DNA from: Alphaproteobacteria bacterium
GTDB taxonomy: Bacteria > Pseudomonadota > Alphaproteobacteria > Rhizobiales > CAJQND01
Length of the DNA stretch: 64,000 bases
NCBI GenBank assembly: GCA_024227565.1
Contig: JAAEUE010000271.1
Location: 62,001-126,000, forward strand
Reading direction: 5' to 3'
Within the stretch, counting starts at the first letter, position 1. Each line of letters opens with the position of its first letter. The translations under genes and the position numbers were made by a program. The notes below the pieces were generated by a model, which saw nothing but the letters and a program-made list of their open reading frames with translations, was not told the origin of the DNA and ran no database searches. Shown piece by piece: positions 1 to 64,000 of the stretch.

Positions 1-1135
1 TTCCTGGCTCTATCGCATCCGCCCGTCGGTGAAGCATTCGGGCACGTTTGCGCGCATGGATCTGCCGTTTTGGAAGACTGCGCCCTGTCTTGATGACCAC
101 GACATGCCCATTGCCCAGTTGCGCTGGGGGCCGGTTCCCATGCCAGGCGAGAACACCACATTCCCCACCGGCGTGCGCACCATGACCACGGCCGGCGACG
201 TCAACACGCAAGCCGGCATGTCCACACACGTCTACCTCATCAACGCCTCCATGGAGAACGAGGTCTTCTATAACGCGGATGCCGAGTTGCTGTTCGTGCC
301 TGAGCTGGGCGGCATCATGATCTTCACAGAGCTGGGCAAGATGGACGTGACCCCCGGCGAGGTGGCGATCGTTCCGCGCGGCATGAAGTTCAAGGTCGAG
401 CTCATTGACGGTTCTGCGCGCGGTTATCTGTGCGAGAACTATGGCGCGAAGTTCACCCTGCCGGGCCGCGGCCCCATTGGCGCCAACTGCCTGGCCAACC
501 CTCGGGATTTCAAAACCCCCGTGGCCGCCTTTGAGGACAGTGAAAACCCCACCACCTTGACCGTGAAATGGTGCGGCAAGTTCTTCACCACCGAGCTTGG
601 CCAGTCCCCGCTCGACGTGGTGGCCTGGCACGGCAACTACGCGCCGTTCAAATATGACTTGCGCACCTTCTCACCGGTTGGCGCGATCCTGTTTGACCAC
701 CCAGACCCCTCCATTTTCACGGTGATGACCGCACCATCAGAGACGCCGGGCACAGCCAACATCGACTTTGTCATTTTCCCCGAGCGCTGGATGGTGGCAG
801 AACATTCCTTCCGTCCGCCGTGGTATCACATGAACATCATGTCGGAGTTCATGGGGCTCATCTACGGGGTCTATGACGCCAAACCGGAGGGTTTCGTCAA
901 AGGCGGCATGAGCCTGCACAATTGCATGCTGCCCCATGGCCCCGACGCAGTTGCGTTCACCGGCGCGAGCAATTCAGATCTGAAGCCAGAAAAACTGACC
1001 AATACAATGGCCTTCATGATCGAAACCCGCTTTCCGCAACATCTCACCAAATTCGCCGCTGAACTTGAGACCCTGCAGGCCGACTACATGGACTGCTGGA
1101 CAGGCCTTGAGCGCCAGTTCGACGGCACACCATAA
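1..1135 (+). CDS. hmgA: homogentisate 1,2-dioxygenase, 5' end outside the window
   Basis: Opens the aromatic ring of homogentisate to maleylacetoacetate with a non-haem iron in the cytoplasm (tyrosine and phenylalanine catabolism). The frame is open to the left edge (codons for [10 protein letters not shown] precede the first GTG at 29), so about 60-70 N-terminal residues of a family that is usually 430-450 long are missing. The iron-binding region is intact: [12 protein letters not shown] carries the His and the Glu six residues later, and [12 protein letters not shown] supplies the second His. The stop is 14 bases before the FAH-family gene, so the two are probably co-transcribed and act consecutively in the same pathway. 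Confidence 0.95.
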
Positions 1136-1149
1136 GGACGCAACGACAG

Positions 1150-2169
1150 ATGAAACTTGCCACATTGAAAGACGGCTCGCGCGACGGGCAACTGGTGGTC
1201 GTCGACAACGATCTTGAGCGCTACACCCCGGCAGGCGCCGTGGCGGGCACCTTGCAGCGCGCCCTGGACGAATGGGCAGAAGCGGGACCCGGACTTCAAG
1301 ACATTGCCGAGCGGTTGAACCTCGGCCAGATTGAGGGCGAGCCCTTCGACCAGGCCGCATGCTGTTCGCCATTGCGCCGCGCCTACCAATGGGCCGATGG
1401 CTCAGCCTACGTCAACCACGTGGAACTGGTGCGCAAGGCGCGCGGCGCCGAGATGCCGGAGACCTTCTGGACCGACCCGCTCATGTATCAGGGCGGCTCG
1501 GACACCTTCATCGGCCCGCGCGACACGGTCTATATGGGCGATACCGCCTGGGGCATCGATTTTGAGGCCGAAATCGCCGTGGTCACCGACGATGTGCCCA
1601 TGGGCGTCTCGGTCGACGATGCCGGCTCGCACATCAAGCTGATCATGCTTGTAAACGATGTTTCCTTGCGCGGTTTGATCCCGGCAGAACTTGGCAAAGG
1701 CTTCGGTTTCTTCCAGGCCAAACCCTCTTCTGCCTTCTCACCCGTTGCGGTAACGCCCGATGAACTGGGCGATACCTGGGCAGAGGGCAAGCTCAGCCTT
1801 CCCCTGCTCTCCACGCTGAACGGCGACTTGTTCGGCAAGCCCAACGCCGGCGACGACATGACCTTCAGCTTCCATCAGCTCATCGCCCACGCCGCGAAGA
1901 CCCGGCCCTTGAGCGCCGGCACGATCATCGGGTCAGGCACCGTCTCCAACAAAGGCGCCGACGGCTCGCCCGGAAAGCCGGTGTACGAGGGCGGCCTTGG
2001 CTATTCCTGCATTGCGGAAATCCGCATGATTGAAACCATCAATGACGGCAAGCCCGCCACATCGTTCATGCAGTTCGGTGACCGGGTTAAAATCGAGATG
2101 TTGAACGCAGACGAGCAATCGATCTTCGGTGCGATTGAACAAGACATTCAGAAATATGAGGGAGCCTAA
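1150..2169 (+). CDS. fumarylacetoacetate hydrolase family protein
   Basis: A 339-residue FAH-fold hydrolase. The C-terminal half has the metal-site signatures of the family: an E-x-E pair in DFEAEIAVV, an Asp in LMLVNDVSLR, and the GTVSNKG loop. Position directly after homogentisate dioxygenase suggests it cleaves fumarylacetoacetate to fumarate and acetoacetate, the last step of the pathway; that is inference, since FAH-fold proteins also include hydratases and decarboxylases. No maleylacetoacetate isomerase is visible, so it may be upstream of the window. ATG start with AAGGAC about 10 bases before it. Only two bases separate it from the next gene. Confidence 0.85.
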   Translation: MKLATLKDGSRDGQLVVVDNDLERYTPAGAVAGTLQRALDEWAEAGPGLQDIAERLNLGQIEGEPFDQAACCSPLRRAYQWADGSAYVNHVELVRKARGAEMPETFWTDPLMYQGGSDTFIGPRDTVYMGDTAWGIDFEAEIAVVTDDVPMGVSVDDAGSHIKLIMLVNDVSLRGLIPAELGKGFGFFQAKPSSAFSPVAVTPDELGDTWAEGKLSLPLLSTLNGDLFGKPNAGDDMTFSFHQLIAHAAKTRPLSAGTIIGSGTVSNKGADGSPGKPVYEGGLGYSCIAEIRMIETINDGKPATSFMQFGDRVKIEMLNADEQSIFGAIEQDIQKYEGA

Positions 2170-2171
2170 AA

Positions 2172-3122
2172 ATGGCCAAAGGATTTGCCTCCACCGGAGA
2201 CATGGAAGACAAGACGATCACCTTCTCGGAGATCGGCCGCGATCTTTATGCGTTCACAGCAGAGGGTGACCCCAACACCGGGGTGATCATCGGCGATGAC
2301 AGCTGCATGGTGATCGACACCCAGGCCACACCCGCCATGGCCAACCTGGTGATCGAGCGCGTGCGCAATGTGACGGACAAGCCGATCAAATACGTGGTGC
2401 TGTCCCACTATCACGCCGTGCGTGTGCTTGGCGCTTCAGCCTATGATGCCAGCGAGATCGTTGCATCAGACGCCTGCCGGGCCATGATCTGCGAGCGTGG
2501 TCAGGAAGATTGGGATTCAGAATTCGGCCGCTTCCCGCGCCTGTTCCAGGATGCTGAATCCATCCCCGGCCTGACCTGGCCGAGCATGACATTCTCAGAC
2601 AGCCTGACGCTCTATCTCGGCAACCGCCGGGTGGATCTGATGTCTCTGGGCCGGGCTCACACCGCAGGCGATATTGTGGCCTGGGTGCCCGATGAACGGG
2701 TGATGTTCTCCGGCGACATCGTGGAATACAAATCAGCCTGTTATTGCGGCGACGGCCATTTCAGTGACTGGCCGGAGACATTGGCCAACGTGGCAAGCTT
2801 CGAGCCTGAAGCGCTCATGCCCGGCCGCGGCGACGCGTTGGCGGAACCGGACACGGTGGAAGAGGCCATTGAGCTGACCGCTGAGTTCCTCCACAACATC
2901 TACGATTCAGTGGAGCGCGAGGCCTCCCGCGGCGCGTCCTTGAAGGACTGCTTCGACAAGGCCAACGACGTGATGCGCCCCAAATACGGCGACTGGCCGA
3001 TTTTCGAGCATTGCCAGCCCTTCAACATCTCCCGCGCCTACGACGAGGCCCGCGGCATCGACACGCCCAAGATCTGGACCGACAAGCGCGATCTGGAGAT
3101 GTGGGAGGCGCTGCAGGGGTAG
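2172..3122 (+). CDS. metallo-beta-lactamase-fold protein with degenerate metal motif
   Basis: A 316-residue MBL-fold protein, third gene of the hmgA cluster. The fold is shown by MVIDTQATPAMA, by LSHYHAVRVLGAS where HxHxDH should be, by GRAHTAGDIV (His163) and by MFSGDI (Asp182). His79 and His81 are kept, but the Asp and His of the second metal site are Val83 and Arg84, and the usual late His is Arg219 (MPGRGD). It probably binds one metal or an altered centre. Co-transcription implies a role linked to homogentisate use, but no reaction can be named. The ATG follows AGGGAGCC by only a few bases. Confidence 0.8.
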   Translation: MAKGFASTGDMEDKTITFSEIGRDLYAFTAEGDPNTGVIIGDDSCMVIDTQATPAMANLVIERVRNVTDKPIKYVVLSHYHAVRVLGASAYDASEIVASDACRAMICERGQEDWDSEFGRFPRLFQDAESIPGLTWPSMTFSDSLTLYLGNRRVDLMSLGRAHTAGDIVAWVPDERVMFSGDIVEYKSACYCGDGHFSDWPETLANVASFEPEALMPGRGDALAEPDTVEEAIELTAEFLHNIYDSVEREASRGASLKDCFDKANDVMRPKYGDWPIFEHCQPFNISRAYDEARGIDTPKIWTDKRDLEMWEALQG

Positions 3123-3198
3123 GGTTGCGCTGAACACCTGCGGTGACGCGCGCAGGTCGGCCTTGGCGCCTATTGGGTTTCGCAGAATAATCAAGTTT

Positions 3199-3297
3199 TA
3201 TGATCTATATATCATAAAATATATTTATAAGGTATAGATCATATTTACAGTTTATGATCTAAATTTTATATTGCAACTTTATGAGGTTTAGATCATA
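3199..3297. promoter_or_regulatory. array of four HipB-type operators at exact 27-bp spacing
   Basis: Four 18-bp sites of the form TATGA-N8-TCATA lie at 3199-3216, 3226-3243, 3253-3270 and 3280-3297. The first and last match both half-sites exactly. The second has TATAA in the left half and the third TTATA in the right half. Start-to-start distance is 27 bases each time. The layout resembles the four TATCC-N8-GGATA operators of E. coli hipBA, with a different half-site. The array ends nine bases before the hipB ATG, so it should mediate autorepression by HipB or HipAB. Confidence 0.85.
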
Positions 3298-3299
3298 AT
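3271..3299 (+). promoter_or_regulatory. putative sigma70 promoter of hipBA, possibly leaderless
   Basis: TTGCAA at 3271-3276, a 17-base spacer and CATAAT at 3294-3299 give a good -35/-10 pair inside the operator array. The predicted transcription start falls at about 3306-3307, on the hipB ATG itself, and no Shine-Dalgarno sequence is seen before that ATG. Confidence 0.5.
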
Positions 3300-3306
3300 C
3301 ACATTC

Positions 3307-3558
3307 ATGACAGACCTCGCCCGGAACCCAAAGCAAATCGGCAACATCATCCGTCGTGCACGCAAAAAACTGAATTTAAACCAAACACAGTTGGGCGAAA
3401 AGGCTGGGCTGTGGCAAGAGACGATATCAATGATTGAGACGGGCAATCCGGCAACCAAGCTGGAAACCTTATTGATGATCCTTAGCGCGCTTGACCTCGA
3501 ACTCCAGATCGGACCACGCTCGAAAGGCCGCACCGAAGACATCGAAAACATATTCTGA
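3307..3558 (+). CDS. hipB: HipB-like antitoxin, HTH transcriptional repressor
   Basis: An 83-residue Xre-type helix-turn-helix protein, close in size to E. coli HipB (88). The HTH spans roughly residues 12-65 (IRRARKKLNLNQTQLGEKAG, then WQETISMIETG). The short tail after residue 70 would be the disordered part. As antitoxin it should bind HipA and repress its own operon through the four upstream operators. Its stop overlaps the hipA start by one base (tgATG), giving translational coupling. The module is more AT-rich than its neighbours upstream of the ATG, consistent with acquisition by transfer. Confidence 0.92.
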   Translation: MTDLARNPKQIGNIIRRARKKLNLNQTQLGEKAGLWQETISMIETGNPATKLETLLMILSALDLELQIGPRSKGRTEDIENIF

Positions 3559-4880
3559 TGCCCCGTCGTCGTCAGAACGTTCCTCTGCGTGTTTTCTTGA
3601 ACGACCGTTTCGTCGGCTCTCTCACCAAGGAGCCAAACGGCGCGATCGGTTTTCAGTACGATGAAAGCTGGTTGACATGGGAACATACCCTGCCGGTATC
3701 TCTGTCCCTGCCACTCCGAGAAACCGCTTTTCGAGGAGAAAAGGTTGCCGCCGTTTTTGAAAACCTCCTCCCGGATTCCGGTCCACTGCGCCGCCGTGTT
3801 GCAGAGAAAGTTGGCGCGAGAGGTACCGACGCATACAATCTTCTGGCCACCATCGGCCGCGATTGTGTGGGTGCACTCCAATTCATTCCAGAGGACGATG
3901 AGGCCGTCGATACGACCCGCGCGATCAGCGGCGATGTGGTCGATGATGAGGCCATTGAGAGCACACTGAATAATTTGAACCAGGCACCACTCGGCCTGAT
4001 TCGGGATGACGACTTCCGCATATCAGTGGCCGGCGCTCAGGAGAAGACCGCCCTGCTCCAGCATGACGGAAAGTGGATTAAGCCTCATGGTGCCACCCCA
4101 ACCACCCACCTCTTCAAAACACAGATTGGAGAACTGCCGAATAGCATTGACCTCTCCAACAGTGTCGAAAACGAGTTTTACTGCTTGAAGTTGGTTGGGG
4201 CGTTCGGCTTACCGGTAAACAATGCAGAGGTCAGAACGTTTGGAAAAACCAAGGCCCTCGTCATTGAGCGGTTTGATCGCAGATGGACAAAAGATGGGCG
4301 GCTCTTGCGCCTGCCACAGGAAGATTGCTGTCAGGCACTCTCCATACCCCCAACATTGAAATACCAAAGTGACGGCGGGCCAGGCATGGTTGATATCCTT
4401 GATCTACTTAAGGGGAGCGACACGCCGGCAGACGATCAAAAGGTGATCCTCAAAGCCCAGATCCTGTTCTGGCTCCTCGGGGCAACGGACGGCCATGCGA
4501 AAAATTTCAGCATCTTCATCGGGCCCGGCGGAAGTTATCGCCTGACCCCTCTCTATGACATATTAACGGCACAGCCTAGCCTCGACAGTCACCAGATCAA
4601 ACGCCGGCAGATGAAACTCGCCATGTCGGTGGGTACTAAGCGCCGTTACCGTATCGACAAGATCCATGCCAGGCACTTTATCCAGACCGCGAACGAAGCT
4701 GGAATGCCAAAGCTCCTGGCGAATTCGGCAATCGAAGAAATTGCGGACACAGCCGAAAAGGCGATTGCATTGGTCGAGAAAAACCTCCCCAACAACTTTC
4801 CCGGCGACATCCACGATTCGGTTTCCTCTGCTCTCACTGAACGTCTCAATAGCCTTAAACTGGTCGACGTGAGCGCTTGA
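3558..4880 (+). CDS. hipA: HipA toxin, Ser/Thr protein kinase
   Basis: A 440-residue kinase, the same length as E. coli HipA. HipA phosphorylates glutamyl-tRNA synthetase and causes persistence in E. coli; the target here is unknown. Residues 1-110 form the HipA N-terminal subdomain. ISVAGAQEKTALL carries the autophosphorylation Ser (156) and ATP loop. DGHAKNFSIF gives the catalytic Asp311, and LTPLYDILTAQP the metal-binding Asp334, matching E. coli S150, D309 and D332. All key residues are present, so the toxin should be active. It is convergent with the P450 gene 28 bases away. Confidence 0.95.
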   Translation: MPRRRQNVPLRVFLNDRFVGSLTKEPNGAIGFQYDESWLTWEHTLPVSLSLPLRETAFRGEKVAAVFENLLPDSGPLRRRVAEKVGARGTDAYNLLATIGRDCVGALQFIPEDDEAVDTTRAISGDVVDDEAIESTLNNLNQAPLGLIRDDDFRISVAGAQEKTALLQHDGKWIKPHGATPTTHLFKTQIGELPNSIDLSNSVENEFYCLKLVGAFGLPVNNAEVRTFGKTKALVIERFDRRWTKDGRLLRLPQEDCCQALSIPPTLKYQSDGGPGMVDILDLLKGSDTPADDQKVILKAQILFWLLGATDGHAKNFSIFIGPGGSYRLTPLYDILTAQPSLDSHQIKRRQMKLAMSVGTKRRYRIDKIHARHFIQTANEAGMPKLLANSAIEEIADTAEKAIALVEKNLPNNFPGDIHDSVSSALTERLNSLKLVDVSA

Positions 4881-4908
4881 AATTGGTCGCGTCACATCTT
4901 CCAGGACC

Positions 4909-6183
4909 TTAGCCCACTCTCACCGGCAGGTTGAGAAAGCCGCGAAAGCGGGCCCGGCCGCTGCGCACCGGCTCGCCGCACAGGCCATAGTTCGGGAACC
5001 GTTCCAGAAACTTGCCGATGGCAATCTTGCCCTCAAGCCGGGCCAGCGACAGCCCGGCACACAGATGCGGGCCGCCGGCGAAGGCGAGGTGCTTGTTGGG
5101 ATGCCGGCTGATATCCAGCCGGTGGGGATCAGGAAACTGGGCCGGGTCGCGGTTGGCTGCGCCGATGCACAGGGTGATCAGCGCGCCTGGCTCCATCTTG
5201 ATGCCGCCGATCTCAGTCTCGACTAAAACGCGCCGGTTGCCCAGTTGGTTGGAGCTTTGAAAGCGCAGGAACTCCTCCACTGCCGTGTCGATAAGATCAG
5301 GCTGGGTCAGCAGACGCTGACGCTCCTCGGGCCACTCCATGAGGGCGTGCAGGCCGTTGCCAATCAGGTTGGTGGTTGTCTCGTGGCCCGCGTTGAGAAT
5401 GAAGATGCAGTTTTGCAGGAGCTCGCTGTGCGAAAGCCGCTCGCCGTCAGTCTCGCCCTGGATCAGCCTGGTCAACACATCGATCGCAGGGTCACCAGGA
5501 TTTTTACGCCGGTCGCTGATGAGCCCTTCCAGATAGTCGACAAACTCAACCACCGCTTCATTGCCGCGCGCCTCCTGTTCTGGCGTCAGCACCGGCTCCA
5601 AGGCCGTAAGAATATCCAGCGACCACCCGCGCAACGGCCCACGTTCAGCGTGGGGCACGCCAAGCAGGTTGCCGATAATCTCGATGGGAATGGCCGAGGC
5701 AAAATCCTCGATCAGATCCGCCTCGCCCTTTTCCTCCAGGCCGTCCAACAGGTCATCGACCAGCGTCACCAACCCCGGTTCCATATGCGCAATGGCCCGC
5801 GGCGACAACGCGCCCACGATGAGTTTGCGCACCCTGGTGTGCAGGGGCGGATCTGAGAACACCAGGCTGGTGGTATGGTGCTCGAACAACGGGCTGTCGC
5901 CGAACTTGGGTTTAAACTCAACCTTCTTGTCAGAGCTGAAGGTCCGCGTATCCCGGTAGATCCGGTTCAGGTCGTCATAGCGGGTGAGGAACCAGCTGCC
6001 GTCCGGGCACAGATGCACCGGGTCATGCTCCAGAAGAACGCTGTAGATGGGGAACGGGTTCTCATAAAAATCCGCGCCAAGGTTGCGCGGATCAAAAGCC
6101 GCAGCATTTGCAGCTGCCTCCTGCGGGCTCCAACCCAGGCCAGGCGCGCGCTTGGGAAGCCATGTGTTTGTGATTTCTGCCAT
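4909..6183 (-). CDS. cytochrome P450
   Basis: A 424-residue soluble bacterial P450 without membrane anchor. The I-helix is AGHETTTN (about residues 265-272), the K-helix ExxR is EFLR (304-307), and the haem loop FAGGPHLCAG has Cys375 as the thiolate ligand. No ferredoxin or ferredoxin reductase gene is adjacent, so electrons must come from elsewhere. It is divergent from the NicX-type dioxygenase gene across 86 bases that contain a short palindrome. The substrate is unknown; the neighbourhood suggests a xenobiotic or aromatic compound. Confidence 0.95.
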   Translation of the reverse strand: MAEITNTWLPKRAPGLGWSPQEAAANAAAFDPRNLGADFYENPFPIYSVLLEHDPVHLCPDGSWFLTRYDDLNRIYRDTRTFSSDKKVEFKPKFGDSPLFEHHTTSLVFSDPPLHTRVRKLIVGALSPRAIAHMEPGLVTLVDDLLDGLEEKGEADLIEDFASAIPIEIIGNLLGVPHAERGPLRGWSLDILTALEPVLTPEQEARGNEAVVEFVDYLEGLISDRRKNPGDPAIDVLTRLIQGETDGERLSHSELLQNCIFILNAGHETTTNLIGNGLHALMEWPEERQRLLTQPDLIDTAVEEFLRFQSSNQLGNRRVLVETEIGGIKMEPGALITLCIGAANRDPAQFPDPHRLDISRHPNKHLAFAGGPHLCAGLSLARLEGKIAIGKFLERFPNYGLCGEPVRSGRARFRGFLNLPVRVG

Positions 6184-6226
6184 GAGATCAGGTGGGAACG
6201 GTTTGTCCTATTGTTTAACGTCCTGC

Positions 6227-6241
6227 CCTATGGCCTATAGG
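6227..6241. promoter_or_regulatory. 15-bp palindrome between divergent P450 and dioxygenase genes
   Basis: CCTAT and ATAGG arms separated by five bases lie 28 bases before the dioxygenase ATG and 43 bases before the P450 ATG. It may be a shared operator. No regulator can be assigned. Confidence 0.35.
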
Positions 6242-6269
6242 CGATGAAGGCTTTGAGGAGCAAGGACCT

Positions 6270-7319
6270 ATGCTGCGCGACCGGATTGAACATCGATGGA
6301 TCGAGGCGTTTTCCGCTGCCTTGGCTTTGAGCAAGATCGGCCCGGGCGACGATGTGGCCATTCTCTCTGAAACCCAGTCGCGCGAGCTCAATGTCCATCT
6401 CGCCGAGCTGGCCCTCATGCGCCTCGGCGCAAACCCGGTGCATGTTTGCGCCATCACCCCGGCCCAAACCGCACCGGTCCCCATCCGATCGACCGGCGCC
6501 TGCCAGGCGATCCAGAACCATCCGGCCACCCTGTCGGCCCTCAAGGCCTGTCCGGTCATTGTGGACGTCACCGTGGAGGGCTTGATGCACGCCCCAGAGT
6601 TGCCCGAGATCCTGAAATCCGGCGCCCGCGTGGTGACGATCACCAACGAACACCCAGAAGCGCTTGAACGGTTGCTGCCCACCGAGGAAAAGAAGGCCCA
6701 GGTGCTGAAAGCCGCCAAGCTTTGCCGCGGAAGCGGGCAGATGACCGTGACTTCCGCCGCTGGAACCGATCTCACCGTTGCCATGCAAGGCGCACAAACC
6801 GTTGGCGTGTGGGGTTTCACCGACCGGCCCGGAACCCTCACCCACTGGCCCGCCGGATTGGTGGTCTCCTTCCCCAAATCCGGCTCCACGAACGGCACTC
6901 TGGTGTTGGACGCAGGGGATGTGAACCTCACCTTCAAACGTTACCTGGAGCGCCCAGTAACGCTGGTAATCAAGGACGATTTCGTTACCGTAATTATTGG
7001 AGAAGGCACAGACGCCGAGCTCATGAAGCGCTATTGGGCGTCCTGGGACGATCCCAACGCCTATGCCATCTCCCATGTGGGCTGGGGGATGAACGAAGCG
7101 GCCCGGTATGAAGCCATGACTTTCTATGACCAGCGCGATTTCAACGGAACCGAACTGCGCGCCTATGCCGGAAACTTCCTGTTCTCAACCGGCGCCAACG
7201 AATTCGCCGGTCGCTTCACCGAAGGCCATTTCGATATCCCCGTGCGCGGCTGCACCATTGCTCTTGATGGCCAGGTGGTTGTGAATGAAGGCGCTATGGT
7301 GGGAGACGCCTTTGCATGA
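6270..7319 (+). CDS. NicX-type 2,5-dihydroxypyridine 5,6-dioxygenase family protein
   Basis: A 349-residue non-haem Fe(II) dioxygenase of the M29-aminopeptidase-like fold; Pseudomonas putida NicX has 350. NicX opens 2,5-dihydroxypyridine to N-formylmaleamate in nicotinate degradation. As recalled from the P. putida protein, matching blocks are LLPTEEKKAQVL, GTLVLDAGDV, YAISHVGWG, GNFLFSTGAN and GHFDIPVRGC. The 2-His-1-carboxylate ligands map to His269, His320 and Asp322, equivalent to NicX His265, His318 and Asp320. It is the first gene of a tight operon and overlaps the next by four bases (ATGA). The exact substrate is inferred; a related hydroxylated ring is possible. Confidence 0.82.
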   Translation: MLRDRIEHRWIEAFSAALALSKIGPGDDVAILSETQSRELNVHLAELALMRLGANPVHVCAITPAQTAPVPIRSTGACQAIQNHPATLSALKACPVIVDVTVEGLMHAPELPEILKSGARVVTITNEHPEALERLLPTEEKKAQVLKAAKLCRGSGQMTVTSAAGTDLTVAMQGAQTVGVWGFTDRPGTLTHWPAGLVVSFPKSGSTNGTLVLDAGDVNLTFKRYLERPVTLVIKDDFVTVIIGEGTDAELMKRYWASWDDPNAYAISHVGWGMNEAARYEAMTFYDQRDFNGTELRAYAGNFLFSTGANEFAGRFTEGHFDIPVRGCTIALDGQVVVNEGAMVGDAFA

Positions 7320-8047
7320 GGAAGGCTTGCGTATTTCTCCACGGTGTAGGCGGGGCCGGGCGCATATGGCGCCCGCAAGTTGAGCACTTCTCCGGCGAAT
7401 ACGACGTGCTGGCCTGGGATGCGCCGGGCTATGGCGGCCGAGATCCGATAGCGCAATTCAGTTTTGAAGCTCTGGCTGCACAACTCGACAGCGACATGGG
7501 AAAAGCCGGCCTGGCTTCCGCGTCCATCATCGGTCACTCGTTCGGTGGCATGGTCGCCCAGCAATTGGTGAAAGATTTTCCGCACCGGGTTCAGCACTTG
7601 GTGTTGTCCGGCACCAGCCCTGCCTTCGGCAAGCCTGAGGGTGATTTTCAACAGAAATTTGTCGCCGCCCGCACAAAGCCTCTGGATCAGGGAAAAACCA
7701 TGGCCGAGGTGGCCGCCAAAGTTGCGCCAAGCCTGGTGGCGACCGGAGCGCCGGCCAGCGCGATTGAGCTGGCGATCGACTGCATGTCGCAAGTGCCTGA
7801 GGCAACCTACCGCTCGGTCATCTCGCTGCTCACCACCTTTGATCTGCGCGCCAACTTGGGCGAGATCAAATGCCCAACGCTGCTCATCGCCGGCAGCGAA
7901 GACAACACCGCACCAGCCGCCATGATGGAGCGCATGGCGGCCCGCATTCCTGGTGCGCAGTTCAGCATGATGCCGGGCGCAGGCCACTTGGCGCCCATAG
8001 AACAGCCCGGCCAATTCAATCAGATTGTTGAAGCGTTCATATCCTGA
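7316..8047 (+). CDS. alpha/beta hydrolase, candidate N-formylmaleamate deformylase (NicD-like)
   Basis: A 243-residue alpha/beta hydrolase. The oxyanion motif is HGVGGAG, the nucleophile elbow GHSFGG holds Ser75, the acid is near SED (195-196), and GAGHLAP holds His224. The fold also includes enol-lactonases (PcaD type), so sequence alone does not fix the substrate. It is translationally coupled to a NicX-type dioxygenase, and in the nicotinate pathway NicX is followed by the alpha/beta hydrolase NicD, which removes the formyl group of N-formylmaleamate. That makes NicD function the leading hypothesis. The following steps (maleamate amidase, maleate isomerase) are not in this window. Confidence 0.75.
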   Translation: MRKACVFLHGVGGAGRIWRPQVEHFSGEYDVLAWDAPGYGGRDPIAQFSFEALAAQLDSDMGKAGLASASIIGHSFGGMVAQQLVKDFPHRVQHLVLSGTSPAFGKPEGDFQQKFVAARTKPLDQGKTMAEVAAKVAPSLVATGAPASAIELAIDCMSQVPEATYRSVISLLTTFDLRANLGEIKCPTLLIAGSEDNTAPAAMMERMAARIPGAQFSMMPGAGHLAPIEQPGQFNQIVEAFIS

Positions 8048-8058
8048 AAGACCCCACC

Positions 8059-9303
8059 ATGACAGATGCCCCAATTTTTGACCCACACGCCTGGAAGCTC
8101 ACCGAACTGGAAACCGAACTCACCGCCCGGGCCCGCAAGCTCGGCAAGGAGAAGTTCGCCGACCGTGCCGAAACCTGGGACCGGGAGGCCACGTTCCCAA
8201 TCGAAAATTACAAAGACATGTATGAAGCCGGCCTTCTGGGCATTTGCATCCCGGAATCCCATGGCGGTTTTGGCGCCGGGATGCGGGCTTACTGTCTTTC
8301 CGCCGCGGAGATAGGGCGCTATTGCGGCTCCACGGCCCTGACCTGGAACATGCACATCTGCTCCACCCTCTGGACCGGCACACTGGCAGATGAGCTGGAG
8401 TTGAGCGCAGAGCAACGCAGCCGCCACGAACAGGGCCGGGCACATCACTACGGCCGGATCGTCAAAGAGGGCGCAATCTATTCCCAACCTTTCTCCGAAG
8501 GCGGCGCCGCCGCCGCCGGGTTTCAGCCGTTCTCAACCCAGGCGCGGGCCACCGAGGGCGGCTACATCGTCTCCGGCAAGAAGATCTTCGCCTCGCTCGC
8601 CGGCCATGCCGACTATTACGGCGTTTTGTGCACCCACATCATTGAGGGCAAGAAACCGTCGCGCAGCGACACGCTTTATCTTGCAGTTCCCGCCGATGCA
8701 GACGGTGTGAAGGTGGTCGGCGACTGGGACCCGCTGGGCATGCGCGGCACGGTGTCCAGAACCTTGTTGTTTGAAGATGTGTTCGTGCCTGCCACCGAGG
8801 AACTCATGCCCCAGGGCGTCTATTTTCAGGCCGCCAGCAATTGGCCCCATATGTTCCTCACCCTGTCGCCAACCTATATGGGCATTTCCCAGGCGGCTTA
8901 CGATTTCACGGTGTCCTATCTGCGCGGCGAGGTTCCGGGCACACCGCCCGTAAAGCGGCGAATGTATCCCACCAAGCAGATTGCCGTGGCCGAGATGCGG
9001 GTGAAGCTGGAGGCGGCAAAGTCGCTGTGGTTCCAGGCCATTTCCGAAGCCCAGTGCAAACCGTCCAAGGAGCAGGTGCTGCGCGCCTACGCCACAAACC
9101 ATCTGATCATGGAAACCGCCAACGATCTTTGCCGCCTGGCGATCCGCACCTGCGGCGGCCAATCCATGCTGAAGAGCCTGCCTCTTGAGCGGCTCTACCG
9201 CGACAGCCGCTGCGGTTCGCTGATGCTGCCCTGGACGGCAGAGCTCTGCCTCGACCGGATCGGGCGCGAAGCCTTGTATGAGCCCGGCGAGACCGATGAC
9301 TGA
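8059..9303 (+). CDS. acyl-CoA dehydrogenase-like flavoprotein
   Basis: A 414-residue member of the acyl-CoA dehydrogenase fold. The N-terminal helical domain is about residues 10-125, the central beta domain includes GFQPFSTQARATEGGYIVSGKKIF and DWDPLGMRGTVSRTLLFEDVFVP, and the C-terminal helical domain ends in YRDSRCGSLMLPWTAELC. Where medium-chain dehydrogenases have the catalytic Glu in EGT, this protein has PWT (about 391-393). It may use a base elsewhere, as isovaleryl-CoA and long-chain enzymes do, or catalyse another flavin reaction. Encoded between a hydrolase and a CoA ligase, it probably acts on the same CoA-activated or ring-derived intermediate. Confidence 0.85.
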   Translation: MTDAPIFDPHAWKLTELETELTARARKLGKEKFADRAETWDREATFPIENYKDMYEAGLLGICIPESHGGFGAGMRAYCLSAAEIGRYCGSTALTWNMHICSTLWTGTLADELELSAEQRSRHEQGRAHHYGRIVKEGAIYSQPFSEGGAAAAGFQPFSTQARATEGGYIVSGKKIFASLAGHADYYGVLCTHIIEGKKPSRSDTLYLAVPADADGVKVVGDWDPLGMRGTVSRTLLFEDVFVPATEELMPQGVYFQAASNWPHMFLTLSPTYMGISQAAYDFTVSYLRGEVPGTPPVKRRMYPTKQIAVAEMRVKLEAAKSLWFQAISEAQCKPSKEQVLRAYATNHLIMETANDLCRLAIRTCGGQSMLKSLPLERLYRDSRCGSLMLPWTAELCLDRIGREALYEPGETDD

Positions 9304-10783
9304 GGTTTCCGGCACCGGCAACATCGCCGGCTGGCTGGCAAAAGGAGAACCGGGCAGGACGGCGCTCTCTTTTGAGAATGGGCAAAGCTGGACCTACCGG
9401 GAACTCGACCAGTGGGCCGCGGCCATCGCTGCACATCTTGCGGCCGATCATCAGGTGTCCAAGGGAGACCGGGTCGCGTTTCTTGGCTTCAACCATCCTG
9501 GAATGATTGCCCTGCTGTTTGCCTGCGCGCGGTTGGGCGCCATTCTGGTGCCCCTCAATTGGCGCCTGGCGGAGGCAGAGCTTGGCTTCATCTTGCAGGA
9601 CTCAAGCCCCAAGGTTCTGTTCTGCTCCGAAGAATTCGAGCAAACCGCGCACGCCATATGCCAGGACGTTGAGAATGTCTCCGCGCTCAGCGCCCTCAGC
9701 GCCCCTGAGGAAGCTGTGCCCAACTCCGGCGCAATGGGCGATGACCTGTTGATCGTCTACACCTCCGGCACCACCGGCCGGCCGAAAGGCGCCGTATTGA
9801 GCCAGAGGGCTCTTCTGGCCAACGCCGAGGGCAGCATCCACATGCACCAGATGACCGCATCAGACCGGGTGCTCGTGGTGCTTCCCCTGTTCCACGTGGG
9901 CGGTCTCAACATCGCCCTCACCCCTGCCCTTTATGCCGGGGCCACGGTTCATCTTCACGGCAAGTTCGACCCGGCGGAAACCCTGGATGCGGTTCAAACG
10001 TTCAGGCCACACATTCTCGTTCTGGTGCCGGCAACACTGCAGGCCATCATGGCCCAGCCAAACTGGCCGGGCGCGCTCACCGGCTTGCGCATGCTCACAA
10101 CCGGTTCAATGATCGTTCCTCTGCCCTTGATCGAAGCCTACGAAGACCAGGGCATCTCCGTGGTTCAGGTTTATGGCTCCACAGAGACCTGCCCCGTTGC
10201 CGCCTACACCACGCCGGGCGAGGGAAAGTCGAACCCCCGCAGCACCGGCCGCGCCGGGTGCCGCTCTGAGGTGCGCATCATGACGCCCGATGGCGCGCCG
10301 GCTCGGCTTGGCGAGGACGGCGAGATCGAAGTGAAAGGCGAACACCTGATGACCGGTTACTGGAGGCGGCCGGAGGAAACCGAGGCGGCGTTCCGCGACG
10401 GCTGGTACCGCACCGGCGATATCGGTGCGCTGGATGACACGGACAATCTCTATTTCCGCGAACGCTCAAAGCACATGATCATCTCCGGCGGCGAGAACAT
10501 CTATCCTGCCGAGATCGAGCGCGTGCTGGCTGCCGTGCCCGGCATCGCCGAATGTGCGGTGTGTGCCATTCCCGATCCCAAATGGGGCGAGGTGCCCGCT
10601 GCGGTTCTGGTGCTGGTGCCTGGCCAGGAGGCCCCGTCAGCAGACAGCCTAGACGCAGCATTGAACGCACAACTGGCCCGTTTCAAACACCCCAAAACCA
10701 TGAAATTCGCCGACGCATTGCCCCGGAACGTTATGGGCAAGGTGGTGCATGATGATTTGCGCGCCTTGATCCTTGGGAAATGA
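9296..10783 (+). CDS. AMP-dependent acyl-CoA synthetase (ligase)
   Basis: An ANL-superfamily ligase of about 495 residues that activates a carboxylic acid with ATP and CoA. The P-loop [16 protein letters not shown], the A5-type motif VYGSTETCP, the hinge region [23 protein letters not shown] and the C-terminal Lys motif in [11 protein letters not shown] are all present. The start chosen is ATG 9296, eight bases inside the preceding gene; an in-frame ATG at 9278 would add six residues. Operon position suggests it activates the acid brought in by the TRAP system or made by the dioxygenase/hydrolase pair. Substrate type (aryl, short or medium chain) cannot be told. Confidence 0.9.
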   Translation: [495 protein letters not shown]

Positions 10784-10817
10784 GCTTTTCTGAGCCATAG
10801 TGCCATTCCGGGATTGC

Positions 10818-10841
10818 AATTAGTTACAGGTGGAACTAATT
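10818..10841. promoter_or_regulatory. perfect 8-bp-arm inverted repeat upstream of the TRAP genes
   Basis: AATTAGTT at 10818-10825 and AACTAATT at 10834-10841 form a perfect inverted repeat around eight bases, in the only sizeable gap (98 bases) of this gene run, 40 bases before the dctP-type ATG. This is the geometry of a dimeric repressor site. The loop and lack of a T tract argue against a terminator. Confidence 0.55.
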
Positions 10842-10881
10842 TCGCCGCTTACTCGTATTGTCTCAGGGAGGAGTACAATTG

Positions 10882-11910
10882 ATGAAAATGACCCGCAGAG
10901 TTGCAACACTTATGGCCGCATCCGCATTGGCGGCATCGTTCACATTCGGCGCCGCGCAGGCTGCTGAAAAACTGATCATCTCCAGCTGGGCGCCGCCCAC
11001 CCACGGCATCAATGCCAAACTGTGGCCCCGCTTCATCGAAATGGTTGAGAAGGCCACCGACGGCCGCGTGACCGGTGAAATCAAATACAAGCTCGCCTCA
11101 CCGCCAGCCCAGTTCGACCTGATCCAGGACGGCGCAGCCGATGTGAGCTGGATTTTCCATGGCTACAGCCCGGGTCGCTTCGTGGCCACCAAGCTGATCG
11201 AACTTCCTGGCTACGAAGGCAGCGCGGAAGCAGCTTCTGTTGCTTACTGGCGTGCCTATGACAAGTTCCTCAAAGGGGCCAACGAGCACAAGGGCGTGAA
11301 GGTTGTCGCCATGCACACGCATGGTCCTGGCCAGTTGCACAGTGCCAAGAAAGTGACAGCGCTGGGCGACATCAAAGGCATGAAGCTGCGTCTTGGCGGC
11401 GGCGTGTCCGGCGATGTGGGCACGGCCCTTGGCGCCACCGGCATCCGCGTCCCGGCACCGAAGGTTTATGAAACTCTGGCCTCCAAGGCCGCCGACGGCG
11501 TGATGATGCCAATGGAAGGCAAGAAGGGCTTCAAGCTGACCGAGGTTGCCCCGCACACCTATCAGATGCCAGGCGGTTTCTACCGCGGCTCGTTCGCTCT
11601 GATCATGAACCAGGAAAAGTTCGACAAACTGTCTGACAAGGACAAGGCGGCGCTTGAGAAGGTGTTCGGCGAAGCCATGTCAAAGATGTCTGGCGGCGTT
11701 TGGGATGAGATCGACGATATCGGCACTGAAGCCACCAAGTCGACTGACGGCAACACCCTCACCATGGCCAGCGATGGCGACAAGGCAGCTTATGCCGAGA
11801 TCGCCAAGCCAATTCGTGAAAAGGTGCTTGGTGAAGTTTCGGCCAAGGGCATCGATGCGAAAGCAGCCGTTGATTTCATCGCCAAAGAAATGTCGTCCTA
11901 CGGCAAATAA
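10882..11910 (+). CDS. TRAP transporter solute-binding protein, DctP family
   Basis: Periplasmic binding protein of a TRAP system. The ATG at 10882 is preceded by GGGAGGAG with an eight-base gap, which favours it over the TTG at 10858. The protein (342 residues) begins with a clear signal peptide: MKMTRR, a hydrophobic run and cleavage near AAQAA-EK. The mature part has DctP features: LYxP-like N-lobe, GxxSGDVG region, and the QMPGGFYRGSFALIMN segment near residue 225. It captures an organic acid outside the membrane and hands it to DctQM. Clustering with a CoA ligase suggests an aromatic or fatty carboxylate, but the ligand is unproven. Confidence 0.93.
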   Translation: MKMTRRVATLMAASALAASFTFGAAQAAEKLIISSWAPPTHGINAKLWPRFIEMVEKATDGRVTGEIKYKLASPPAQFDLIQDGAADVSWIFHGYSPGRFVATKLIELPGYEGSAEAASVAYWRAYDKFLKGANEHKGVKVVAMHTHGPGQLHSAKKVTALGDIKGMKLRLGGGVSGDVGTALGATGIRVPAPKVYETLASKAADGVMMPMEGKKGFKLTEVAPHTYQMPGGFYRGSFALIMNQEKFDKLSDKDKAALEKVFGEAMSKMSGGVWDEIDDIGTEATKSTDGNTLTMASDGDKAAYAEIAKPIREKVLGEVSAKGIDAKAAVDFIAKEMSSYGK

Positions 11911-11931
11911 GGCCGTCGCGACGCACCGGTC

Positions 11932-12471
11932 ATGACCGACACTTCTGGCGAAACGCAACTGCAAAGGGCTGGCGCTAAGCTGGCCCTTCTGCCGTCTTTG
12001 CTGGCGGCAACGGTGTTGTTTTTGCTCATGGCCATGACCTTCTTCGATGTGATCTTGCGCTCGGTGGCGAACGACCCGATTGAGTCCGCCACCGAGCTCA
12101 CGCGCCTCTTCATGGCGATCATGGTGTTCTCCGCCTTGCCTGTGATTTCATGGCGCGGCGAGCATATCGTCGTGGACCTGCTGGATCCGTTGTTCTCGCG
12201 CGGGCTGGCAAGAGTTCGGGATGTAATCGTCAACCTTTTGGGCGGCGCGCTCCTGCTTTGGCCAGCATGGCGGGTTTGGGCGCTGGCTGACCGGGCGCGC
12301 AACTACGGCGATGTGACAGAGTATCTGAACATCCCGCAGTTCTACATTGCCTACTTTATTGCCCTCATGACATTCGTCACGGCCCTCACATTGCTCGCTC
12401 GGGGCATCGCGTTCATTTTTGCTCCCCATCTGGTGCAAAAAGGGCAAAGCCCCGCGCTAGACGCAAACTGA
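11932..12471 (+). CDS. TRAP transporter small permease, DctQ family
   Basis: A 179-residue inner-membrane protein with four hydrophobic segments (roughly residues 15-37, 52-72, 92-110 and 133-155), the standard DctQ plan. It contains the typical TELTRLFMAIMVFSALPVISWRGEH stretch, including the SWRGEH motif, between segments two and three. It pairs with DctM to form the sodium-coupled symporter. It lies between the binding-protein and large-permease genes, 21 and 11 bases from them. Confidence 0.93.
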   Translation: MTDTSGETQLQRAGAKLALLPSLLAATVLFLLMAMTFFDVILRSVANDPIESATELTRLFMAIMVFSALPVISWRGEHIVVDLLDPLFSRGLARVRDVIVNLLGGALLLWPAWRVWALADRARNYGDVTEYLNIPQFYIAYFIALMTFVTALTLLARGIAFIFAPHLVQKGQSPALDAN

Positions 12472-12482
12472 GGCCGCCCGTA

Positions 12483-13799
12483 ATGCTGATCTCCATCATT
12501 GGATTTGCTGCGGTATTGGGCCTGGTGTTTCTGCGCATGCCCATTGCAATCGCCATGGCCCTGGTGGGCACCGTGGGCTACGCCTACGAGACCAGCAGCC
12601 GGGCCGCCGTTTCCATGGCCGGCCGTCTGATCATCGACACCTCGCAGGATTACGGCCTCTCAGTGGTGCCCCTGTTCATCCTGATGGGCCTGTTCGTCAA
12701 CAAGGGCGGCCTCAGCCAAGAGCTCTACCGGGCAAGCCACGCCTTCCTCGGTCACTTCCGGGGCGGGTTGGCCATGGCGACCATCGTGGCCTGCGGCGGC
12801 TTCTCAGCCATATGCGGATCATCACTGGCCACAGCGGCCACCATGTCCAAGGTGGCCATGCCGCAAATGCGCAAATACAATTATTCCGACGAGCTCTCCA
12901 CCGCCTCCATCGCGGCGGGCGGCACGCTCGGCATCCTCATTCCGCCCAGCGTGATCCTGGTGATCTACGGTCTTTTGACCGAGACCAGCATTGGCAAACT
13001 GTTCATCGCCGGCATCCTGCCCGGGCTGCTTGGAATTGGGTTCTATCTGTTGGCGGTGCGCTACACGGTGGCGCGCAAGCCTGAGGCCGGTCCTGCCGGT
13101 GAGCGTGTGGAGTGGCCAGAGCGGATCAGCGCGCTGAAGGACGTCTGGTTCGTGATCGCACTCTTCGTCCTGGTGATCGGCGGGCTCTATGGCCTGTTCA
13201 ACTTTGCACCCTTGAACCTGACCTTCTCGCCCACTGAAGCTGCCGGCATGGGGGCCGCTGGGGCATTCCTCATTGCGCTCTTCCGCGGCAGCCTCAACAT
13301 GACCAGCATCAAGGAAGTTCTGGTGGAGACGGCCCACACGACCGCCAGCCTGTTTGCCGTCCTCATTGGCGCCTGGATCTTCTCCAACTTCATCAACCTG
13401 GCTGGCCTGCCCAGCGCCTTGCTGGAGCTGGTGACCCAATGGAGCCTGGCGCCGCTCGCGGTGATCTTCATGATCCTGCTGGTCTATCTGGTTCTGGGCT
13501 GCGTGTTCGAGAGCCTCTCCATGCTGCTGCTCACCGTGCCCATCTTCTTCCCGCTGGTCACCAGCTTGGGATTTGATCCGGTGTGGTTCGGCATCATCGT
13601 TGTGGTGGTCACTGAAATCTCTCTGATCACCCCGCCGGTGGGGCTCAACGTGTTCGTGCTCAAGGGGGTGTTGGGGGATGTGTCCACCGGCACAATCTTC
13701 CGTGGCACGGTCCCCTTCTGGGTTGCCGACATTTTCCGCCTGCTGATCCTGGTGCTGTTGCCCGGGCTGGTCCTGTTTCTGCCCAAACTGATGCACTAG
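12483..13799 (+). CDS. TRAP transporter large permease, DctM family
   Basis: A 438-residue polytopic membrane protein with about 12 hydrophobic segments. Family signatures are LRMPIAIAMALVG near the N-terminus, GGFSAICGSSLATAATMSKVAMPQM in the first half, GGTLGILIPPSVILVIYG, and ITPPVGLNVFVLKGV near the C-terminus. It is the transport subunit of the TRAP system and the last gene of the 6270-13799 run. A structured repeat starts at its stop codon and separates it from the convergent LysR gene. Confidence 0.95.
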   Translation: MLISIIGFAAVLGLVFLRMPIAIAMALVGTVGYAYETSSRAAVSMAGRLIIDTSQDYGLSVVPLFILMGLFVNKGGLSQELYRASHAFLGHFRGGLAMATIVACGGFSAICGSSLATAATMSKVAMPQMRKYNYSDELSTASIAAGGTLGILIPPSVILVIYGLLTETSIGKLFIAGILPGLLGIGFYLLAVRYTVARKPEAGPAGERVEWPERISALKDVWFVIALFVLVIGGLYGLFNFAPLNLTFSPTEAAGMGAAGAFLIALFRGSLNMTSIKEVLVETAHTTASLFAVLIGAWIFSNFINLAGLPSALLELVTQWSLAPLAVIFMILLVYLVLGCVFESLSMLLLTVPIFFPLVTSLGFDPVWFGIIVVVVTEISLITPPVGLNVFVLKGVLGDVSTGTIFRGTVPFWVADIFRLLILVLLPGLVLFLPKLMH

Positions 13800-13897
13800 A
13801 GCTTATTCAGCTCAGATTGAGCGGAATAAGCTCCAGATTATCGTTACGAACGAGCAACTTATCTCCGACCAGACGTAACCGTCTGATCGGAGGTTGC
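13800..13897 (-). repeat. structured repeat, copy A (two hairpins)
   Basis: A 98-bp element between the convergent 3' ends of the TRAP permease and LysR genes. Read on the minus strand it starts GCAACCTCCGATCAG, forms one hairpin at 13865-13890 with a GTTA loop, and a second at 13800-13832 with arms of 15 bp and one mismatch. A second copy in the opposite orientation lies at 17198-17295. Both hairpins could terminate transcription here. Confidence 0.8.
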
Positions 13898-13898
13898 A

Positions 13899-14810
13899 CT
13901 AGCGCTGTATCAAGGCCTTGTTCTGCCGAAGCGCTTCCACCAGGTGATCGACAACAGCCCTGACCCGTGCGGTGGTATGGCCGGATTCCTTGTGCACCAC
14001 GTGCACAGGAACAATCGCCGGTTCAAAATCCTCCAGCACGATCTCCAGCGCCCCTTCCTCCACGTGCGCAGCAACCATGTAGGACAGCACCCGAGTGATG
14101 CCCCGCCCGGCGATGGCAGCGTTGATGCCAACATCCACGGTGTTGGTGTGCAAGCGCGAGGTTGGCCTATAGCGCTGCAGTTTACCGTCGTTTGAGAACT
14201 CCCATTCCCTGCCGGGGATCATGCTGGAGAACTTGACGATGTCGTGGTTTGCCAAATCTGATGGGGACTTGGGGCGACCACGGCGCCGGAGATACTCCGG
14301 CGACGCGCACAGCACCCGCCGAACGGCGCCCACCCGGACGGCCGCCAGGGAGCTATCCGGCAACTCGGCAATCCGCACCGCCACATCCATCCCCTCATCG
14401 ACCACGTGAACAACCCGGTCGACGAAAAACGACGTCACGGAAATGTCCTGGTACTTGTCCAGCAAATCAAAAAGCGCCGGGGCCACGATCATCCGGCCGA
14501 ACAACACCGAGGCCGTCACCGCCACCGTGCCGCTAGGCTCTGAGTGAATGCCGGCCGCTTGCCGGTCCGCCTCTTCAATCTCACCCAGGATGCGCCGGCT
14601 GTCGTCGAGATAGCGCCCGCCGGCCTCGGTGAGCGTGACGGATCTGGTTGTCCGGTGCAGCAAACGCGCGCCGATGCGGGTCTCCAGTTCAGAAATCACG
14701 CGGGTCACCGTTGGCGGCGACATTCCCAAACGCCGCGCCGCGGGCGCAAATCCGGCCTCTTCGGCAACGGCAACGAACACAGAGAGAGCTCTTAAATGAT
14801 CCATTATCAT
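13899..14810 (-). CDS. LysR-family transcriptional regulator
   Basis: A 303-residue LTTR. The N-terminal winged HTH is residues 3-62 (LRALSVFVAVAEEAGFAPAARRLGM then TRVISELETRIGARLLHRTTRSVTLTEAG), followed by a co-inducer-binding domain. The HRTTRSVTLTEAG form and CASPEYLRRRG segment place it in the group often linked to oxidoreductase genes. It is divergent from the VOC gene across 138 bases, so its likely target is the VOC/FMN-protein pair, and perhaps the TRAP operon behind it. A second Met at residue 3 is an equally good start. Confidence 0.93.
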   Translation of the reverse strand: MIMDHLRALSVFVAVAEEAGFAPAARRLGMSPPTVTRVISELETRIGARLLHRTTRSVTLTEAGGRYLDDSRRILGEIEEADRQAAGIHSEPSGTVAVTASVLFGRMIVAPALFDLLDKYQDISVTSFFVDRVVHVVDEGMDVAVRIAELPDSSLAAVRVGAVRRVLCASPEYLRRRGRPKSPSDLANHDIVKFSSMIPGREWEFSNDGKLQRYRPTSRLHTNTVDVGINAAIAGRGITRVLSYMVAAHVEEGALEIVLEDFEPAIVPVHVVHKESGHTTARVRAVVDHLVEALRQNKALIQR

Positions 14811-14948
14811 TCCATTTAATGAAACAATATGTTTTCAATTATGCATATTCCATAAATTTCCTGAAGGCCATAAGTTCCTCAGCATCAGCTCTGCAGCGCC
14901 CGCAAAGGCACCGGCGCAGCAACCATGCAATTCTCTAGGAGACGAACA

Positions 14949-15359
14949 ATGGCAGACAGCGCAAAAACACTGGGCGTTCATCACGTGGGTCTGACGGTTC
15001 CCGACCTTGCCGCAACCCGCGAATTCTTTGTGGACGTATTGGGCTTTGCCCTGGTCGGCGAAAAGCCAGAATACCCTGCCGCCTTTGTCTCAGACGGCAC
15101 CGTGATGCTCACCCTGTGGCAGGCGGCAGATCCGGCCAACGCCGTGCCGTTTGACCGCAAATCGGTGATCGGCCTGCATCACTTCGCACTGCGCGTTTCT
15201 GACAGTGCCGCGCTGGATGCACTGCATGACACCCTCAAGGCCACACCTGGTGCCGAAATCGAATTTGCGCCTGAAGCCATGGGCACAAGCGCGAACCGGC
15301 ACATGATGTGCGCCATCCCGGGCGGTATCCGCCTGGAGCTCATCGTGCCGGCAGCATAA
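14949..15359 (+). CDS. VOC (glyoxalase/bleomycin resistance/dioxygenase) family protein
   Basis: A 136-residue single-chain protein with two beta-alpha-beta-beta-beta modules. HHVGLTVPDLAATREFF begins module one and LHHFALRVSD module two; possible metal ligands are the His in HHVGL, His in GLHHFA and Glu in IRLELIV. ATG 14949 is chosen because TAGGAG lies eight bases upstream. Small VOC proteins include lyases, isomerases and resistance proteins, so only the fold can be named. Its divergent LysR neighbour probably controls it. Confidence 0.88.
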   Translation: MADSAKTLGVHHVGLTVPDLAATREFFVDVLGFALVGEKPEYPAAFVSDGTVMLTLWQAADPANAVPFDRKSVIGLHHFALRVSDSAALDALHDTLKATPGAEIEFAPEAMGTSANRHMMCAIPGGIRLELIVPAA

Positions 15360-15386
15360 AGCCACCCCACGCGCCAGTGTTGAGGA

Positions 15387-16379
15387 ATGCCTGTTGTGAC
15401 AAGCACCGAACAATCCCCCATGCCCTCACTGCTCCATGACGGTGAACGTCAGGTTCAGGCTCGCCTTGGCGTGGCCGAGCAGGTCGCAACCTTCGCCCAC
15501 AAGTTCATCCGCAATCATCTGATCGACCAGCACCGCGAGTTCTATGCCCAACTGCCGCTCCTCCTGCTCGGCACGGTTGATGAGGCCGGGCGGCCCTGGG
15601 CATCGCTTGTGGCAGGCACACCCGGTTTCCTGACCACACCCGATGAGCTCACCTTGAATATTGCAGCAAACCCCCTCACCGGTGATCCGCTTCACCACAC
15701 CCTCAAAGAGGGGGCAGACGTGGGCGTGCTTGGCCTGCAGCTTGAAACCCGGCGGCGCAACCGCATGACCGGCCGGGTGAAAAGTCTCACGCCGGATCAT
15801 ATCAGCATTGCGGTGCACCAGAGCTTTGGAAACTGCCCGAAATACATCCAGACACGTGCCGTCAGCTTGGACGCAGAAACCCAACACCCCCGCCCACTGG
15901 CCAACGCGGGCAGGTTCAGCGCGGCAGTTCGGTCGATCATTGCGCACGCTGACACCCTGTTCATTGCGAGCGCTTATGCTGAGAACAAGGACGATGTGGC
16001 CCATGGCGCGGACGTGTCCCACCGCGGCGGCAAGCCGGGCTTTGTGCGCCTGGAAGATGACCGCACCTTTGTGTTCCCGGATTTTTCCGGCAACAACCTG
16101 TTCAACACCATCGGAAACCTGGTGCTGAACCCAAAAGCCGGGTTTCTGTTTCCAGATTTTGACACCGGCGATCTGGTCTACATGACCGGAACCACCGAGA
16201 TCATCTGGGATGGCCCAGAGGTGGACGCCTTCAAGGGCGCCAACCGCATGCTCCGCTTCCGCGCCGACGAAGTGCTGCACGTTGAAGCCAGCCTTCCCAT
16301 GCGCTTCAGCTTCGGCGAATACGCCCCCAACCTGAAGGCGACCGGCGACTGGAGCGCCAGTCCAGGCACAGCCCGCTAG
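15387..16379 (+). CDS. pyridoxamine 5'-phosphate oxidase-like FMN-binding protein
   Basis: A 330-residue protein with two split-barrel flavin-binding modules. The first runs from about residue 50 (LPLLLLGTVDEAGRPWASLVAGTPGFL), the second from about 215 (RTFVFPDFSGNNLFNTIGNLVLNPKAGFLFPDF). The family includes poorly characterised oxidoreductases with FMN or F420. It follows the VOC gene by 27 bases and is probably co-transcribed. Its stop overlaps the stop of the DUF1194 gene on the other strand by four bases. The first ATG is only two bases after GAGGA, so a later start (ATG 15420) is possible. Confidence 0.8.
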   Translation: MPVVTSTEQSPMPSLLHDGERQVQARLGVAEQVATFAHKFIRNHLIDQHREFYAQLPLLLLGTVDEAGRPWASLVAGTPGFLTTPDELTLNIAANPLTGDPLHHTLKEGADVGVLGLQLETRRRNRMTGRVKSLTPDHISIAVHQSFGNCPKYIQTRAVSLDAETQHPRPLANAGRFSAAVRSIIAHADTLFIASAYAENKDDVAHGADVSHRGGKPGFVRLEDDRTFVFPDFSGNNLFNTIGNLVLNPKAGFLFPDFDTGDLVYMTGTTEIIWDGPEVDAFKGANRMLRFRADEVLHVEASLPMRFSFGEYAPNLKATGDWSASPGTAR

Positions 16380-17317
16380 GGCCAGTTCCCGCGGTTGCGC
16401 TGATACTGCTGCCACATCTTTTCACCGATGAGGCAGTCGTATTTCTCCGGGTTTGACTGAACTTGCGCCCGCCACACCCGCGCCTCACCGCCAGGGGTCC
16501 GGCCCGCCACCTCCAACAGCAGCTTCTTGCGAATGGCCGAAGCAAACTCGCGGCTGTTGCGGATCGCCAGAACGAAAGCGCCCGGGGCCCCGATGACGCA
16601 ATCGCGATAATAGCGATCCAGATCAGGAAGGTCGAAGTAGGTGTATGGGCCGGTTCGGTCGGCCAGCTGGATCGCCAGGCCGTTGATCACGGCACCGGCG
16701 GCAACAACCTGGTCGCGTGCAGCTTCAACAGGGGTGCCGGAATTGTTGGGCCCGTCTCCCGAAACATCGATCACCCGTCTCAACCCCCGGACCGGAGAGC
16801 TGGCGAACAGGCTGTGAGAAGCCGCTACGGCGCCGGAGATCGAGGTGAAAAAGGACCGAGAGATCGGGCGGTCCGCCAGCGCGTCTGCAAACGTCTTTGC
16901 ATCCTGCGGCGAGGCGATGATGCGCCAGGGAACAACAAGCGACTGCATGTGGCCGCCTGACCATTCCACATAGGAAACGGCGATGCGGCCGTTTGGGCCG
17001 TCCTCTATGGCGCGGTGAAGTCTTGGGTCGCGAAACGCCGCCACATAGCCATCGCGCTGCAGGCGCTGCTCGTCCAGATCCATGGACATGGACACATCGA
17101 CCGCCAGAACCAGTTCCAGATCCACGAAGTCCTTGGCCGTGTCCGCGGCCACCGGCCCCGCGCTGCACACCAGCACAGCAAGCAATCGGCAGCCAGAGCA
17201 ACCTCCGATCAGACGGTTACGTCTGAGGGGAGATAATTTGCTCGCCCAGAAGGCAAATCTGGGACAGCTTCCGCTCAATTTGAGCGGAAGCTGCCTTAGG
17301 CGCGTGAACCATCCCAT
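16376..17317 (-). CDS. DUF1194 protein, von Willebrand factor A-like, exported
   Basis: A 313-residue protein of the DUF1194 family. The vWA-like fold is seen in ELVLAVDVSMSMDLDEQ (a MIDAS-like DxSxS at about residues 72-76), a second strand with IAVSYVEWSGG, and RVIDVSGDGPNN. A hydrophobic run with a cleavage-like AGPVAA-DT precedes it at residues 45-58, so it is probably periplasmic. Function is unknown in the family. Residues about 7-42 are encoded by structured repeat copy B, so the N-terminus has been altered by the repeat or the true start is a non-ATG codon further in. Confidence 0.8.
   Translation of the reverse strand: MGWFTRLRQLPLKLSGSCPRFAFWASKLSPLRRNRLIGGCSGCRLLAVLVCSAGPVAADTAKDFVDLELVLAVDVSMSMDLDEQRLQRDGYVAAFRDPRLHRAIEDGPNGRIAVSYVEWSGGHMQSLVVPWRIIASPQDAKTFADALADRPISRSFFTSISGAVAASHSLFASSPVRGLRRVIDVSGDGPNNSGTPVEAARDQVVAAGAVINGLAIQLADRTGPYTYFDLPDLDRYYRDCVIGAPGAFVLAIRNSREFASAIRKKLLLEVAGRTPGGEARVWRAQVQSNPEKYDCLIGEKMWQQYQRNRGNWP
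17198..17295 (+). repeat. structured repeat, copy B (two hairpins)
   Basis: Same element as copy A in the opposite orientation. The first about 25 bases are identical to copy A. Hairpin one is CAGACG-GTTA-CGTCTG at 17210-17225. Hairpin two is a perfect palindrome at 17265-17293 (14-bp arms, one-base loop). The arms of hairpin two differ from copy A in sequence and length but still pair. It lies inside the 5' end of the DUF1194 reading frame. Confidence 0.8.
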
Positions 17318-17479
17318 GCGCTCAAAGCTATCACAGGGAAATCAGCCCGCTAAATCACAACCTGAAGAGGGTTTGCTTGACTGTTGCCCGAAGCCGTGCT
17401 GCAAGCGGCATGTGATCTGTAAAGTGGCGGTGGGACGTCCAGGGTGATGGACAGATCTTGAAATCAGCTGGAGGATGTT

Positions 17480-20400
17480 TTGGACGTTGAGGCCTGGTTG
17501 CGCGAGCTCGGATTGGAGCGCTACACTGAAGCGTTCCAGGGGAACGATATCGATGCGGAGATTTTGCCGGATCTCAACGACACCGATCTTGAAAAGCTCG
17601 GCGTAGCCTCTGTCGGCCACCGCAAGAAGCTGCTCAAGGCCATTGCTGCGCTTGCAGTGCCCGAACCGCAGACCCCGGCAGCTCCGCCACAAGCCGATGT
17701 GCCTTCAGGTCCCGCCAAAGCGCAAGTTTCATTCCAATCAGAAGCCGACCGGCGCCAGCTCACCGTGCTGTTCTGCGATTTGGTTGGGTCCACCGAATTG
17801 TCCACCCGGTTCGACCCGGAAGACATGCTTGCCATCATCCGGGCCTATCAGGATTGTTGCACCAGCCTGATCGTGCGTTTTGATGGCTTCGTCGCCCGGT
17901 TCATGGGCGACGGAATTCTGGCCTATTTCGGGTTTCCCCGCGCCCACGAGGACGATGGTGAGCGGGCGGTGCGCACCGGTTTGGCGATTGCCGATGCTGT
18001 GAGCAAACTGACCACACCCACCGGCGAGCCCTTGTCCGCCCGGATCGGCATGGCCACCGGATTGGTCGTGGTCGGCGATCTGATAGGCGAAGGCACGGCC
18101 CAGGAACAAACAGTGGTGGGGGAAACGCCCAACCTGGCCGCCCGGCTGCAGGAACTGGCAGATCCGGGCAGCGTGGTCATTTCCTCGCAAACCCGGCAGT
18201 TGCTTGGGGACTTGTTTGAGTTGGATGACCTCGGCAGCCATTCCCTGAAAGGCCTCGCAGTGCCGGTCAACGCCTGGAAGGTGATAGGCGAGGGCGAAGC
18301 TGAGAGCCGTTTCGATGCGCTCCATTCCGCCGCCCTCACCCCGATGATCGGGCGCGAGGCCGAACGCAACCTGTTGCTGAGCCGCTGGCAGCGGGCCAAA
18401 GAGGGCGAAGGCCAGGTTGTGGTGCTGTCGGGCGAACCGGGCATCGGCAAATCGCGGCTGACCCAGGACCTGCGCGAGCAACTGGCAGAAGAGCCGCACA
18501 CCCGGCTCAGCTATCATTGCTCGCCCTACCACACCAACAGCGCCCTTCACCCGGTTGTCGATCAACTGAGGCGGGCTGCCGACATCTTGTCCGACGATCC
18601 GCCGGAGCAACAATTGGACAAGCTCAAAACCGTCATTGGACCGGCGGGAGGGCAGATGAGCAATCTGGTGCCGTTGTTGGCGGCACTCTGCGCGGTGCCA
18701 ACGGGCGAGGCATATGCACCGCTTGAACTCACGCCCCAAGCCCAGCGGCTGCTCACGTTGGAAGCCCTGATGGTGCAGCTGGAAAGTCTGGCTGAACTCC
18801 AGCCGGTGGTGCTGATCGTGGAAGATGTGCACTGGATCGACCCAACCACGGCAGAGCTCACGGCCTTGACCGTTGAGCGCATACAGCACCTGCCTGTGCT
18901 TGTGCTGGTCACATCACGGCCAGGGTTCACTGCGCCCTGGGTCTCGCGTTCCCATGTGACAACGCTGGCCCTCAACCGGCTTGTGAGCGGTCAGGGCGCA
19001 GAGATCGTGGAAGGGCTCACTGGCGGCAGAAAGCTGCCTCAGAATGTGATGGAACAGATCCTGGTCAAGACCGACGGCATTCCGTTGTTCGTTGAAGAAT
19101 TGACCAAAGTGGTACTGGAATCGGGTCTTTTGACCAGCAATGGCGAGGGCTACCGGCAAGACGGCGCCTTGCCGCCGCTGGCGATCCCGGCAACTTTGCA
19201 TGATTCGCTGATGGCCCGGCTTGACCGCCTGGCGCCGGTGAAGGACGTCGCCCAAAGCTGCGCGGCAATCGGCCGTGAATTCTCCTACCGGTTGATCGCC
19301 GCCGTTTCCAGCCTGGAGGCCGCAGAACTGGAGGACGCGCTCGATCAGCTTGAAGCCGCCGAGCTCGTGTTCCACCGGGGCACCCCGCCGGATGCCAACT
19401 ACATATTCAAACATGCCCTGGTGCAGGATGCAGCCTATCAGTCCCTTTTGCTCTCGCGCCGCCAGCAATTGCACGCCCGCATTGCCGAGGTGCTGGAGGG
19501 TGAGTTTCCGCAGATTGTTGATATCGAACCGGAACTGCTGGCCCATCATCTGACGCAAGCGGGCATAGCGGACAAGGCGGCGAAATACTGGCACATCGCA
19601 GGCCAGCTGTCGCTGGCCCATTCGGGAACCGCAGAGGCCCTAGCGCATCTGGAGCAAGGCCTGGATGTGCTCAAGAACACCGGCGATGATCCGCTCGTTC
19701 GCCAGCTTGAACTCGATCTGCAGCTGACCTTGGCCGGTGCGCTGGCTGCTGCCAGGGGCCATGGCGTTCAGGAAACCTGCGATGCCTACACCAGAGCCGT
19801 CACACTGGCGCGTGAGCTGCACCAGCCAGATGCCCTGTTTCCGGCGCTCGACGGGCTCATTACCTTCCGCTTCAGCCGGGCGGAGATCAGCGAAGCCGTC
19901 AAGCTGGGCGAGGAGTTTCTTCAGCTCGCTGAAGACGAAGACGATGAAGCCGCCCGCATTGTTGGGCACATGAACCTGGGCGTCATCCACCTGTCTCGCG
20001 GCATGCTGGAAATCGCCGAGAGCCAGTTCCAATCTGTGCTGGCGCTCTATGATGCTGAGCGGCATGCCTCCCTGAAGTTCACCTATGCCTATGATCCAAA
20101 GGTCATCTGCTCAGGCTATCTGGCCTGGGCGCAACTGGCGCAGGGGCGCCCCGACGATGCGCTGGAGGCAAGCCGTCAATCAGTTGCCTTCGCCAAAGAC
20201 CTGTCCCACGCCCTGTCGCTTGGCTTTGCCCTGCACCGTTCAGCCGCCGTCCACCAGTTGCGGCGCGATGTGGAGGCGGCTGAGGCAACGGCAGCGGAGA
20301 TGGGTGCGCTTGCCGACAAGCAGGGCTTTGCAACCTATCGGGCGCAGGCTCGCCTCTATCAAGGCTGGGCAACGGTCCAGCGCGGATCGGCAGATGAGGG

Positions 20401-20851
20401 CGCGGAGCTGCTCACTGAGAGCCTCGATGATTTGCGGACCATCAAAGACGAGGACTTCTTCCCGCACTCGATGTGCATGGTCGCTGAGGGCCTCATTGCA
20501 CAGGGCAAGCTTGATCAGGCATTGGCGGTGCTCAACCAGGCCAAGCAGCGCACGATTGACAATGAAGAGCATTGGTTCGAGGCCGAAGTGCATCGTCTGA
20601 TCGGTGAGGTCTGCGCGGCCCAAACGCAAGCAGCAGAGGCCGAGAAAGCCTTGCTTCATTCGCTTGAACTGGCCCGTGAGCAGAAGGGCGCATTGTGGGA
20701 GTTGCGGGCAGCGGTGAGCCTGGCCACGCTATGGGTCGGTGAAGGTCGCGGCGGCGAGGCGAAGGAGCTCCTGACGCCGATCTGCGCCCGGTTCTCGCAA
20801 GGCCTGGACACGCCTGACCTGATGGAAGCCAAGGCCTTGCTTGAAGGGTGA
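17480..20851 (+). CDS. class III adenylate/guanylate cyclase with SAM, AAA ATPase and TPR domains
   Basis: A 1123-residue multidomain signalling protein. Residues 1-58 are a SAM domain (VEAWLRELGLERYTEAFQGN). Residues about 95-265 are a class III cyclase with both metal Asp residues, in TVLFCDLVGSTELS and FMGDGILAYFG. About 290-640 form a STAND/AAA-type ATPase with Walker A GEPGIGKSRL and Walker B LIVEDVHWIDP. The C-terminal part from about 690 is TPR-like helical repeat. No membrane segment is seen. The start is TTG with GGAGG five bases upstream. ATP-driven oligomerisation probably gates cyclic nucleotide synthesis; the signal is unknown. Confidence 0.92.
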   Translation: MDVEAWLRELGLERYTEAFQGNDIDAEILPDLNDTDLEKLGVASVGHRKKLLKAIAALAVPEPQTPAAPPQADVPSGPAKAQVSFQSEADRRQLTVLFCDLVGSTELSTRFDPEDMLAIIRAYQDCCTSLIVRFDGFVARFMGDGILAYFGFPRAHEDDGERAVRTGLAIADAVSKLTTPTGEPLSARIGMATGLVVVGDLIGEGTAQEQTVVGETPNLAARLQELADPGSVVISSQTRQLLGDLFELDDLGSHSLKGLAVPVNAWKVIGEGEAESRFDALHSAALTPMIGREAERNLLLSRWQRAKEGEGQVVVLSGEPGIGKSRLTQDLREQLAEEPHTRLSYHCSPYHTNSALHPVVDQLRRAADILSDDPPEQQLDKLKTVIGPAGGQMSNLVPLLAALCAVPTGEAYAPLELTPQAQRLLTLEALMVQLESLAELQPVVLIVEDVHWIDPTTAELTALTVERIQHLPVLVLVTSRPGFTAPWVSRSHVTTLALNRLVSGQGAEIVEGLTGGRKLPQNVMEQILVKTDGIPLFVEELTKVVLESGLLTSNGEGYRQDGALPPLAIPATLHDSLMARLDRLAPVKDVAQSCAAIGREFSYRLIAAVSSLEAAELEDALDQLEAAELVFHRGTPPDANYIFKHALVQDAAYQSLLLSRRQQLHARIAEVLEGEFPQIVDIEPELLAHHLTQAGIADKAAKYWHIAGQLSLAHSGTAEALAHLEQGLDVLKNTGDDPLVRQLELDLQLTLAGALAAARGHGVQETCDAYTRAVTLARELHQPDALFPALDGLITFRFSRAEISEAVKLGEEFLQLAEDEDDEAARIVGHMNLGVIHLSRGMLEIAESQFQSVLALYDAERHASLKFTYAYDPKVICSGYLAWAQLAQGRPDDALEASRQSVAFAKDLSHALSLGFALHRSAAVHQLRRDVEAAEATAAEMGALADKQGFATYRAQARLYQGWATVQRGSADEGAELLTESLDDLRTIKDEDFFPHSMCMVAEGLIAQGKLDQALAVLNQAKQRTIDNEEHWFEAEVHRLIGEVCAAQTQAAEAEKALLHSLELAREQKGALWELRAAVSLATLWVGEGRGGEAKELLTPICARFSQGLDTPDLMEAKALLEG

Positions 20852-21065
20852 GACAGCGCCGCAGGGTTCTGTGATTTGCCACTAAATAGCTGGCTTTAGA
20901 TCACCTTCGCGCCGGTTTTTGTTCATGTTGAGCGGCAGAATCCTGCCAAAAACAGCGACTCTGCGAAACGAACCCAAATTCGCGTAAGCTTTTGAACTAA
21001 AACTGAAATCAGCGCTATATGGCCTTTTTGTTTGAGTTTTTTGTTCATGTAAGGGCAAAAGGCCC
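20852..21065. other. intergenic stretch with a dispersed 24-bp sequence
   Basis: A 214-base AT-richer gap between convergent genes. It holds a 24-bp sequence (20964-20987, beginning CGAAACGAACCC) that recurs exactly and inverted at 32667-32690. The motif TTTTTGTTCATGT occurs on both sides of it, near 20919 and 21040. No gene or convincing terminator is seen. Confidence 0.6.
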
Positions 21066-22070
21066 TCAGCACTTCACCACCAGCTTGCCGAAATGGCCCG
21101 CAGCTTCCATGGCATGGTAGGCGGATTTGGCCTCCTCAAAGGCGAAGGTTTCATGGATGACCGGCTTCAGCCCATGGGCGGCGATGGCCCGGTTCATATC
21201 GGCGAACATGCGCCGCGATCCCACATAGATGCCCTGCACCCTGAGGGATTTGCGCATGATCGGCAGCGGGTTGATCTCGCCGCCCACCAGAATGCCGATC
21301 AGGCCGATGGTGCCGGCCACCCGGGTGGCCTCGATGGATTTCTGCAAGGTTCCAGGCCCGCCAACCTCCACGGTCAGGTCCACGCCGCGCCCGCCGGTCA
21401 GCTTCAAGACCTCCTGGTCCCAGTCTGGCGTTTGCCGGTAGTTCACCGTTTTCCACGCCCCCATCTGTTTGGCCCGGGCCAGCTTCTCATCGCTCGACGA
21501 GGTGATGATCACCCTGGCGCCCAGCATGTTCAAGAACTGCAGGGCATAGATCGAGACCCCGCCCGTGCCCAGCAGCAGCACCGTGTCACCGGCTTTCGTG
21601 CCGCCGGTTTCCACCACCGCGTTCCAGGCCGTGAGCGCCGCGCACGGCAGGGTGGCCGCGTCCTCGAAGCTCATGTGTTCGGGGAACGGGATGACACCGC
21701 CCGCCTTCAAGATCACCTCTTCGGCCAGCACCCCGTCCAGGGCACCGCCAAGGGCGCTCGCCATAATCTCAGGGCTGCAGGGGCCGTCCGCCCAGTCTTG
21801 GAAGAAGCAGCTTGCCACCCGGTCACCGGGTTTGAGGCCGATCACCCCTTCGCCCACTTCGACAATCTCCCCGGCGCCATCGGAATTGGGCACCGCTGGA
21901 AATGTGAGGCCGCGGGGCCCTGGGTCCTTGATGGTCGCCAGATCCCGGAAGTTGATGGCCGAAGCGCGCATCCGCACCTTCACCTCGCCCAAGCCCGGCG
22001 CACCCACGTCGCGTTCGGCCAGCTTCAGGGCATCCACCCCGCCATCAGACACAATTTGCCAAGCCCGCAC
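21066..22070 (-). CDS. zinc-independent medium-chain alcohol dehydrogenase/quinone reductase-like protein
   Basis: A 334-residue MDR-superfamily NAD(P)-dependent oxidoreductase. The N-terminal GroES-like domain has RASAINFRDLATIKDPGP and VGEGVIGLKPGDRVAS; the Rossmann domain has LLLGTGGVSIYALQFLNMLGARVIITSS. Structural-zinc cysteines are absent. Start is GTG 22070, with GGGAGAG upstream; a longer reading would run into the divergent methyltransferase gene. Substrate is unknown, as is usual for this subgroup. Confidence 0.85.
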   Translation of the reverse strand: MRAWQIVSDGGVDALKLAERDVGAPGLGEVKVRMRASAINFRDLATIKDPGPRGLTFPAVPNSDGAGEIVEVGEGVIGLKPGDRVASCFFQDWADGPCSPEIMASALGGALDGVLAEEVILKAGGVIPFPEHMSFEDAATLPCAALTAWNAVVETGGTKAGDTVLLLGTGGVSIYALQFLNMLGARVIITSSSDEKLARAKQMGAWKTVNYRQTPDWDQEVLKLTGGRGVDLTVEVGGPGTLQKSIEATRVAGTIGLIGILVGGEINPLPIMRKSLRVQGIYVGSRRMFADMNRAIAAHGLKPVIHETFAFEEAKSAYHAMEAAGHFGKLVVKC

Positions 22071-22152
22071 CGCTTCTCTCCCTTGCAAGTTATGGTTCTG
22101 CTCTCTCTGGTAACCGGTATAAAGGGCTTTGGAAAGATCACCGAGACCCCGC

Positions 22153-22917
22153 ATGACCCATGATGCTGCCTCTCCCACCTGGGACCCGGAACATTACGAC
22201 GCCCACGGCCGCTTCATTTCCCGCTACGGCCTGGAGCTGCTGGACTGGCTCGGCGCACGCCCAGGCGAGCGCATATTGGATTTCGGCTGCGGCGATGGCT
22301 TCATAACCCAGGAGATTGCAAAGACCGGCGCCCACGTGGTTGGCGTGGATCTTGATCCCAACATGGTCGAAGCAACCCGGGCCCGGGGCTTGGAGGCGCA
22401 GCTCATAGATGGCGCAGCGCTGTCATTCGACGGAGAGTTCGACGCCGTTTATTCAAACTCCGTGCTGCAATGGATCAAGCAGCCCGAGCCCGCTCTTGAC
22501 GCCATTGCCCGCGCCTTGAAGCCAGGCGGCCGCTTCGTCGTTGATGTGGCCGGCCTCGGCAATCTGGCGGCCATTCTGGTTGCCATGCGGGCCGTGGGGG
22601 ACGAGCTTGGCGGCGATCCTGATCTTGCGTTTCCGTTCTATGCCCCCACCACGCCTGAATTCACCACATTGCTGCGCGCCAAGGGCTTTGAGATCGCGCG
22701 CTCGGAAACCTCGCCGCGCTACACCGCGCTGCCCTCAGACTTGTGGAACTGGATCGGCAGCATCTTCCATCCGTTCTTCTCGCAGTTCGACGAGACGACG
22801 AACGAGGCGGCACGAAAGCGCGTGCTGGAGCTTCTGGAGCCGGTTCTACGGAACGCTTCGGGCCAATGGCACATAGATCATGTGCGCGTGCGGGTGGAGG
22901 CCCGAAAAGTTGGTTAG
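22153..22917 (+). CDS. class I SAM-dependent methyltransferase
   Basis: A 254-residue Rossmann-fold methyltransferase. Motif I is ILDFGCGDGFI (about residues 40-50), the acidic end of strand two is VVGVDLDPNM, and motif IV is AVYSNSVLQWI, a form seen in trans-aconitate methyltransferase-like proteins. ATG 22153 is chosen; a TTG at 22129 would add eight residues. It is divergent from the MDR gene by 82 bases and ends one base before the betA stop on the other strand. The methyl acceptor is not predictable. Confidence 0.87.
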   Translation: MTHDAASPTWDPEHYDAHGRFISRYGLELLDWLGARPGERILDFGCGDGFITQEIAKTGAHVVGVDLDPNMVEATRARGLEAQLIDGAALSFDGEFDAVYSNSVLQWIKQPEPALDAIARALKPGGRFVVDVAGLGNLAAILVAMRAVGDELGGDPDLAFPFYAPTTPEFTTLLRAKGFEIARSETSPRYTALPSDLWNWIGSIFHPFFSQFDETTNEAARKRVLELLEPVLRNASGQWHIDHVRVRVEARKVG

Positions 22918-22918
22918 G

Positions 22919-24577
22919 TTACCTCTGCGCGGTTTGCCATTCAGGATGGATCCACGGCATCTGGTTTGACGGCGCAAGCGGCGTCTTGCCCAGAATATGG
23001 TCGGCTGCTTTCTCACCGGTCATCAAAGACGGCGCGTTCAGATTGCCATTGGGGATAAGCGGGAAGATTGAGCTGTCCGCCACCCGCAAGCCCTCAACGC
23101 CGATCACCTTGCAGTCAGGATCAACCACCGCGGTTGGATCGTTCTTTGCTCCCATCTTGCAGGTTCCCGACGGATGATAGGCGCTCTCGGCATGCTCGCG
23201 AATAAACGCTTCGATTGCCTCATCCGACTGCACGTCATCGCCGGGCTGGATTTCCCGGCCCTTGTATTTCGCCATGGCCGGCTGCTCGAAAATCTCCCGT
23301 GTCAGGCGCACACAATGGATGAAATCCTTCATGTCTTCCGGATCAGCCAGATAGTTGAAGAAGATATCCGGCGCCGCAAACGGGTCAGATGACGTGGTCC
23401 GCACGCAGCCGCGGGACCGCATGCGCTGCGGGCCCACATGGGCCTGGAACCCATGCCCTGGCGCGGCATTCTTGCCATCATAGCGAATGGCCGCCGGCAG
23501 GAAGTGATATTGGATATCGGGATATTCAATCCCGGCTCTCGAACGGACGAAGGCACATGTCTCAAAGTGGTTGGTGGCCCCCAGCCCCGACTTGAACAAG
23601 AGCCATTGCAAACCGATCAAGCCCTTTGAGAACAGGCCCAAGCTGCCGTTCAGGGAAACCGGCTCTTTGCATTCCATCTGCAGATAGACCTCAAGATGGT
23701 CCATCAGGTTCTCCCCCACGCCCGGCAGGTGATGCAAGGTTTCGATCCCGGCAGCGTTCAGAAACTCGCCGTTGCCGATGCCGGACTGCTGCAGCAGCGT
23801 TGGCGAGTTGATGGCGCTGGCCGCCAGGATCACCTCCCGGTTGGCCCGGGCTTCGAGCACCTCGCCGCCGCGCTCATATTCCACGCCAACGGCCCGTTTG
23901 CGTTCAAACAGAACCCGGCGCGCCCGCGCGCGGGTCACCAGCTCAAGATTGCTCCGTCCCATCGCAGGGCGCAGATAAGCGTTGGCGGCAGACCAGCGCC
24001 GCCCGCCCCAGATCGTCTGCTCCATGGCGCCGAAGCCTTCCTGTTGGGCGCCGTTATAGTCGTCCGTCAAGGGGTAGCCCGCCTCGTGCCCTGCTTCCAC
24101 GAAGGCTTTGTAGAGCGGGTTTTCAAGCGCGCCGCGGGTCACGTGCAGCGGGCCGTCCGTGCCGCGCCAGCCCTCTTCGCCGCCGTGGGAATTTTCCATG
24201 CGCTTGAAGTAGGGCAACACATGGCGGAAACCCCAGCCGTCTGCGCCCATCTCTTCCCAGGTGTCGAAGTCCCGGGCGTGGCCGCGCACATACACCATGC
24301 CGTTGATGGACGATGAGCCGCCCAGCACCTTGCCGCGCGGGACCGCCATTTCGCGGCCGCCCATATGCGGTTCCGGCTTGGTGCGGTAGCCCCAATCATA
24401 GGTGCTCATGTTCATCGGAAAGGATAGGGCCGACGGCATCTGGATGAACGGCCCCATGTCGGTGCCGCCATATTCCAGCACCAGAACGGAGTGTTGGCCA
24501 TCCTCGCTCAGCCGGTTGGCCAATACCGAGCCGGCAGAACCAGACCCCACGATCACATAGTCAAACGAGCCGTTCAT
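22919..24577 (-). CDS. betA: choline dehydrogenase, GMC oxidoreductase
   Basis: Oxidises choline to betaine aldehyde (and further in some bacteria) with FAD at the inner membrane, giving the osmoprotectant glycine betaine. 552 residues, normal for BetA. The N-terminal FAD-binding motif is [21 protein letters not shown] signature one is [20 protein letters not shown] and signature two [17 protein letters not shown]. The C-terminal active-site region [13 protein letters not shown] carries the catalytic His. It overlaps betI by four bases. betB (betaine aldehyde dehydrogenase) is missing from the usual betIBA order. Confidence 0.93.
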
Positions 24578-25167
24578 TGCCGTGCTCCATGATAGGTAAT
24601 CTGCAGGTCCACATATGATTGAAGCATCCGGCGGGCATGGCCTGGATCAGGCAAGTCCCCTTTAAGCGCGAACTGCAGCCAAAGCCCGTCAATCAACGCT
24701 GCAGCCCCTTCAGCAGCACGGCGCGCATCGGCTGCCGGCATGAGCGCGGCAAAGGCGTGGCGCAGATTGCTGGCGAGGCGGGCACCGTAAATGTTGAAGA
24801 TGCGCCGAAGCTCGTGGGAATTGAGGGCAGAGCCATAAAGCGACAACCAGGCCGTCATCACCTCAACGCTGAACTGCTTTGGTGCAAAACTGGCATCCAC
24901 AATGGCCAAAAGCCGCTCCCGCGGCCCGTCGGCCGAGCGCAGCTGCATCACCATTTCCACCCGCAGGTCTTCCAGCAGCGAGCGCATGGTTTCAAAGATC
25001 AGATCGTTCTTGTCGTCGAAGTAGTGATGGATGATCCCGGTGGACACACCGGCTTTGCGGGCAATGCGGGCGAGAGTGGCATCTGCCAGCCCATATTCAT
25101 GAATTGAGGAAATCGCGGCCGCAATCAGCTGCTTGCGGCGCAACGGTTTCATTCCAACCTTCGGCAT
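24574..25167 (-). CDS. betI: BetI, TetR-family repressor of choline oxidation
   Basis: A 197-residue TetR-type repressor. The N-terminal HTH is residues 8-55 ([44 protein letters not shown]), which matches the BetI pattern closely, and the C-terminal domain would bind choline. It is translationally coupled to betA (ATGA overlap). A sequence of the E. coli BetI operator type lies 49 bases upstream of its start, so autoregulation is likely. The Shine-Dalgarno sequence sits in a stem-loop (25177-25196). Confidence 0.92.
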
Positions 25168-25176
25168 AGCAAAATT

Positions 25177-25196
25177 CTCCCAACCCGGATTGGGAG
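25177..25196 (-). promoter_or_regulatory. stem-loop covering the betI ribosome-binding site
   Basis: Read on the minus strand, CTCCCAA pairs with TTGGGAG across six bases. The right arm holds GGGAG, the only good Shine-Dalgarno sequence, nine bases before the betI ATG. Pairing would limit translation of betI and the coupled betA. Confidence 0.45.
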
Positions 25197-25215
25197 TGAG
25201 AATATCTGATTTTTA

Positions 25216-25229
25216 ATTGGACGTTCAAT
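25216..25229 (-). promoter_or_regulatory. BetI operator overlapping the betI -35 box
   Basis: On the minus strand the site reads ATTGAACGTCCAAT, the form known for the E. coli BetI operator. TTGAAC within it can serve as the -35 box, with TATTCT 18 bases later as a weak -10. The site also overlaps the stop codon of the upstream EamA gene. Confidence 0.75.
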
Positions 25230-26130
25230 CAATAACCGACACTTTAGATCTCGTTTGCCGCAAAGCCACCACCGCGTGGGACACCACGCATACCAACACA
25301 ATGGCCCCGCCGATCAGGGTGGTTGCCGCCGGAACTTCACCCACAACCAGCCAGGTCCACACCGGTCCCATCACCGTTTCCACCAAGGTGAGCAGGGTGA
25401 CTTCGGCGGCCGGAATGTATCTGGATGCCCAGGTGATAAACGAGAAACCGAGCCCCACCTGAACAACCCCCAAGAGCAGGGCGTAGATGTAATCCATGGG
25501 TGGAATGATCAGCGTCGGCGCCATGTAGGCGCTGAAGCAGGCAGCAAGGAAGCCGCCCAGGCAGGTGGCCGCAAGCATGTCGCGGTCACGCGCCAGCCGG
25601 CACAGAATGACAAAGATTGCGAAGGTGAAGACGGCACCGAGGGCGAACAGGTTGCCCAGCAGGCGCCCGGCTGAAACCGCTCCCGTCAGCATGATCGCAA
25701 CACCGCCTAGGGCAAACAGCAGGATCAGCAGGGTTTTGAGCGAGAGGCGCTCGCCCAACACCGGCCAGGCAATCGCGGCGGTGAGCAAGGGTCCCATGCT
25801 GATCACAAACACCGTGTTGGCCACGGTCGTGTGCAACAGCGCGAACAGATAGAAGCAGAAGCCAGCAGCTATGGTCGCCGCCACGGCGAGGCCAACGGGC
25901 GTGAAGGCATGTTTGATCACCTCCATGGAGCGCCAGCCATATTGCGCAACAATGAGCAAAAGCAGGGTCACGGTGAACGCGCCGCAGCGATAGGTGAGGA
26001 TCTGCCAACCTTCGGCCTGTTCGATGAGCCGCACCAGGGGGCCGCCGAAACTGAGGCACAGACCGCCCATGAGGCCGTACGTAACGCCCCGGACCTGCCC
26101 GCCCGGGGCGTCATGAGGGAGGAGCGACAC
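25225..26130 (-). CDS. EamA/DMT-family transporter
   Basis: A 301-residue inner-membrane protein with ten hydrophobic segments in two EamA repeats (about residues 13-140 and 150-285). Family features include GPLLTAAIAWPVLGERLSLK at the end of repeat one and TLVETVMGPVWTWLVVGEVP at the end of repeat two. These carriers export or exchange small metabolites and amino acids; the substrate is unknown. It ends inside the BetI operator and begins nine bases after the exported FAH-family gene, so it may be the last gene of the livHMGF operon. Confidence 0.9.
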   Translation of the reverse strand: MSLLPHDAPGGQVRGVTYGLMGGLCLSFGGPLVRLIEQAEGWQILTYRCGAFTVTLLLLIVAQYGWRSMEVIKHAFTPVGLAVAATIAAGFCFYLFALLHTTVANTVFVISMGPLLTAAIAWPVLGERLSLKTLLILLFALGGVAIMLTGAVSAGRLLGNLFALGAVFTFAIFVILCRLARDRDMLAATCLGGFLAACFSAYMAPTLIIPPMDYIYALLLGVVQVGLGFSFITWASRYIPAAEVTLLTLVETVMGPVWTWLVVGEVPAATTLIGGAIVLVCVVSHAVVALRQTRSKVSVID

Positions 26131-26139
26131 GGCGCGTGC

Positions 26140-27027
26140 TTACGGCTCAGGCCGGCCAACTGTGTTGCGCAAGGTGCCGGCCCCTTCGAGCTGCACCTCC
26201 ACAACATCGCCAGGCTTCATGGGTTGGGTCTTGCCGGGCGTGCCGGTGTAGATCACATCGCCGGGCTCAAGGGTGATGTAGCGCGAAATGTAGCTAACCA
26301 TGCGTTTGACCGAATTCAGCATTTTAGAGGTGCGTTCCTGTTGCACCACCTTGCCGTTCAGCCGGGTGGTGAGTTCAAGGTCATCGTAGTTCAATCCGCG
26401 CACCACCCATGGCCCGAGCGGACCGAAAGTGTCCGAACCCTTGCCGCGGATGATGTTGAGCAGGTTGGTTCCGATGGAGCGTTCCGAGATGTCGTTGCCG
26501 ATGGTGACGCCGAAAATGTGATCGGCCACCTCTGCTTCGCTGATGTTGCGGGCCCGCTCGCCCATCACCAGAACCATCTCACCCTCATAATGCAGAGCTT
26601 TTGAGCCGGGCGGCGGAACAATCTCTTCGCCGGTTGCGATGATCGATGAGGGAAGCTTGGAGAACAGACCGATCTCGCCATCCTTCAAGGCACGCGGATT
26701 GGGATAGTTGAGCGCCACGGCAATCACTTTCGAAGGCTCCACCGGCGCCAGCAGCTTGGCTTCCTTCAGCGCCACAACCTCGCCGGTATATTTTGGATCG
26801 TCCCCAAAGAACGACTTATCGAGAAGCCGCACCTGCCCCAGGCTGAGCACGCCGTAGCGCGGGGCGCCCTTGTGAAGAATGCGCACATACTTGTTGAGTT
26901 CATCATCACCGCTATCAGCCGCTGCCGGCGATGGCAGAGCACAGGCAGCAGCCATCAGGAGGCCAAGCGCTCCGGCTTTAAACCCCGAGATAACGTTCCT
27001 GCAGTTTTTCATCGCCTTTGAGCTCAT
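26140..27027 (-). CDS. fumarylacetoacetate hydrolase family protein with signal peptide
   Basis: A FAH-fold protein of up to 295 residues with an unusual export signal. Starting at Met1 or Met6 (MKNCRNVISGF), a basic n-region is followed by GALGLLMAAACALPSPAAA-DS, a good signal peptidase I site. The catalytic domain (about 95-290) keeps the metal residues: E-x-E in HYEGEMVLVMG and Asp in IGNDISERS. The 5' end overlaps livF by 35-50 bases. FAH-fold enzymes are normally cytoplasmic, so a periplasmic acylpyruvase or lactonase-like activity is possible. Start choice is the main uncertainty. Confidence 0.85.
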   Translation of the reverse strand: MSSKAMKNCRNVISGFKAGALGLLMAAACALPSPAAADSGDDELNKYVRILHKGAPRYGVLSLGQVRLLDKSFFGDDPKYTGEVVALKEAKLLAPVEPSKVIAVALNYPNPRALKDGEIGLFSKLPSSIIATGEEIVPPPGSKALHYEGEMVLVMGERARNISEAEVADHIFGVTIGNDISERSIGTNLLNIIRGKGSDTFGPLGPWVVRGLNYDDLELTTRLNGKVVQQERTSKMLNSVKRMVSYISRYITLEPGDVIYTGTPGKTQPMKPGDVVEVQLEGAGTLRNTVGRPEP

Positions 27028-27678
27028 CTGACGTTCCCGACCACACCACTTTGCCTTTTTCTATAACATAGTGGCGGTCTGCCAGTTTGATCAAATCGGC
27101 GATGTTCTTGTCCACCACCAGGATGGAGAGACCGTCATCCTTGATGCGCTGCAGACATTCCCAGATCTCATCGCGCACAAGCGGGGCAAGCCCCTCGGTG
27201 GCTTCGTCAAGGATGAGCAATTTGGGATTGGTCATCAGCGCCCGGCCAATGGCCAGCATCTGTTGTTCGCCGCCTGAGAGAAGGTTGCCCATGGAGGTGG
27301 CGCGGTTTCGCAAGGCCGGGAACATCTCGTAAACCCGCTCCAGGGTCCATGGGGTGCTGTCGCCCTGCCGGTTCGCAGCTGTAGCAACAAGGTTCTCGCG
27401 CACCGAAAGATTGGGAAAGATCTGCCGCCCTTCCGGCACCAGGCCAAGGCCGGCCTGCGCAATCTTGAACGGGCGGGCACCGGCGATCTCCTTGCCATCG
27501 AAATGTACCGAGCCGGCCCGCGGTGTCACGATGCCCATGATGGAGTTGATTGTGGTGGTCTTGCCCATGCCGTTGCGGCCCAGAACGGTGACCACCTCGC
27601 CAGCATTCACCTCAAGCTCGATGCCGAACAAAACCTGCGAGACGCCATAGGCGCTTTCCAACCCGGCAACCTTCAACA

Positions 27679-27679
<1 letters not shown>
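26978..27679 (-). CDS. livF: branched-chain amino acid-type ABC transporter ATPase, LivF
   Basis: A 233-residue ATPase. Walker A is GRNGMGKTTT, the signature LLSGGEQQMLAIGRAL, and Walker B LLILDEATEGLAP, the E-A-T-E-G-L form typical of LivF. With LivG it powers uptake by LivHM. It overlaps livG by one base. LIV-type systems also carry aromatic acids and amides, and the enzyme neighbours here fit such a substrate better than leucine. Confidence 0.95.
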
Positions 27680-28417
<738 letters not shown>

Positions 28418-28425
<8 letters not shown>

Positions 28426-29428
28426 TGGACCGCCCCATCCGGGCTAGCAGGCCGGAGATCCCACCCTTAACGAACAAGACCGTGAGAATGAGCATGATGC
28501 CGAACGGCAAGTGCCAGTGCACCGTGAAGGCCGACAGAAGCTGCTCCAGAAGCAGGAACAGCGCGGCCCCAATCACCGGCCCAAACACCATGCTGGTCCC
28601 GCCGAGAATGACCATGAACATCAACTCGCCGGATGCGGCCCAGTCCATCATGTCAGGCGATATGAAGCTGGTGAAATTCCCGAGCAAGGCACCCGCATAG
28701 CCGCAGATCGCGCCGGCGATCACATAGGCGGCAAGGCGGTAGACATAGGTGCTGTAGCCCAGCGAGCGCATGCGGTCCTCATTGCCCTTGGCGCCCTGGA
28801 TCACCATGCCAAACCGTGAATTCACGATCCGGTGCACCAGATAGATCACGGCCAGAAGGGAGCCATAGCACAGGAAGTAGAAGGCCAGAGGGTTGTCCAT
28901 ATCGATGCCGGGGATTTCCGAGCGGCTCGTGATGACGAGCCCATCATCGGCACCATAGGTCTCCAGAGAGACGAACAGATAGAAGATCATCTGCCCGAAC
29001 GCCATGGTGATCATGATGAAATAAACACCCTTGGTGCGCAGACAGATCGCCCCGGTGATCAGCGCAAAAACGGCGGAAACGATAACCGCCAGGATCACGT
29101 GGAAAATACCGCTGTTGGTGGCGATCAGTTCGAACTCACCGAATAGGGCATGATAGGTGGGGATGCCGACACAGTAAGCCCCAATGCCCAGGTAAGCCGC
29201 ATGGCCGAACGACACCATGCCGCCGAATCCCAAGATCAGGTTGAGGCTCACCGCCGCGATGGACAACACCACAAGCCGCGTGGCGATATCGAGCCAGAAG
29301 GCATTCCCGCCCGCATAGATCGCAACCGGAATGACCGCCAGCGCGACCAGGCAGGCCACCATGAACCAACTGGCCACGGACAATTTCCGGGCGCCGCCCG
29401 CCGGGTCCGTTGTGCTCACATCGGCCAT
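28418..29428 (-). CDS. livM: branched-chain amino acid-type ABC transporter permease, LivM
   Basis: A 336-residue membrane protein with about ten hydrophobic segments. LivM signatures are LILGFGGMVSFGHAAYLGIGAY near residue 65 and GAICLRTKGVYFIMITMAFGQM near 125, with the EAA-like GYSTYVYRLAAYVIAGAICGYAGALLG region contacting the ATPases. It begins one base after the livH stop. Confidence 0.95.
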
Positions 29429-29429
29429 C

Positions 29430-30353
29430 TCAGCGCACCTTCGGCGGGAACAGGCCCTGGGGCCTGATGGCCAGCACCACAGCCATGAGAATGTAGATCA
29501 GCATGGCAGAGACGGCGGGCGCGGAGGTTTCAGCTGCTTCGGTCGACATGACCAGCTTGAACAGATCGTCCAGGAACGAACGTCCCATGGTATCGATCAG
29601 CCCGATGAGAAGCGCCGCAATGAAGGCCCCCTTCATGGAGCCGATGCCGCCCACGATGATCACCACGAAGGCGGTGATGATGATCTCGTTGCCCATGCCG
29701 ATGGAGGCTTCGGTAATCGGTGCGATCAGCATGCCGGCAAGCCCGGCCAAAACTGCGCCGAGCGCAAAAACCGCAGTGAACAGGGTTTGGATATCGATCC
29801 CCAGCGCACCCACCATGGTGCGGTTGGAGGCGCCTGCGCGGATCAGCATGCCAAGCTTGGTGTGGTTGACCAGCCAGTAGAGCCCGCCGGCCACCAGAAG
29901 GCCGCCGAGGATGATCACCAGCCGGAAGGTCGGGAACACGATGCCGGGAAGCAAGGTCACCTGGCCATCAAGCACATCGGGCAGAGGCACTGAAATCCCC
30001 TCCGGTCCCCAGATCAGCTGGGTCAGCGTGTCAAAGCACAAGATGAGCCCGAAGGTGGCCAGCACATGATCCAGATGATCACGCGCATAAAGATGGCGGA
30101 TAACCGACAATTCCACCGCGAGCCCCACCAGGGCGGTGCACGGGATGGCCAGCAAAAGACCCCAGACGAACGAGCCGGTCCAGAAGGTGAGAGAGGCGCA
30201 GAAGAAGGCGCCGATCATGTAAAGGCTGCCATGGGCCAGATTGACGAAATCCATGATGCCGAAGGTCAAGGTGAGGCCCGAGGCGAGCAGGAACAGCAGC
30301 ACGCCAAGTTGCATCCCGTTCAAAAACTGGATCAAGACCAGAGATGCATCCAT
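29430..30353 (-). CDS. livH: branched-chain amino acid-type ABC transporter permease, LivH
   Basis: A 307-residue membrane protein with eight or so hydrophobic segments. LivH signatures are LNGMQLGVLLFLLASGLTLTFGIMDFVNLAHGSLYM at the N-terminus and GASNRTMVGALGIDIQTLF in the ATPase-contact loop. It follows the flavoprotein gene by 80 bases on the same strand. The periplasmic binding protein for this system is probably the one at 34327-35520, separated by four enzyme genes. Confidence 0.95.
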   Translation of the reverse strand: MDASLVLIQFLNGMQLGVLLFLLASGLTLTFGIMDFVNLAHGSLYMIGAFFCASLTFWTGSFVWGLLLAIPCTALVGLAVELSVIRHLYARDHLDHVLATFGLILCFDTLTQLIWGPEGISVPLPDVLDGQVTLLPGIVFPTFRLVIILGGLLVAGGLYWLVNHTKLGMLIRAGASNRTMVGALGIDIQTLFTAVFALGAVLAGLAGMLIAPITEASIGMGNEIIITAFVVIIVGGIGSMKGAFIAALLIGLIDTMGRSFLDDLFKLVMSTEAAETSAPAVSAMLIYILMAVVLAIRPQGLFPPKVR

Positions 30354-30433
30354 GCCTATCAGACGCCCCTACGCCACCGCCCCGGTATACGGCCATTCCC
30401 TCACTTTAAGCACTGGATGTAGCACGGATTTTC

Positions 30434-31585
30434 TCACCTGAGAACCGGCGGCGCGCTGCTCCTTTGTGCTCTCCACGCATTCGTGAAGCGTGGCGCGATT
30501 TTGGCCAACCTTTCCTCGCTGACCCGGCCAGAGCGGGTCATATAGTCGTATGCCAAAGCCATGGGATCCAGCGCAAGGCGAGAGGCAAACTCCTCATACC
30601 ATTCATAGGAGCCCCGCGCTCCCGACAGCAGTTTTTCCACTTGCGGTTTCCTGCCCTCAATGAACAGATCCAGGGCGTCTGAAACCTTGCCGGGTTGCTT
30701 CTGAAAGGCCTGGAACAGCGCAATGGCATCCTCCATGGCAAGCCGGGTGCCTGAGCCGATGGAAAAATGGATCGAGCGCAGCGCATCTCCGATCAGAACC
30801 GTGTTCCCGGCGCGCCAGTTGGCGTTTGTGAGCACGGGAAAGCGCCGCCAGATCGAAGTGTTGGAGATCAGGGGATGGCCCTCCAGATCGGAGGCAAAGA
30901 TCTCCTCGCACAGGCGGCGGGAGGCTTCAGGCTCCATCTGCTCAAACCCTCCCCTCTCAAAGGTCTCGGCATCGCATTCCACAATGAAGGTGCTCTTGTC
31001 GGGGGCATAGCGGTAATGGTGCGCCACATAGCTTCCGGTGTCATGGGACCGGAACGTCAGGCTGAGCGTTGGGAACACCTTGCCGGTGCCATACCAGATG
31101 AACCGGTTCGTCAATTCAGAGACCTGAGGCTGAAACCGCGCATCGAGCAGCCGCCGCACGGTTGAGTTGACCCCATCGGCACCAACCACCAGGTCGCAAT
31201 CGTCAAACCGCTCGAGGTCTTCGATGGTTTCGCCATGGCAAACCTCAACACCGGCCTCTGCGCAGAGGTCTTGCAAGATCTCCAACAGGGCCAGGCGTGA
31301 GATGCCCGAGAACCCGTTGCCGTCAATCGGCACCCGCTCGCCGCGGTGGACGATGGTCAGATCGTCCCAATGCTCGGCCCGCGCATCCAAGGCCGCATAG
31401 AAGGCGTCGTCGGCATCCTCCAGGTGGGTGAGCGCGGCATCAGAGAAAACCACGCCGAAGCCATAGGTTGCGCCTTTCTGGTTCTGCTCAAGCACCAGAA
31501 TGTCATGCGCCGGATCAGCCTTTTTCATCAGATAGGCAAAATAGAGCCCGGCAGGCCCTGCCCCCACGATCGCGATCTTCACCAA
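30434..31585 (-). CDS. FAD-dependent monooxygenase of the salicylyl-CoA 5-hydroxylase/VioD type
   Basis: A 383-residue class A flavoprotein monooxygenase. The Rossmann motif GAGPAGLYFAYLMKKADPAHD, the DG motif LVVGADGVNSTVRRL, and the GD motif GDALRSIHFSIGSGTRLAMEDAIAL match the group that contains salicylyl-CoA 5-hydroxylase, the N-terminal half of 2-aminobenzoyl-CoA monooxygenase/reductase, and tryptophan hydroxylase VioD. It lacks the C-terminal old-yellow-enzyme domain of the fused forms. A divergent hot-dog thioesterase and the LIV operon next to it suggest hydroxylation of an aromatic acyl-CoA. Substrate identity is inference. Confidence 0.82.
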   Translation of the reverse strand: MVKIAIVGAGPAGLYFAYLMKKADPAHDILVLEQNQKGATYGFGVVFSDAALTHLEDADDAFYAALDARAEHWDDLTIVHRGERVPIDGNGFSGISRLALLEILQDLCAEAGVEVCHGETIEDLERFDDCDLVVGADGVNSTVRRLLDARFQPQVSELTNRFIWYGTGKVFPTLSLTFRSHDTGSYVAHHYRYAPDKSTFIVECDAETFERGGFEQMEPEASRRLCEEIFASDLEGHPLISNTSIWRRFPVLTNANWRAGNTVLIGDALRSIHFSIGSGTRLAMEDAIALFQAFQKQPGKVSDALDLFIEGRKPQVEKLLSGARGSYEWYEEFASRLALDPMALAYDYMTRSGRVSEERLAKIAPRFTNAWRAQRSSAPPVLR

Positions 31586-31648
31586 GGCCTCCCTCGACAG
31601 TGCAATTGATTTCCGGCATATGCCTTACTTGAACAGGAGCATAGGGCT

Positions 31649-32071
31649 TTGAGCACCGCAACCAGACATTTGCGCCAAATTGAAGTGGGGTGGGGCGATT
31701 GCGACCCGGCCGGAATTGTCTTCTATCCCAACTTCTACCGCTGGTTCGACGCCTGCAGCCATGCCCTCCTCATCGCACGGGGCTTGAGCCACCGGGAGCT
31801 CGCCGAACGCTTCGGCATTATCGGCTGCGGCCTGATCGACACCGGGGCGCGGTTCACCGCGCCGGCCAGGTTTGACGACGTGCTGGAGGCGGAAAGCCAG
31901 ATCGGCAAACTGACCAGCCGCACCTTCACAGTTGAGCACGTGTTCCGCCGCGGCGATACGCAGATTTGTTCCGGCCACGAGGTTCGCGGCTGCTTTGCGG
32001 CAGATCAGAACGCCCCAGGCGGGATCAAGGCCATTGCCCTGCCGGACGAGCTTCGAGCCGCCCTGCAGTAA
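31649..32071 (+). CDS. 4-hydroxybenzoyl-CoA thioesterase-family protein
   Basis: A 140-residue hot-dog-fold thioesterase. The motif WGDCDPAGIVFYPNFYRWFD contains the catalytic Asp (about residue 19) of the Pseudomonas CBS3-type 4-hydroxybenzoyl-CoA thioesterase. The TTG start at 31649 has AGGAG nine bases upstream. It is divergent from the salicylyl-CoA-hydroxylase-like gene by 63 bases and precedes a cupin gene. The pair hydroxylase plus thioesterase would convert an aryl-CoA to the free hydroxy acid, as in the salicylyl-CoA to gentisate route, but the specific acid is not known. Confidence 0.88.
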   Translation: MSTATRHLRQIEVGWGDCDPAGIVFYPNFYRWFDACSHALLIARGLSHRELAERFGIIGCGLIDTGARFTAPARFDDVLEAESQIGKLTSRTFTVEHVFRRGDTQICSGHEVRGCFAADQNAPGGIKAIALPDELRAALQ

Positions 32072-32139
32072 GCCGCTTGCAAGCTGGCGCCTCAGTTGCA
32101 AAGATAGACAAAACCAAGACCTTAAGGGAGGAGCAATCC

Positions 32140-32589
32140 ATGCAAGAGATGACAGCCGGCGTAACCCCATCAGGTGAGGGCATTGAGGGGATCAGTTGGA
32201 ACATTCTCGGCCAAACCTATGTGCCCATGCAACTGTGCGAAAGCTCGTTCTCCTGGCATGCCACGTTCCCTCCCGGCACCTTCGTTCCGCCGCACATTCA
32301 TCCCGACCAGGATGAGTTCATCTACATGCTGAACGGCCGCTTCGACCTGTTCCTGGACGGCGCCGATGCCTCGGCCACTACGGGTGACTTGATCCGCCTG
32401 CCCCGCGGCATTGCCCATGGCATCTTCAACAAGTCGGATGCGGACGTGGAATGCGTATTCTGGGTCTCGCCCACCCAGAAGCTCTGGGATCTGTTCCAGA
32501 AGATCAGCGGTGTGGCCGATCCCGGCGAGGTGGTGCGGCTGGCTGGTGAGCACAACGTGCATTTCCTTCCGCCGCCTGAAGAGGGTTAG
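32140..32589 (+). CDS. small single-domain cupin protein
   Basis: A 149-residue cupin. Motif one is PPHIHPDQDEFIYMLNGRF, with the HxH-x4-E metal ligands, and motif two ends in LPRGIAHGIFN with the last His. ATG 32140 is preceded by AAGGGAGGAG with six bases between. Such proteins bind iron, manganese or zinc and include dioxygenases, isomerases and regulators of aromatic metabolism. Its place after a thioesterase would suit a ring-processing or hydroxy-acid step; no activity is claimed. Confidence 0.85.
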   Translation: MQEMTAGVTPSGEGIEGISWNILGQTYVPMQLCESSFSWHATFPPGTFVPPHIHPDQDEFIYMLNGRFDLFLDGADASATTGDLIRLPRGIAHGIFNKSDADVECVFWVSPTQKLWDLFQKISGVADPGEVVRLAGEHNVHFLPPPEEG

Positions 32590-32705
32590 ATCAGCAAAAC
32601 CGAATATGAACAAAATTCTCACCCCTAAAGGTCAAATAGTCCGAATTTCGATCTGATATCAGAGCGTTACGCGAATTTGGGTTCGTTTCGTAATTTGGGG
32701 GTATT

Positions 32706-32730
32706 GTGACAAGTGGCAGTTGTCACTTTT
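32706..32730 (+). terminator. weak Rho-independent terminator after the cupin gene
   Basis: A seven-base stem (GTGACAA/TTGTCAC), a seven-base loop and four Ts, 117 bases after the cupin stop. The short T run makes efficiency doubtful. Confidence 0.4.
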
Positions 32731-32778
32731 CATGTTCTTTATGTCTATACATATGCGGGGGAAAGTGAGGTGGATGCC

Positions 32779-32860
32779 GTCATGCCTGCGCAGGCAGGCA
32801 TCCAGGGGCCAGACAACTCAAAGCAAGCCGCCCCTGGATCCCTGCTTTCGCGGGGATGAC
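32779..32860. repeat. REP-doublet, copy R1
   Basis: Begins GTCATGCCTGCGCAGGC and ends in the inverted form CCCTGCTTTCGCGGGGATGAC, with CCAGGGGC/GCCCCTGG inner arms. It belongs to the family with copies at 35706, 38711, 43829 and 43936, and lies between two convergent 3' ends. Confidence 0.8.
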
Positions 32861-32905
32861 AAAGAAAGAAGAGCAGGAATGCGGGACAGAGGGGGAGAGC
32901 GAAAC

Positions 32906-34159
32906 CTACCCCTTGGTGTTCACCGCCTCGGTGGAAAACCCAGCCAGCTGAGAATAGCCCTTCACAACGCCCTCCAGCTCCTCATGGCTCGCCACATCAT
33001 GCAAGCTCTCAAAGCCATCGGGCGCCCGGGCGTTCACCAGGTCGATCACCCGCTCAGGCCCGCCCGAACGGTTGGTGCGCACGATTTCCGCCGTGGTCTC
33101 CAAGCGCTCGCCCTCATAGGCCTTGAGCGCAGCCACCACATCGCCGCCCTCTGCCAACCGTTCGGCCAGGCAGCGCGCATCCAGCACCGCTTGCGAGGCC
33201 CCGTTGGAGCCCACAGGATACATCGGGTGCGCCGCATCGCCCATCAGCGTCACCCGCCCGAACGACCACTGCGGCACCGGGTCCCGGTCGCACATGGGAT
33301 ACTCATAAAACGTGCCCGTGGCCTTGATCAGCGCCAACGGGTCCAGCACGTCCAGCGAGAACTTGTCCTCCACAAACGGCAGGAGCTCTTCCAGCTTGCC
33401 CTCGCGGCTCCAGTCCTCGCGCCGGGGCGGCTTTGAGTTGGCATCGCCCAGCTTGGCCGCCACCGCCCAGTTCATCAACACCTTGTCTTTGTCATCTGTG
33501 TCCCGGGAAATCGGATAAAGCACCAGCTTGGCATCCATGCCGCCGGAGATCACCATGCTCTCGCCAGTGAGGAAGGGCGGCCACTCGGTGGCGCCGCGCC
33601 ACAGCATGATGCCGTTCCAGGCCGGAGGCCCCTCCTGGGGATAGAACGTGGAGCGCACCACAGAATGGATGCCGTCAGCAGCGATCAAAACATCGCCGCG
33701 CACCCGGCGCGTCTCCTCGCCGCCATCACGCAAGGAGAAGGTGGCCGTCACCCCCTCATCGTCCTGGTCAAAGCCGGTGAGCTCGTGAGCGGGGTGAATG
33801 TTGTCAGCCCCAATGCGCGCCAATGCCGCCTTGTGCAGCACCCCTTGCAGCTTGCCCCGGTGAATTGAGAATTGCGGGTACTCAATGCCTGCATGGAGCC
33901 CGCGCAAGTCGCGCCAGATCTCCTGGCCCAACCGGTTCTGGTAGATCAGCTCATAGGTGCGGATAGCCGCCTCATCCAGGGCCTCAAGGAGACCCAGATC
34001 AGCCAACTCCTTGATGGCGTGCGGCAGGGTGTTGATGCCCACCCCAAGCTCGCGGATTTCGCTGGAGCGTTCAAACACCTCGCAGGCAATGCCCTTCTGG
34101 TGCAGGCTCAGCGCCAGCGCCAACCCGCCAATGCCGCCGCCGGCGATTAAAACCTTCAT
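32906..34159 (-). CDS. FAD-dependent monooxygenase, PhzS/3-hydroxybenzoate-hydroxylase-like
   Basis: A 417-residue class A flavin monooxygenase. FAD motif is LIAGGGIGGLALALSLHQKG, the DG motif DVLIAADGIHSVVRSTFYP, and the GD motif RVTLMGDAAHPMYPVGSNGASQAVLDARCL. RELGVGINTLPHAIKEL near residue 36 is typical of the PhzS-like flavin oxidoreductase group. Start is ATG 34159 after AGGAGGGTTG; a longer reading would translate a REP element. It probably hydroxylates an aromatic or N-heteroaromatic acid imported by the LIV system. It is convergent with the cupin gene. Confidence 0.87.
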   Translation of the reverse strand: MKVLIAGGGIGGLALALSLHQKGIACEVFERSSEIRELGVGINTLPHAIKELADLGLLEALDEAAIRTYELIYQNRLGQEIWRDLRGLHAGIEYPQFSIHRGKLQGVLHKAALARIGADNIHPAHELTGFDQDDEGVTATFSLRDGGEETRRVRGDVLIAADGIHSVVRSTFYPQEGPPAWNGIMLWRGATEWPPFLTGESMVISGGMDAKLVLYPISRDTDDKDKVLMNWAVAAKLGDANSKPPRREDWSREGKLEELLPFVEDKFSLDVLDPLALIKATGTFYEYPMCDRDPVPQWSFGRVTLMGDAAHPMYPVGSNGASQAVLDARCLAERLAEGGDVVAALKAYEGERLETTAEIVRTNRSGGPERVIDLVNARAPDGFESLHDVASHEELEGVVKGYSQLAGFSTEAVNTKG

Positions 34160-34179
34160 GCAACCCTCCTGACGACTGC

Positions 34180-34259
34180 CGTCCTCGGCCTTGAGCCGAG
34201 GACCCATGTTGACCGCTCAAGTCTTTCGGACCTGGACCCCCGGCTCAAGGCCGAGGGCA
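34180..34259. repeat. second-type REP doublet (GTCCTCGGCC family)
   Basis: GTCCTCGGCCTTGAGCCGAG at the left end and its imperfect inverse (CCCCCGGCTCAAGGCCGAGG) at the right end each form a hairpin, 20 bases before the monooxygenase start. It differs from the R1-R5 family. Only this copy is seen. Confidence 0.65.
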
Positions 34260-34274
34260 ACAGCTCGAAAAACC

Positions 34275-34311
34275 AAAACGGGCGGGAGTTTTGACGTCCC
34301 GCCCGCGTTTT
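34275..34311. terminator. bidirectional Rho-independent terminator
   Basis: CGGGCGGGA (34279-34287) pairs perfectly with TCCCGCCCG (34297-34305), flanked by A-rich and T-rich runs. It follows the binding-protein gene, whose stop is at 34327 on the minus strand. Confidence 0.8.
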
Positions 34312-34326
34312 AGAATGTGCTCAAGA

Positions 34327-35520
34327 CTACATGTTGCAATCTTTGGCGTGCGGATCGACGAAGTCCTTCAAGACCACCTGTTTGGTCTTGTGGGTCCAGG
34401 CGCCGTCTTCGCCCTTCACCACTTCACGCAGAACGAAGTTCTGAACCGGGAAATGGTTGTTGCCATATTTGTAAGGTCCGCGCACCGAAGCATAGTTCGC
34501 TTTCGCCAGGGCTGCCCGGAAGGCATCGGTGTCTTCGATCTTGCCGCCGATTTCCTTCACCGCGCTGTCCAGCAGGAACATGGTGTCATAGGCCTGGGCC
34601 GCATAGAAGCTCGGATAGCGCTTATGCTCTTTGCGGAAATCCGCTACGAAGCGCTTGTTCTGGTCGTTCTCGAAATCCACGTTCCAGTGCATGGTGTCGA
34701 TGGACCCGAGCACGGCTTCCATCTTGGCCGCCTGGAACTTCGGCAGCGAGATGCCGTCCACGGTGAACACGGTGAAAAGCTTCATGCTGTCGCGCAGGCC
34801 GGCCTGGCCGAACTGCTTGACGAAGGCGCCGCCGGCTTTGCCCGGGTAGAACGCAAACATCGCCTCTGCGCCAGAGGCTTTGGCTTTGGCCAATTCAGCC
34901 TGGAAGTCGAGCTGGGCATCTTTGCCCCACTTGGTGAAGTCCTTGCCTTTGATCTCGCCCTTGAAGGTGCGCTCAACGCCGGTGGCCATATCCTTGCCGG
35001 CCGCATAGTTCGGCGACATGATGTAGATCGATTTGACGCCTTCCGCGTTCAAAACCTCACCCAGCGCCATGGGCACCGTGTCGTTCTGCCAGGAGGTGTT
35101 GAAGAAGTTCTTGTGGCACAGCTTGCCGGCCATTTTGGAGTGGCCCGCATTGGCGCTGATGAAGATTTTGCCGGCATCCAGAATGGTCTTTTGGGTGGCC
35201 AGAAGCACGTGGCTCCAGATCACGCCGGTGACCACGTCCACATTGTGCTGCTTCACCAGCTTGTCGGCAGCTTGCTTGCCCACGGCGGGGTTCACGCTGT
35301 CGTCTTCCACATGCAGCTCAACCGGCAGGCCGCCGAGCTTGTTGCCCAGATGCTTCAGCGCCAGATTGAAGCCGTTCATCTGTTCCTTGCCGAGCACCAC
35401 CGGGCCCTTCACGAGGGTGGTGATGATGCCGACTTTGATCTTGTCCGCTGCCACGGCAGCGGTTGTGCTCATCAATGCCGCTGCACATGCGCCGGCCAGA
35501 ATTTTGCTGATTTTACGCAA
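34327..35520 (-). CDS. LIV-type ABC transporter substrate-binding protein
   Basis: A 397-residue periplasmic binding protein of the LivK/type I fold. Start is TTG 35520, with AGGGAG eight bases upstream, giving MRKISKILAGACAAALMSTTAAVA-AD, a good signal peptide. The mature part begins KIKVGIITTLVKGPVVLGKEQ and contains the hinge segments typical of the family, such as KSIYIMSPNYAAGKD and FYAAQAYDTMFLLDSAV. It is probably the binding component of LivHMGF (26978-30353), because that operon has none. The ligand is unknown; the enzymes between suggest an aromatic acid or amide. Confidence 0.9.
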   Translation of the reverse strand: MRKISKILAGACAAALMSTTAAVAADKIKVGIITTLVKGPVVLGKEQMNGFNLALKHLGNKLGGLPVELHVEDDSVNPAVGKQAADKLVKQHNVDVVTGVIWSHVLLATQKTILDAGKIFISANAGHSKMAGKLCHKNFFNTSWQNDTVPMALGEVLNAEGVKSIYIMSPNYAAGKDMATGVERTFKGEIKGKDFTKWGKDAQLDFQAELAKAKASGAEAMFAFYPGKAGGAFVKQFGQAGLRDSMKLFTVFTVDGISLPKFQAAKMEAVLGSIDTMHWNVDFENDQNKRFVADFRKEHKRYPSFYAAQAYDTMFLLDSAVKEIGGKIEDTDAFRAALAKANYASVRGPYKYGNNHFPVQNFVLREVVKGEDGAWTHKTKQVVLKDFVDPHAKDCNM

Positions 35521-35849
35521 AGGTCTTACTCCCTGTTTGCCTCTCGTTATCGAGAGATTAAACGCTTCCCCACCCGGATTTGGGTTCTCCACTTTCCACG
35601 TGCGTTCTAGGCGCGCGGGTTCTGGCCGCCAACAAACGCCATTGGCCCGGTAAGGTCAAGTGTTGAGGGGGGCGAATGGGCGCCAGTGTTAACGTACTCT
35701 CCTCCGTCATCCCCCCCCCCCGCGCCCCTGCGAAAGCAGGGGCCCATGGCTCGGAGCGTGCGGGCAGTCTGCTTGGATCCCTGCTTTCGCAGGGATGCGG
35801 GGATGGGGAAGGATGCGCGGATGGGAAGGGATGCGGGAAGGAGCAGGTG
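35521..35849. other. gap with REP doublet and GGATG-rich low-complexity DNA
   Basis: A 329-base gap upstream of the binding-protein gene. It holds REP doublet R2, a run of about 12 Cs (35710-35721), and an irregular GGGATGCGGGGATGG-type tract from 35790 to 35845 before the autotransporter stop. No gene is supported. Confidence 0.6.
35706..35800. repeat. REP-doublet, copy R2
   Basis: Contains CCCCTGCGAAAGCAGGGGCCC, at 35725-35745, and the inverted GGATCCCTGCTTTCGCAGGG (35774-35793). Its inner part (GGGCCCATGGCTCGGAGC in this orientation) matches copy R5 inverted. Confidence 0.8.
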
Positions 35850-38480
35850 CTAGAACATGAATGTCAGGCCAGCCGATCCGCTGTGATCGGTTGTGGAGCC
35901 GGCAAAGCCGCCATCATAGCGGACATGGGCCGAAACACGGCTCGACACATGCAAGGCCCCGCCCAGGCCAACCGCAAGCCGGTCCCGGTCGGTGGGGGCA
36001 GAAGAGGCGGCAAAGGTTGCCCCGGCAACCGGGATCGCCGAGGCGGCGACCACCGCCCGGTCGCCGAACACATGTTCCCAGGCAAGACGGACATCGGCGC
36101 TGAGGCGCATCCCGCTAAAGCTGTGATCTGCCCCCACGGCAATCCCAAGGCCGCTAACGGTCTTGTGGGCCGTCTCATCGGCGACAGTGAGATTGAGCAC
36201 GCCCGCGCCGGTCTCCGAAAACCCGTCGCGCTTGGAAACAACCGTTTCAAGGGTGACCAGAGGGCCGGCGCGCAGACCGCCGAAGCCGGCCTGGCCGGCA
36301 AAGTCGTAAAATGCTTCACCGGATACTGTCAGAGCCGTGCCGTCGGCCTTGCCGCGTGCCCTGCTGGCGGCACCGGCAACCGGCACCTGCCGGTCGAACT
36401 TGTATGTCTGCCAGGCATAGGACAGGGCGCCGGACAGGGCCAGGCCGCCCACATCCACGGTTCCGTATGCCCCCGCGTACCAGGCGTTCACGTCAGCGTC
36501 GGACGCGCCGCTGTCTACCTTTGTGCTGGTCGTGGCGCCGGCGAGGCCGACGACCCCGTCAAAATCATCAAACCGGTGCTCAAGCCCAAAGGCAAAGCCG
36601 CCGGAGAGGGCTTTCCACCCCGGTGTCTGTCCGGATGATGCTGTTTTGGAGGTCTCCCCCATGGCCGCGCTCCAAACGGCGAGGTTGTGCAGGGCCGAAC
36701 CGGTGAGCAGGTGGGTTTGCCCGGCCTCGCCGGCAGACAGGGCGGCATTCGATGTGAAGCTGCGGGTCTCTGCGTTTGCGCCCGCATAAAGCCCGCTGCG
36801 CCGCCGCATGGTTTGGGCAAACAGACGCGAAGCATCCAGCGCCGCCGCCTGCGCGGAGGGATGGAGCTGTTTGGGCGAGGTCAGGCGAGAGGTCTGAAAG
36901 TATCTCAACTGGACGGCATCGGGCTGATAGATCGCCTCCAGATCGATATCGGGCAGATTGTCCTGAACGCTTGCAAACTGCCCGTCGATGCCGCCGTCAG
37001 AGGTCAGCACGGTATAGGTGTTGGTCAATGGGTAATCGCCGGGGGCGCCTGAAACCTGCAAAGTGGTCCCGCTATCGGAGATCACCGTCGTGCCGGTCAC
37101 CGCAAGGCGGTCGCTCGACCCGTCCGGGGCAATATCCACCGCAAAAGTCGCGCCATCATTGAAGGCGGCATCACCGGCAACAGTCAGCGTCCCGATCCCG
37201 CCATCGCCCGGCGCAATGGTGCTGCCCGCATTGGCCTCAAGGCTGCCGGAGGATCCGATGCCGCTGATCGTACCGCCGGCGCTGATCCGTGCCTGACCGC
37301 CCAGCGTGCCGTTGATCCTTAAATCACCGCCCGTTACGTCCGCCAGCCCTGTGAACCCGGAACTGTCGCCGCTGAGAACCGTCGTGCCCGCCATATTGTT
37401 GATGTCACCGGAGCCGGAGACCGCAGCGGCAAACTCATGCGCCGTGCCGGTGTGATTGAAGTTAAGGGTGCCCGCCCCATCACCAAACACAAGTGTTGGG
37501 GTTTCAAACCGGCCAGGGGCGCTGGCCGCCTCGCCCGATCCTGCGCCGATATTCAAAATTCCAGTACCGCCGGCAAGTGTTCCAATAATGACATCTCCTG
37601 CGGAGACAAAACCGCCATCCTTCACTGTCAGTATAGACGTCCCTGCGACGCCGTCGCCGATGTAGAGCCCGTCTCGAATTTCGAAGCGGCTGCCCATCCC
37701 CGTGACCAGAACCGTCGCGACGGTGCCGTTTATTCCAGGGGACGTGGGCTGGGGCTCAACACCCAATACGGCAGTACCGGTCGTAACCAAACCGCCCTCT
37801 TGAACGGTCAAAAAGCCATCCCCGCCTTTTGCGTTGCCGACGGTGAGAAAAGCCCTGCTCTCCCAGTGGCTACCGTTGCCCGTTACGGTGATGGCACCGG
37901 AAGAGCCCGGCAACTCGCCGATTCTTCCACCTGCCTCACTGACGACCCTGCCGCCCTCTGCGATGGTTAGAGTTCCGGCCCCGCTACGGCCAACCCAGAA
38001 CATCGCCTCAAAAAACAAACTGCTTCCAGCGCCCGTTACAGTGGCTGTGCCTTGAGAACCGCCAAGAGTGCCGACAGCACTGAGATCGTCGGCATGAACC
38101 TCAGCGCCATTTTGAATTGCAAGCACACCGGAACCGTTGGTGCCGACAACCAAATTACCTGTCTCCAGGCGGCTTCCAGCGCCGTCAACCGTAAGGCCTC
38201 CTGTGGCCCCGGCTTGAAAACCTAAAAAGGTGGATCTGCTTGCCATAACAGAACCGCCATTCCGCACGGTCAGCCGGCCCATGCTTGCCAAGCCGATCGT
38301 GAGCGTACCATCGCCGGATATGACCCAAGGATCTGGCCGGTCTCCCGGCAGCGTGACGATTTCACCGCCGTCGATGACTTCCTGAGCAAAAGCTGCCCCG
38401 CTTGGAATGGTGCAGATAAGGGCGGTGCCAACCAACGCGGAAGAGAGCAGCAACTGGGCACGAATTGATCTGGGTCTCAT
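35850..38480 (-). CDS. type V autotransporter, outer-membrane beta-barrel protein
   Basis: An 876-residue self-exporting protein. Residues 1-33 are a signal peptide (MRPRSIRAQLLLSSALVGTA, cleaved near AAFA-QE). Residues about 35-580 are a Gly-rich beta-helix passenger built of repeats that end in TVTGAGS or LTVxxGG and VGxxGxG. From about 600 the sequence becomes a 12-strand-type barrel (LSGALSYAWQTYKF, FGGLRAGPLVTLETVV) and finishes in GLTFMF, with the C-terminal Phe required for BamA recognition. No protease or adhesin active site is seen in the passenger. It stands alone between two REP elements. Confidence 0.92.
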   Translation of the reverse strand: MRPRSIRAQLLLSSALVGTALICTIPSGAAFAQEVIDGGEIVTLPGDRPDPWVISGDGTLTIGLASMGRLTVRNGGSVMASRSTFLGFQAGATGGLTVDGAGSRLETGNLVVGTNGSGVLAIQNGAEVHADDLSAVGTLGGSQGTATVTGAGSSLFFEAMFWVGRSGAGTLTIAEGGRVVSEAGGRIGELPGSSGAITVTGNGSHWESRAFLTVGNAKGGDGFLTVQEGGLVTTGTAVLGVEPQPTSPGINGTVATVLVTGMGSRFEIRDGLYIGDGVAGTSILTVKDGGFVSAGDVIIGTLAGGTGILNIGAGSGEAASAPGRFETPTLVFGDGAGTLNFNHTGTAHEFAAAVSGSGDINNMAGTTVLSGDSSGFTGLADVTGGDLRINGTLGGQARISAGGTISGIGSSGSLEANAGSTIAPGDGGIGTLTVAGDAAFNDGATFAVDIAPDGSSDRLAVTGTTVISDSGTTLQVSGAPGDYPLTNTYTVLTSDGGIDGQFASVQDNLPDIDLEAIYQPDAVQLRYFQTSRLTSPKQLHPSAQAAALDASRLFAQTMRRRSGLYAGANAETRSFTSNAALSAGEAGQTHLLTGSALHNLAVWSAAMGETSKTASSGQTPGWKALSGGFAFGLEHRFDDFDGVVGLAGATTSTKVDSGASDADVNAWYAGAYGTVDVGGLALSGALSYAWQTYKFDRQVPVAGAASRARGKADGTALTVSGEAFYDFAGQAGFGGLRAGPLVTLETVVSKRDGFSETGAGVLNLTVADETAHKTVSGLGIAVGADHSFSGMRLSADVRLAWEHVFGDRAVVAASAIPVAGATFAASSAPTDRDRLAVGLGGALHVSSRVSAHVRYDGGFAGSTTDHSGSAGLTFMF

Positions 38481-38803
38481 TTACTGCGTCCGATTGGGCG
38501 ATTTGAGGGTGGTAAAATTGCATCCTCATACCCATCGTGATGGAGGCACTTGCCGAACCAACGGATCGTGGAATGCGAAATCATTTCGCCGCACGAAGAC
38601 CTGCCGAACAATGTCCAAAATTGGCCACACCTATGGGGCGGCTTTGTGGGGCACCTGTTCGGGAGGAACAGACCCGACAGGGCTTCCAGCCCGCATCCAC
38701 CTCACTTCCCCCGCATCCCTGCGAAAGCAGGGATCCATGCGAGCCAGCCGCACGCTTCGGGCGATGGGCCCCTGCTTTCGCAGGGACGTGGGGAGTGAAA
38801 ACC
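38481..38803. other. gap upstream of the autotransporter, with REP doublet R3
   Basis: A 323-base gap on the 5' side of the autotransporter gene and the 3' side of fdhA. Apart from REP copy R3 at 38711-38792, no promoter or small gene stands out. Confidence 0.5.
38711..38792. repeat. REP-doublet, copy R3
   Basis: Left arm ATCCCTGCGAAAGCAGGGAT and right arm GGGCCCCTGCTTTCGCAGGG flank about 25 variable bases. It ends 12 bases before the fdhA stop codon and may act as the 3' end of the formate dehydrogenase mRNA. Confidence 0.8.
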
Positions 38804-41584
38804 CTACTCCGCCGCTTCAGCCACCTTCAAAGGCTCAATCCGCGCTGCGCAGAACTTGAACTCCGGGATCTTGCCGAAGGGGTCCAGCACCGGGTTGGTG
38901 AGAAGGTTGGCCGCCGCTTCCACATAGGCAAACGGCAGGAACACCACGCCCTCAGGAATGCCGCCCGTGGTTCTTGCGGCAAGCTCGATCACACCCCGGC
39001 GGGTCTCGATGCGCACGAAGTCGCCGGCCTCAAGGCCGAACTTCTGCATGTCGACCGGGCTGAGCTGCGCCGTCGGGGCCGGCTCGATGGCATCCAGTGT
39101 GCTGGCCCGGCGGGTCATGGACCCGGTGTGCCAATGCTCCAGCTGGCGCCCGGTGGTGAGCACGAACGGATAGTCCGCATCAGGCTGCTCATCTGGCGGA
39201 ATGACCTCTGCCGGCACGAAGGTGCCGGTGCCGTCCGCCGTCGGGAACCGGTCGCTGAACACAATGTCTTCGCCCGGCTGGTCCGGGCCAAGGCAAGGAT
39301 AGGTGACGGCGCTCTCCACCATCAGACGGTCCCAGGTGATATTGTCAAGGGACGGCATGGCCTCTTTCATTTCAGCGAAAATGTCGGCCGGGCCTTCATA
39401 TGCCCAGTTCAGCCCGATGCGGTTTGCCAGTTCCTGGGTGATCCACCAGTCAGGCTTGGCCTCGCCGGGCGCATCGATCGCCTTGCGGCCCATTTGCACC
39501 GTGCGGTTGGTGTTCGACACCGTGCCATCCTTCTCCGGCCAGGCGGTGGCCGGCAGAATGACGTCGGCGAACATGGCGGTTTCGGTTAGGAAAATATCCT
39601 GAACCACCAGATGGTCGAGCTTGGCCAGGGCCTCGCGCGCATGGCCGGCATCGGGGTCGGACATGGCGGGGTTTTCGCCAAGCACATACATGCCCATGAT
39701 GTCGCCCTCATGCACCGCGTCCATGATCTCAACCACGGTCAGGCCGGGCTCGGGATCAAGCTTGGCGTCCCAAAGCTCTTCGAACTTGTTGAGGTTGGTG
39801 TCCTCGCCCACCTTGGCATAGTCCGGGAACACCATGGGAATGAGCCCGGCATCGGATGCGCCCTGCACATTGTTCTGGCCGCGCAACGGATGGAGCCCGG
39901 TGCCCTTGCGCCCGGTCTGGCCGCACATCAGGGCAAGCGAGATCAGGCAGCGGGCATTGTCGGTGCCGTGCACGTGTTGCGACACGCCCATGCCCCAGAA
40001 AATGATCGCCGCCTCGGCCCGGGCATAGGTCCGCGCCACGTCGCGCAGCACATCGGGCTCGATGCCGCAAATTTCCGACATCTTCTCCGGCGTGTAGTTT
40101 GCCAGGTGGGCTTTCAGCTTCTCAAAACCGTCTGTGTGGGCCTGGATGTATTGCTTGTCGTAGAGCTCTTCTTCCACGATCACATTCATCATGGCGTTGA
40201 GCATGGAGACATCGCCGCCCGGCTTGAACTGCAGCGTGTGGGTGGCATGCTTTGAGAGCTCGTGGCCGCGCGGGTCCATCAAGATCAGCTTGGCGCCGCG
40301 TTTGGCGGCCTGCTTGAAGTAGGTGGCGGCCACCGGGTGGTTGCCGGTTGGGTTTGAGCCGATGACGATGATCAGGTCGCTGTCGCGCACCGCGGTGAAA
40401 GGCGCCGTAACCGCGCCTGAACCGATGGTCTCCATGAGGGCGGCCACCGAGGAGGCGTGGCACAGCCTGGTGCAATGGTCCACATTGTTGCAACCAAAGC
40501 CGGCGCGCACGAGTTTCTGGAAGATATAGGCTTCCTCGTTGGAGCACTTGGCTGAACCGAAGCCGGCCAGCGCCTTGCGGCCCTTGCCTTTGCCCTCGCC
40601 ATCACGAACGGCTTTGATGCCGCTGGCCGCAAGCTCAAGAGCTTCTTCCCAGGTGGCTTCGCGGAAATTGTCCAGCGGCCGGGTCGGGTCCATGTCCGGG
40701 TGCGGGCTCTTGGCGACGGCCTCTTTGCGGATCAACGGCTTGGTGAGGCGTTCGGGCGAGGCCACATAGTCAACGCCGAAACGGCCTTTCACGCACAGCC
40801 GGTTTTCGTTTGCCGGTCCGCCGCGCCCTTCAACCCAGGCAATCTTGCCCTCGCGCAGCTTGTAGGTGATCTGACAGCCCACCCCGCAATAGGGGCACAC
40901 TGAATTAACTTCATCATCTGAGGTGCGGGCCCCACGGCCCTCTTCGTCCACGATGGACGCGGGCATCAACGCACCGGTGGGGCAGGCTTGCACGCACTCG
41001 CCGCACGCCACGCAGGTTGACTGGCCCATGGGGTCGTCGAAATCAAAGACGATCTTCTCGTTCGAACCGCGGCCGGCCATGCCGATCACGTCGTTGACCT
41101 GAACCTCGCGGCAGGCGCGCACGCACAGATTACAGTGGATGCAAGCATCCAAGTTCACCCGCATGGCCGGATGCGATGCGTCGGGTGCCGGCGAGTTGCG
41201 CTCGGGGAAGCGGCTGGCGTCAACGCCCATGGCATCGGCCCACGACCAGAACGACGAAACGCTGTCATGCGCGTCTTCCTTGGCGGGCTGGTCGGCCATC
41301 AGGAGTTCGAACACCATGTCGCGGGACTTGACGGCCCGCTCGCTCTCAGACTTCACCACCATGCCTTCGGTGGGGGTGCGGATGCAGGAGGCGGCCAGGG
41401 TGCGCTCGCCGTCGATCTCCACCATGCAGGCCCGGCAGTTGCCGTCGGCGCGGTAGCCGGCAGAATCCTTCCAGCACAAATGCGGAATATCCGTGCCTTC
41501 CCGCTTTGCGGTTTGCCAGATGGTTTCGCCGGGCTCGGCGGTTACATCTTTGCCGTTGAGGGAGAAGGTGATTGTGCCGGTCAT
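38804..41584 (-). CDS. fdhA: NAD-dependent formate dehydrogenase, alpha subunit (Mo/W-bis-MGD)
   Basis: A 926-residue catalytic subunit that oxidises formate to CO2. It starts with a NuoG-like [2Fe-2S] domain (HLCWKDSAGYRADGNCRAC), then two [4Fe-4S] ferredoxin clusters (CIHCNLCVRACRE, CVACGECVQACPTGA), then the molybdopterin domain with its own cluster (CPYCGVGC). The active-site metal ligand is Cys, not selenocysteine, in NVDHCTRLCHASS, followed by the catalytic His. The C-terminal MGD-binding domain begins near FVLTTGRQLEHWHTGSMTRR. It overlaps fdhB by one base. No fdhD-like or cofactor gene is in the window. Confidence 0.95.
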   Translation of the reverse strand: MTGTITFSLNGKDVTAEPGETIWQTAKREGTDIPHLCWKDSAGYRADGNCRACMVEIDGERTLAASCIRTPTEGMVVKSESERAVKSRDMVFELLMADQPAKEDAHDSVSSFWSWADAMGVDASRFPERNSPAPDASHPAMRVNLDACIHCNLCVRACREVQVNDVIGMAGRGSNEKIVFDFDDPMGQSTCVACGECVQACPTGALMPASIVDEEGRGARTSDDEVNSVCPYCGVGCQITYKLREGKIAWVEGRGGPANENRLCVKGRFGVDYVASPERLTKPLIRKEAVAKSPHPDMDPTRPLDNFREATWEEALELAASGIKAVRDGEGKGKGRKALAGFGSAKCSNEEAYIFQKLVRAGFGCNNVDHCTRLCHASSVAALMETIGSGAVTAPFTAVRDSDLIIVIGSNPTGNHPVAATYFKQAAKRGAKLILMDPRGHELSKHATHTLQFKPGGDVSMLNAMMNVIVEEELYDKQYIQAHTDGFEKLKAHLANYTPEKMSEICGIEPDVLRDVARTYARAEAAIIFWGMGVSQHVHGTDNARCLISLALMCGQTGRKGTGLHPLRGQNNVQGASDAGLIPMVFPDYAKVGEDTNLNKFEELWDAKLDPEPGLTVVEIMDAVHEGDIMGMYVLGENPAMSDPDAGHAREALAKLDHLVVQDIFLTETAMFADVILPATAWPEKDGTVSNTNRTVQMGRKAIDAPGEAKPDWWITQELANRIGLNWAYEGPADIFAEMKEAMPSLDNITWDRLMVESAVTYPCLGPDQPGEDIVFSDRFPTADGTGTFVPAEVIPPDEQPDADYPFVLTTGRQLEHWHTGSMTRRASTLDAIEPAPTAQLSPVDMQKFGLEAGDFVRIETRRGVIELAARTTGGIPEGVVFLPFAYVEAAANLLTNPVLDPFGKIPEFKFCAARIEPLKVAEAAE

Positions 41585-43302
41585 TATTTGAACTCCTCGG
41601 GGAAGTATTTCATGACCGTAAGAATGGGGTTGGGCGCCGCCTGGCCGAGGCCGCAGATGGAGGCGTCCATCATGGCGCCGGAAAGCTCAGTCAGAAGACC
41701 CTGGTCCCAATCGCCGCCCGTCATGATCTTGGTGGCCTTCTCGCAGCCCACACGGCACGGGGTGCACTGGCCGCAGCTTTCGTCTTCAAAGAAGTGCAGA
41801 AGGTTCAGCGCCGCATCGCGCATGTCGTCCTTGTCCGACATCACCACAACCGCGTGGGAGCCCACAAAGCAGCCCAGTTCCGCCAGCCGGCCGCCGAAAT
41901 CGAGCGGCACATCGCCGTGGGCGGCCGGAAGGATGCCGCCGGACGCACCGCCGGGCAGATAGCCCTTGAAGGTGTGCCCCTCCAGCATGCCGCCGCAATA
42001 ATCATTGAACAACTCGTTCACGGTGACACCGGCCGGGGCCAGCACCACGCCGGGGTTCTTCACCCGTCCCGACACGGAATAAGAGCGCGCGCCCTTGTGT
42101 CCCTCTTTGCCCTGGGACGAGAACCAGTCTGCGCCCTTGGCCAGAATTTCCGGCATCCAGTAGACCGTTTCCACATTGTGCACCAGGGTGGGGCGGCCAA
42201 ATACGCCAACCTGGGCCACGAAGGGCGGGCGGTGCCGGGGCAGGCCGCGTTTGCCTTCGATGGATTCGATCATGGCGCTCTCTTCGCCGCAAATATAGGC
42301 GCCGGCGCCGCGGCGCAGCTCCACATATCCAGGCTCCACGATACCGGCATGCTCGATGGCCTTGATCTCGTCGGCGAGGATTTTCAGCACCGTGGGATAT
42401 TCGTCGCGCATGTAGATGTAGACGCGTTCCGCCTCCACGCCCCAGGCGCCGATCAGCATCCCTTCCAGGAACTGGTGGGGACGGGTTTCCAGATAGAACC
42501 GGTCTTTGAACGTGCCCGGCTCGCCTTCATCGCCGTTGATGCACATGTAGCGGGGACCTTGCTCCATGCGCACGAATTTCCACTTTTGGCCGGACGGAAA
42601 GCCCGCGCCGCCAAGGCCGCGCAAGCCGGCTTCGAGCAGTTCTTCGATCACGCCGTCGGGCGTCTTGCCGCCGGACCGGCAGGCTTCCAGCATGCCGTAG
42701 CCGCCCTCGGCCTTGTAGGCCTCCAGGCTTTGGTAATCCTCAACGTGTGGCTTCACGTCCCGCGCCTCAGCCGCGCCGAGCAGGCTTTCGGTGGTCACAT
42801 GGTCCATGTAGTTCTTGCCGACGGCTGCGGCCGGCGCACAGTGGCAGCGGCCCATGCAAGGTGCATGCACAACGCGCACGTCTTTGCCCGCTTTGCGCTT
42901 CAGATCGGCAATCAGCTCTTCCGACCCGGCCAGGGCGCACGAGAGCGAGCCGCAAACCCGGATCGTCACTTCAGCCGGCGCATCCTCGCCTTCCTTCACA
43001 ACATCGAAATGGTCGTAGAAGGTGGCGACCTCATAAACCTCCGCCATGGGAATGCGCATGTGGCTCGCCAATGCCGCCATATGGGCCGCGGAAAGATGGC
43101 CGTATCTGTCCTGAAACAGGTGCAGATATTCGATCAGATGATCGCGCTGCACCTCACGGTCACCGAGCAGCGCCTGAACCTCTGCAAGGGCAGAAACATC
43201 GAGCTGCCGGCCTTTGGGATAGCCCTTCGCCTTGCGCCTGCCGCCCTTGCCGCGGCCAGGGCGCAAGGGCTTGAATTCAGAACTGGGTTGATGCTTGTTC
43301 AT
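41584..43302 (-). CDS. fdhB: NAD-dependent formate dehydrogenase, beta subunit (NuoE-NuoF fusion)
   Basis: A 572-residue diaphorase subunit passing electrons from the alpha subunit to NAD. Residues about 40-180 are the NuoE-like thioredoxin-fold [2Fe-2S] domain (VCGSLSCALAG, HAPCMGRCHCAPAAAV). Residues about 190-560 are the NuoF-like part, with the FMN site and NADH-binding GLRGLGGAGFPSGQKW, YICGEESAMIESIEGKRG, and the [4Fe-4S] Cys motif ESCGQCTPCRVGCEK. The fusion and length match the beta subunit of the two-gene FDH1 type of Methylorubrum. A basic N-terminal stretch (RPGRGKGGRRKAKGYPKGR) precedes it. Confidence 0.94.
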   Translation of the reverse strand: MNKHQPSSEFKPLRPGRGKGGRRKAKGYPKGRQLDVSALAEVQALLGDREVQRDHLIEYLHLFQDRYGHLSAAHMAALASHMRIPMAEVYEVATFYDHFDVVKEGEDAPAEVTIRVCGSLSCALAGSEELIADLKRKAGKDVRVVHAPCMGRCHCAPAAAVGKNYMDHVTTESLLGAAEARDVKPHVEDYQSLEAYKAEGGYGMLEACRSGGKTPDGVIEELLEAGLRGLGGAGFPSGQKWKFVRMEQGPRYMCINGDEGEPGTFKDRFYLETRPHQFLEGMLIGAWGVEAERVYIYMRDEYPTVLKILADEIKAIEHAGIVEPGYVELRRGAGAYICGEESAMIESIEGKRGLPRHRPPFVAQVGVFGRPTLVHNVETVYWMPEILAKGADWFSSQGKEGHKGARSYSVSGRVKNPGVVLAPAGVTVNELFNDYCGGMLEGHTFKGYLPGGASGGILPAAHGDVPLDFGGRLAELGCFVGSHAVVVMSDKDDMRDAALNLLHFFEDESCGQCTPCRVGCEKATKIMTGGDWDQGLLTELSGAMMDASICGLGQAAPNPILTVMKYFPEEFK

Positions 43303-43335
43303 GAGATATCCAAAGGACTTTTAACGGCACTGGTA

Positions 43336-43349
43336 TGTGGTATACCACA
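43336..43349. promoter_or_regulatory. perfect palindrome upstream of fdhBA, GntR-type operator
   Basis: TGTGGTATACCACA is a perfect 14-bp palindrome 34 bases before the fdhB start. The TGGT-AT-ACCA core is the usual site for FadR/GntR-type regulators. A GntR regulator (FdsR) controls the fds operon of Cupriavidus necator; none is in this window. Confidence 0.6.
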
Positions 43350-43460
43350 GGTGGGATCCAATGAAACCGGCCAGCCGATTGATTGATTCACTTAAGGTAT
43401 AGGCGAAGAATGGGGTACCATCCTCTACCCATAACGGCGAAAAACTGTAATTTGCGACCA

Positions 43461-43727
43461 ATGAGCGTGCAAGCAATGAAAACCGGCAGCAAATTGAACA
43501 CAAGCCCGTCAGACACTCTGGACACGCGCGGCCTGAAGTGCCCTTTGCCTGTGTTGAAGGCGCGCAAGCGGCTGCAGTCGTTAAGCCCCGGCGCGGTGCT
43601 CAGGGTTGAAGCCACAGACCCCATGGCGGTGATCGATTTCCCGCATTTCTGCGCCGAAAGCGGCCATGAGCTGGTGCGCCAAAGCCAGCGCGATGAGCTG
43701 TACATCTTTGAGATCCGCAAGGTCTGA
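43461..43727 (+). CDS. TusA-like sulfur carrier protein
   Basis: An 88-residue protein of the SirA/TusA fold. LDTRGLKCPLPVLKARKRL contains the CPxP motif with the persulfide Cys27. TusA proteins relay sulfur from cysteine desulfurase to tRNA thiolation or molybdenum cofactor maturation. It is divergent from fdhBA by 158 bases, and formate dehydrogenase needs a sulfurated Mo/W cofactor, so a supporting role is plausible. The start is uncertain (ATG 43461 or 43476); neither has a good Shine-Dalgarno sequence. Confidence 0.85.
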   Translation: MSVQAMKTGSKLNTSPSDTLDTRGLKCPLPVLKARKRLQSLSPGAVLRVEATDPMAVIDFPHFCAESGHELVRQSQRDELYIFEIRKV

Positions 43728-43828
43728 GCGTTTCTCTTCTCTGATCCGTGTGACGATTTCTTTCTACCCCGAATCCCTGCGCAGACGGTCGACCGTGCTC
43801 CATCTCCTCCGTTATCCCTATCTCCTCC

Positions 43829-43925
43829 GTCATCCCTGCGCAGGCAGGGATCCAGGGGCGGCTGGGCTTTGCGCTGTGCGGCCCCTGGATCCCGGATATT
43901 TTGCTGCGCAAAATTCCAGGATGAC
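43829..43925. repeat. REP-doublet, copy R4
   Basis: Starts GTCATCCCTGCGCAGGCAGG and ends in TTCCAGGATGAC. The right half carries an extra hairpin (GGATATTTTG-CTGCG-CAAAATTCC) where other copies have CTGCTTTCGCAG. Confidence 0.75.
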
Positions 43926-43935
43926 GAGGGAGAGC

Positions 43936-44030
43936 CCGCATCCCTGCGAAAGCAGGGATCCACATCTCAGTGCCAGCGGTCCGCTCGGAGCCATGGGCCC
44001 CTGCTTTCGCAGGGGCGCGGGAAGAGGAAA
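43936..44030. repeat. REP-doublet, copy R5
   Basis: ATCCCTGCGAAAGCAGGGAT on the left and GGGCCCCTGCTTTCGCAGGG on the right, with about 33 bases between, including CTCGGAGCCATGGG shared with R2. Confidence 0.8.
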
Positions 44031-44111
44031 CGGGCACGGGAGGGAGAAACGGGCGGCGGGAGGGGGGGGGATCAGACGCCAGACACTGGCAGACTTAGAG
44101 GGTTTGACGCC

Positions 44112-44462
44112 TCAGCCTAAGCCAAGACCGGCTTGCACATCTGCGGTCCAACCGACGGTCACCGCGCCGTCCGCCTCGATCACAGGGCGTTTCACAAGCG
44201 TGGTGTGCTCGGCCATCAGCACCACCGCCTTGCCCTCATCCACATCGTGCTTCTCGCCGTCCGGCAAGCCGCGCCAGGTGGTGGACTTGGTGTTCAGCAG
44301 CTTCTCCCACCCCACGGCGCCGGCCCAGGCGGCGATCTGCTCTGCGCTCACCCCGTCGGTGCGCACATCCACAAATTCATACTCCCTGCCAACCGCACCA
44401 AACGCCTTCAGCGCCTTGCGGCAGGTGTCGCAGTTTTTCAGGCCGTAAAGTCTCAGGCTCAC
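44112..44462 (-). CDS. ArsC/Spx-family reductase-like protein (YffB type)
   Basis: A 116-residue thioredoxin-fold protein. The N-terminal LYGLKNCDTCRKALKAF holds Cys12 and Cys15 as a CxxC, and KRPVIE with the Arg-Pro motif follows near residue 90, as in ArsC-like YffB proteins. Length and CxxC fit YffB better than true arsenate reductases. It overlaps the GTPase gene upstream by four bases, so they are co-translated. An arsenate role is not supported by any ars neighbour. Confidence 0.87.
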   Translation of the reverse strand: MSLRLYGLKNCDTCRKALKAFGAVGREYEFVDVRTDGVSAEQIAAWAGAVGWEKLLNTKSTTWRGLPDGEKHDVDEGKAVVLMAEHTTLVKRPVIEADGAVTVGWTADVQAGLGLG

Positions 44463-45610
44463 TGGTCCAACAAGCCCCCGCTGCGCAAGGAGAGGGTCTC
44501 GTCACGAAACGCCGCGCCGGCCCCTTGGGTCCGGTCGGTGAAGGCGGTGAAAAGCTTCTCCAGTTCAGCTTTCTCCACATCCCGGGTGATGAACACCAGG
44601 CGCGAGCGCTTGTCTTCATCGGGCCAGGCCTCCAGCTGCACCGGCGGATGGAACACATGCTGCACCCCGTGAATGATGAAGGGGCGTTCGGGATCTTCCT
44701 CAACCTTCACAATGCCCTTCATGCGCAAGAGGTTGGGCCCGTGATAGGAGCGCAAGAGTTCCAGGAACAGATCAAACGAGGTGGCGCTGATCGGCTCATC
44801 GGCGGCAATGCAGAACGCCTTAATGTGATCGTCATGGCGGTTCACATCATGATGGTGGTCATGGCCGTGATGATGATGTCCGCTGCGCCGCCTGCGGCCT
44901 TTGCCGTCAGAGCCATAAGCCTCTTCGGCCAGCCAGCGCTTCACATCCGGCGATTTGCTTTCAGGATCATAGAGCCCGGCATTGAACAGGTTCGCCGGCG
45001 TTGCCTCACCGCTGAGCGTGTCCATTATCCGCGCCGCAGGGGCCAGCTTGCGCAGGCGGACAATGAGGGACTCAAGGCTCTCCTCGCCCTCAATCCCCAC
45101 CAGCAGATCCGCCTTCGACAGCACCAGACGGTCGGCGACCGCAACCTGCTTCACCGATTCACCGTGTGCATCGAGGGTGGCTTCACCGTTCACCGCATCA
45201 ACGATCGTGATCACCGATTCAAGCCGGTAGCGCGCCACCAGCCAGGGATGGTTCATGATGGTGTGCAGAATGGGGGCCGGGTCCGCCAGGCCTGTGGTTT
45301 CGATCATCACCCGGTCGAACGCCATGATGGTGCCCTCGTCCCGGCGCTTCATCAGGTCTTCCATGGTGTCGATCAGATCGCCGCGGATAGTGCAGCACAA
45401 GCAGCCCGACGACATCTCCATCACGTTCTCATCGGCGGTCTCAACCAGCAGATGGTCGAGGCCGATTTCGCCGAATTCATTGATGATGACCGCAGTTCCC
45501 GCCATGCCGGGATCCTGCAGAAGCTTGTTCAAAACTGTGGTCTTGCCGGCGCCCAAAAAGCCGGTCAGCACGGAAAGAGGGATCGGGGCTTTGCTCGCTG
45601 TGTCCGTCAT
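44459..45610 (-). CDS. COG0523/CobW-family GTPase, putative metal chaperone
   Basis: A 383-residue G3E GTPase. Walker A is GFLGAGKTTVLNKLL (17-31), the metal-binding CxCC is SGCLCC (Cys70, 72, 73), Walker B-like is IETTGLADPAP, and the guanine motif LSKADL. A His-rich insert (SGHHHHGHDHHHDVNRHDDH, about 250-270) joins it to the C-terminal CobW domain. Such proteins deliver zinc, cobalt or iron. Start is ATG 45610; a longer reading would enter the carboxypeptidase gene. It is 28 bases downstream of that gene and overlaps the YffB-like gene. Confidence 0.9.
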   Translation of the reverse strand: MTDTASKAPIPLSVLTGFLGAGKTTVLNKLLQDPGMAGTAVIINEFGEIGLDHLLVETADENVMEMSSGCLCCTIRGDLIDTMEDLMKRRDEGTIMAFDRVMIETTGLADPAPILHTIMNHPWLVARYRLESVITIVDAVNGEATLDAHGESVKQVAVADRLVLSKADLLVGIEGEESLESLIVRLRKLAPAARIMDTLSGEATPANLFNAGLYDPESKSPDVKRWLAEEAYGSDGKGRRRRSGHHHHGHDHHHDVNRHDDHIKAFCIAADEPISATSFDLFLELLRSYHGPNLLRMKGIVKVEEDPERPFIIHGVQHVFHPPVQLEAWPDEDKRSRLVFITRDVEKAELEKLFTAFTDRTQGAGAAFRDETLSLRSGGLLDQ

Positions 45611-45638
45611 AACGTCACCCTGCAGTGTGAAGTGGCCG

Positions 45639-47054
45639 TCAACGCTTGGCTTTGGCTCTGCGCTTCTTTTTCCGGCGTTTCCTTTTGCGGCTCTTGCGCT
45701 TCTTTTTCCTGCGCAGCTTGCGCTTCTTGGCCGCCGCCTTGCGCTTGGCCTCCAAGCGGGAATGATAGGCATTGTCCTGATCCGACAAGCGCGCCATATA
45801 GGTTGGCTCCAGCACCTGACAGGCCTTGGACTTTGCCTGGAAATGACTGCACAGCCGGGTGGCCTGGTCCTTGGAGAGATTTCCCAATGCGGCGATATAG
45901 GCTTTCTTGGGGCGCAGTCTGATCAGGCCGTGATTTCCGCCGTGCACAACGTTCAGCGAGTTGAGCAAGCGCGTGCGCAAGAGCTTATAGGCGGCGCCGG
46001 GGCGCTCGTAGGTGCCGAAGGATGCGGTCCATTTCCGCTTCAGCCGATAGGGCCGGATGCTGCGCCATGACGCCCGGTGCTTGCACACGACCGGCGCCAT
46101 GTCCTTGGGAAGGCTGACGGCGGAAAATCCGTGGTTGCGCACGCTCTCAACCGGCACGCCCTTGAACACGGCGAGGGTCTTGGCGCTGTAGCCTTCATCG
46201 TAATCGTCGTTTTCGGCCGAGGCCGCAGAGGCGACGCGCGGGGCCGCCTGGCCCGTTGCAGCTTCCAGTATCTTCTTGGCGGTGGCTGCCCGCTGGCCGC
46301 CGTTCCGGGCGCCCAGAACAACCGCAATGAGCCGCTTGCCGTTCACCGTGGCGCTGGCCACCAGGTTGGAGCCTGAGTTGCACACATAGCCGGTTTTCAG
46401 GCCATCGGCCGCTTTCCAGCTGTTCAAGAACGCATTGTTGCGGTTCGACAGGGTGCGCCGGCCCACCTTCACGGATCTGGAGTTGAAATAGCTGTTGTAT
46501 TGCGGGAACTCGCGAACGATCCGCCCGCCCAATATGGCCATGTCCCGGGCCGAGGTGATTTGGCGCGGGTCCGGCAGGCCATGGGGATTGGCAAAGTTCG
46601 TCGCCGTCATGCCCAGGTTTTTCGCCGTGTGGTTCATCAACAGCACGAAGCGCTCAACATCGCCCCCGACCCGTTCGGCAATGGCCACCGCCAGATCGTT
46701 GGTGGAGCGCACAAGCAACGTTTTCAAGGCCAGGCCCAGCGTGATGGATTGCCCCGGCAAGAGGCCCAGCTTGGAGGGCGGCTCTGCGGCCGCGCGCGGC
46801 GACATGACCACCTTGTCGCTGAGCTTGAGGCCGCCTTCCTTGATGGCATGGAAGGTGACGTAAGCCGTCATGAGTTTGGTGAGAGAGGCGGGATACCAAG
46901 GTTTGCCGGCATCTTTCTGGGACAGAACCTGCCCGGTCGCCGGATCATAGACGATATAGGGCCCAGCCCACGCCTTGCCGGGCAGTGCCAGCATAACGCA
47001 ACACACGACAGCCAGCAGCACAGTTCGCGCCAAAGCGAAGCTGGTTCTATTCAC
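45639..47054 (-). CDS. D-alanyl-D-alanine carboxypeptidase (S11) with polybasic C-terminal tail
   Basis: A 471-residue penicillin-binding protein that trims peptidoglycan pentapeptides in the periplasm. Signal peptide is residues 1-30 (cleaved at AWA-GP). The catalytic SxxK is SLTK (57-60), SxN is STN (117-119) and KTG is 220-222. A SPOR-like segment follows (AYIAALGNLSKDQATRLCSHFQAK, about 380-410). The last 35 residues are almost all Lys and Arg (45642-45746). Standard DacA/DacC have an amphipathic membrane anchor there, so this tail may bind anionic cell-wall or membrane polymers instead. Confidence 0.92.
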   Translation of the reverse strand: MNRTSFALARTVLLAVVCCVMLALPGKAWAGPYIVYDPATGQVLSQKDAGKPWYPASLTKLMTAYVTFHAIKEGGLKLSDKVVMSPRAAAEPPSKLGLLPGQSITLGLALKTLLVRSTNDLAVAIAERVGGDVERFVLLMNHTAKNLGMTATNFANPHGLPDPRQITSARDMAILGGRIVREFPQYNSYFNSRSVKVGRRTLSNRNNAFLNSWKAADGLKTGYVCNSGSNLVASATVNGKRLIAVVLGARNGGQRAATAKKILEAATGQAAPRVASAASAENDDYDEGYSAKTLAVFKGVPVESVRNHGFSAVSLPKDMAPVVCKHRASWRSIRPYRLKRKWTASFGTYERPGAAYKLLRTRLLNSLNVVHGGNHGLIRLRPKKAYIAALGNLSKDQATRLCSHFQAKSKACQVLEPTYMARLSDQDNAYHSRLEAKRKAAAKKRKLRRKKKRKSRKRKRRKKKRRAKAKR

Positions 47055-47252
47055 TTGGGGTCACCTCACCCTTCATCCAGGCTGACCGGCTGATTTCACT
47101 CAAATCAAACCTCAGCCCCTTATTTGGCCGGACCTCCCAAAGTAAAAGCCCATCCCCGGCCACTTATCTCTTAAAGAACAACTGTCCTAACACTCAGCCG
47201 CGCCCTCATCAACTCAGAAGACGCACCAGCGCCAAAATATCCAAGTATTTCT
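47055..47252. other. gap with no recognised feature
   Basis: A 198-base gap between the aldolase stop and the carboxypeptidase start on the minus strand. I see no clear hairpin terminator, palindrome or small gene. Confidence 0.5.
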
Positions 47253-48179
47253 TTAGGCTAGAGCCGCCGCCAGGCCCGGCATCTGGAACCCGAGAGCATC
47301 CAATTTGCCGGTCACACCAGCAGCAGCCTCCGCATCAAGCTCCACCAATGGTGGCCGCACCGTGCGCCAGGCCTCATCGCCGGAATGCTTGGCAACAGTG
47401 GCTTTCAGCGCCGGAATGGGCGCATATTCGGTCACCACAGAGCGCACCGCATCCAAAGCGGCCTGTTTCTCATCGGCATCGTCATCCTGCCAGGTGGCGG
47501 CCAGATCGGCGATCGGGCCCGGATTGATGTTTGCCGTGGCCGAGATGCACCCGACAGCCCCATTGCGCATGCCGTCCAGAAGGAAGGTTTCCGCGCCGGG
47601 GAACACCTTGAACCCCGGGAAGGCATCCAGCATGGCCTTCGTGTTTGCCCAGTCGCCGGAGGAATCCTTGATGCCCACCACCGTGTCGGGATAGCGCTTC
47701 AACAGCTGCTCGATAAGATTGAGCGTGATGGGAACGCCGGAAACCTGGGGGATATGGTACAGGCAAATGCGCAAGTCAGACGAGCCAACGTGCTCGATCA
47801 CGCTGGCATAGGCCCGGAACAGCCCTTCATCAGACACGCCTTTGTAGTAAAACGGCGGCAACATCAAAGTGGCCGCGCACTTGTGCCGTGCGGCTGCGTC
47901 AGACAGCCGGAACGCATCGGGCAGGGCGCAGGCGCCAGTGCCGGGCATCAGCCTTTCCGGCCCAATGCCCGCCTCAACCAGACGGTCCAGCAATTCAATC
48001 CGCTCCTCCAACGAAAGCGAATTGGCTTCTGAGTTGGTGCCAAAGCAGGCCAGCCCCGACCCCTGGCTCACCACCCATTTGCAAAACTTCACATAGCGGT
48101 CCCGGTCAACTTCATAGCTCGCGATAAATGGCGTAAGAACCGGCGTAAAGAGCCCCTTCAAATCATCGGCACCTGGCAT
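47253..48179 (-). CDS. dihydrodipicolinate synthase/N-acetylneuraminate lyase-family aldolase
   Basis: A 308-residue class I aldolase. The Schiff-base Lys is in VVGIKDSSGDW (about residue 170), the Tyr is in YHIPQVSGVP, and the pyruvate-binding loop GTNSEANSLSLEER is a variant of the GTTGE motif of DapA. ATLMLPPFYYKGVSDEGLFRAY is typical of the non-DapA subgroup that handles sugar acids or hydroxy-keto acids. It is not adjacent to lysine genes, so biosynthetic DapA function is unlikely. It stands alone; 198 bases downstream and 329 upstream hold no gene. Confidence 0.87.
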   Translation of the reverse strand: MPGADDLKGLFTPVLTPFIASYEVDRDRYVKFCKWVVSQGSGLACFGTNSEANSLSLEERIELLDRLVEAGIGPERLMPGTGACALPDAFRLSDAAARHKCAATLMLPPFYYKGVSDEGLFRAYASVIEHVGSSDLRICLYHIPQVSGVPITLNLIEQLLKRYPDTVVGIKDSSGDWANTKAMLDAFPGFKVFPGAETFLLDGMRNGAVGCISATANINPGPIADLAATWQDDDADEKQAALDAVRSVVTEYAPIPALKATVAKHSGDEAWRTVRPPLVELDAEAAAGVTGKLDALGFQMPGLAAALA

Positions 48180-48508
48180 CTGGATTGGTTCCCGTTCTGT
48201 GTTAGTGGCGGCCGGTCAATTCGGTCGATAGAGAGAATTTATCATAAGTAATTGATATTGCTTATTTATTCTTCAACATCATTGCGGGTTTCTAACACCT
48301 AATCACACCTTGTTCAAGCAACGATTATGCTGGAACGCGCCAGGAATGGGTGTTGACTTCAGATATGAAATAGGAAAATTTAACTTGACAAATTTGCATT
48401 TTCAGGCTATATAACATGCCACAAACAGTTGGTTTGAGAACTTGCCCATATGATATGCTGAAGAGCAGATTGCCTTAAATCAGGCCACAAGCAGGAACGC
48501 AAAATACC
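48180..48508. other. divergent AT-rich promoter region
   Basis: A 329-base gap between the divergent aldolase and RND adaptor genes. It is clearly AT-richer than its surroundings and contains the sigma70 promoter at 48385-48415. No small gene is supported. Confidence 0.6.
48385..48415 (+). promoter_or_regulatory. strong sigma70 promoter for the RND pump operon
   Basis: A consensus -35 TTGACA (48385-48390), a 17-base spacer and TATATA (48408-48413; TATAAC is two bases further) predict a start near 48420 and a leader of about 90 bases. Confidence 0.7.
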
Positions 48509-49675
48509 GTGAGAAAATCTGTCCCCATCTGGCTTCAGCTCGTGCTGCTGGCCCTTCTCCTCATCGCAGGCGCTGCGTTGTGGCAGGTGCGCGCGCCGGT
48601 TGGGGAGGCCATTGCCCAGTTTATGGGCTCGCCGGTTGAAAAAACCGGCGGCAAGGCCAGAAAACGGGGCAGCCGCGCGGTGCCGGTCATCGTTGCCCGT
48701 GTGGGCCAGGTTCGTAACGACGAGCTGATCACCGCCGTGGGCACAGCCCGTGCCCGCCGTTCGGTGATGCTCCACGCCAAGACCGACGGCGTGATCGTGG
48801 CCTTCCCCCAGCGCGCCGGCGCACGGGTCAAAGCCGGCCAGACCATCTTTGAGCTCGACAGCAAACGGGCCAAGCTCGCCGTCCAGATCGCCGAGAAGCG
48901 TCTGGAAGAGGCCCGCCGCCTGTTGGAGCGTTCCGAACTGCTCAAACGAAACCGGGTGAACTCAAGCGCCAATGTCACCGACGCCAAGGTGGTGGCCGAG
49001 CGGGCGGAACTCGAACTCAGCCAGGCCAAGGAAGTGCTGCAAGACCTCAACATCGTCGCCCCGTTCGACGGCGTCTTGGGTTTGCCGAAGGCTGAGGCGG
49101 GAGACCGGGTCACCGCAGCCACGCCCATCGCCTCGTTTGACATGCGCGCTGAGCTGTTCGTTGAGTTCGAGGTGCCGGAAAGATTTTCCGCACGCCTTTC
49201 CCCCGGCGACAAGATTGAGGCGGTGACACCAAGCCACGAACGCACCAAGTTCGCCGGCAAGGTGCAGTATATCGACAGCCGCATTGACCCGGTGTCGCGA
49301 ACCATGACGGTGCGCGCAATCATCCCGAACAAGGACGACGTGTTGCGGCCGGGCATGTCCTTCGTTGTTGAACTTCTGTTGCCGGGCAAAACCTTCGCCT
49401 CGGTTCCAGAGCTCTCCTTGCAATGGCGCAAAGGCGAAAGCTACGTGTGGACCGTTGAAAACGGCGCAGCCCGGAAAGTCCTGGTCACAACGGTGAAGCG
49501 GCTCAACGCGGTGGTGTTGGTGGATGGCGACGTGGCGCCGGGCGACCAGGTGATCGTTGAGGGTGTGCAGCGCCTGCGGCCTGGGCGCAAGGTGCGCTTC
49601 CAGCCTGCCGATGCCGCCAAACCGAAGCCTGCCGAAGACATTTCCGCAAAGCCGAAGGCAAGCAAGGAAGGCTGA
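48509..49675 (+). CDS. RND efflux periplasmic adaptor (MFP) subunit
   Basis: A 388-residue adaptor linking an inner-membrane RND pump to an outer-membrane channel. The GTG start is 11 bases after AGGAAC. One membrane anchor (WLQLVLLALLLIAGAALWQV) opens the protein. Then follow the lipoyl half-motifs (HAKTDGVIVAFPQRAGARVKAGQTIFELD), an alpha-hairpin (about 130-180), and LNIVAPFDGVLGLPKAEAGDRV. The C-terminal beta-barrel and membrane-proximal domains are present. It is six bases from the pump gene. No TolC-like gene is in the window. Confidence 0.93.
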   Translation: MRKSVPIWLQLVLLALLLIAGAALWQVRAPVGEAIAQFMGSPVEKTGGKARKRGSRAVPVIVARVGQVRNDELITAVGTARARRSVMLHAKTDGVIVAFPQRAGARVKAGQTIFELDSKRAKLAVQIAEKRLEEARRLLERSELLKRNRVNSSANVTDAKVVAERAELELSQAKEVLQDLNIVAPFDGVLGLPKAEAGDRVTAATPIASFDMRAELFVEFEVPERFSARLSPGDKIEAVTPSHERTKFAGKVQYIDSRIDPVSRTMTVRAIIPNKDDVLRPGMSFVVELLLPGKTFASVPELSLQWRKGESYVWTVENGAARKVLVTTVKRLNAVVLVDGDVAPGDQVIVEGVQRLRPGRKVRFQPADAAKPKPAEDISAKPKASKEG

Positions 49676-49681
49676 TCCGCT

Positions 49682-52600
49682 GTGGACAAGGCCAATGATC
49701 TCCCAGGTTTAAGCGTCCGCCGGCCCTATTTGGCCATCGTGATGAACCTGTTGATCATCGTGGCCGGCCTGGGGGCCTTCTTCGGGGTCGAAGTGCGCGA
49801 GTTGCCGGACATTGACCGGCCCATCGTCACCGTGCGCGCCGAATTGCCGGGAGGATCGCCCGAAACCATCGATGCTGAAGTCACAAGCGTGATCGAGGGC
49901 GCCGTCGCCCGCGTCAACGGGGTGGTGGAGGTGCGCTCGTCCTCTGAAGAAAACAACTTCCGCATGCGCGCCTTCTTCCGTCCCTCGGTCGATCTGATCG
50001 CCGCGGCAAACGATGTGCGCGAGGCGGTCAGCCGGGTGGAACGGCACTTGCCGCACGGCATAGAGAACCTGTTTGTTGTGAAGGCCGATGCGGATGCATA
50101 TGCGGTGGTGCGCCTCGCGGTCTCCAGCGAGACGCTCTCCATCGATGCCCTGACCCGCCAGATCGAGAACGATGTGATCCCCGAATTGACCGCAATTGAA
50201 GGCGTGGCTGACGTCAACGTGTTCGGCGAGCGCAAGCGGGTGTTGCGGGTGGTGATCGATCCGTTGCGGCTTGCCGGCTACAAACTGTCCGTGGCTGACG
50301 TGGTCAAGGTTCTGCAGAGCGCGGACTTCGACATTCCCGCCGGCAGCTTCAAGTCCGACGAGCAGGAAGTTCTGGTGCGCGCCAACACCTCGGTGACCAA
50401 GCCCAGCGCCATCGAGCAGCTGGTGATCCGCGATCCGGTGCGCATCAAGGACATCGGCCATGTGTTCTTTTCCCCCGACGACCCTGAAAGCATTGTCCGG
50501 CACAATGGCCGCAACGTCATCAGCCTAGGGGTCGTGCGCCGCGCCCAGTCCAACACAGTGCAAATTTCAGGCGACATCGGACGCGCGGTTGAGCGGCTGA
50601 ATACACGGCTGAAGACCTTGAACATTGCGGTGACCCAGGATGATGCCATCTTCATCCGCGGCGCCATCACCGAGGTTCTCATCAGCCTGTCCCTGGCCGT
50701 GCTCATTGTTGTGGTGGTGATTGCGCTGTTCATCGGCCAATTGCGGGCCGCCCTCATTCCGGCCGTTGCCATTCCGGTGGCGCTGATCGGAACGGTGGCC
50801 GCCATCTGGCTGCTCGGGTTCTCGCTCAACCTCATCACTCTGCTGGCGCTGGTGCTCGCCACAGGGTTGGTGGTTGACGATGCGATTGTGGTTTTGGAGA
50901 ACATCCAGCGCAGGCGCCAGGAAGGGCTTCTGCCCCGTGCTGCCGCCGTGGTGGGCACCCGCCAGGTGTTCTTTGCGGTGATCGCCACCACCGCCACGCT
51001 CATCTCGGTGTTTGCCCCCATCTCGTTCCTGCCGTCTCAGGCAGGCCGGTTGTTCAGCGAGTTCGGTTTCGTGCTGGCCGTGGCCGTGTGCATCTCATCC
51101 TTCGTCGCCCTCACCGCGGTGCCCATGATGGCTTCGCGCCTGCGCCAGGCGCCGAAGGCCACCGGCGGGCCACCAAGCAGCCTGCTTGCCAAGACCTATG
51201 CGGCCTTGCTGGGCCGCATCCTTGCAGCGCCGCTGGTTGTTCTGGGACTGTGTTGCCTGGTCATTGTGGGGGCGCTGATCGCCTACGAGCAACTGGGTGA
51301 GGAGTTGGTGCCGGAAGAAGACCGCGGCCTCATTACCGTGCGCCTCACCGGGCCGGACGGCACCGGTTTGGACTATACCGACCGGCAGGTTGAAAAGGTT
51401 GAGGCCATTTTGCAGCCCTTTGTGGATGAGGGCACGGCCAAGGGCCTGTTCACCATCACCGGGCGTTACGACCCCAACCGGGGGCAAATCGATGCCCCTT
51501 TGGTCAACTGGGCAGAGCGAAGCAAATCTGAAAGCGACATCGCCAAGGCGGCGAACAAGAAGCTAGCGCAGATCCCTGGCGCCCGCGCCCGGGTGCGGCG
51601 CGGCAACAGCCTGGGCTTGCGCAATGCGGATGGCGGCATCCGGTTTGCGCTCACCGGTTCAGAGTACGAAACCATTGCAGGGGCAGCGGATGCCTTCGTG
51701 CTGGCCCTGGAGAAGAACGTGCCGCAGGTGCAAAACCTCCGCGTCGAGTTCCGCGCCACACAGCCCCAGATCATCATCTCGATCGATCGCCGCCGGGCAA
51801 CAGACCTGGGCGTGCCCATCGAGGCCCTCGGCACCACCCTCAAAACCCTGGTGGACAAGTCCGAGGTTGCCGAGCTCAGCATCAATGACGAACGGGTTCC
51901 GGTTATCCTTCAGGCCACAGCGGGGGCCATCGATGACCCATCCGACCTGACCACTCTCTATGTCACCTCATCGGCTGGCCGGCTGGTGCCCCTGTCGCAG
52001 CTCGTCACATTCAAGGAGTATGCGGTGGCGGCGGAACTGGACCGCCATGGTCAGCGCCGTGCCGTGGAGATTTTTGGTGACGGGGTCGATGGCTACTCCC
52101 TGCGCGAGGCGGTGGATGCGGTGCAGGCTGAGGCCGACAAGAGCCTGCCCCCAGGCATTGGTCTCCTGTTCCTGGATGAGGCCGCCGCCCTCAACGAGAC
52201 CTCATATGGGGTTCAGATCACCTACCTCATCGCCATGGTCATCGTCTTCCTGGTTCTGGTGGCCCAGTTTGAAAGCATCACCAGCGCGCTGGTGGTGCTG
52301 TTGACCGTGCCCTTCGGCGTCTGCGCGGCCATCTTCGCCCTCACCTTCACCGGCACCTCGATCAACATCTACAGCCAGATCGGCATCCTGATGCTCATCG
52401 GCATCATGGCAAAGAACGCCATTCTGATGGTGGAGTTTGCAGATCAGCTGCGCGAAAAAGGCCACGCCGTGGTGGATGCGGTGCGCGAGGCCTCGATCGT
52501 TCGCCTCCGGCCCATTGCCATGACCATGGTTTCAACCGTGCTGGCCGGGTTGCCGCTCATTCTGGGCAGTGGTCCGGGCGCCGAAGCGCGCAGCGCCATT

Positions 52601-52759
52601 GGTTGGGTGGTGTTTGGCGGGCTTGGCATGGCCGGTCTGTTCACCCTGCTGGTGACGCCGGCCTTCTATGTGCTGATCGCGCCTCTCTCAACGCCGCGGG
52701 CGCGCGCTGGCGAGCAATTGGAAGACGAGCTTCGCGGCGCACAGACACCCGCCGAGTAA
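49682..52759 (+). CDS. RND-family multidrug efflux transporter
   Basis: A 1025-residue proton-driven pump with 12 membrane helices and two large periplasmic loops. Proton-relay Asp residues are in the fourth helix (LATGLVVDDAIVVLENI), the AcrB D407/D408 equivalents. IAVTQDDAIFIRGAITEVL precedes helix two, and GIMAKNAILMVEFADQ is the tenth helix region. Length is normal. Start is GTG. It resembles the MexK/MdtB-like HAE1 group. The substrate cannot be predicted; it forms an operon with the adaptor under the promoter at 48385. Confidence 0.95.
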   Translation: MDKANDLPGLSVRRPYLAIVMNLLIIVAGLGAFFGVEVRELPDIDRPIVTVRAELPGGSPETIDAEVTSVIEGAVARVNGVVEVRSSSEENNFRMRAFFRPSVDLIAAANDVREAVSRVERHLPHGIENLFVVKADADAYAVVRLAVSSETLSIDALTRQIENDVIPELTAIEGVADVNVFGERKRVLRVVIDPLRLAGYKLSVADVVKVLQSADFDIPAGSFKSDEQEVLVRANTSVTKPSAIEQLVIRDPVRIKDIGHVFFSPDDPESIVRHNGRNVISLGVVRRAQSNTVQISGDIGRAVERLNTRLKTLNIAVTQDDAIFIRGAITEVLISLSLAVLIVVVVIALFIGQLRAALIPAVAIPVALIGTVAAIWLLGFSLNLITLLALVLATGLVVDDAIVVLENIQRRRQEGLLPRAAAVVGTRQVFFAVIATTATLISVFAPISFLPSQAGRLFSEFGFVLAVAVCISSFVALTAVPMMASRLRQAPKATGGPPSSLLAKTYAALLGRILAAPLVVLGLCCLVIVGALIAYEQLGEELVPEEDRGLITVRLTGPDGTGLDYTDRQVEKVEAILQPFVDEGTAKGLFTITGRYDPNRGQIDAPLVNWAERSKSESDIAKAANKKLAQIPGARARVRRGNSLGLRNADGGIRFALTGSEYETIAGAADAFVLALEKNVPQVQNLRVEFRATQPQIIISIDRRRATDLGVPIEALGTTLKTLVDKSEVAELSINDERVPVILQATAGAIDDPSDLTTLYVTSSAGRLVPLSQLVTFKEYAVAAELDRHGQRRAVEIFGDGVDGYSLREAVDAVQAEADKSLPPGIGLLFLDEAAALNETSYGVQITYLIAMVIVFLVLVAQFESITSALVVLLTVPFGVCAAIFALTFTGTSINIYSQIGILMLIGIMAKNAILMVEFADQLREKGHAVVDAVREASIVRLRPIAMTMVSTVLAGLPLILGSGPGAEARSAIGWVVFGGLGMAGLFTLLVTPAFYVLIAPLSTPRARAGEQLEDELRGAQTPAE

Positions 52760-52764
52760 CAGCC

Positions 52765-52947
52765 TCAGGCGGTTTTGTTGCGCATCATCGCCTCATCCAG
52801 CTTGGAGCGCTTGAGATCGGCACGCAGGGGACAAAACGCCTGCTGGCAGCCATGCTGCACACGACACTCTTCCTCGGTCTGGTCGAGGCGAACCGGTTGG
52901 CCAATTTCCCCGCACTGTCGGCATTTGGGCTCAAACAGCTTGAACAT
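52765..52947 (-). CDS. small Cys-rich protein, possible zinc ribbon
   Basis: A 60-residue protein starting MFKLFEPKCRQCGEIGQPV. Cys residues at about 9, 12, 29, 34 and 39 (CRQC, EECRVQHGCQQAFC) suggest a zinc or iron-sulfur site, and the C-terminus is basic. The start is ATG 52947, preceded by GAGGAG with nine bases between; the frame stays open further upstream without another good start. It is divergent from the DUF6455 gene 131 bases away. I do not recognise a named family. Confidence 0.65.
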   Translation of the reverse strand: MFKLFEPKCRQCGEIGQPVRLDQTEEECRVQHGCQQAFCPLRADLKRSKLDEAMMRNKTA

Positions 52948-53078
52948 GTGCACATTCTCCTCAGGCTGCCGACAGTAGGCCAGGTCGGGCAAGGTCCAAT
53001 TGATCCAGATCAAGGTTTTCCGGCTCGTGTGGGGGTTTATCGGCCTGCAGGCTGAGATGGAAAAGGGCACATGCGGTC

Positions 53079-53507
53079 ATGACTGGACCGGCAACGGCAC
53101 TGAAGCGATGGTTCAGGCAGCAACGCGACGCTGCGTATCTAACCAACATGTCCGCACTGGCCTGGGCCGACGTCGGCGCCTCCAAGGGCGATCTTTTGCA
53201 AATCGCGAAAGGCCCGACCTGCGTCGGCGAGCGCATGCAGGCCATGGCTGCAGCCTATGGACTGGAACCGGCTGATCTGGCCGGAGAACGTTGGCGCCAG
53301 CTCGACATGGCCCGCGCCTGCTCAAACTGCTCAGAGTCCAGACAATGCAAGAGATGGCTCAAAGGCCCAGATCTGGATTTGGCCCAAGCGGGTTTCTGCC
53401 CCAACAAATCTCACTTTTCAGAGCTGAGCGGCAAGGACCAGGACGCGCTTGAGGCAGAGGACAAATCAGCCTCACAGGCCAAGGACGAGCGTCTGCATTA
53501 CCTCTAA
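53079..53507 (+). CDS. DUF6455 family protein
   Basis: A 142-residue protein. The N-terminal half is helical (LKRWFRQQRDAAYLTNMSALAWADVGASKGDLLQIA), and the C-terminal half has a cysteine cluster (ACSNCSESRQC near residues 89-98 and a further FCPN near 115). This is the layout of DUF6455 proteins of alphaproteobacteria, whose function is unknown. The Cys residues may hold an iron-sulfur or zinc site. An internal Met at residue 24 is an alternative start. Confidence 0.75.
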   Translation: MTGPATALKRWFRQQRDAAYLTNMSALAWADVGASKGDLLQIAKGPTCVGERMQAMAAAYGLEPADLAGERWRQLDMARACSNCSESRQCKRWLKGPDLDLAQAGFCPNKSHFSELSGKDQDALEAEDKSASQAKDERLHYL

Positions 53508-53556
53508 ACACTGATTGTTACGTACCAATCTGGCCAACAGAAACACTTCATCTGAT

Positions 53557-53598
53557 GCGTTGAAACAATCGAAACGCATGCGTCAACAATTGATACGC
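53557..53598. promoter_or_regulatory. two tandem GCGT...ACGC palindromes
   Basis: Palindrome one is 53557-53577 (GCGT and ACGC 13 bases apart) and palindrome two is 53580-53598 (11 bases apart). Both share ACAAT-GA in the middle, so they also form a direct repeat of about 20 bp. They lie 105 bases before the Gly-rich protein gene, where an operator would be expected. Confidence 0.45.
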
Positions 53599-53702
53599 AA
53601 TACCCCGATTCCAGAAATCCAACAGATACAAGCCGCCGCCATAGTGTTCCTCATCAACGCCGCACAAACCAGCGGCTTCAAACACACTAGAGGAACCGAA
53701 CA

Positions 53703-53993
53703 ATGACCACGAAAACCACATTTATCGTAGCAGCAGCGGCAGCGATGATGATCATTTCCGCACCAGCACACGTTCTGGCAGCAGCCACAGCCGGCGGCAG
53801 CGGTGGCGGCAGCAGCAGCGGCGATGGCGGCGGCAGCAGCGGCGGCGAAGGTGGCACCTACGGCTTCGGCAGCGCCTACCACAACGTCGAAACCGGCGGG
53901 TACAGCTGCGACTACATGCGCAAGAGAGCTCAGTGGAGCGACTCATACTACTGGTGGCGCAAGCACAACCGCTGCGTGGCCGCAGGCTCCTGA
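53703..53993 (+). CDS. small exported Gly/Ser-rich protein
   Basis: A 96-residue protein of unknown function. A signal peptide covers residues 1-26 (MTTKTTFIVAAAAAMMIISA, cleaved near VLA-AA). Residues about 28-50 are almost only Gly and Ser. The C-terminal 40 residues are aromatic and charged, with two Cys (YSCDYMRKRA, HNRCVAAG) that could form a disulfide. AGGAA precedes the ATG by seven bases. It could be a structural or envelope-associated peptide. The gene stands alone, ending 72 bases before the convergent phnE. Confidence 0.75.
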   Translation: MTTKTTFIVAAAAAMMIISAPAHVLAAATAGGSGGGSSSGDGGGSSGGEGGTYGFGSAYHNVETGGYSCDYMRKRAQWSDSYYWWRKHNRCVAAGS

Positions 53994-54065
53994 CCCCATG
54001 CAGAGTTCGTGACGGACACAAGTGCTTCTCCCAGCGCTTGTGTCCCCACTTTGTTTGCCTTCGGA

Positions 54066-54899
54066 TTATTTGGCCTTTGCCACCCGCGCCCGGGCCCAGG
54101 CAGATGCCGCTTCAGACAGCAAGACCAGCACAACAATCGACAACAAGATTGCAGCGACACGCTGCGTTTCGATTTGCAGCACGTTGCGTTTCAGATACCA
54201 GCCCATTCCCCCTGCTCCAAAGAACCCGACCACCGTGGCCGCCCGGAAGGCAACGTCCCAGGTGTAGATCCCGATCCCAGTGAACGCCACCCGCACTTGC
54301 GGGAAGACGCCGTAGACCATCACCGCCAGTTCCCCGGCGCCGGTGGCGCGGATCGCCTCCACCGGACCCATGTCGATCCCCTCAATCTCCTCGGCCAGAA
54401 GCTTGCCGGCAAAGCCGATGCAGAACATGGTGAGCGCCAGAATGCCGGCCAGCATGCCGAAGCCCAGAATGGTGACGAACAAGATCGCCCAGATGGTCTC
54501 GTGAACCGCGCGTGCGCTCATGGTGAACAGGCGCGCAACCGGATAGATGAACCGCCGGTTGGGAGACATGTTGTAGGAGCCGAACCACCCGAGCGGCAGC
54601 GCAATGATCATGCCGAAGAGCGCCCCGAGATAGGCCATCTGAATGGTGTCGAACACCGAGGAGAGATAGTCGGCATCCCGGATGTACTCAAGGTCCGGCG
54701 GATAGTAGCGGTCGGCGATCACAGAACCGATGCGGCCAAACATGCCGATGAACCGTTCCAGCGGAATATTGAGATAGACAACCGAGAAGGCAAGGAACAC
54801 CAACGCGAAGAGCAAACCGAAATAGCGGTAGAGCGAGCCTGGAAACTTGAAGCGTTGCCAGGTGCGCGGTGTCCCGGGAGATGTATCTGATATCGACAT
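54066..54899 (-). CDS. phnE: phosphonate ABC transporter permease, second PhnE
   Basis: A 277-residue membrane protein with about six hydrophobic segments. The permease signature is in EGIDMGPVEAIRATGAGELAVMVYGVFPQV (about 175-205), the contact with the PhnC ATPase, and RALHETIWAILFV-type helix. Two PhnE-type permeases are common in phosphonate and phosphite importers. It overlaps the first phnE gene by one base. Its N-terminus (residues 1-20) is hydrophilic. Confidence 0.93.
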   Translation of the reverse strand: MSISDTSPGTPRTWQRFKFPGSLYRYFGLLFALVFLAFSVVYLNIPLERFIGMFGRIGSVIADRYYPPDLEYIRDADYLSSVFDTIQMAYLGALFGMIIALPLGWFGSYNMSPNRRFIYPVARLFTMSARAVHETIWAILFVTILGFGMLAGILALTMFCIGFAGKLLAEEIEGIDMGPVEAIRATGAGELAVMVYGVFPQVRVAFTGIGIYTWDVAFRAATVVGFFGAGGMGWYLKRNVLQIETQRVAAILLSIVVLVLLSEAASAWARARVAKAK

Positions 54900-55720
54900 C
54901 AGATCATTGCCTTGCGGGTGAAGTAGGAGATGATTTCACCAAACAGAATCAGCACCAGAATGGCGATGATCACCGCGGTGACCCCACCATGGTTGAAGGT
55001 GTTGAGCTGGCGGAAGAACACCAGACCAAGCCCGCCCGCCCCAACCAGCCCGAGCACGGAAGAGCGCCGGATGTTGATCTCCCACTCGAAAATGATCACG
55101 CTGATCATGGCCGGCAAAACCTGAGGCAAGATGGCGTAGAGGAAGACCTGAAACTCACTGCCGCCCACCGCCCGGATGGCCTCAACGGGCCTTGGATCGA
55201 GATCCTCGATCGCTTCAGCAGACATTTTCGCAATGAAGCCAATCGAGCGCACCGCGATTGCAAGCACGCCGGCCAGAGCGCCAAGCCCCACAGAAGCAAC
55301 GAAGAACAGAGCCCAGACAATCTCGTGGATCGAGCGCGAGAGGGTCATCATCAGGCGGGCAATGGGATAGGTGATCGGCGGGAACGGGCTGATGTTGAGC
55401 GCCCCGAACCATATGGCCGGGATGCAGGTGAGCACGCCCAAAAGGGTTCCAAGCGTTGCCACCAGAATGGTTTCAAGCGCCGGTTGCCAGAGCTGGGGCA
55501 GCAGGGCCCAGTCAACCTTGAGGAATTCGCCAATGGAGGCCAAGACCTCCCAGACCGAGCCCATCCGTTCCCAGTCGGTGTCGTCCACCACTGTGGTTTT
55601 CAGGCTCCACAGCACAGCGAGGAACACCACACCATAAAGGATCGATCTGTTGATCCTGCCCTTGGTGCGGGCCGCGATGATTTCCTCAACGCGGGTATCG
55701 TTGTCAGCCGTCAGGCTCAC
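54899..55720 (-). CDS. phnE: phosphonate ABC transporter permease, first PhnE
   Basis: A 273-residue paralogue of the next gene, with the same signature EAIEDLDPRPVEAIRAVGGSEFQVFLYAILPQVLP (about 170-205) and SRSIHEIVWALFFV. The two presumably form a heterodimeric channel. It overlaps phnC at one base and the second phnE at one base. Confidence 0.93.
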   Translation of the reverse strand: MSLTADNDTRVEEIIAARTKGRINRSILYGVVFLAVLWSLKTTVVDDTDWERMGSVWEVLASIGEFLKVDWALLPQLWQPALETILVATLGTLLGVLTCIPAIWFGALNISPFPPITYPIARLMMTLSRSIHEIVWALFFVASVGLGALAGVLAIAVRSIGFIAKMSAEAIEDLDPRPVEAIRAVGGSEFQVFLYAILPQVLPAMISVIIFEWEINIRRSSVLGLVGAGGLGLVFFRQLNTFNHGGVTAVIIAILVLILFGEIISYFTRKAMI

Positions 55721-56472
55721 TAGAGCACCTCCATGGCGTAGATATCGTCCAGGTGTTCTTTGTTCATTTCCGAGGTCGGGCCATCGAACATTTTGATGCC
55801 GTCCTGCAAGCCGATGATTTTGCTGCAGAACTCGGTCGCAAGCTGCACATCATGAATGTTGCAAAGAACCGGAACCTTGTATTCCTTGGCGATCTCCATG
55901 ATCAGAGCCATGACCTCGCGTGAGATTTTCGGATCGAGGCTGGAGGTCGGCTCATCCAGCAAAAGCAGCTTGGGATCCTGCATCAGCGCCCGGGCGATGC
56001 CGACGCGCTGGCGCTGACCGCCCGAAAGCTCATCAGCCCGTTTGTCCACATGATCGCTCAGCCCCACCCGGTCGAGCACCGCAAGCGCCCTGGAGATATC
56101 CTCCTTGGAGAACAATCGGAACAGCGCCTTGAAGTTCCCCACATACCCCAGCCTGCCGGACAACACATTGTCCATCACCGACATGCGGTTCACCAGATTG
56201 AACTCCTGAAAGATCATCCCGATGTCGCGCCGCACCCGGCGCAGCTCTTTCTTGCCCAGGGTCAGAACGTTCTCGCCATAAAGCGTGATTGTGCCGGAGG
56301 TGGGTTCCACCAGCCGGTTGATGCAGCGGATCAGGGTGGACTTGCCCGCCCCACTTGGGCCGATGATGGCGAAGAAGTCATCCGCCTCAACCTCAAAGCT
56401 GATGCCTTTGAGGATTTGTGGACCTGCGGCGCTATAGCTGACCTTCAGGTCTTCAACAGATAAGATGGCCAT
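55720..56472 (-). CDS. phnC: phosphonate ABC transporter ATPase, PhnC
   Basis: A 250-residue ATPase. Walker A is GPSGAGKSTLIRCINRL, the signature LSGGQRQRVGIARALMQ, Walker B LLLLDEPTSSLDP and the switch His IHDVQLA. The IRCINRLVEPTSG stretch and the EFNLVNRMSVMDNVLSGRLGY segment are typical of PhnC. It is separated from phnD by 96 bases with a hairpin. Confidence 0.95.
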   Translation of the reverse strand: MAILSVEDLKVSYSAAGPQILKGISFEVEADDFFAIIGPSGAGKSTLIRCINRLVEPTSGTITLYGENVLTLGKKELRRVRRDIGMIFQEFNLVNRMSVMDNVLSGRLGYVGNFKALFRLFSKEDISRALAVLDRVGLSDHVDKRADELSGGQRQRVGIARALMQDPKLLLLDEPTSSLDPKISREVMALIMEIAKEYKVPVLCNIHDVQLATEFCSKIIGLQDGIKMFDGPTSEMNKEHLDDIYAMEVL

Positions 56473-56513
56473 TGTCCGCCGGTCAGCCCCATGAAATTTT
56501 CAAGTTGAAGGAC

Positions 56514-56537
56514 GGAGGTGGCGGTTAGGCCACCCCC
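56514..56537 (-). promoter_or_regulatory. hairpin between phnD and phnC
   Basis: GGTGGC and GCCACC (56517-56522 and 56529-56534) form a GC-rich stem with a six-base loop, extended by outer partial pairing. With no T tract it is not a strong terminator; it may stabilise the phnD mRNA to give more binding protein than permease. Confidence 0.4.
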
Positions 56538-56568
56538 GAGGATCGAGAAGTTACAGGCGTGATTGGGC

Positions 56569-57507
56569 CTAGTTCTTCTTCTTTTTACGTTCGTCCTTGG
56601 CCTTTTTCAGAGCCCGGATCACGTCATAGTCGCTGGACGACATTGAAACGAACTTGTTGGATTTGACGTTGTCGAGGAACTTCTTCTCGCCCGGCACGTC
56701 GGCAGAAAGACCGGTGAAGGTGGCTTTGATATTGTCCTTCACGTCCTGGCACAGCGGCGTGCGGTAGACAAACGGGTCTTGCGGAATGGCCGGCGAAGAC
56801 CAGAGCACGTTGAAATCTTCCAATTTCACCTCACCCTTGTTCACCACATTGTCGAACCGGTGCGTGGCCACGAAAGCTGCGTCCACCTTGCCCTTGGCCA
56901 CTGCCACTGTGGAAAGCTCGTGGCTGCCGGTGTAGACGACCTTCTTGAAATATTTGTCGAGATCGCCGCCCACGTTTTTGGAGAACACAACCCGCGGGAA
57001 CAGGTTACCCGATGTGCTACCGGGATCCACCAGTCCGAGGACAGAGCCCTTCAGCGCATCGATGGAGGTGAACTTGGAACCCTTCTTGGTCACCAATGCG
57101 GCCTTGTAGCCTGGTCCCTCTTCCTGCAGATGGCCGGGCCGTTTGGCATATGTGGCAAAGACCTCAATGTTCTTGTCCTTGCTATTGGCAATCACATAGC
57201 TGTAGGGGCCAAGCACCGCCACATCGATGAACTTGCTCAACAAGCCCTCCACCACGGAGGCATAAGACGTGGGCATGAAGAACTGGATTTTCTTGCCGGT
57301 GAGCTTTGCCATCCGGTCGGTGATGGGTTGGTAGAGCTGCAGCTCAGCCACTGTTTCCTCGGTGGGGATGATGGCAAAGGTGAGCTCATCTGGGTTCTCA
57401 CACTCTGCCGCCCAGGCCGCAGTGCCGGCCGTCATGAACACGGCCAGCGCGGAGAGCGCAACCTTCGTTGCAGTGCGTTTGTTTGTTGAAACCTTCTTAG
57501 TGGACAT
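56569..57507 (-). CDS. phnD: phosphonate ABC transporter substrate-binding protein, PhnD
   Basis: A 312-residue periplasmic protein. The signal peptide runs to about AAWA-AE (residue 33). The mature part starts DELTFAIIPTEETVAELQLYQP, the PhnD/SsuA type. VAVLGPYSYVIAN and LVDPGSTSGNLFPRVVF contain the phosphonate-binding Ser/Thr residues of the family. It ends in a Lys-rich tail (KKAKDERKKKKN). It lies first among the transporter genes and after the iron alcohol dehydrogenase gene, 59 bases away. Ligand could be a phosphonate or phosphite. Confidence 0.93.
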   Translation of the reverse strand: MSTKKVSTNKRTATKVALSALAVFMTAGTAAWAAECENPDELTFAIIPTEETVAELQLYQPITDRMAKLTGKKIQFFMPTSYASVVEGLLSKFIDVAVLGPYSYVIANSKDKNIEVFATYAKRPGHLQEEGPGYKAALVTKKGSKFTSIDALKGSVLGLVDPGSTSGNLFPRVVFSKNVGGDLDKYFKKVVYTGSHELSTVAVAKGKVDAAFVATHRFDNVVNKGEVKLEDFNVLWSSPAIPQDPFVYRTPLCQDVKDNIKATFTGLSADVPGEKKFLDNVKSNKFVSMSSSDYDVIRALKKAKDERKKKKN

Positions 57508-57566
57508 TTGGTTATCCTCCCTGTTGTCCCGGTCTTTACGCTTTCAAATTCATCGCCCGTTTTTGA

Positions 57567-58682
57567 TTATGCTGCTGCGGCTCCGAGGGCTTCGGCCGCT
57601 TTAAGAAATCTGTCCTTCTCACCAATGAAATTCTTTCCCCGCTCACCGTCAAACGCGCCATCCACAAGGCCGGCCCATTCGCTGTCGCCCACCCCATGGT
57701 CCGCCGGTTTGGTGGAGACATTGAGGCTAGTGAGCAGGTTTGAAACTTTTGTGACAGCGCTCGGCATATCCCCCTCAAAGATCCGCCCCAGCGCATCTTC
57801 ACACAATCCGCCCACCCCGGTCACGCTTTCAATCACAATCGGCAGCGAGAACGAGCAGGCAATTCCGTGAGGCACATTGTGCTTCAGGGTGATGGGATAG
57901 GACAGGGAATGGGCAATCGCGGTCTTGGTGTTGGAAAAGGCAAGGCCGGCAAACGTCGCCGCCCGCGCCATGCGGCTGCGCAGCTCGATGTTCTCCAGAT
58001 CTGCCACCAAGGCAGGCAGCACGTCCATCACCTCGCGCGAAGCATAGACCGCATGATTGGCGGAGACTGGATTTGCATTCACATTCCATAGGCTCTCAAG
58101 CGAATGAGACAGGGCATCCAGCCCTGTGCTCACCGTAAGCGCCAGCGGCTTGCCGCACATCAGCGCCGGGTCAACCAATGCCGTTTCCGGATAGAGGTTT
58201 GGCCGCGCCAGGGAGAACTTCTTGCCGGTGGCTTCGTTCCACACGGTGGCCCAACAGGTCACCTCTGATCCGGTGCCCGCTGTGGTTGGCACCGCGATGA
58301 TCGGTGTCGCTGAAAGCGCCTCGGCCCCGCTGCCCGTTTCCAAGAAACGGGCCACGTTGCCGAAGTCGCCGTTCGCCGCCGCAAAAACTTTCGCTGAATC
58401 AATGACCGACCCGCCGCCCAAAGCAACCCACACTTCGGGCGCCGGCGCATCCGCGATCTTTTGGGTTTGCGCCTCAAGAAGAGCATAGTCAGGGTTGGCC
58501 GCCACATCGTTGATGACCACAGCGGCAGGCCCCACAAGCGCCGCCAACCTCTCGGTGAGCTCGGTGCAAAAGGCATCCGGGTATGTCACCAGTCCATAAG
58601 AGCGCCCGCCAATGCAGGCGCCCAGCTCCTCAAAGCTGCCTGGGCCAAACTGCACCCGAACCGGATTGTGATAGCTCCACAA
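57567..58682 (-). CDS. iron-containing alcohol dehydrogenase, phosphonoacetaldehyde-reductase-like
   Basis: A group III alcohol dehydrogenase of about 371 residues. GGGSVIDSAKV is the NAD-binding motif, PTTAGTGSEVT follows, and the metal ligands are Asp and His in LVSTGLDALSHSLES-type (here TVSTGLDALSHSLE), AIAHSLSYPI and HNVPHGIACS. Sequence and context resemble phosphonoacetaldehyde reductases (PhpC type). Start is TTG 58682, after GAGGCAGG; an ATG at 58733 would add 17 residues with no good ribosome site. It heads the phnDCEE operon and is divergent from the LysR gene, so it should act on the imported phosphonate. Confidence 0.83.
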   Translation of the reverse strand: MWSYHNPVRVQFGPGSFEELGACIGGRSYGLVTYPDAFCTELTERLAALVGPAAVVINDVAANPDYALLEAQTQKIADAPAPEVWVALGGGSVIDSAKVFAAANGDFGNVARFLETGSGAEALSATPIIAVPTTAGTGSEVTCWATVWNEATGKKFSLARPNLYPETALVDPALMCGKPLALTVSTGLDALSHSLESLWNVNANPVSANHAVYASREVMDVLPALVADLENIELRSRMARAATFAGLAFSNTKTAIAHSLSYPITLKHNVPHGIACSFSLPIVIESVTGVGGLCEDALGRIFEGDMPSAVTKVSNLLTSLNVSTKPADHGVGDSEWAGLVDGAFDGERGKNFIGEKDRFLKAAEALGAAAA

Positions 58683-58775
58683 AACGCCTGCCTCGTTCTT
58701 GAATTTTCTCAAGGCTAGGAGTATCCAATACATAGATCAAATATATATTTTGTATCTTGAAGCAGGATCAAACCT
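58683..58775. promoter_or_regulatory. divergent regulatory region of the phosphonate cluster
   Basis: A 93-base AT-rich gap between the divergent adh-phn operon and LysR gene. CTTGA-N6-TCAAG (58698-58713) and an AATACA...TGTAT pair around a TATATATT core (58727-58755) are candidate LysR sites. Boundaries depend on the adh start. Confidence 0.45.
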
Positions 58776-59645
58776 ATGAATTCCACCCAACGGCGCTCGT
58801 TCCACACCTCAGCCGAGCTCGGCGGATTCACCGCGGCGGCAAAGTCCCTGCGCATTAGCCAGCCCACAATCACCGCCCAGGTACGCGAGCTGGAGTCCCT
58901 GTACGGTGTGGAGCTTTTTGCCCGGCGCGGCCGCAATGTGGTACTCACCTCAGTGGGCGAAGAGCTTTACGAGATGACCAAGCGCATCGCCCATTTGGAA
59001 GGCGAGGCAAGAGAGTTTCTGCAGGCTCACGGCGGCCTGCAGGCCGGCCACTTGAACCTGGCCGCGGTCGGGCCGTTTCATGCCACCGACGTTCTGGTTG
59101 CCCTCAAAACCCAGTATCCCGAGATCCAGGTCTCCGTGCAGCTCGGCAACTCCCAGCGCACCCTTGAGCGCTTGTTGGAGTTCACCGCCGATGTGGCGAT
59201 GATCGCGCATTTTGAGGATGATCCAAGAGTTGAAATGGTGCCATTCAGCCGGCACAAGGTCATTGTGTTCGTCCATGCGGACCATCCCTGGTTTTCCCGC
59301 AAGTCCGTCAAGATGAAGGATCTTGAGGGACAGGATTTCGTCTTGCGCGAACAAGGCTCAACCACTCGGCTAGCTTTTGAGACTGCCTTGGATGAGGCGG
59401 GCATCTCGATTAATCCGGTTGTGGAGATCGGCAGCCGCGAGGCGGTTTGGAAGGCGGTTGAACAAGGCATTGGCATCGGCGCGGTTGCCGATTTTGAATT
59501 TGTCCCCCACCCGCGCCTGCGCACGGTTGAGATTTCAGACGCGGAAATCTCCACAAGCTATCAAATCGCCTATTTGAAGGAACGCAGCAATTCACGCCTG
59601 ATCCAAACCCTGATCCGCATCGCCCGGACCGTCGGAAATTCTTGA
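58776..59645 (+). CDS. LysR-family regulator of the phosphonate cluster
   Basis: A 289-residue LTTR. The HTH is residues 1-60 (ELGGFTAAAKSLRISQPTITAQVRELESLYGVELFARRGRNVVLTSVGE), followed by a periplasmic-binding-like effector domain. Position between two divergent gene groups, both tied to phosphorus compounds, suggests it controls both. LysR regulators are known to run 2-aminoethylphosphonate operons in Pseudomonas. AGCAGGATC lies eight bases before the ATG. Confidence 0.93.
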   Translation: MNSTQRRSFHTSAELGGFTAAAKSLRISQPTITAQVRELESLYGVELFARRGRNVVLTSVGEELYEMTKRIAHLEGEAREFLQAHGGLQAGHLNLAAVGPFHATDVLVALKTQYPEIQVSVQLGNSQRTLERLLEFTADVAMIAHFEDDPRVEMVPFSRHKVIVFVHADHPWFSRKSVKMKDLEGQDFVLREQGSTTRLAFETALDEAGISINPVVEIGSREAVWKAVEQGIGIGAVADFEFVPHPRLRTVEISDAEISTSYQIAYLKERSNSRLIQTLIRIARTVGNS

Positions 59646-59678
59646 CCCGGCGACACAGCTCATAGCTAGGTGTTTTCC

Positions 59679-61118
59679 ATGACCAAAGTTCTCATCGTTG
59701 TGTTCGACGCCCTGCGCCCAGAGTTCTTGCGCGCTGATCTGATGCCCAACCTGCATGAGTTCGCGGCCCGCGGCGTGCGTTTCAAGAACAGCCGCTCAAC
59801 CTTCCCCACGGAAACCCGGGTGAACCAGACCGCCGTGCTTACCGGCTGCTACCCGCGCAACCACGGCATTGTGGGCAACCGGTTTCCAGAACCTGCAATC
59901 GCGCCCGGAGAGGTGGTGAACACCGGCGTGGACGAACAGATTGCCAATGCGTTCGCCCGAGCTCCCGGGGGCTTGATCAAGATGCCCACCATGGGGGAGC
60001 GCCTGACAGAGGCGGGCCGCACTTTCGCGGCTCTCAGCGCCGGCACGCCTGGGGGCGGCCGGCTGATCAACCACATGGCCGAGGCCCACGAAACCTTCCG
60101 TTTGGCCATGCGATGTCCTGAAGCGGCCCAGCCGGCCGGTGCTCTTCAGGAGATCATCGCCCGCATCGGCCCGATGTCGGACTATGAACTGCCCGCCACT
60201 AACTGGATTGCCTGGGCGGCCAACGCATATCTGGAATATGTGGTTCCCGAGGTCTCCCCCGATGTGATGCTGCTCTGGCTCTGCGAGCCCGACGAGAGCT
60301 TCCACTTTCTTGGCATTGGCGAACCTGGTTCCCAGGAGACGATGAAGGGCGCAGATGCACAATTCGGACGCATCCTCAACGCGCACAAGGACCAGATCGA
60401 AAGCGGCGCCCTGCACATTATCGCCATGTCAGACCACGGCCAGATCTCCCTGGCGGGCGGGCCGCTGGATCTGCTGGCAAAGCTGTCGGTGGCCGGCTTC
60501 GGCGCGGCCAAGACCCCTGGGCCCGAGACGGATTTCGCTGTGGTTGTTGGAAACGCCGGCGGCATCTGGGCGTCTGAGAGCGCCAAGCCCAGAGCGCCTG
60601 CCTTGGTGGACTGGCTGATGCAGCAAGACTGGTGCGGCCCGCTGTTCACCCCGGACGGTGCTTGCGGCACCTTGAAGAACACCGAGATCTGCGCCGACCA
60701 TCCACGGGCGCCGGATATCAATCTGATCCTGCGCAGCAACGATGCACCCAATGCCTGGAGCGTGAGAGGCACCACAGCGCACGATGCCCCCTACCCTGTT
60801 GGCGGCGGCTGCCATGGCGGTCTGAGCGCCCACGAGTTGCACAATGTTCTTGTTCTGGGCGGCACGCAGCTGCGCACAGGCGATGCGCTGGAGGCGCCCG
60901 CCGGCAACATCGATGTTTTGCCAACGGCCCTCACGCTTCTGGGCTTGCCCATCCCAACCGGCATCGACGGCCGTCCATTGCTCGAGGCGTTCGAGGCTGC
61001 GCCAGCCGATCATCCTTCCATCCAGGAGCACACTGTGACTGCGCCCAATGGCCAAACGCACCTGTCGGTCACAGACTATGGATCGCAGCGCTATCTGAAC
61101 AAGGCCTGGGTTTCCTAA
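59679..61118 (+). CDS. alkaline-phosphatase-superfamily hydrolase, NPP or phosphonoacetate hydrolase type
   Basis: A 479-residue zinc hydrolase of the nucleotide pyrophosphatase/phosphodiesterase branch, which also holds phosphonoacetate hydrolase PhnA. Metal and catalytic residues are visible: Asp in VVFDALRP, nucleophile Thr46 in FPTETRVN, Asp and His in EPDESFHFLG, Asp-His in SDHGQ, and His in CHGGLS. The form of the nucleophile loop is closer to phosphodiesterases than to characterised PhnA, and the protein is longer than PhnA (about 410-425). No signal peptide, so cytoplasmic. It follows LysR by 33 bases. Confidence 0.8.
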   Translation: MTKVLIVVFDALRPEFLRADLMPNLHEFAARGVRFKNSRSTFPTETRVNQTAVLTGCYPRNHGIVGNRFPEPAIAPGEVVNTGVDEQIANAFARAPGGLIKMPTMGERLTEAGRTFAALSAGTPGGGRLINHMAEAHETFRLAMRCPEAAQPAGALQEIIARIGPMSDYELPATNWIAWAANAYLEYVVPEVSPDVMLLWLCEPDESFHFLGIGEPGSQETMKGADAQFGRILNAHKDQIESGALHIIAMSDHGQISLAGGPLDLLAKLSVAGFGAAKTPGPETDFAVVVGNAGGIWASESAKPRAPALVDWLMQQDWCGPLFTPDGACGTLKNTEICADHPRAPDINLILRSNDAPNAWSVRGTTAHDAPYPVGGGCHGGLSAHELHNVLVLGGTQLRTGDALEAPAGNIDVLPTALTLLGLPIPTGIDGRPLLEAFEAAPADHPSIQEHTVTAPNGQTHLSVTDYGSQRYLNKAWVS

Positions 61119-61222
61119 CTGGCGTTCCCAGACCCTCAGAAATCAGGTGCACGCGCGTCAATTCAGCGATAGAAATCTGCTCTTTGGCACTTGCGCCAAT
61201 GCTGCATGGCAAGGACGGGCAG

Positions 61223-62386
61223 ATGACGGACACGCTTGAAAACACCATCACCATTTTAGAACGCCTGGTGAGCTTTGACAGCATCTCCGGCAAACCGACC
61301 CACGGCATCGTCGGCTACATTCAGGACTATCTGTCGAGCCTCGGTGTTGAAAGCACCCTGAGCTACGACGATGCGGGCGAGCGTGCCAATGTGTTCGCCA
61401 CCATCGGTCCTCAGATCGACGGCGGGGCCGTCCTCAACGGCCACACCGACGTGGTGCCGGTGGAGGGGCAAAACTGGAGCAACGACCCGTTCACGCTCAC
61501 CCGCGATGGCACAAAACTGCACGGCCGCGGGTCGGTTGACATGAAAGGCTTTCTGGCTTGTGTCCTCGGATCGGTGCCTGCGTTCAAGGCGGCTAACCTG
61601 TCCAAGCCCATCCACATTGCGTTCTCCTATGACGAGGAAACCGGCGGCTACGGCATGCCCGTGTTGCTGCAGCACATGGCGGGCAAAGCCTTCCGCCCAG
61701 CGGTGGTGATCGTAGGTGAGCCCACGGAAATGAACATCATCACCGGCCACAAAGGCGGCTATGAAATGCGCACGGAGGTCACCGGGTTCGAAGTCCATTC
61801 CTGCAATCCCTTCAAAGGCACGAACGCCATTTCGGCTGCCATGAAAGTGATCTCCAAGATCGAAGAGATCGGCGCCCGCTTTGCGGCCAATCCCTATCCC
61901 GGTTCGCCCTATGACCCACCCTTCACCACATTGAACGTGGGCATCATCGAGGGCGGGGCAGCACGCAACGCAACGGCCGGCTGGTGCAATTTCGACTGGG
62001 AGTTCCGCCCCATGCCTGGCGAGGACGGGGACAAAGTGGTGGACGAGTTGAAGGCCTATGCCGCCGCAGAACTGTTGCCGGGCATGAAGGCCATAAGCCC
62101 GAACGCAGATATCAACATCATCACCGAAAGCCCGGTGCCCCCGCTCGACGACAGCAACGCTGCAGAAGCTGCCGCCTTCGTCACCGAGGTCACCGGCCTA
62201 AACAGCCAGGGCGTTGTCTCGTTTGGCACCGATGCCGGCTATTTCAGCAACGCTGGATTTTCAACCGTCGTGTTCGGGCCCGGCTCCATCAGCCGCGCCC
62301 ACCAGCCCGATGAGTATGTGGAAACAGCTGAGTTGGCTCAGGGCCTGGATTTCATGACCAAGATTGCCCACCGCCTCTCCAACTGA
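61223..62386 (+). CDS. M20-family amidohydrolase, ArgE/DapE-like
   Basis: A 387-residue binuclear zinc deacylase. Metal ligands are seen in LNGHTDVVPVEG, GRGSVDMKGFLA, SYDEETGGYG and GPGSISRAHQPDEYV; the lid domain is about 180-290. Length and the GHTDVVPVEG motif fit acetylornithine deacetylase, but no arginine genes are near. ATG 61223 has AAGGA seven bases upstream. It sits with a phosphonate transporter and an M24 hydrolase, so it may remove an acyl group from an amino-phosphonate or an N-acetylated diamino acid. Confidence 0.9.
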   Translation: MTDTLENTITILERLVSFDSISGKPTHGIVGYIQDYLSSLGVESTLSYDDAGERANVFATIGPQIDGGAVLNGHTDVVPVEGQNWSNDPFTLTRDGTKLHGRGSVDMKGFLACVLGSVPAFKAANLSKPIHIAFSYDEETGGYGMPVLLQHMAGKAFRPAVVIVGEPTEMNIITGHKGGYEMRTEVTGFEVHSCNPFKGTNAISAAMKVISKIEEIGARFAANPYPGSPYDPPFTTLNVGIIEGGAARNATAGWCNFDWEFRPMPGEDGDKVVDELKAYAAAELLPGMKAISPNADINIITESPVPPLDDSNAAEAAAFVTEVTGLNSQGVVSFGTDAGYFSNAGFSTVVFGPGSISRAHQPDEYVETAELAQGLDFMTKIAHRLSN

Positions 62387-62407
62387 CGTGAAGAAGGATT
62401 TTCTCCC

Positions 62408-63586
62408 ATGGGGTTTCAAAAAGCATTCGCACCAGAGGAGTTTCAACGCCGGGTCTCAGACGTAAAGCAGCGCATGGAAAAGGCCGGGTTTGATTTGCTG
62501 GTCTGCCAGGACCCGGCCAACATGGGCTGGATGACCGGTTTTGACGGTTGGTCGTTCTACACCCCCCAGGCGGTGGTGGTGCACCAGGATGAGGAATGGC
62601 CCATCTGGTTTGGCCGTGCCCAGGATGCAAAATCAGCCCACATCACAACCGACCTTCCCGCCGGCAACATCATCGGGTTCTCCGAACCCCTGGTGCATCA
62701 CGCCACCCAACATCCGTTCGACGAACTGTGCGAGCTGATCACGGCGCGCGGCTGGGGCACAGCCCGCATCGGCGTGGATTTTGATGCCCACTATTACACC
62801 GCCCGCGCGCATCATCATCTGGTCTCCGGCCTGCCCGACGCGGCGATCTCAGACAACCGTGAGCTGGTGAATTGGGCCCGCCTGGTCAAATCACCGGCTG
62901 AGCTCGATTATATGCGCGAAGCCGGCCGCATCATCACCGACACCATGAACAACGCCATCGCAAAGCTTGCTCCGGGCGTGCGCCAATATGAGGTGATCGC
63001 CGATGTCTATCATGACCAGGTGATGGGCTTTGACGGCAATTTCGGCGACTACACCAGCCTGTGCCCGCTCATCCAGGTTGGCGAGGGAACCAGCACCCCT
63101 CATCTCACCTGGACCGACGAACCGCTGCCGGGCAGCGGCCTCATCGTCATGGAACTCGGCGCAGCCCGGCGCCACTATCATGCACCGCTCACCCGCACCA
63201 TGCACATTGGACCACCGCCGGAGCAAATGACCAAACTCACCGATGTGATCCTGGAAGGCGGCGACCGCGCCATTGAGGCGGCCAAGCCGGGCGTCACCTG
63301 CGAAGAGGTTGAGGCGCTGTGGCAATCCATCCTCAACCGCAACGGTTTTGAGAAGCCAAGCCGGGTTGGCTACTCCATCGGCCTGAACTATCCGCCCGAC
63401 TGGGGCGAGCGTACTGCAAGCTTGAGGGCCGGCGACAAAACGGTTCTTGAAGCCGGCATGTGCTTCCACTTCCAGTCCGGTGTCTGGCTGGACGATTTCG
63501 GCGCGGCAATCTCTGAGCCCATCATCATCACGGAAGCCGGCGGCGAGTGCATAAGCCACGTGGCGCGCGAACTGATCGTTCTCTAG
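62408..63586 (+). CDS. M24-family hydrolase, ectoine hydrolase (DoeA)-like
   Basis: A 392-residue pita-bread-fold protein (creatinase/aminopeptidase P type). ANMGWMTGFDGWSFYTPQAVVV in the N-terminal domain is close to the ectoine hydrolase DoeA pattern. The C-terminal catalytic domain contains LIVMELGAARRHYHAPLTRTM and SIGLNYPPDWGER, with some metal ligands of aminopeptidase P missing, as in DoeA and creatinase. DoeA opens the ectoine ring to N-acetyl-diaminobutyrate, which needs a deacetylase; an M20 deacylase is next door, 22 bases upstream. Whether ectoine or another cyclic or amide compound is the substrate is open. Confidence 0.83.
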   Translation: MGFQKAFAPEEFQRRVSDVKQRMEKAGFDLLVCQDPANMGWMTGFDGWSFYTPQAVVVHQDEEWPIWFGRAQDAKSAHITTDLPAGNIIGFSEPLVHHATQHPFDELCELITARGWGTARIGVDFDAHYYTARAHHHLVSGLPDAAISDNRELVNWARLVKSPAELDYMREAGRIITDTMNNAIAKLAPGVRQYEVIADVYHDQVMGFDGNFGDYTSLCPLIQVGEGTSTPHLTWTDEPLPGSGLIVMELGAARRHYHAPLTRTMHIGPPPEQMTKLTDVILEGGDRAIEAAKPGVTCEEVEALWQSILNRNGFEKPSRVGYSIGLNYPPDWGERTASLRAGDKTVLEAGMCFHFQSGVWLDDFGAAISEPIIITEAGGECISHVARELIVL

Positions 63587-63604
63587 CTGATCTCTGCGGC
63601 ACCC

Positions 63605-64000
63605 TTAGAACAGTTGCATCTGCGCACCTGTGATGTCGCTGAAGCTGGTGTCCAGAAACTGCAAAATCCCGTCGGCCACAGGCGCAAGCTGCTTTTCAAG
63701 ATAGTGCTGATAGTCCGGGGCAGAGTGCAGGGCATCCACCGGCTCTGGCCCGCTGCGCGTAATCACATAGCGCACCCAGTTTCCTGACGGCGGATGCTTT
63801 CGTGCCGCCTGCACGTGGGGCGGAACATTGCGCTGATATTCGTCGAGCCGGCGGCGCAAGCGTTTGCGGTAGATCAGATCCTCGTCGCGCTCACCTTTCT
63901 GCAATGCCATTGCCGTATCGCGCACGAAACTCTCAACCGGCAGGTTCAGGAACACCCGCCTGAGCAGCTCGCGCTGAAACTCCCGCGCCAGCGGCGTCCA
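63605..64000 (-). CDS. polB: DNA polymerase II (B family), C-terminal part
   Basis: The last about 131 residues of a B-family polymerase; the rest is beyond the window edge. WTPLAREFQRELLRRVF, YRKRLRRRLDEYQRNVPPHVQAAR, YVITRSGPEPVDAL and the end QLAPVADGILQFLDTSF match the thumb and C-terminus of E. coli Pol II, ending in MQLF, a QLxLF-like beta-clamp binding peptide. Pol II acts in replication restart and error-prone repair. The frame is open to base 64000. Confidence 0.9.
   Translation of the reverse strand, partial: WTPLAREFQRELLRRVFLNLPVESFVRDTAMALQKGERDEDLIYRKRLRRRLDEYQRNVPPHVQAARKHPPSGNWVRYVITRSGPEPVDALHSAPDYQHYLEKQLAPVADGILQFLDTSFSDITGAQMQLF

Follow-up and report, generated by a model that had tools for sequence, protein, structure and literature searches.

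Among persistence modules HipBA is the founding one; in Escherichia coli the assembly bound at its promoter is thought to control release of the toxin. The window analysed here, a 64,000-nucleotide stretch of an alphaproteobacterial contig, contains a hipBA pair directly preceded by four 18-bp sites whose starts are exactly 27 bp apart (Table 1), described in the initial annotation as HipB-type operators of the form TATGA-N8-TCATA. Such an array raises several questions. Are the sites real, and what reads them? Is their equal spacing peculiar to this locus, and what maintains it? What determines their sequence? We regard the array as very probably the autoregulatory operator of hipBA, the TATGATC half-sites being read by the recognition helix of its own HipB and the phasing being predicted to reflect bridging by HipA.

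Table 1. Features of the hipBA locus, with positions in the window.
Feature	Position	Strand	Description
operator O1	3199..3216	+	TATGATCTA (left), TATATCATA (right); full half-site left
operator O2	3226..3243	-	TATAAGGTA (left), TAGATCATA (right); full half-site right (minus strand)
operator O3	3253..3270	+	TATGATCTA (left), AATTTTATA (right); full half-site left
predicted -35	3271..3276	+	TTGCAA, in linker 3; family consensus TTGACA
operator O4	3280..3297	-	TATGAGGTT (left), TAGATCATA (right); full half-site right; right end overlaps -10
predicted -10	3294..3299	+	CATAAT, end of O4 plus AT; 17-bp spacer
hipB	3307..3558	+	83-aa XRE/HTH antitoxin-repressor; HTH_3 5e-11; couple_hipB 6e-16; PDB HipB by sequence and fold
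W36-Q37-E38 codons	3412..3420	+	N-terminus of recognition helix; alignment, AlphaFold model, residue-base association
hipA	3558..4880	+	440-aa Ser/Thr kinase toxin; HipA_C 9e-52, Couple_hipA 1e-26, E. coli HipA 1.7e-106

The two genes are predicted to form an E. coli-type HipBA type II toxin-antitoxin system, having its gene order, a full-length HipA with both domains, equivalents of all four catalytic residues (S150, K181, D309 and D332), the HipB fold and multiple palindromic operators. hipA overlaps the hipB stop codon by 1 nt at position 3558 (TGATG). HipB covers the whole of the NCBIfam model couple_hipB (Y4mF) with 58.1 bits against a cut-off of 71.65 and is not filed there; its AlphaFold model (pLDDT 89) has its best PDB matches in the HipB entries 8ezt, 2wiu and 4z5h and places the recognition helix at residues 37–44. 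By alignment, W36-Q37-E38 correspond to K38-Q39-A40 of E. coli HipB. In E. coli HipA, K379 and R382 contact DNA; N and G stand at their positions in the present HipA, which speaks against the model proposed below. E. coli HipA P86 and D88, sites of high-persistence alleles, are equivalent to residues 92 and 94, which are A and N at the present locus; A and S prevail there in the rest of the family. hipB was not found in the two related genomes sampled, one of the same genus and one of the same family, and thus the hipBA module may be accessory.

The four sites lie where the initial annotation placed them: TATGA-N8-TCATA is exact at O1 and O4 and carries one mismatch at O2 and O3. The picture of a TATGA motif flanking a free N8 gives way to one of two 9-bp half-sites, with some constraint on the central N8. 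Every site joins a perfect TATGATCTA, the same in all four, to a degenerate half, the perfect half alternating between the plus and minus strands from O1 to O4 (+ - + -). Thus neighbouring sites are mirror images, and the array can be viewed as two inverted pairs with a repeat length of 54 bp. Chance palindromes would be favoured by an AT-rich spacer, and GC content is indeed 0.43 in 3201–3600 versus about 0.6 around it; nevertheless, none of 20,000 Markov-1 resamples of the spacer reproduced a four-site array with 27-bp steps, and none contained even three (at most two mismatches, any period from 19 to 40). Resampling, together with the conservation of the sites in homologues described below, refutes this explanation, to which we assign practically no probability. 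A pattern search of the 5.47-Mb genome for the pair TAT-N12-ATA / 9 bp / TAT-N12-ATA gave no second occurrence. The four repeats are almost certainly docking sites for their own repressor HipB, a binding predicted from sequence.

Upstream of hipBA in E. coli K-12, the operators O1–O4 are likewise four palindromes of 18 bp that share an invariant TAT...ATA frame, and the recognition helix is placed alike. As the initial annotation stated, they have the form TATCC-N8-GGATA, but their spacing is 28/39/28 bp, so that the equal spacing found here (27/27/27) is a real difference; TATCC goes with K38-Q39-A40 in E. coli, whereas TATGATC goes with W36-Q37-E38 at the present locus. In E. coli and close relatives, whose recognition residues are KQA, the step within pairs is 28 bp and, where four sites are clear, the step between pairs is 37 or 39 bp. 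Neither TATCC-N8-GGATA half-sites nor 28-bp steps with a longer gap occur at the present locus.

Is equal spacing then special to this locus? We gathered hipBA loci from genome contigs, a genome panel, plasmids, phage and viral contigs. Perfect TAT-N12-ATA pairs occur at a distance of 27 bp in 98 of 118 loci, at 54 bp in 77 and at 81 bp in 40, whereas the same test at the neighbouring distances gives 5 loci at 26 bp and 3 at 28 bp. When only the TAT...ATA frame is scored, 85 of 88 homologues fit a 27-bp period best, with a mean core score of 21.3 versus at most 14.3 at any other period. The signal is weaker with a model-free palindrome score alone (27 bp best in 54/88) because degenerate half-sites spoil palindromy. 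The 27-bp spacing is a rule across a large, mostly alphaproteobacterial hipBA family. The question set in the annotation, whether homologous loci keep the period, is thus answered by a clear yes, and the annotation's term HipB-type operators suits sites that precede hipBA in 27-bp phase with a half-site unlike that of E. coli; the period itself is the family norm, not a property of this locus.

The mirror order of full and degenerate halves is conserved across the family as well. Between adjacent sites, mirror similarity of half-sites is.54,.56 and.62 versus.41,.41 and.40 for direct similarity, with p from 2e-4 to 6e-11 for all three adjacent pairs (raw values that ignore relatedness), and the outer halves (O1 left, O2 right, O3 left, O4 right) are alike beyond what direct order predicts. 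The present locus has both marks of this 27-bp HipB operator array family, 27-bp TAT-N12-ATA steps and alternating full and degenerate halves. Could the period simply be left over from the recent tandem copying of one operator pair as a 54-bp unit, with no structural need behind it? Units 3197–3249 and 3251–3303 are 75% identical, O2 and O4 share AGGT, and copying may have been the origin of the array. Retention is not explained in this way: those 98 loci keep 27 bp despite diverged linkers and specificity bases, and the -35 element is in linker 3 but not in the other linkers. We consider recent duplication a very unlikely reason for the period.

The position of the promoter bears on how the array would work. 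Base frequencies of linker 3 in the family (T.92 T.90 G.78 A.52 C.51 A.51) describe a -35 element that is absent from linkers 1 and 2, and by consensus a promoter is predicted between O3 and O4. The end of the predicted -10 lies 7 nt ahead of the ATG of hipB, and the distance from O4 to the ATG is 8–9 nt in 53 of 105 homologues, as at the present locus, the others having a longer leader; this closeness to the start of hipB suggests that the hipBA mRNA is leaderless. The periodicity of the array places a second promoter-like pair, TTTACA-17-TATATT at 3244–3272, exactly 27 bp upstream of the first; in homologues, linker 2 does not conserve the -35 of this second pair.

We propose that HipB dimers bind O1–O4, each reading an 18-bp palindrome made of two 9-bp half-sites. 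As the predicted promoter lies within O4 and the O3–O4 linker, their occupancy would block RNA polymerase. HipA would act as co-repressor, HipAB units on neighbouring operators touching one another through a HipA–HipA bridge, and this contact would select for the fixed 27-bp phasing. The combination of a fixed phase and a drifting sequence is an argument for a defined geometry in which neighbouring HipAB units have to meet, and the 39-bp gap of E. coli, equal to 28 bp plus about one helical turn, fits with phase rather than distance being what matters. On straight DNA 27 bp makes 2.57 turns (27/10.5) and rotates neighbours by about 206 degrees, as in the annotation's view that adjacent dimers lie on different faces, and 54 bp makes 5.14 turns, bringing alternate sites nearly into line; bending makes these estimates only a guide, and E. 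coli HipB, which binds its four operators cooperatively with HipA as co-repressor, bends the DNA by about 70 degrees (PMC3920265). By analogy, cooperative autorepression by HipB and HipAB through an evenly spaced higher-order complex is likely, and such a HipAB-DNA assembly at the present locus is plausible.

Alternatively, the operators are real and 27 bp only positions HipB dimers relative to the promoter or to the nearest HipB, without a continuous HipA-bridged complex. Some homologues show only two or three clear sites, O1 being degenerate in about half, and the steps of the E. coli clade are unequal (28/39/28 and 28/37/28), as positioning alone would allow. Yet O1 and O2, well away from the core promoter, keep phase where they are present (the 81-bp pairs of 40 loci), crystal entries of the E. 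coli proteins contain HipB on O1-O2 (4yg1) and HipA-HipB on O2-O3 (5k98), and more than 95% of loci conserve the HipA residues G22 and D291, those of the hipA7 allele; the G22S change is considered to disturb dimerisation of HipA on the promoter (PMC7029023). Positioning alone therefore strikes us as a serious but less probable account, and HipA-bridged phasing is the reading we prefer. Going further, one might tentatively picture the equidistant 27-27-27 ladder as a single continuous HipAB-bridged assembly, unlike the two separate pairs of E. coli, in which a code in residues 36 and 38 re-targets systems and insulates co-resident hipBA loci, the present locus representing a convergent R-to-W switch; we hold this extended picture to be somewhat doubtful.

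What, then, determines the sequence of the half-sites? Their layout is TAT, four specificity bases (4–7) and A, and bases 4–7 vary from locus to locus in step with the recognition helix. TATGCGC-like sites go with R-Q-E HipBs and TATACGC-like sites with R-Q-A HipBs: base 4 is G in 95% of 170 RQE half-sites and A in 76% of 127 RQA half-sites, and the majority base per locus is divided G:A as 48:0 in RQE versus 4:31 in RQA, four RQA loci with a G majority being exceptions. Fisher and Wilcoxon p-values are raw and ignore relatedness. Base 4 follows residue 38 (E with G, A with A) and bases 5–6 follow residue 36 (R with CG, W with AT). When all 83 HipB columns were scanned, residue 38 ranked top for base 4 (MI.78, next.42) and residue 36 ranked top for base 6 after normalisation. 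Could shared ancestry alone produce this association, residues 36 and 38 not reading DNA at all? The labels are clustered on the tree, where the E/A label of residue 38 changes only nine times and W36 has two origins. Against this, residue 38 and base 4 change together in six independent pairs on the HipA tree and oppositely in none (p=0.03), both residues outrank the other HipB columns, matches were predicted in advance, and the residues sit at the recognition helix. Ancestry alone seems quite unlikely to us. The association suggests a simple protein-DNA recognition code in which HipB residues 36 and 38 set bases 4–6: Glu38 would specify G at position 4 through an atomic contact, and Trp36 in place of Arg36 would go with AT instead of CG at positions 5–6. 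In E. coli HipB, A40 corresponds to residue 38 and Lys38 to W36; Lys38 has been reported to contact DNA (PMC8420761). The code extends beyond the three tested classes: other helix types pair with other half-sites in steps of about 27 bp: VQK with TATCCC (L150), YQK with TATACC/TATCCC (L130), WQD with TATTGCC (L161) and RQS with TATTCCGG-like sites (L125).

The HipB of the present locus carries W36 in place of the usual Arg36. At least three TATGATC half-sites are found in 4 of 119 rows, all with W36, versus none of 107 R36 rows; single TATGATC halves occur in six R36 loci. The TATGA half-site put forward in the annotation is real at the present locus, and among homologues it is one of several types, tied to Trp36. 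One W36 locus, L123 (VWQET), belongs to the evidence that suggested the rule, and three were met after it had been set: L292 (LWQET), found by its helix sequence alone, shows four sites of TATGATC type in 27-bp steps; L295 (VWQRT), carried by a Leisingera plasmid, has four TATGATC sites; and L160 (VWQET) retains a single intact TATGATC half together with relics. The exception is L161 (VWQDT), which has W36 but TATTGCC sites, and together with the single intact half of L160 it indicates that W36 alone does not fix the half-site sequence. Among four new genomic matches to the DNA pattern for GLWQETI, only L292 is a HipB; L289–L291 match by chance, in unrelated ORFs. The tree requires two or more origins of W36, a number too small for a sign test, and the present HipB is 73% identical to R36 relatives and 53–55% identical to the TATGATC-carrying members of the W36 clade. 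The W36 change thus looks convergent rather than transferred.

Regularly spaced operators are known from other HipB systems. The hipBA1 and hipBA2 promoters of Caulobacter crescentus have inverted repeats at regular intervals (PMC7029023), three operator sites each (PMC8545095); the passages of the two papers available to us give neither the precise spacing nor the half-site and propose no recognition code. In Legionella, a HipB homologue reads the HipBST operators, inverted-repeat sites of 18 nt at even spacing, but with 53-bp gaps, 6-nt repeats, three sites and a tripartite HipBST (PMC10653801); intermediate occupancy is possible there, in contrast to the cooperativity of E. coli (PMC10653801). 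In Shewanella oneidensis HipB also sits on a palindromic operator with HipA (PDB 4pu3/4pu4), although its HipA is far less similar to the present HipA (E 1.8e-28) than that of E. coli (1.7e-106). Searches of the papers open to searching, for a 27-bp HipB array and for a HipB residue-base code, found neither; regularly placed inverted repeats in hipBA promoters of alphaproteobacteria had been noted before, for Caulobacter. The data show an operator geometry held at 27 bp throughout a broad family, mostly of alphaproteobacteria, that differs from the 28-bp type of E. coli, and a sequence specificity that is free to change via two recognition-helix residues. A readable code would allow prediction of operators and of cross-talk between HipBA paralogues, and the natural variants in spacing and helix are material for probing the higher-order HipAB-DNA model.

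Scans of viral contigs with degenerate array patterns returned 115 stretches each, the pattern being too loose; the sole hipBA locus among them, L196, is weak, has an RVA helix and fails the 27-bp fit. hipBA loci with operator-like arrays are also present on IMG/VR viral contigs, in the unverified phage record MT836721 and on alphaproteobacterial plasmids (L141–L145, L293, L294, L295). L131 has a stop codon inside hipB and a hipA split into two frames, and its operator-like sites remain, as in a decaying module.
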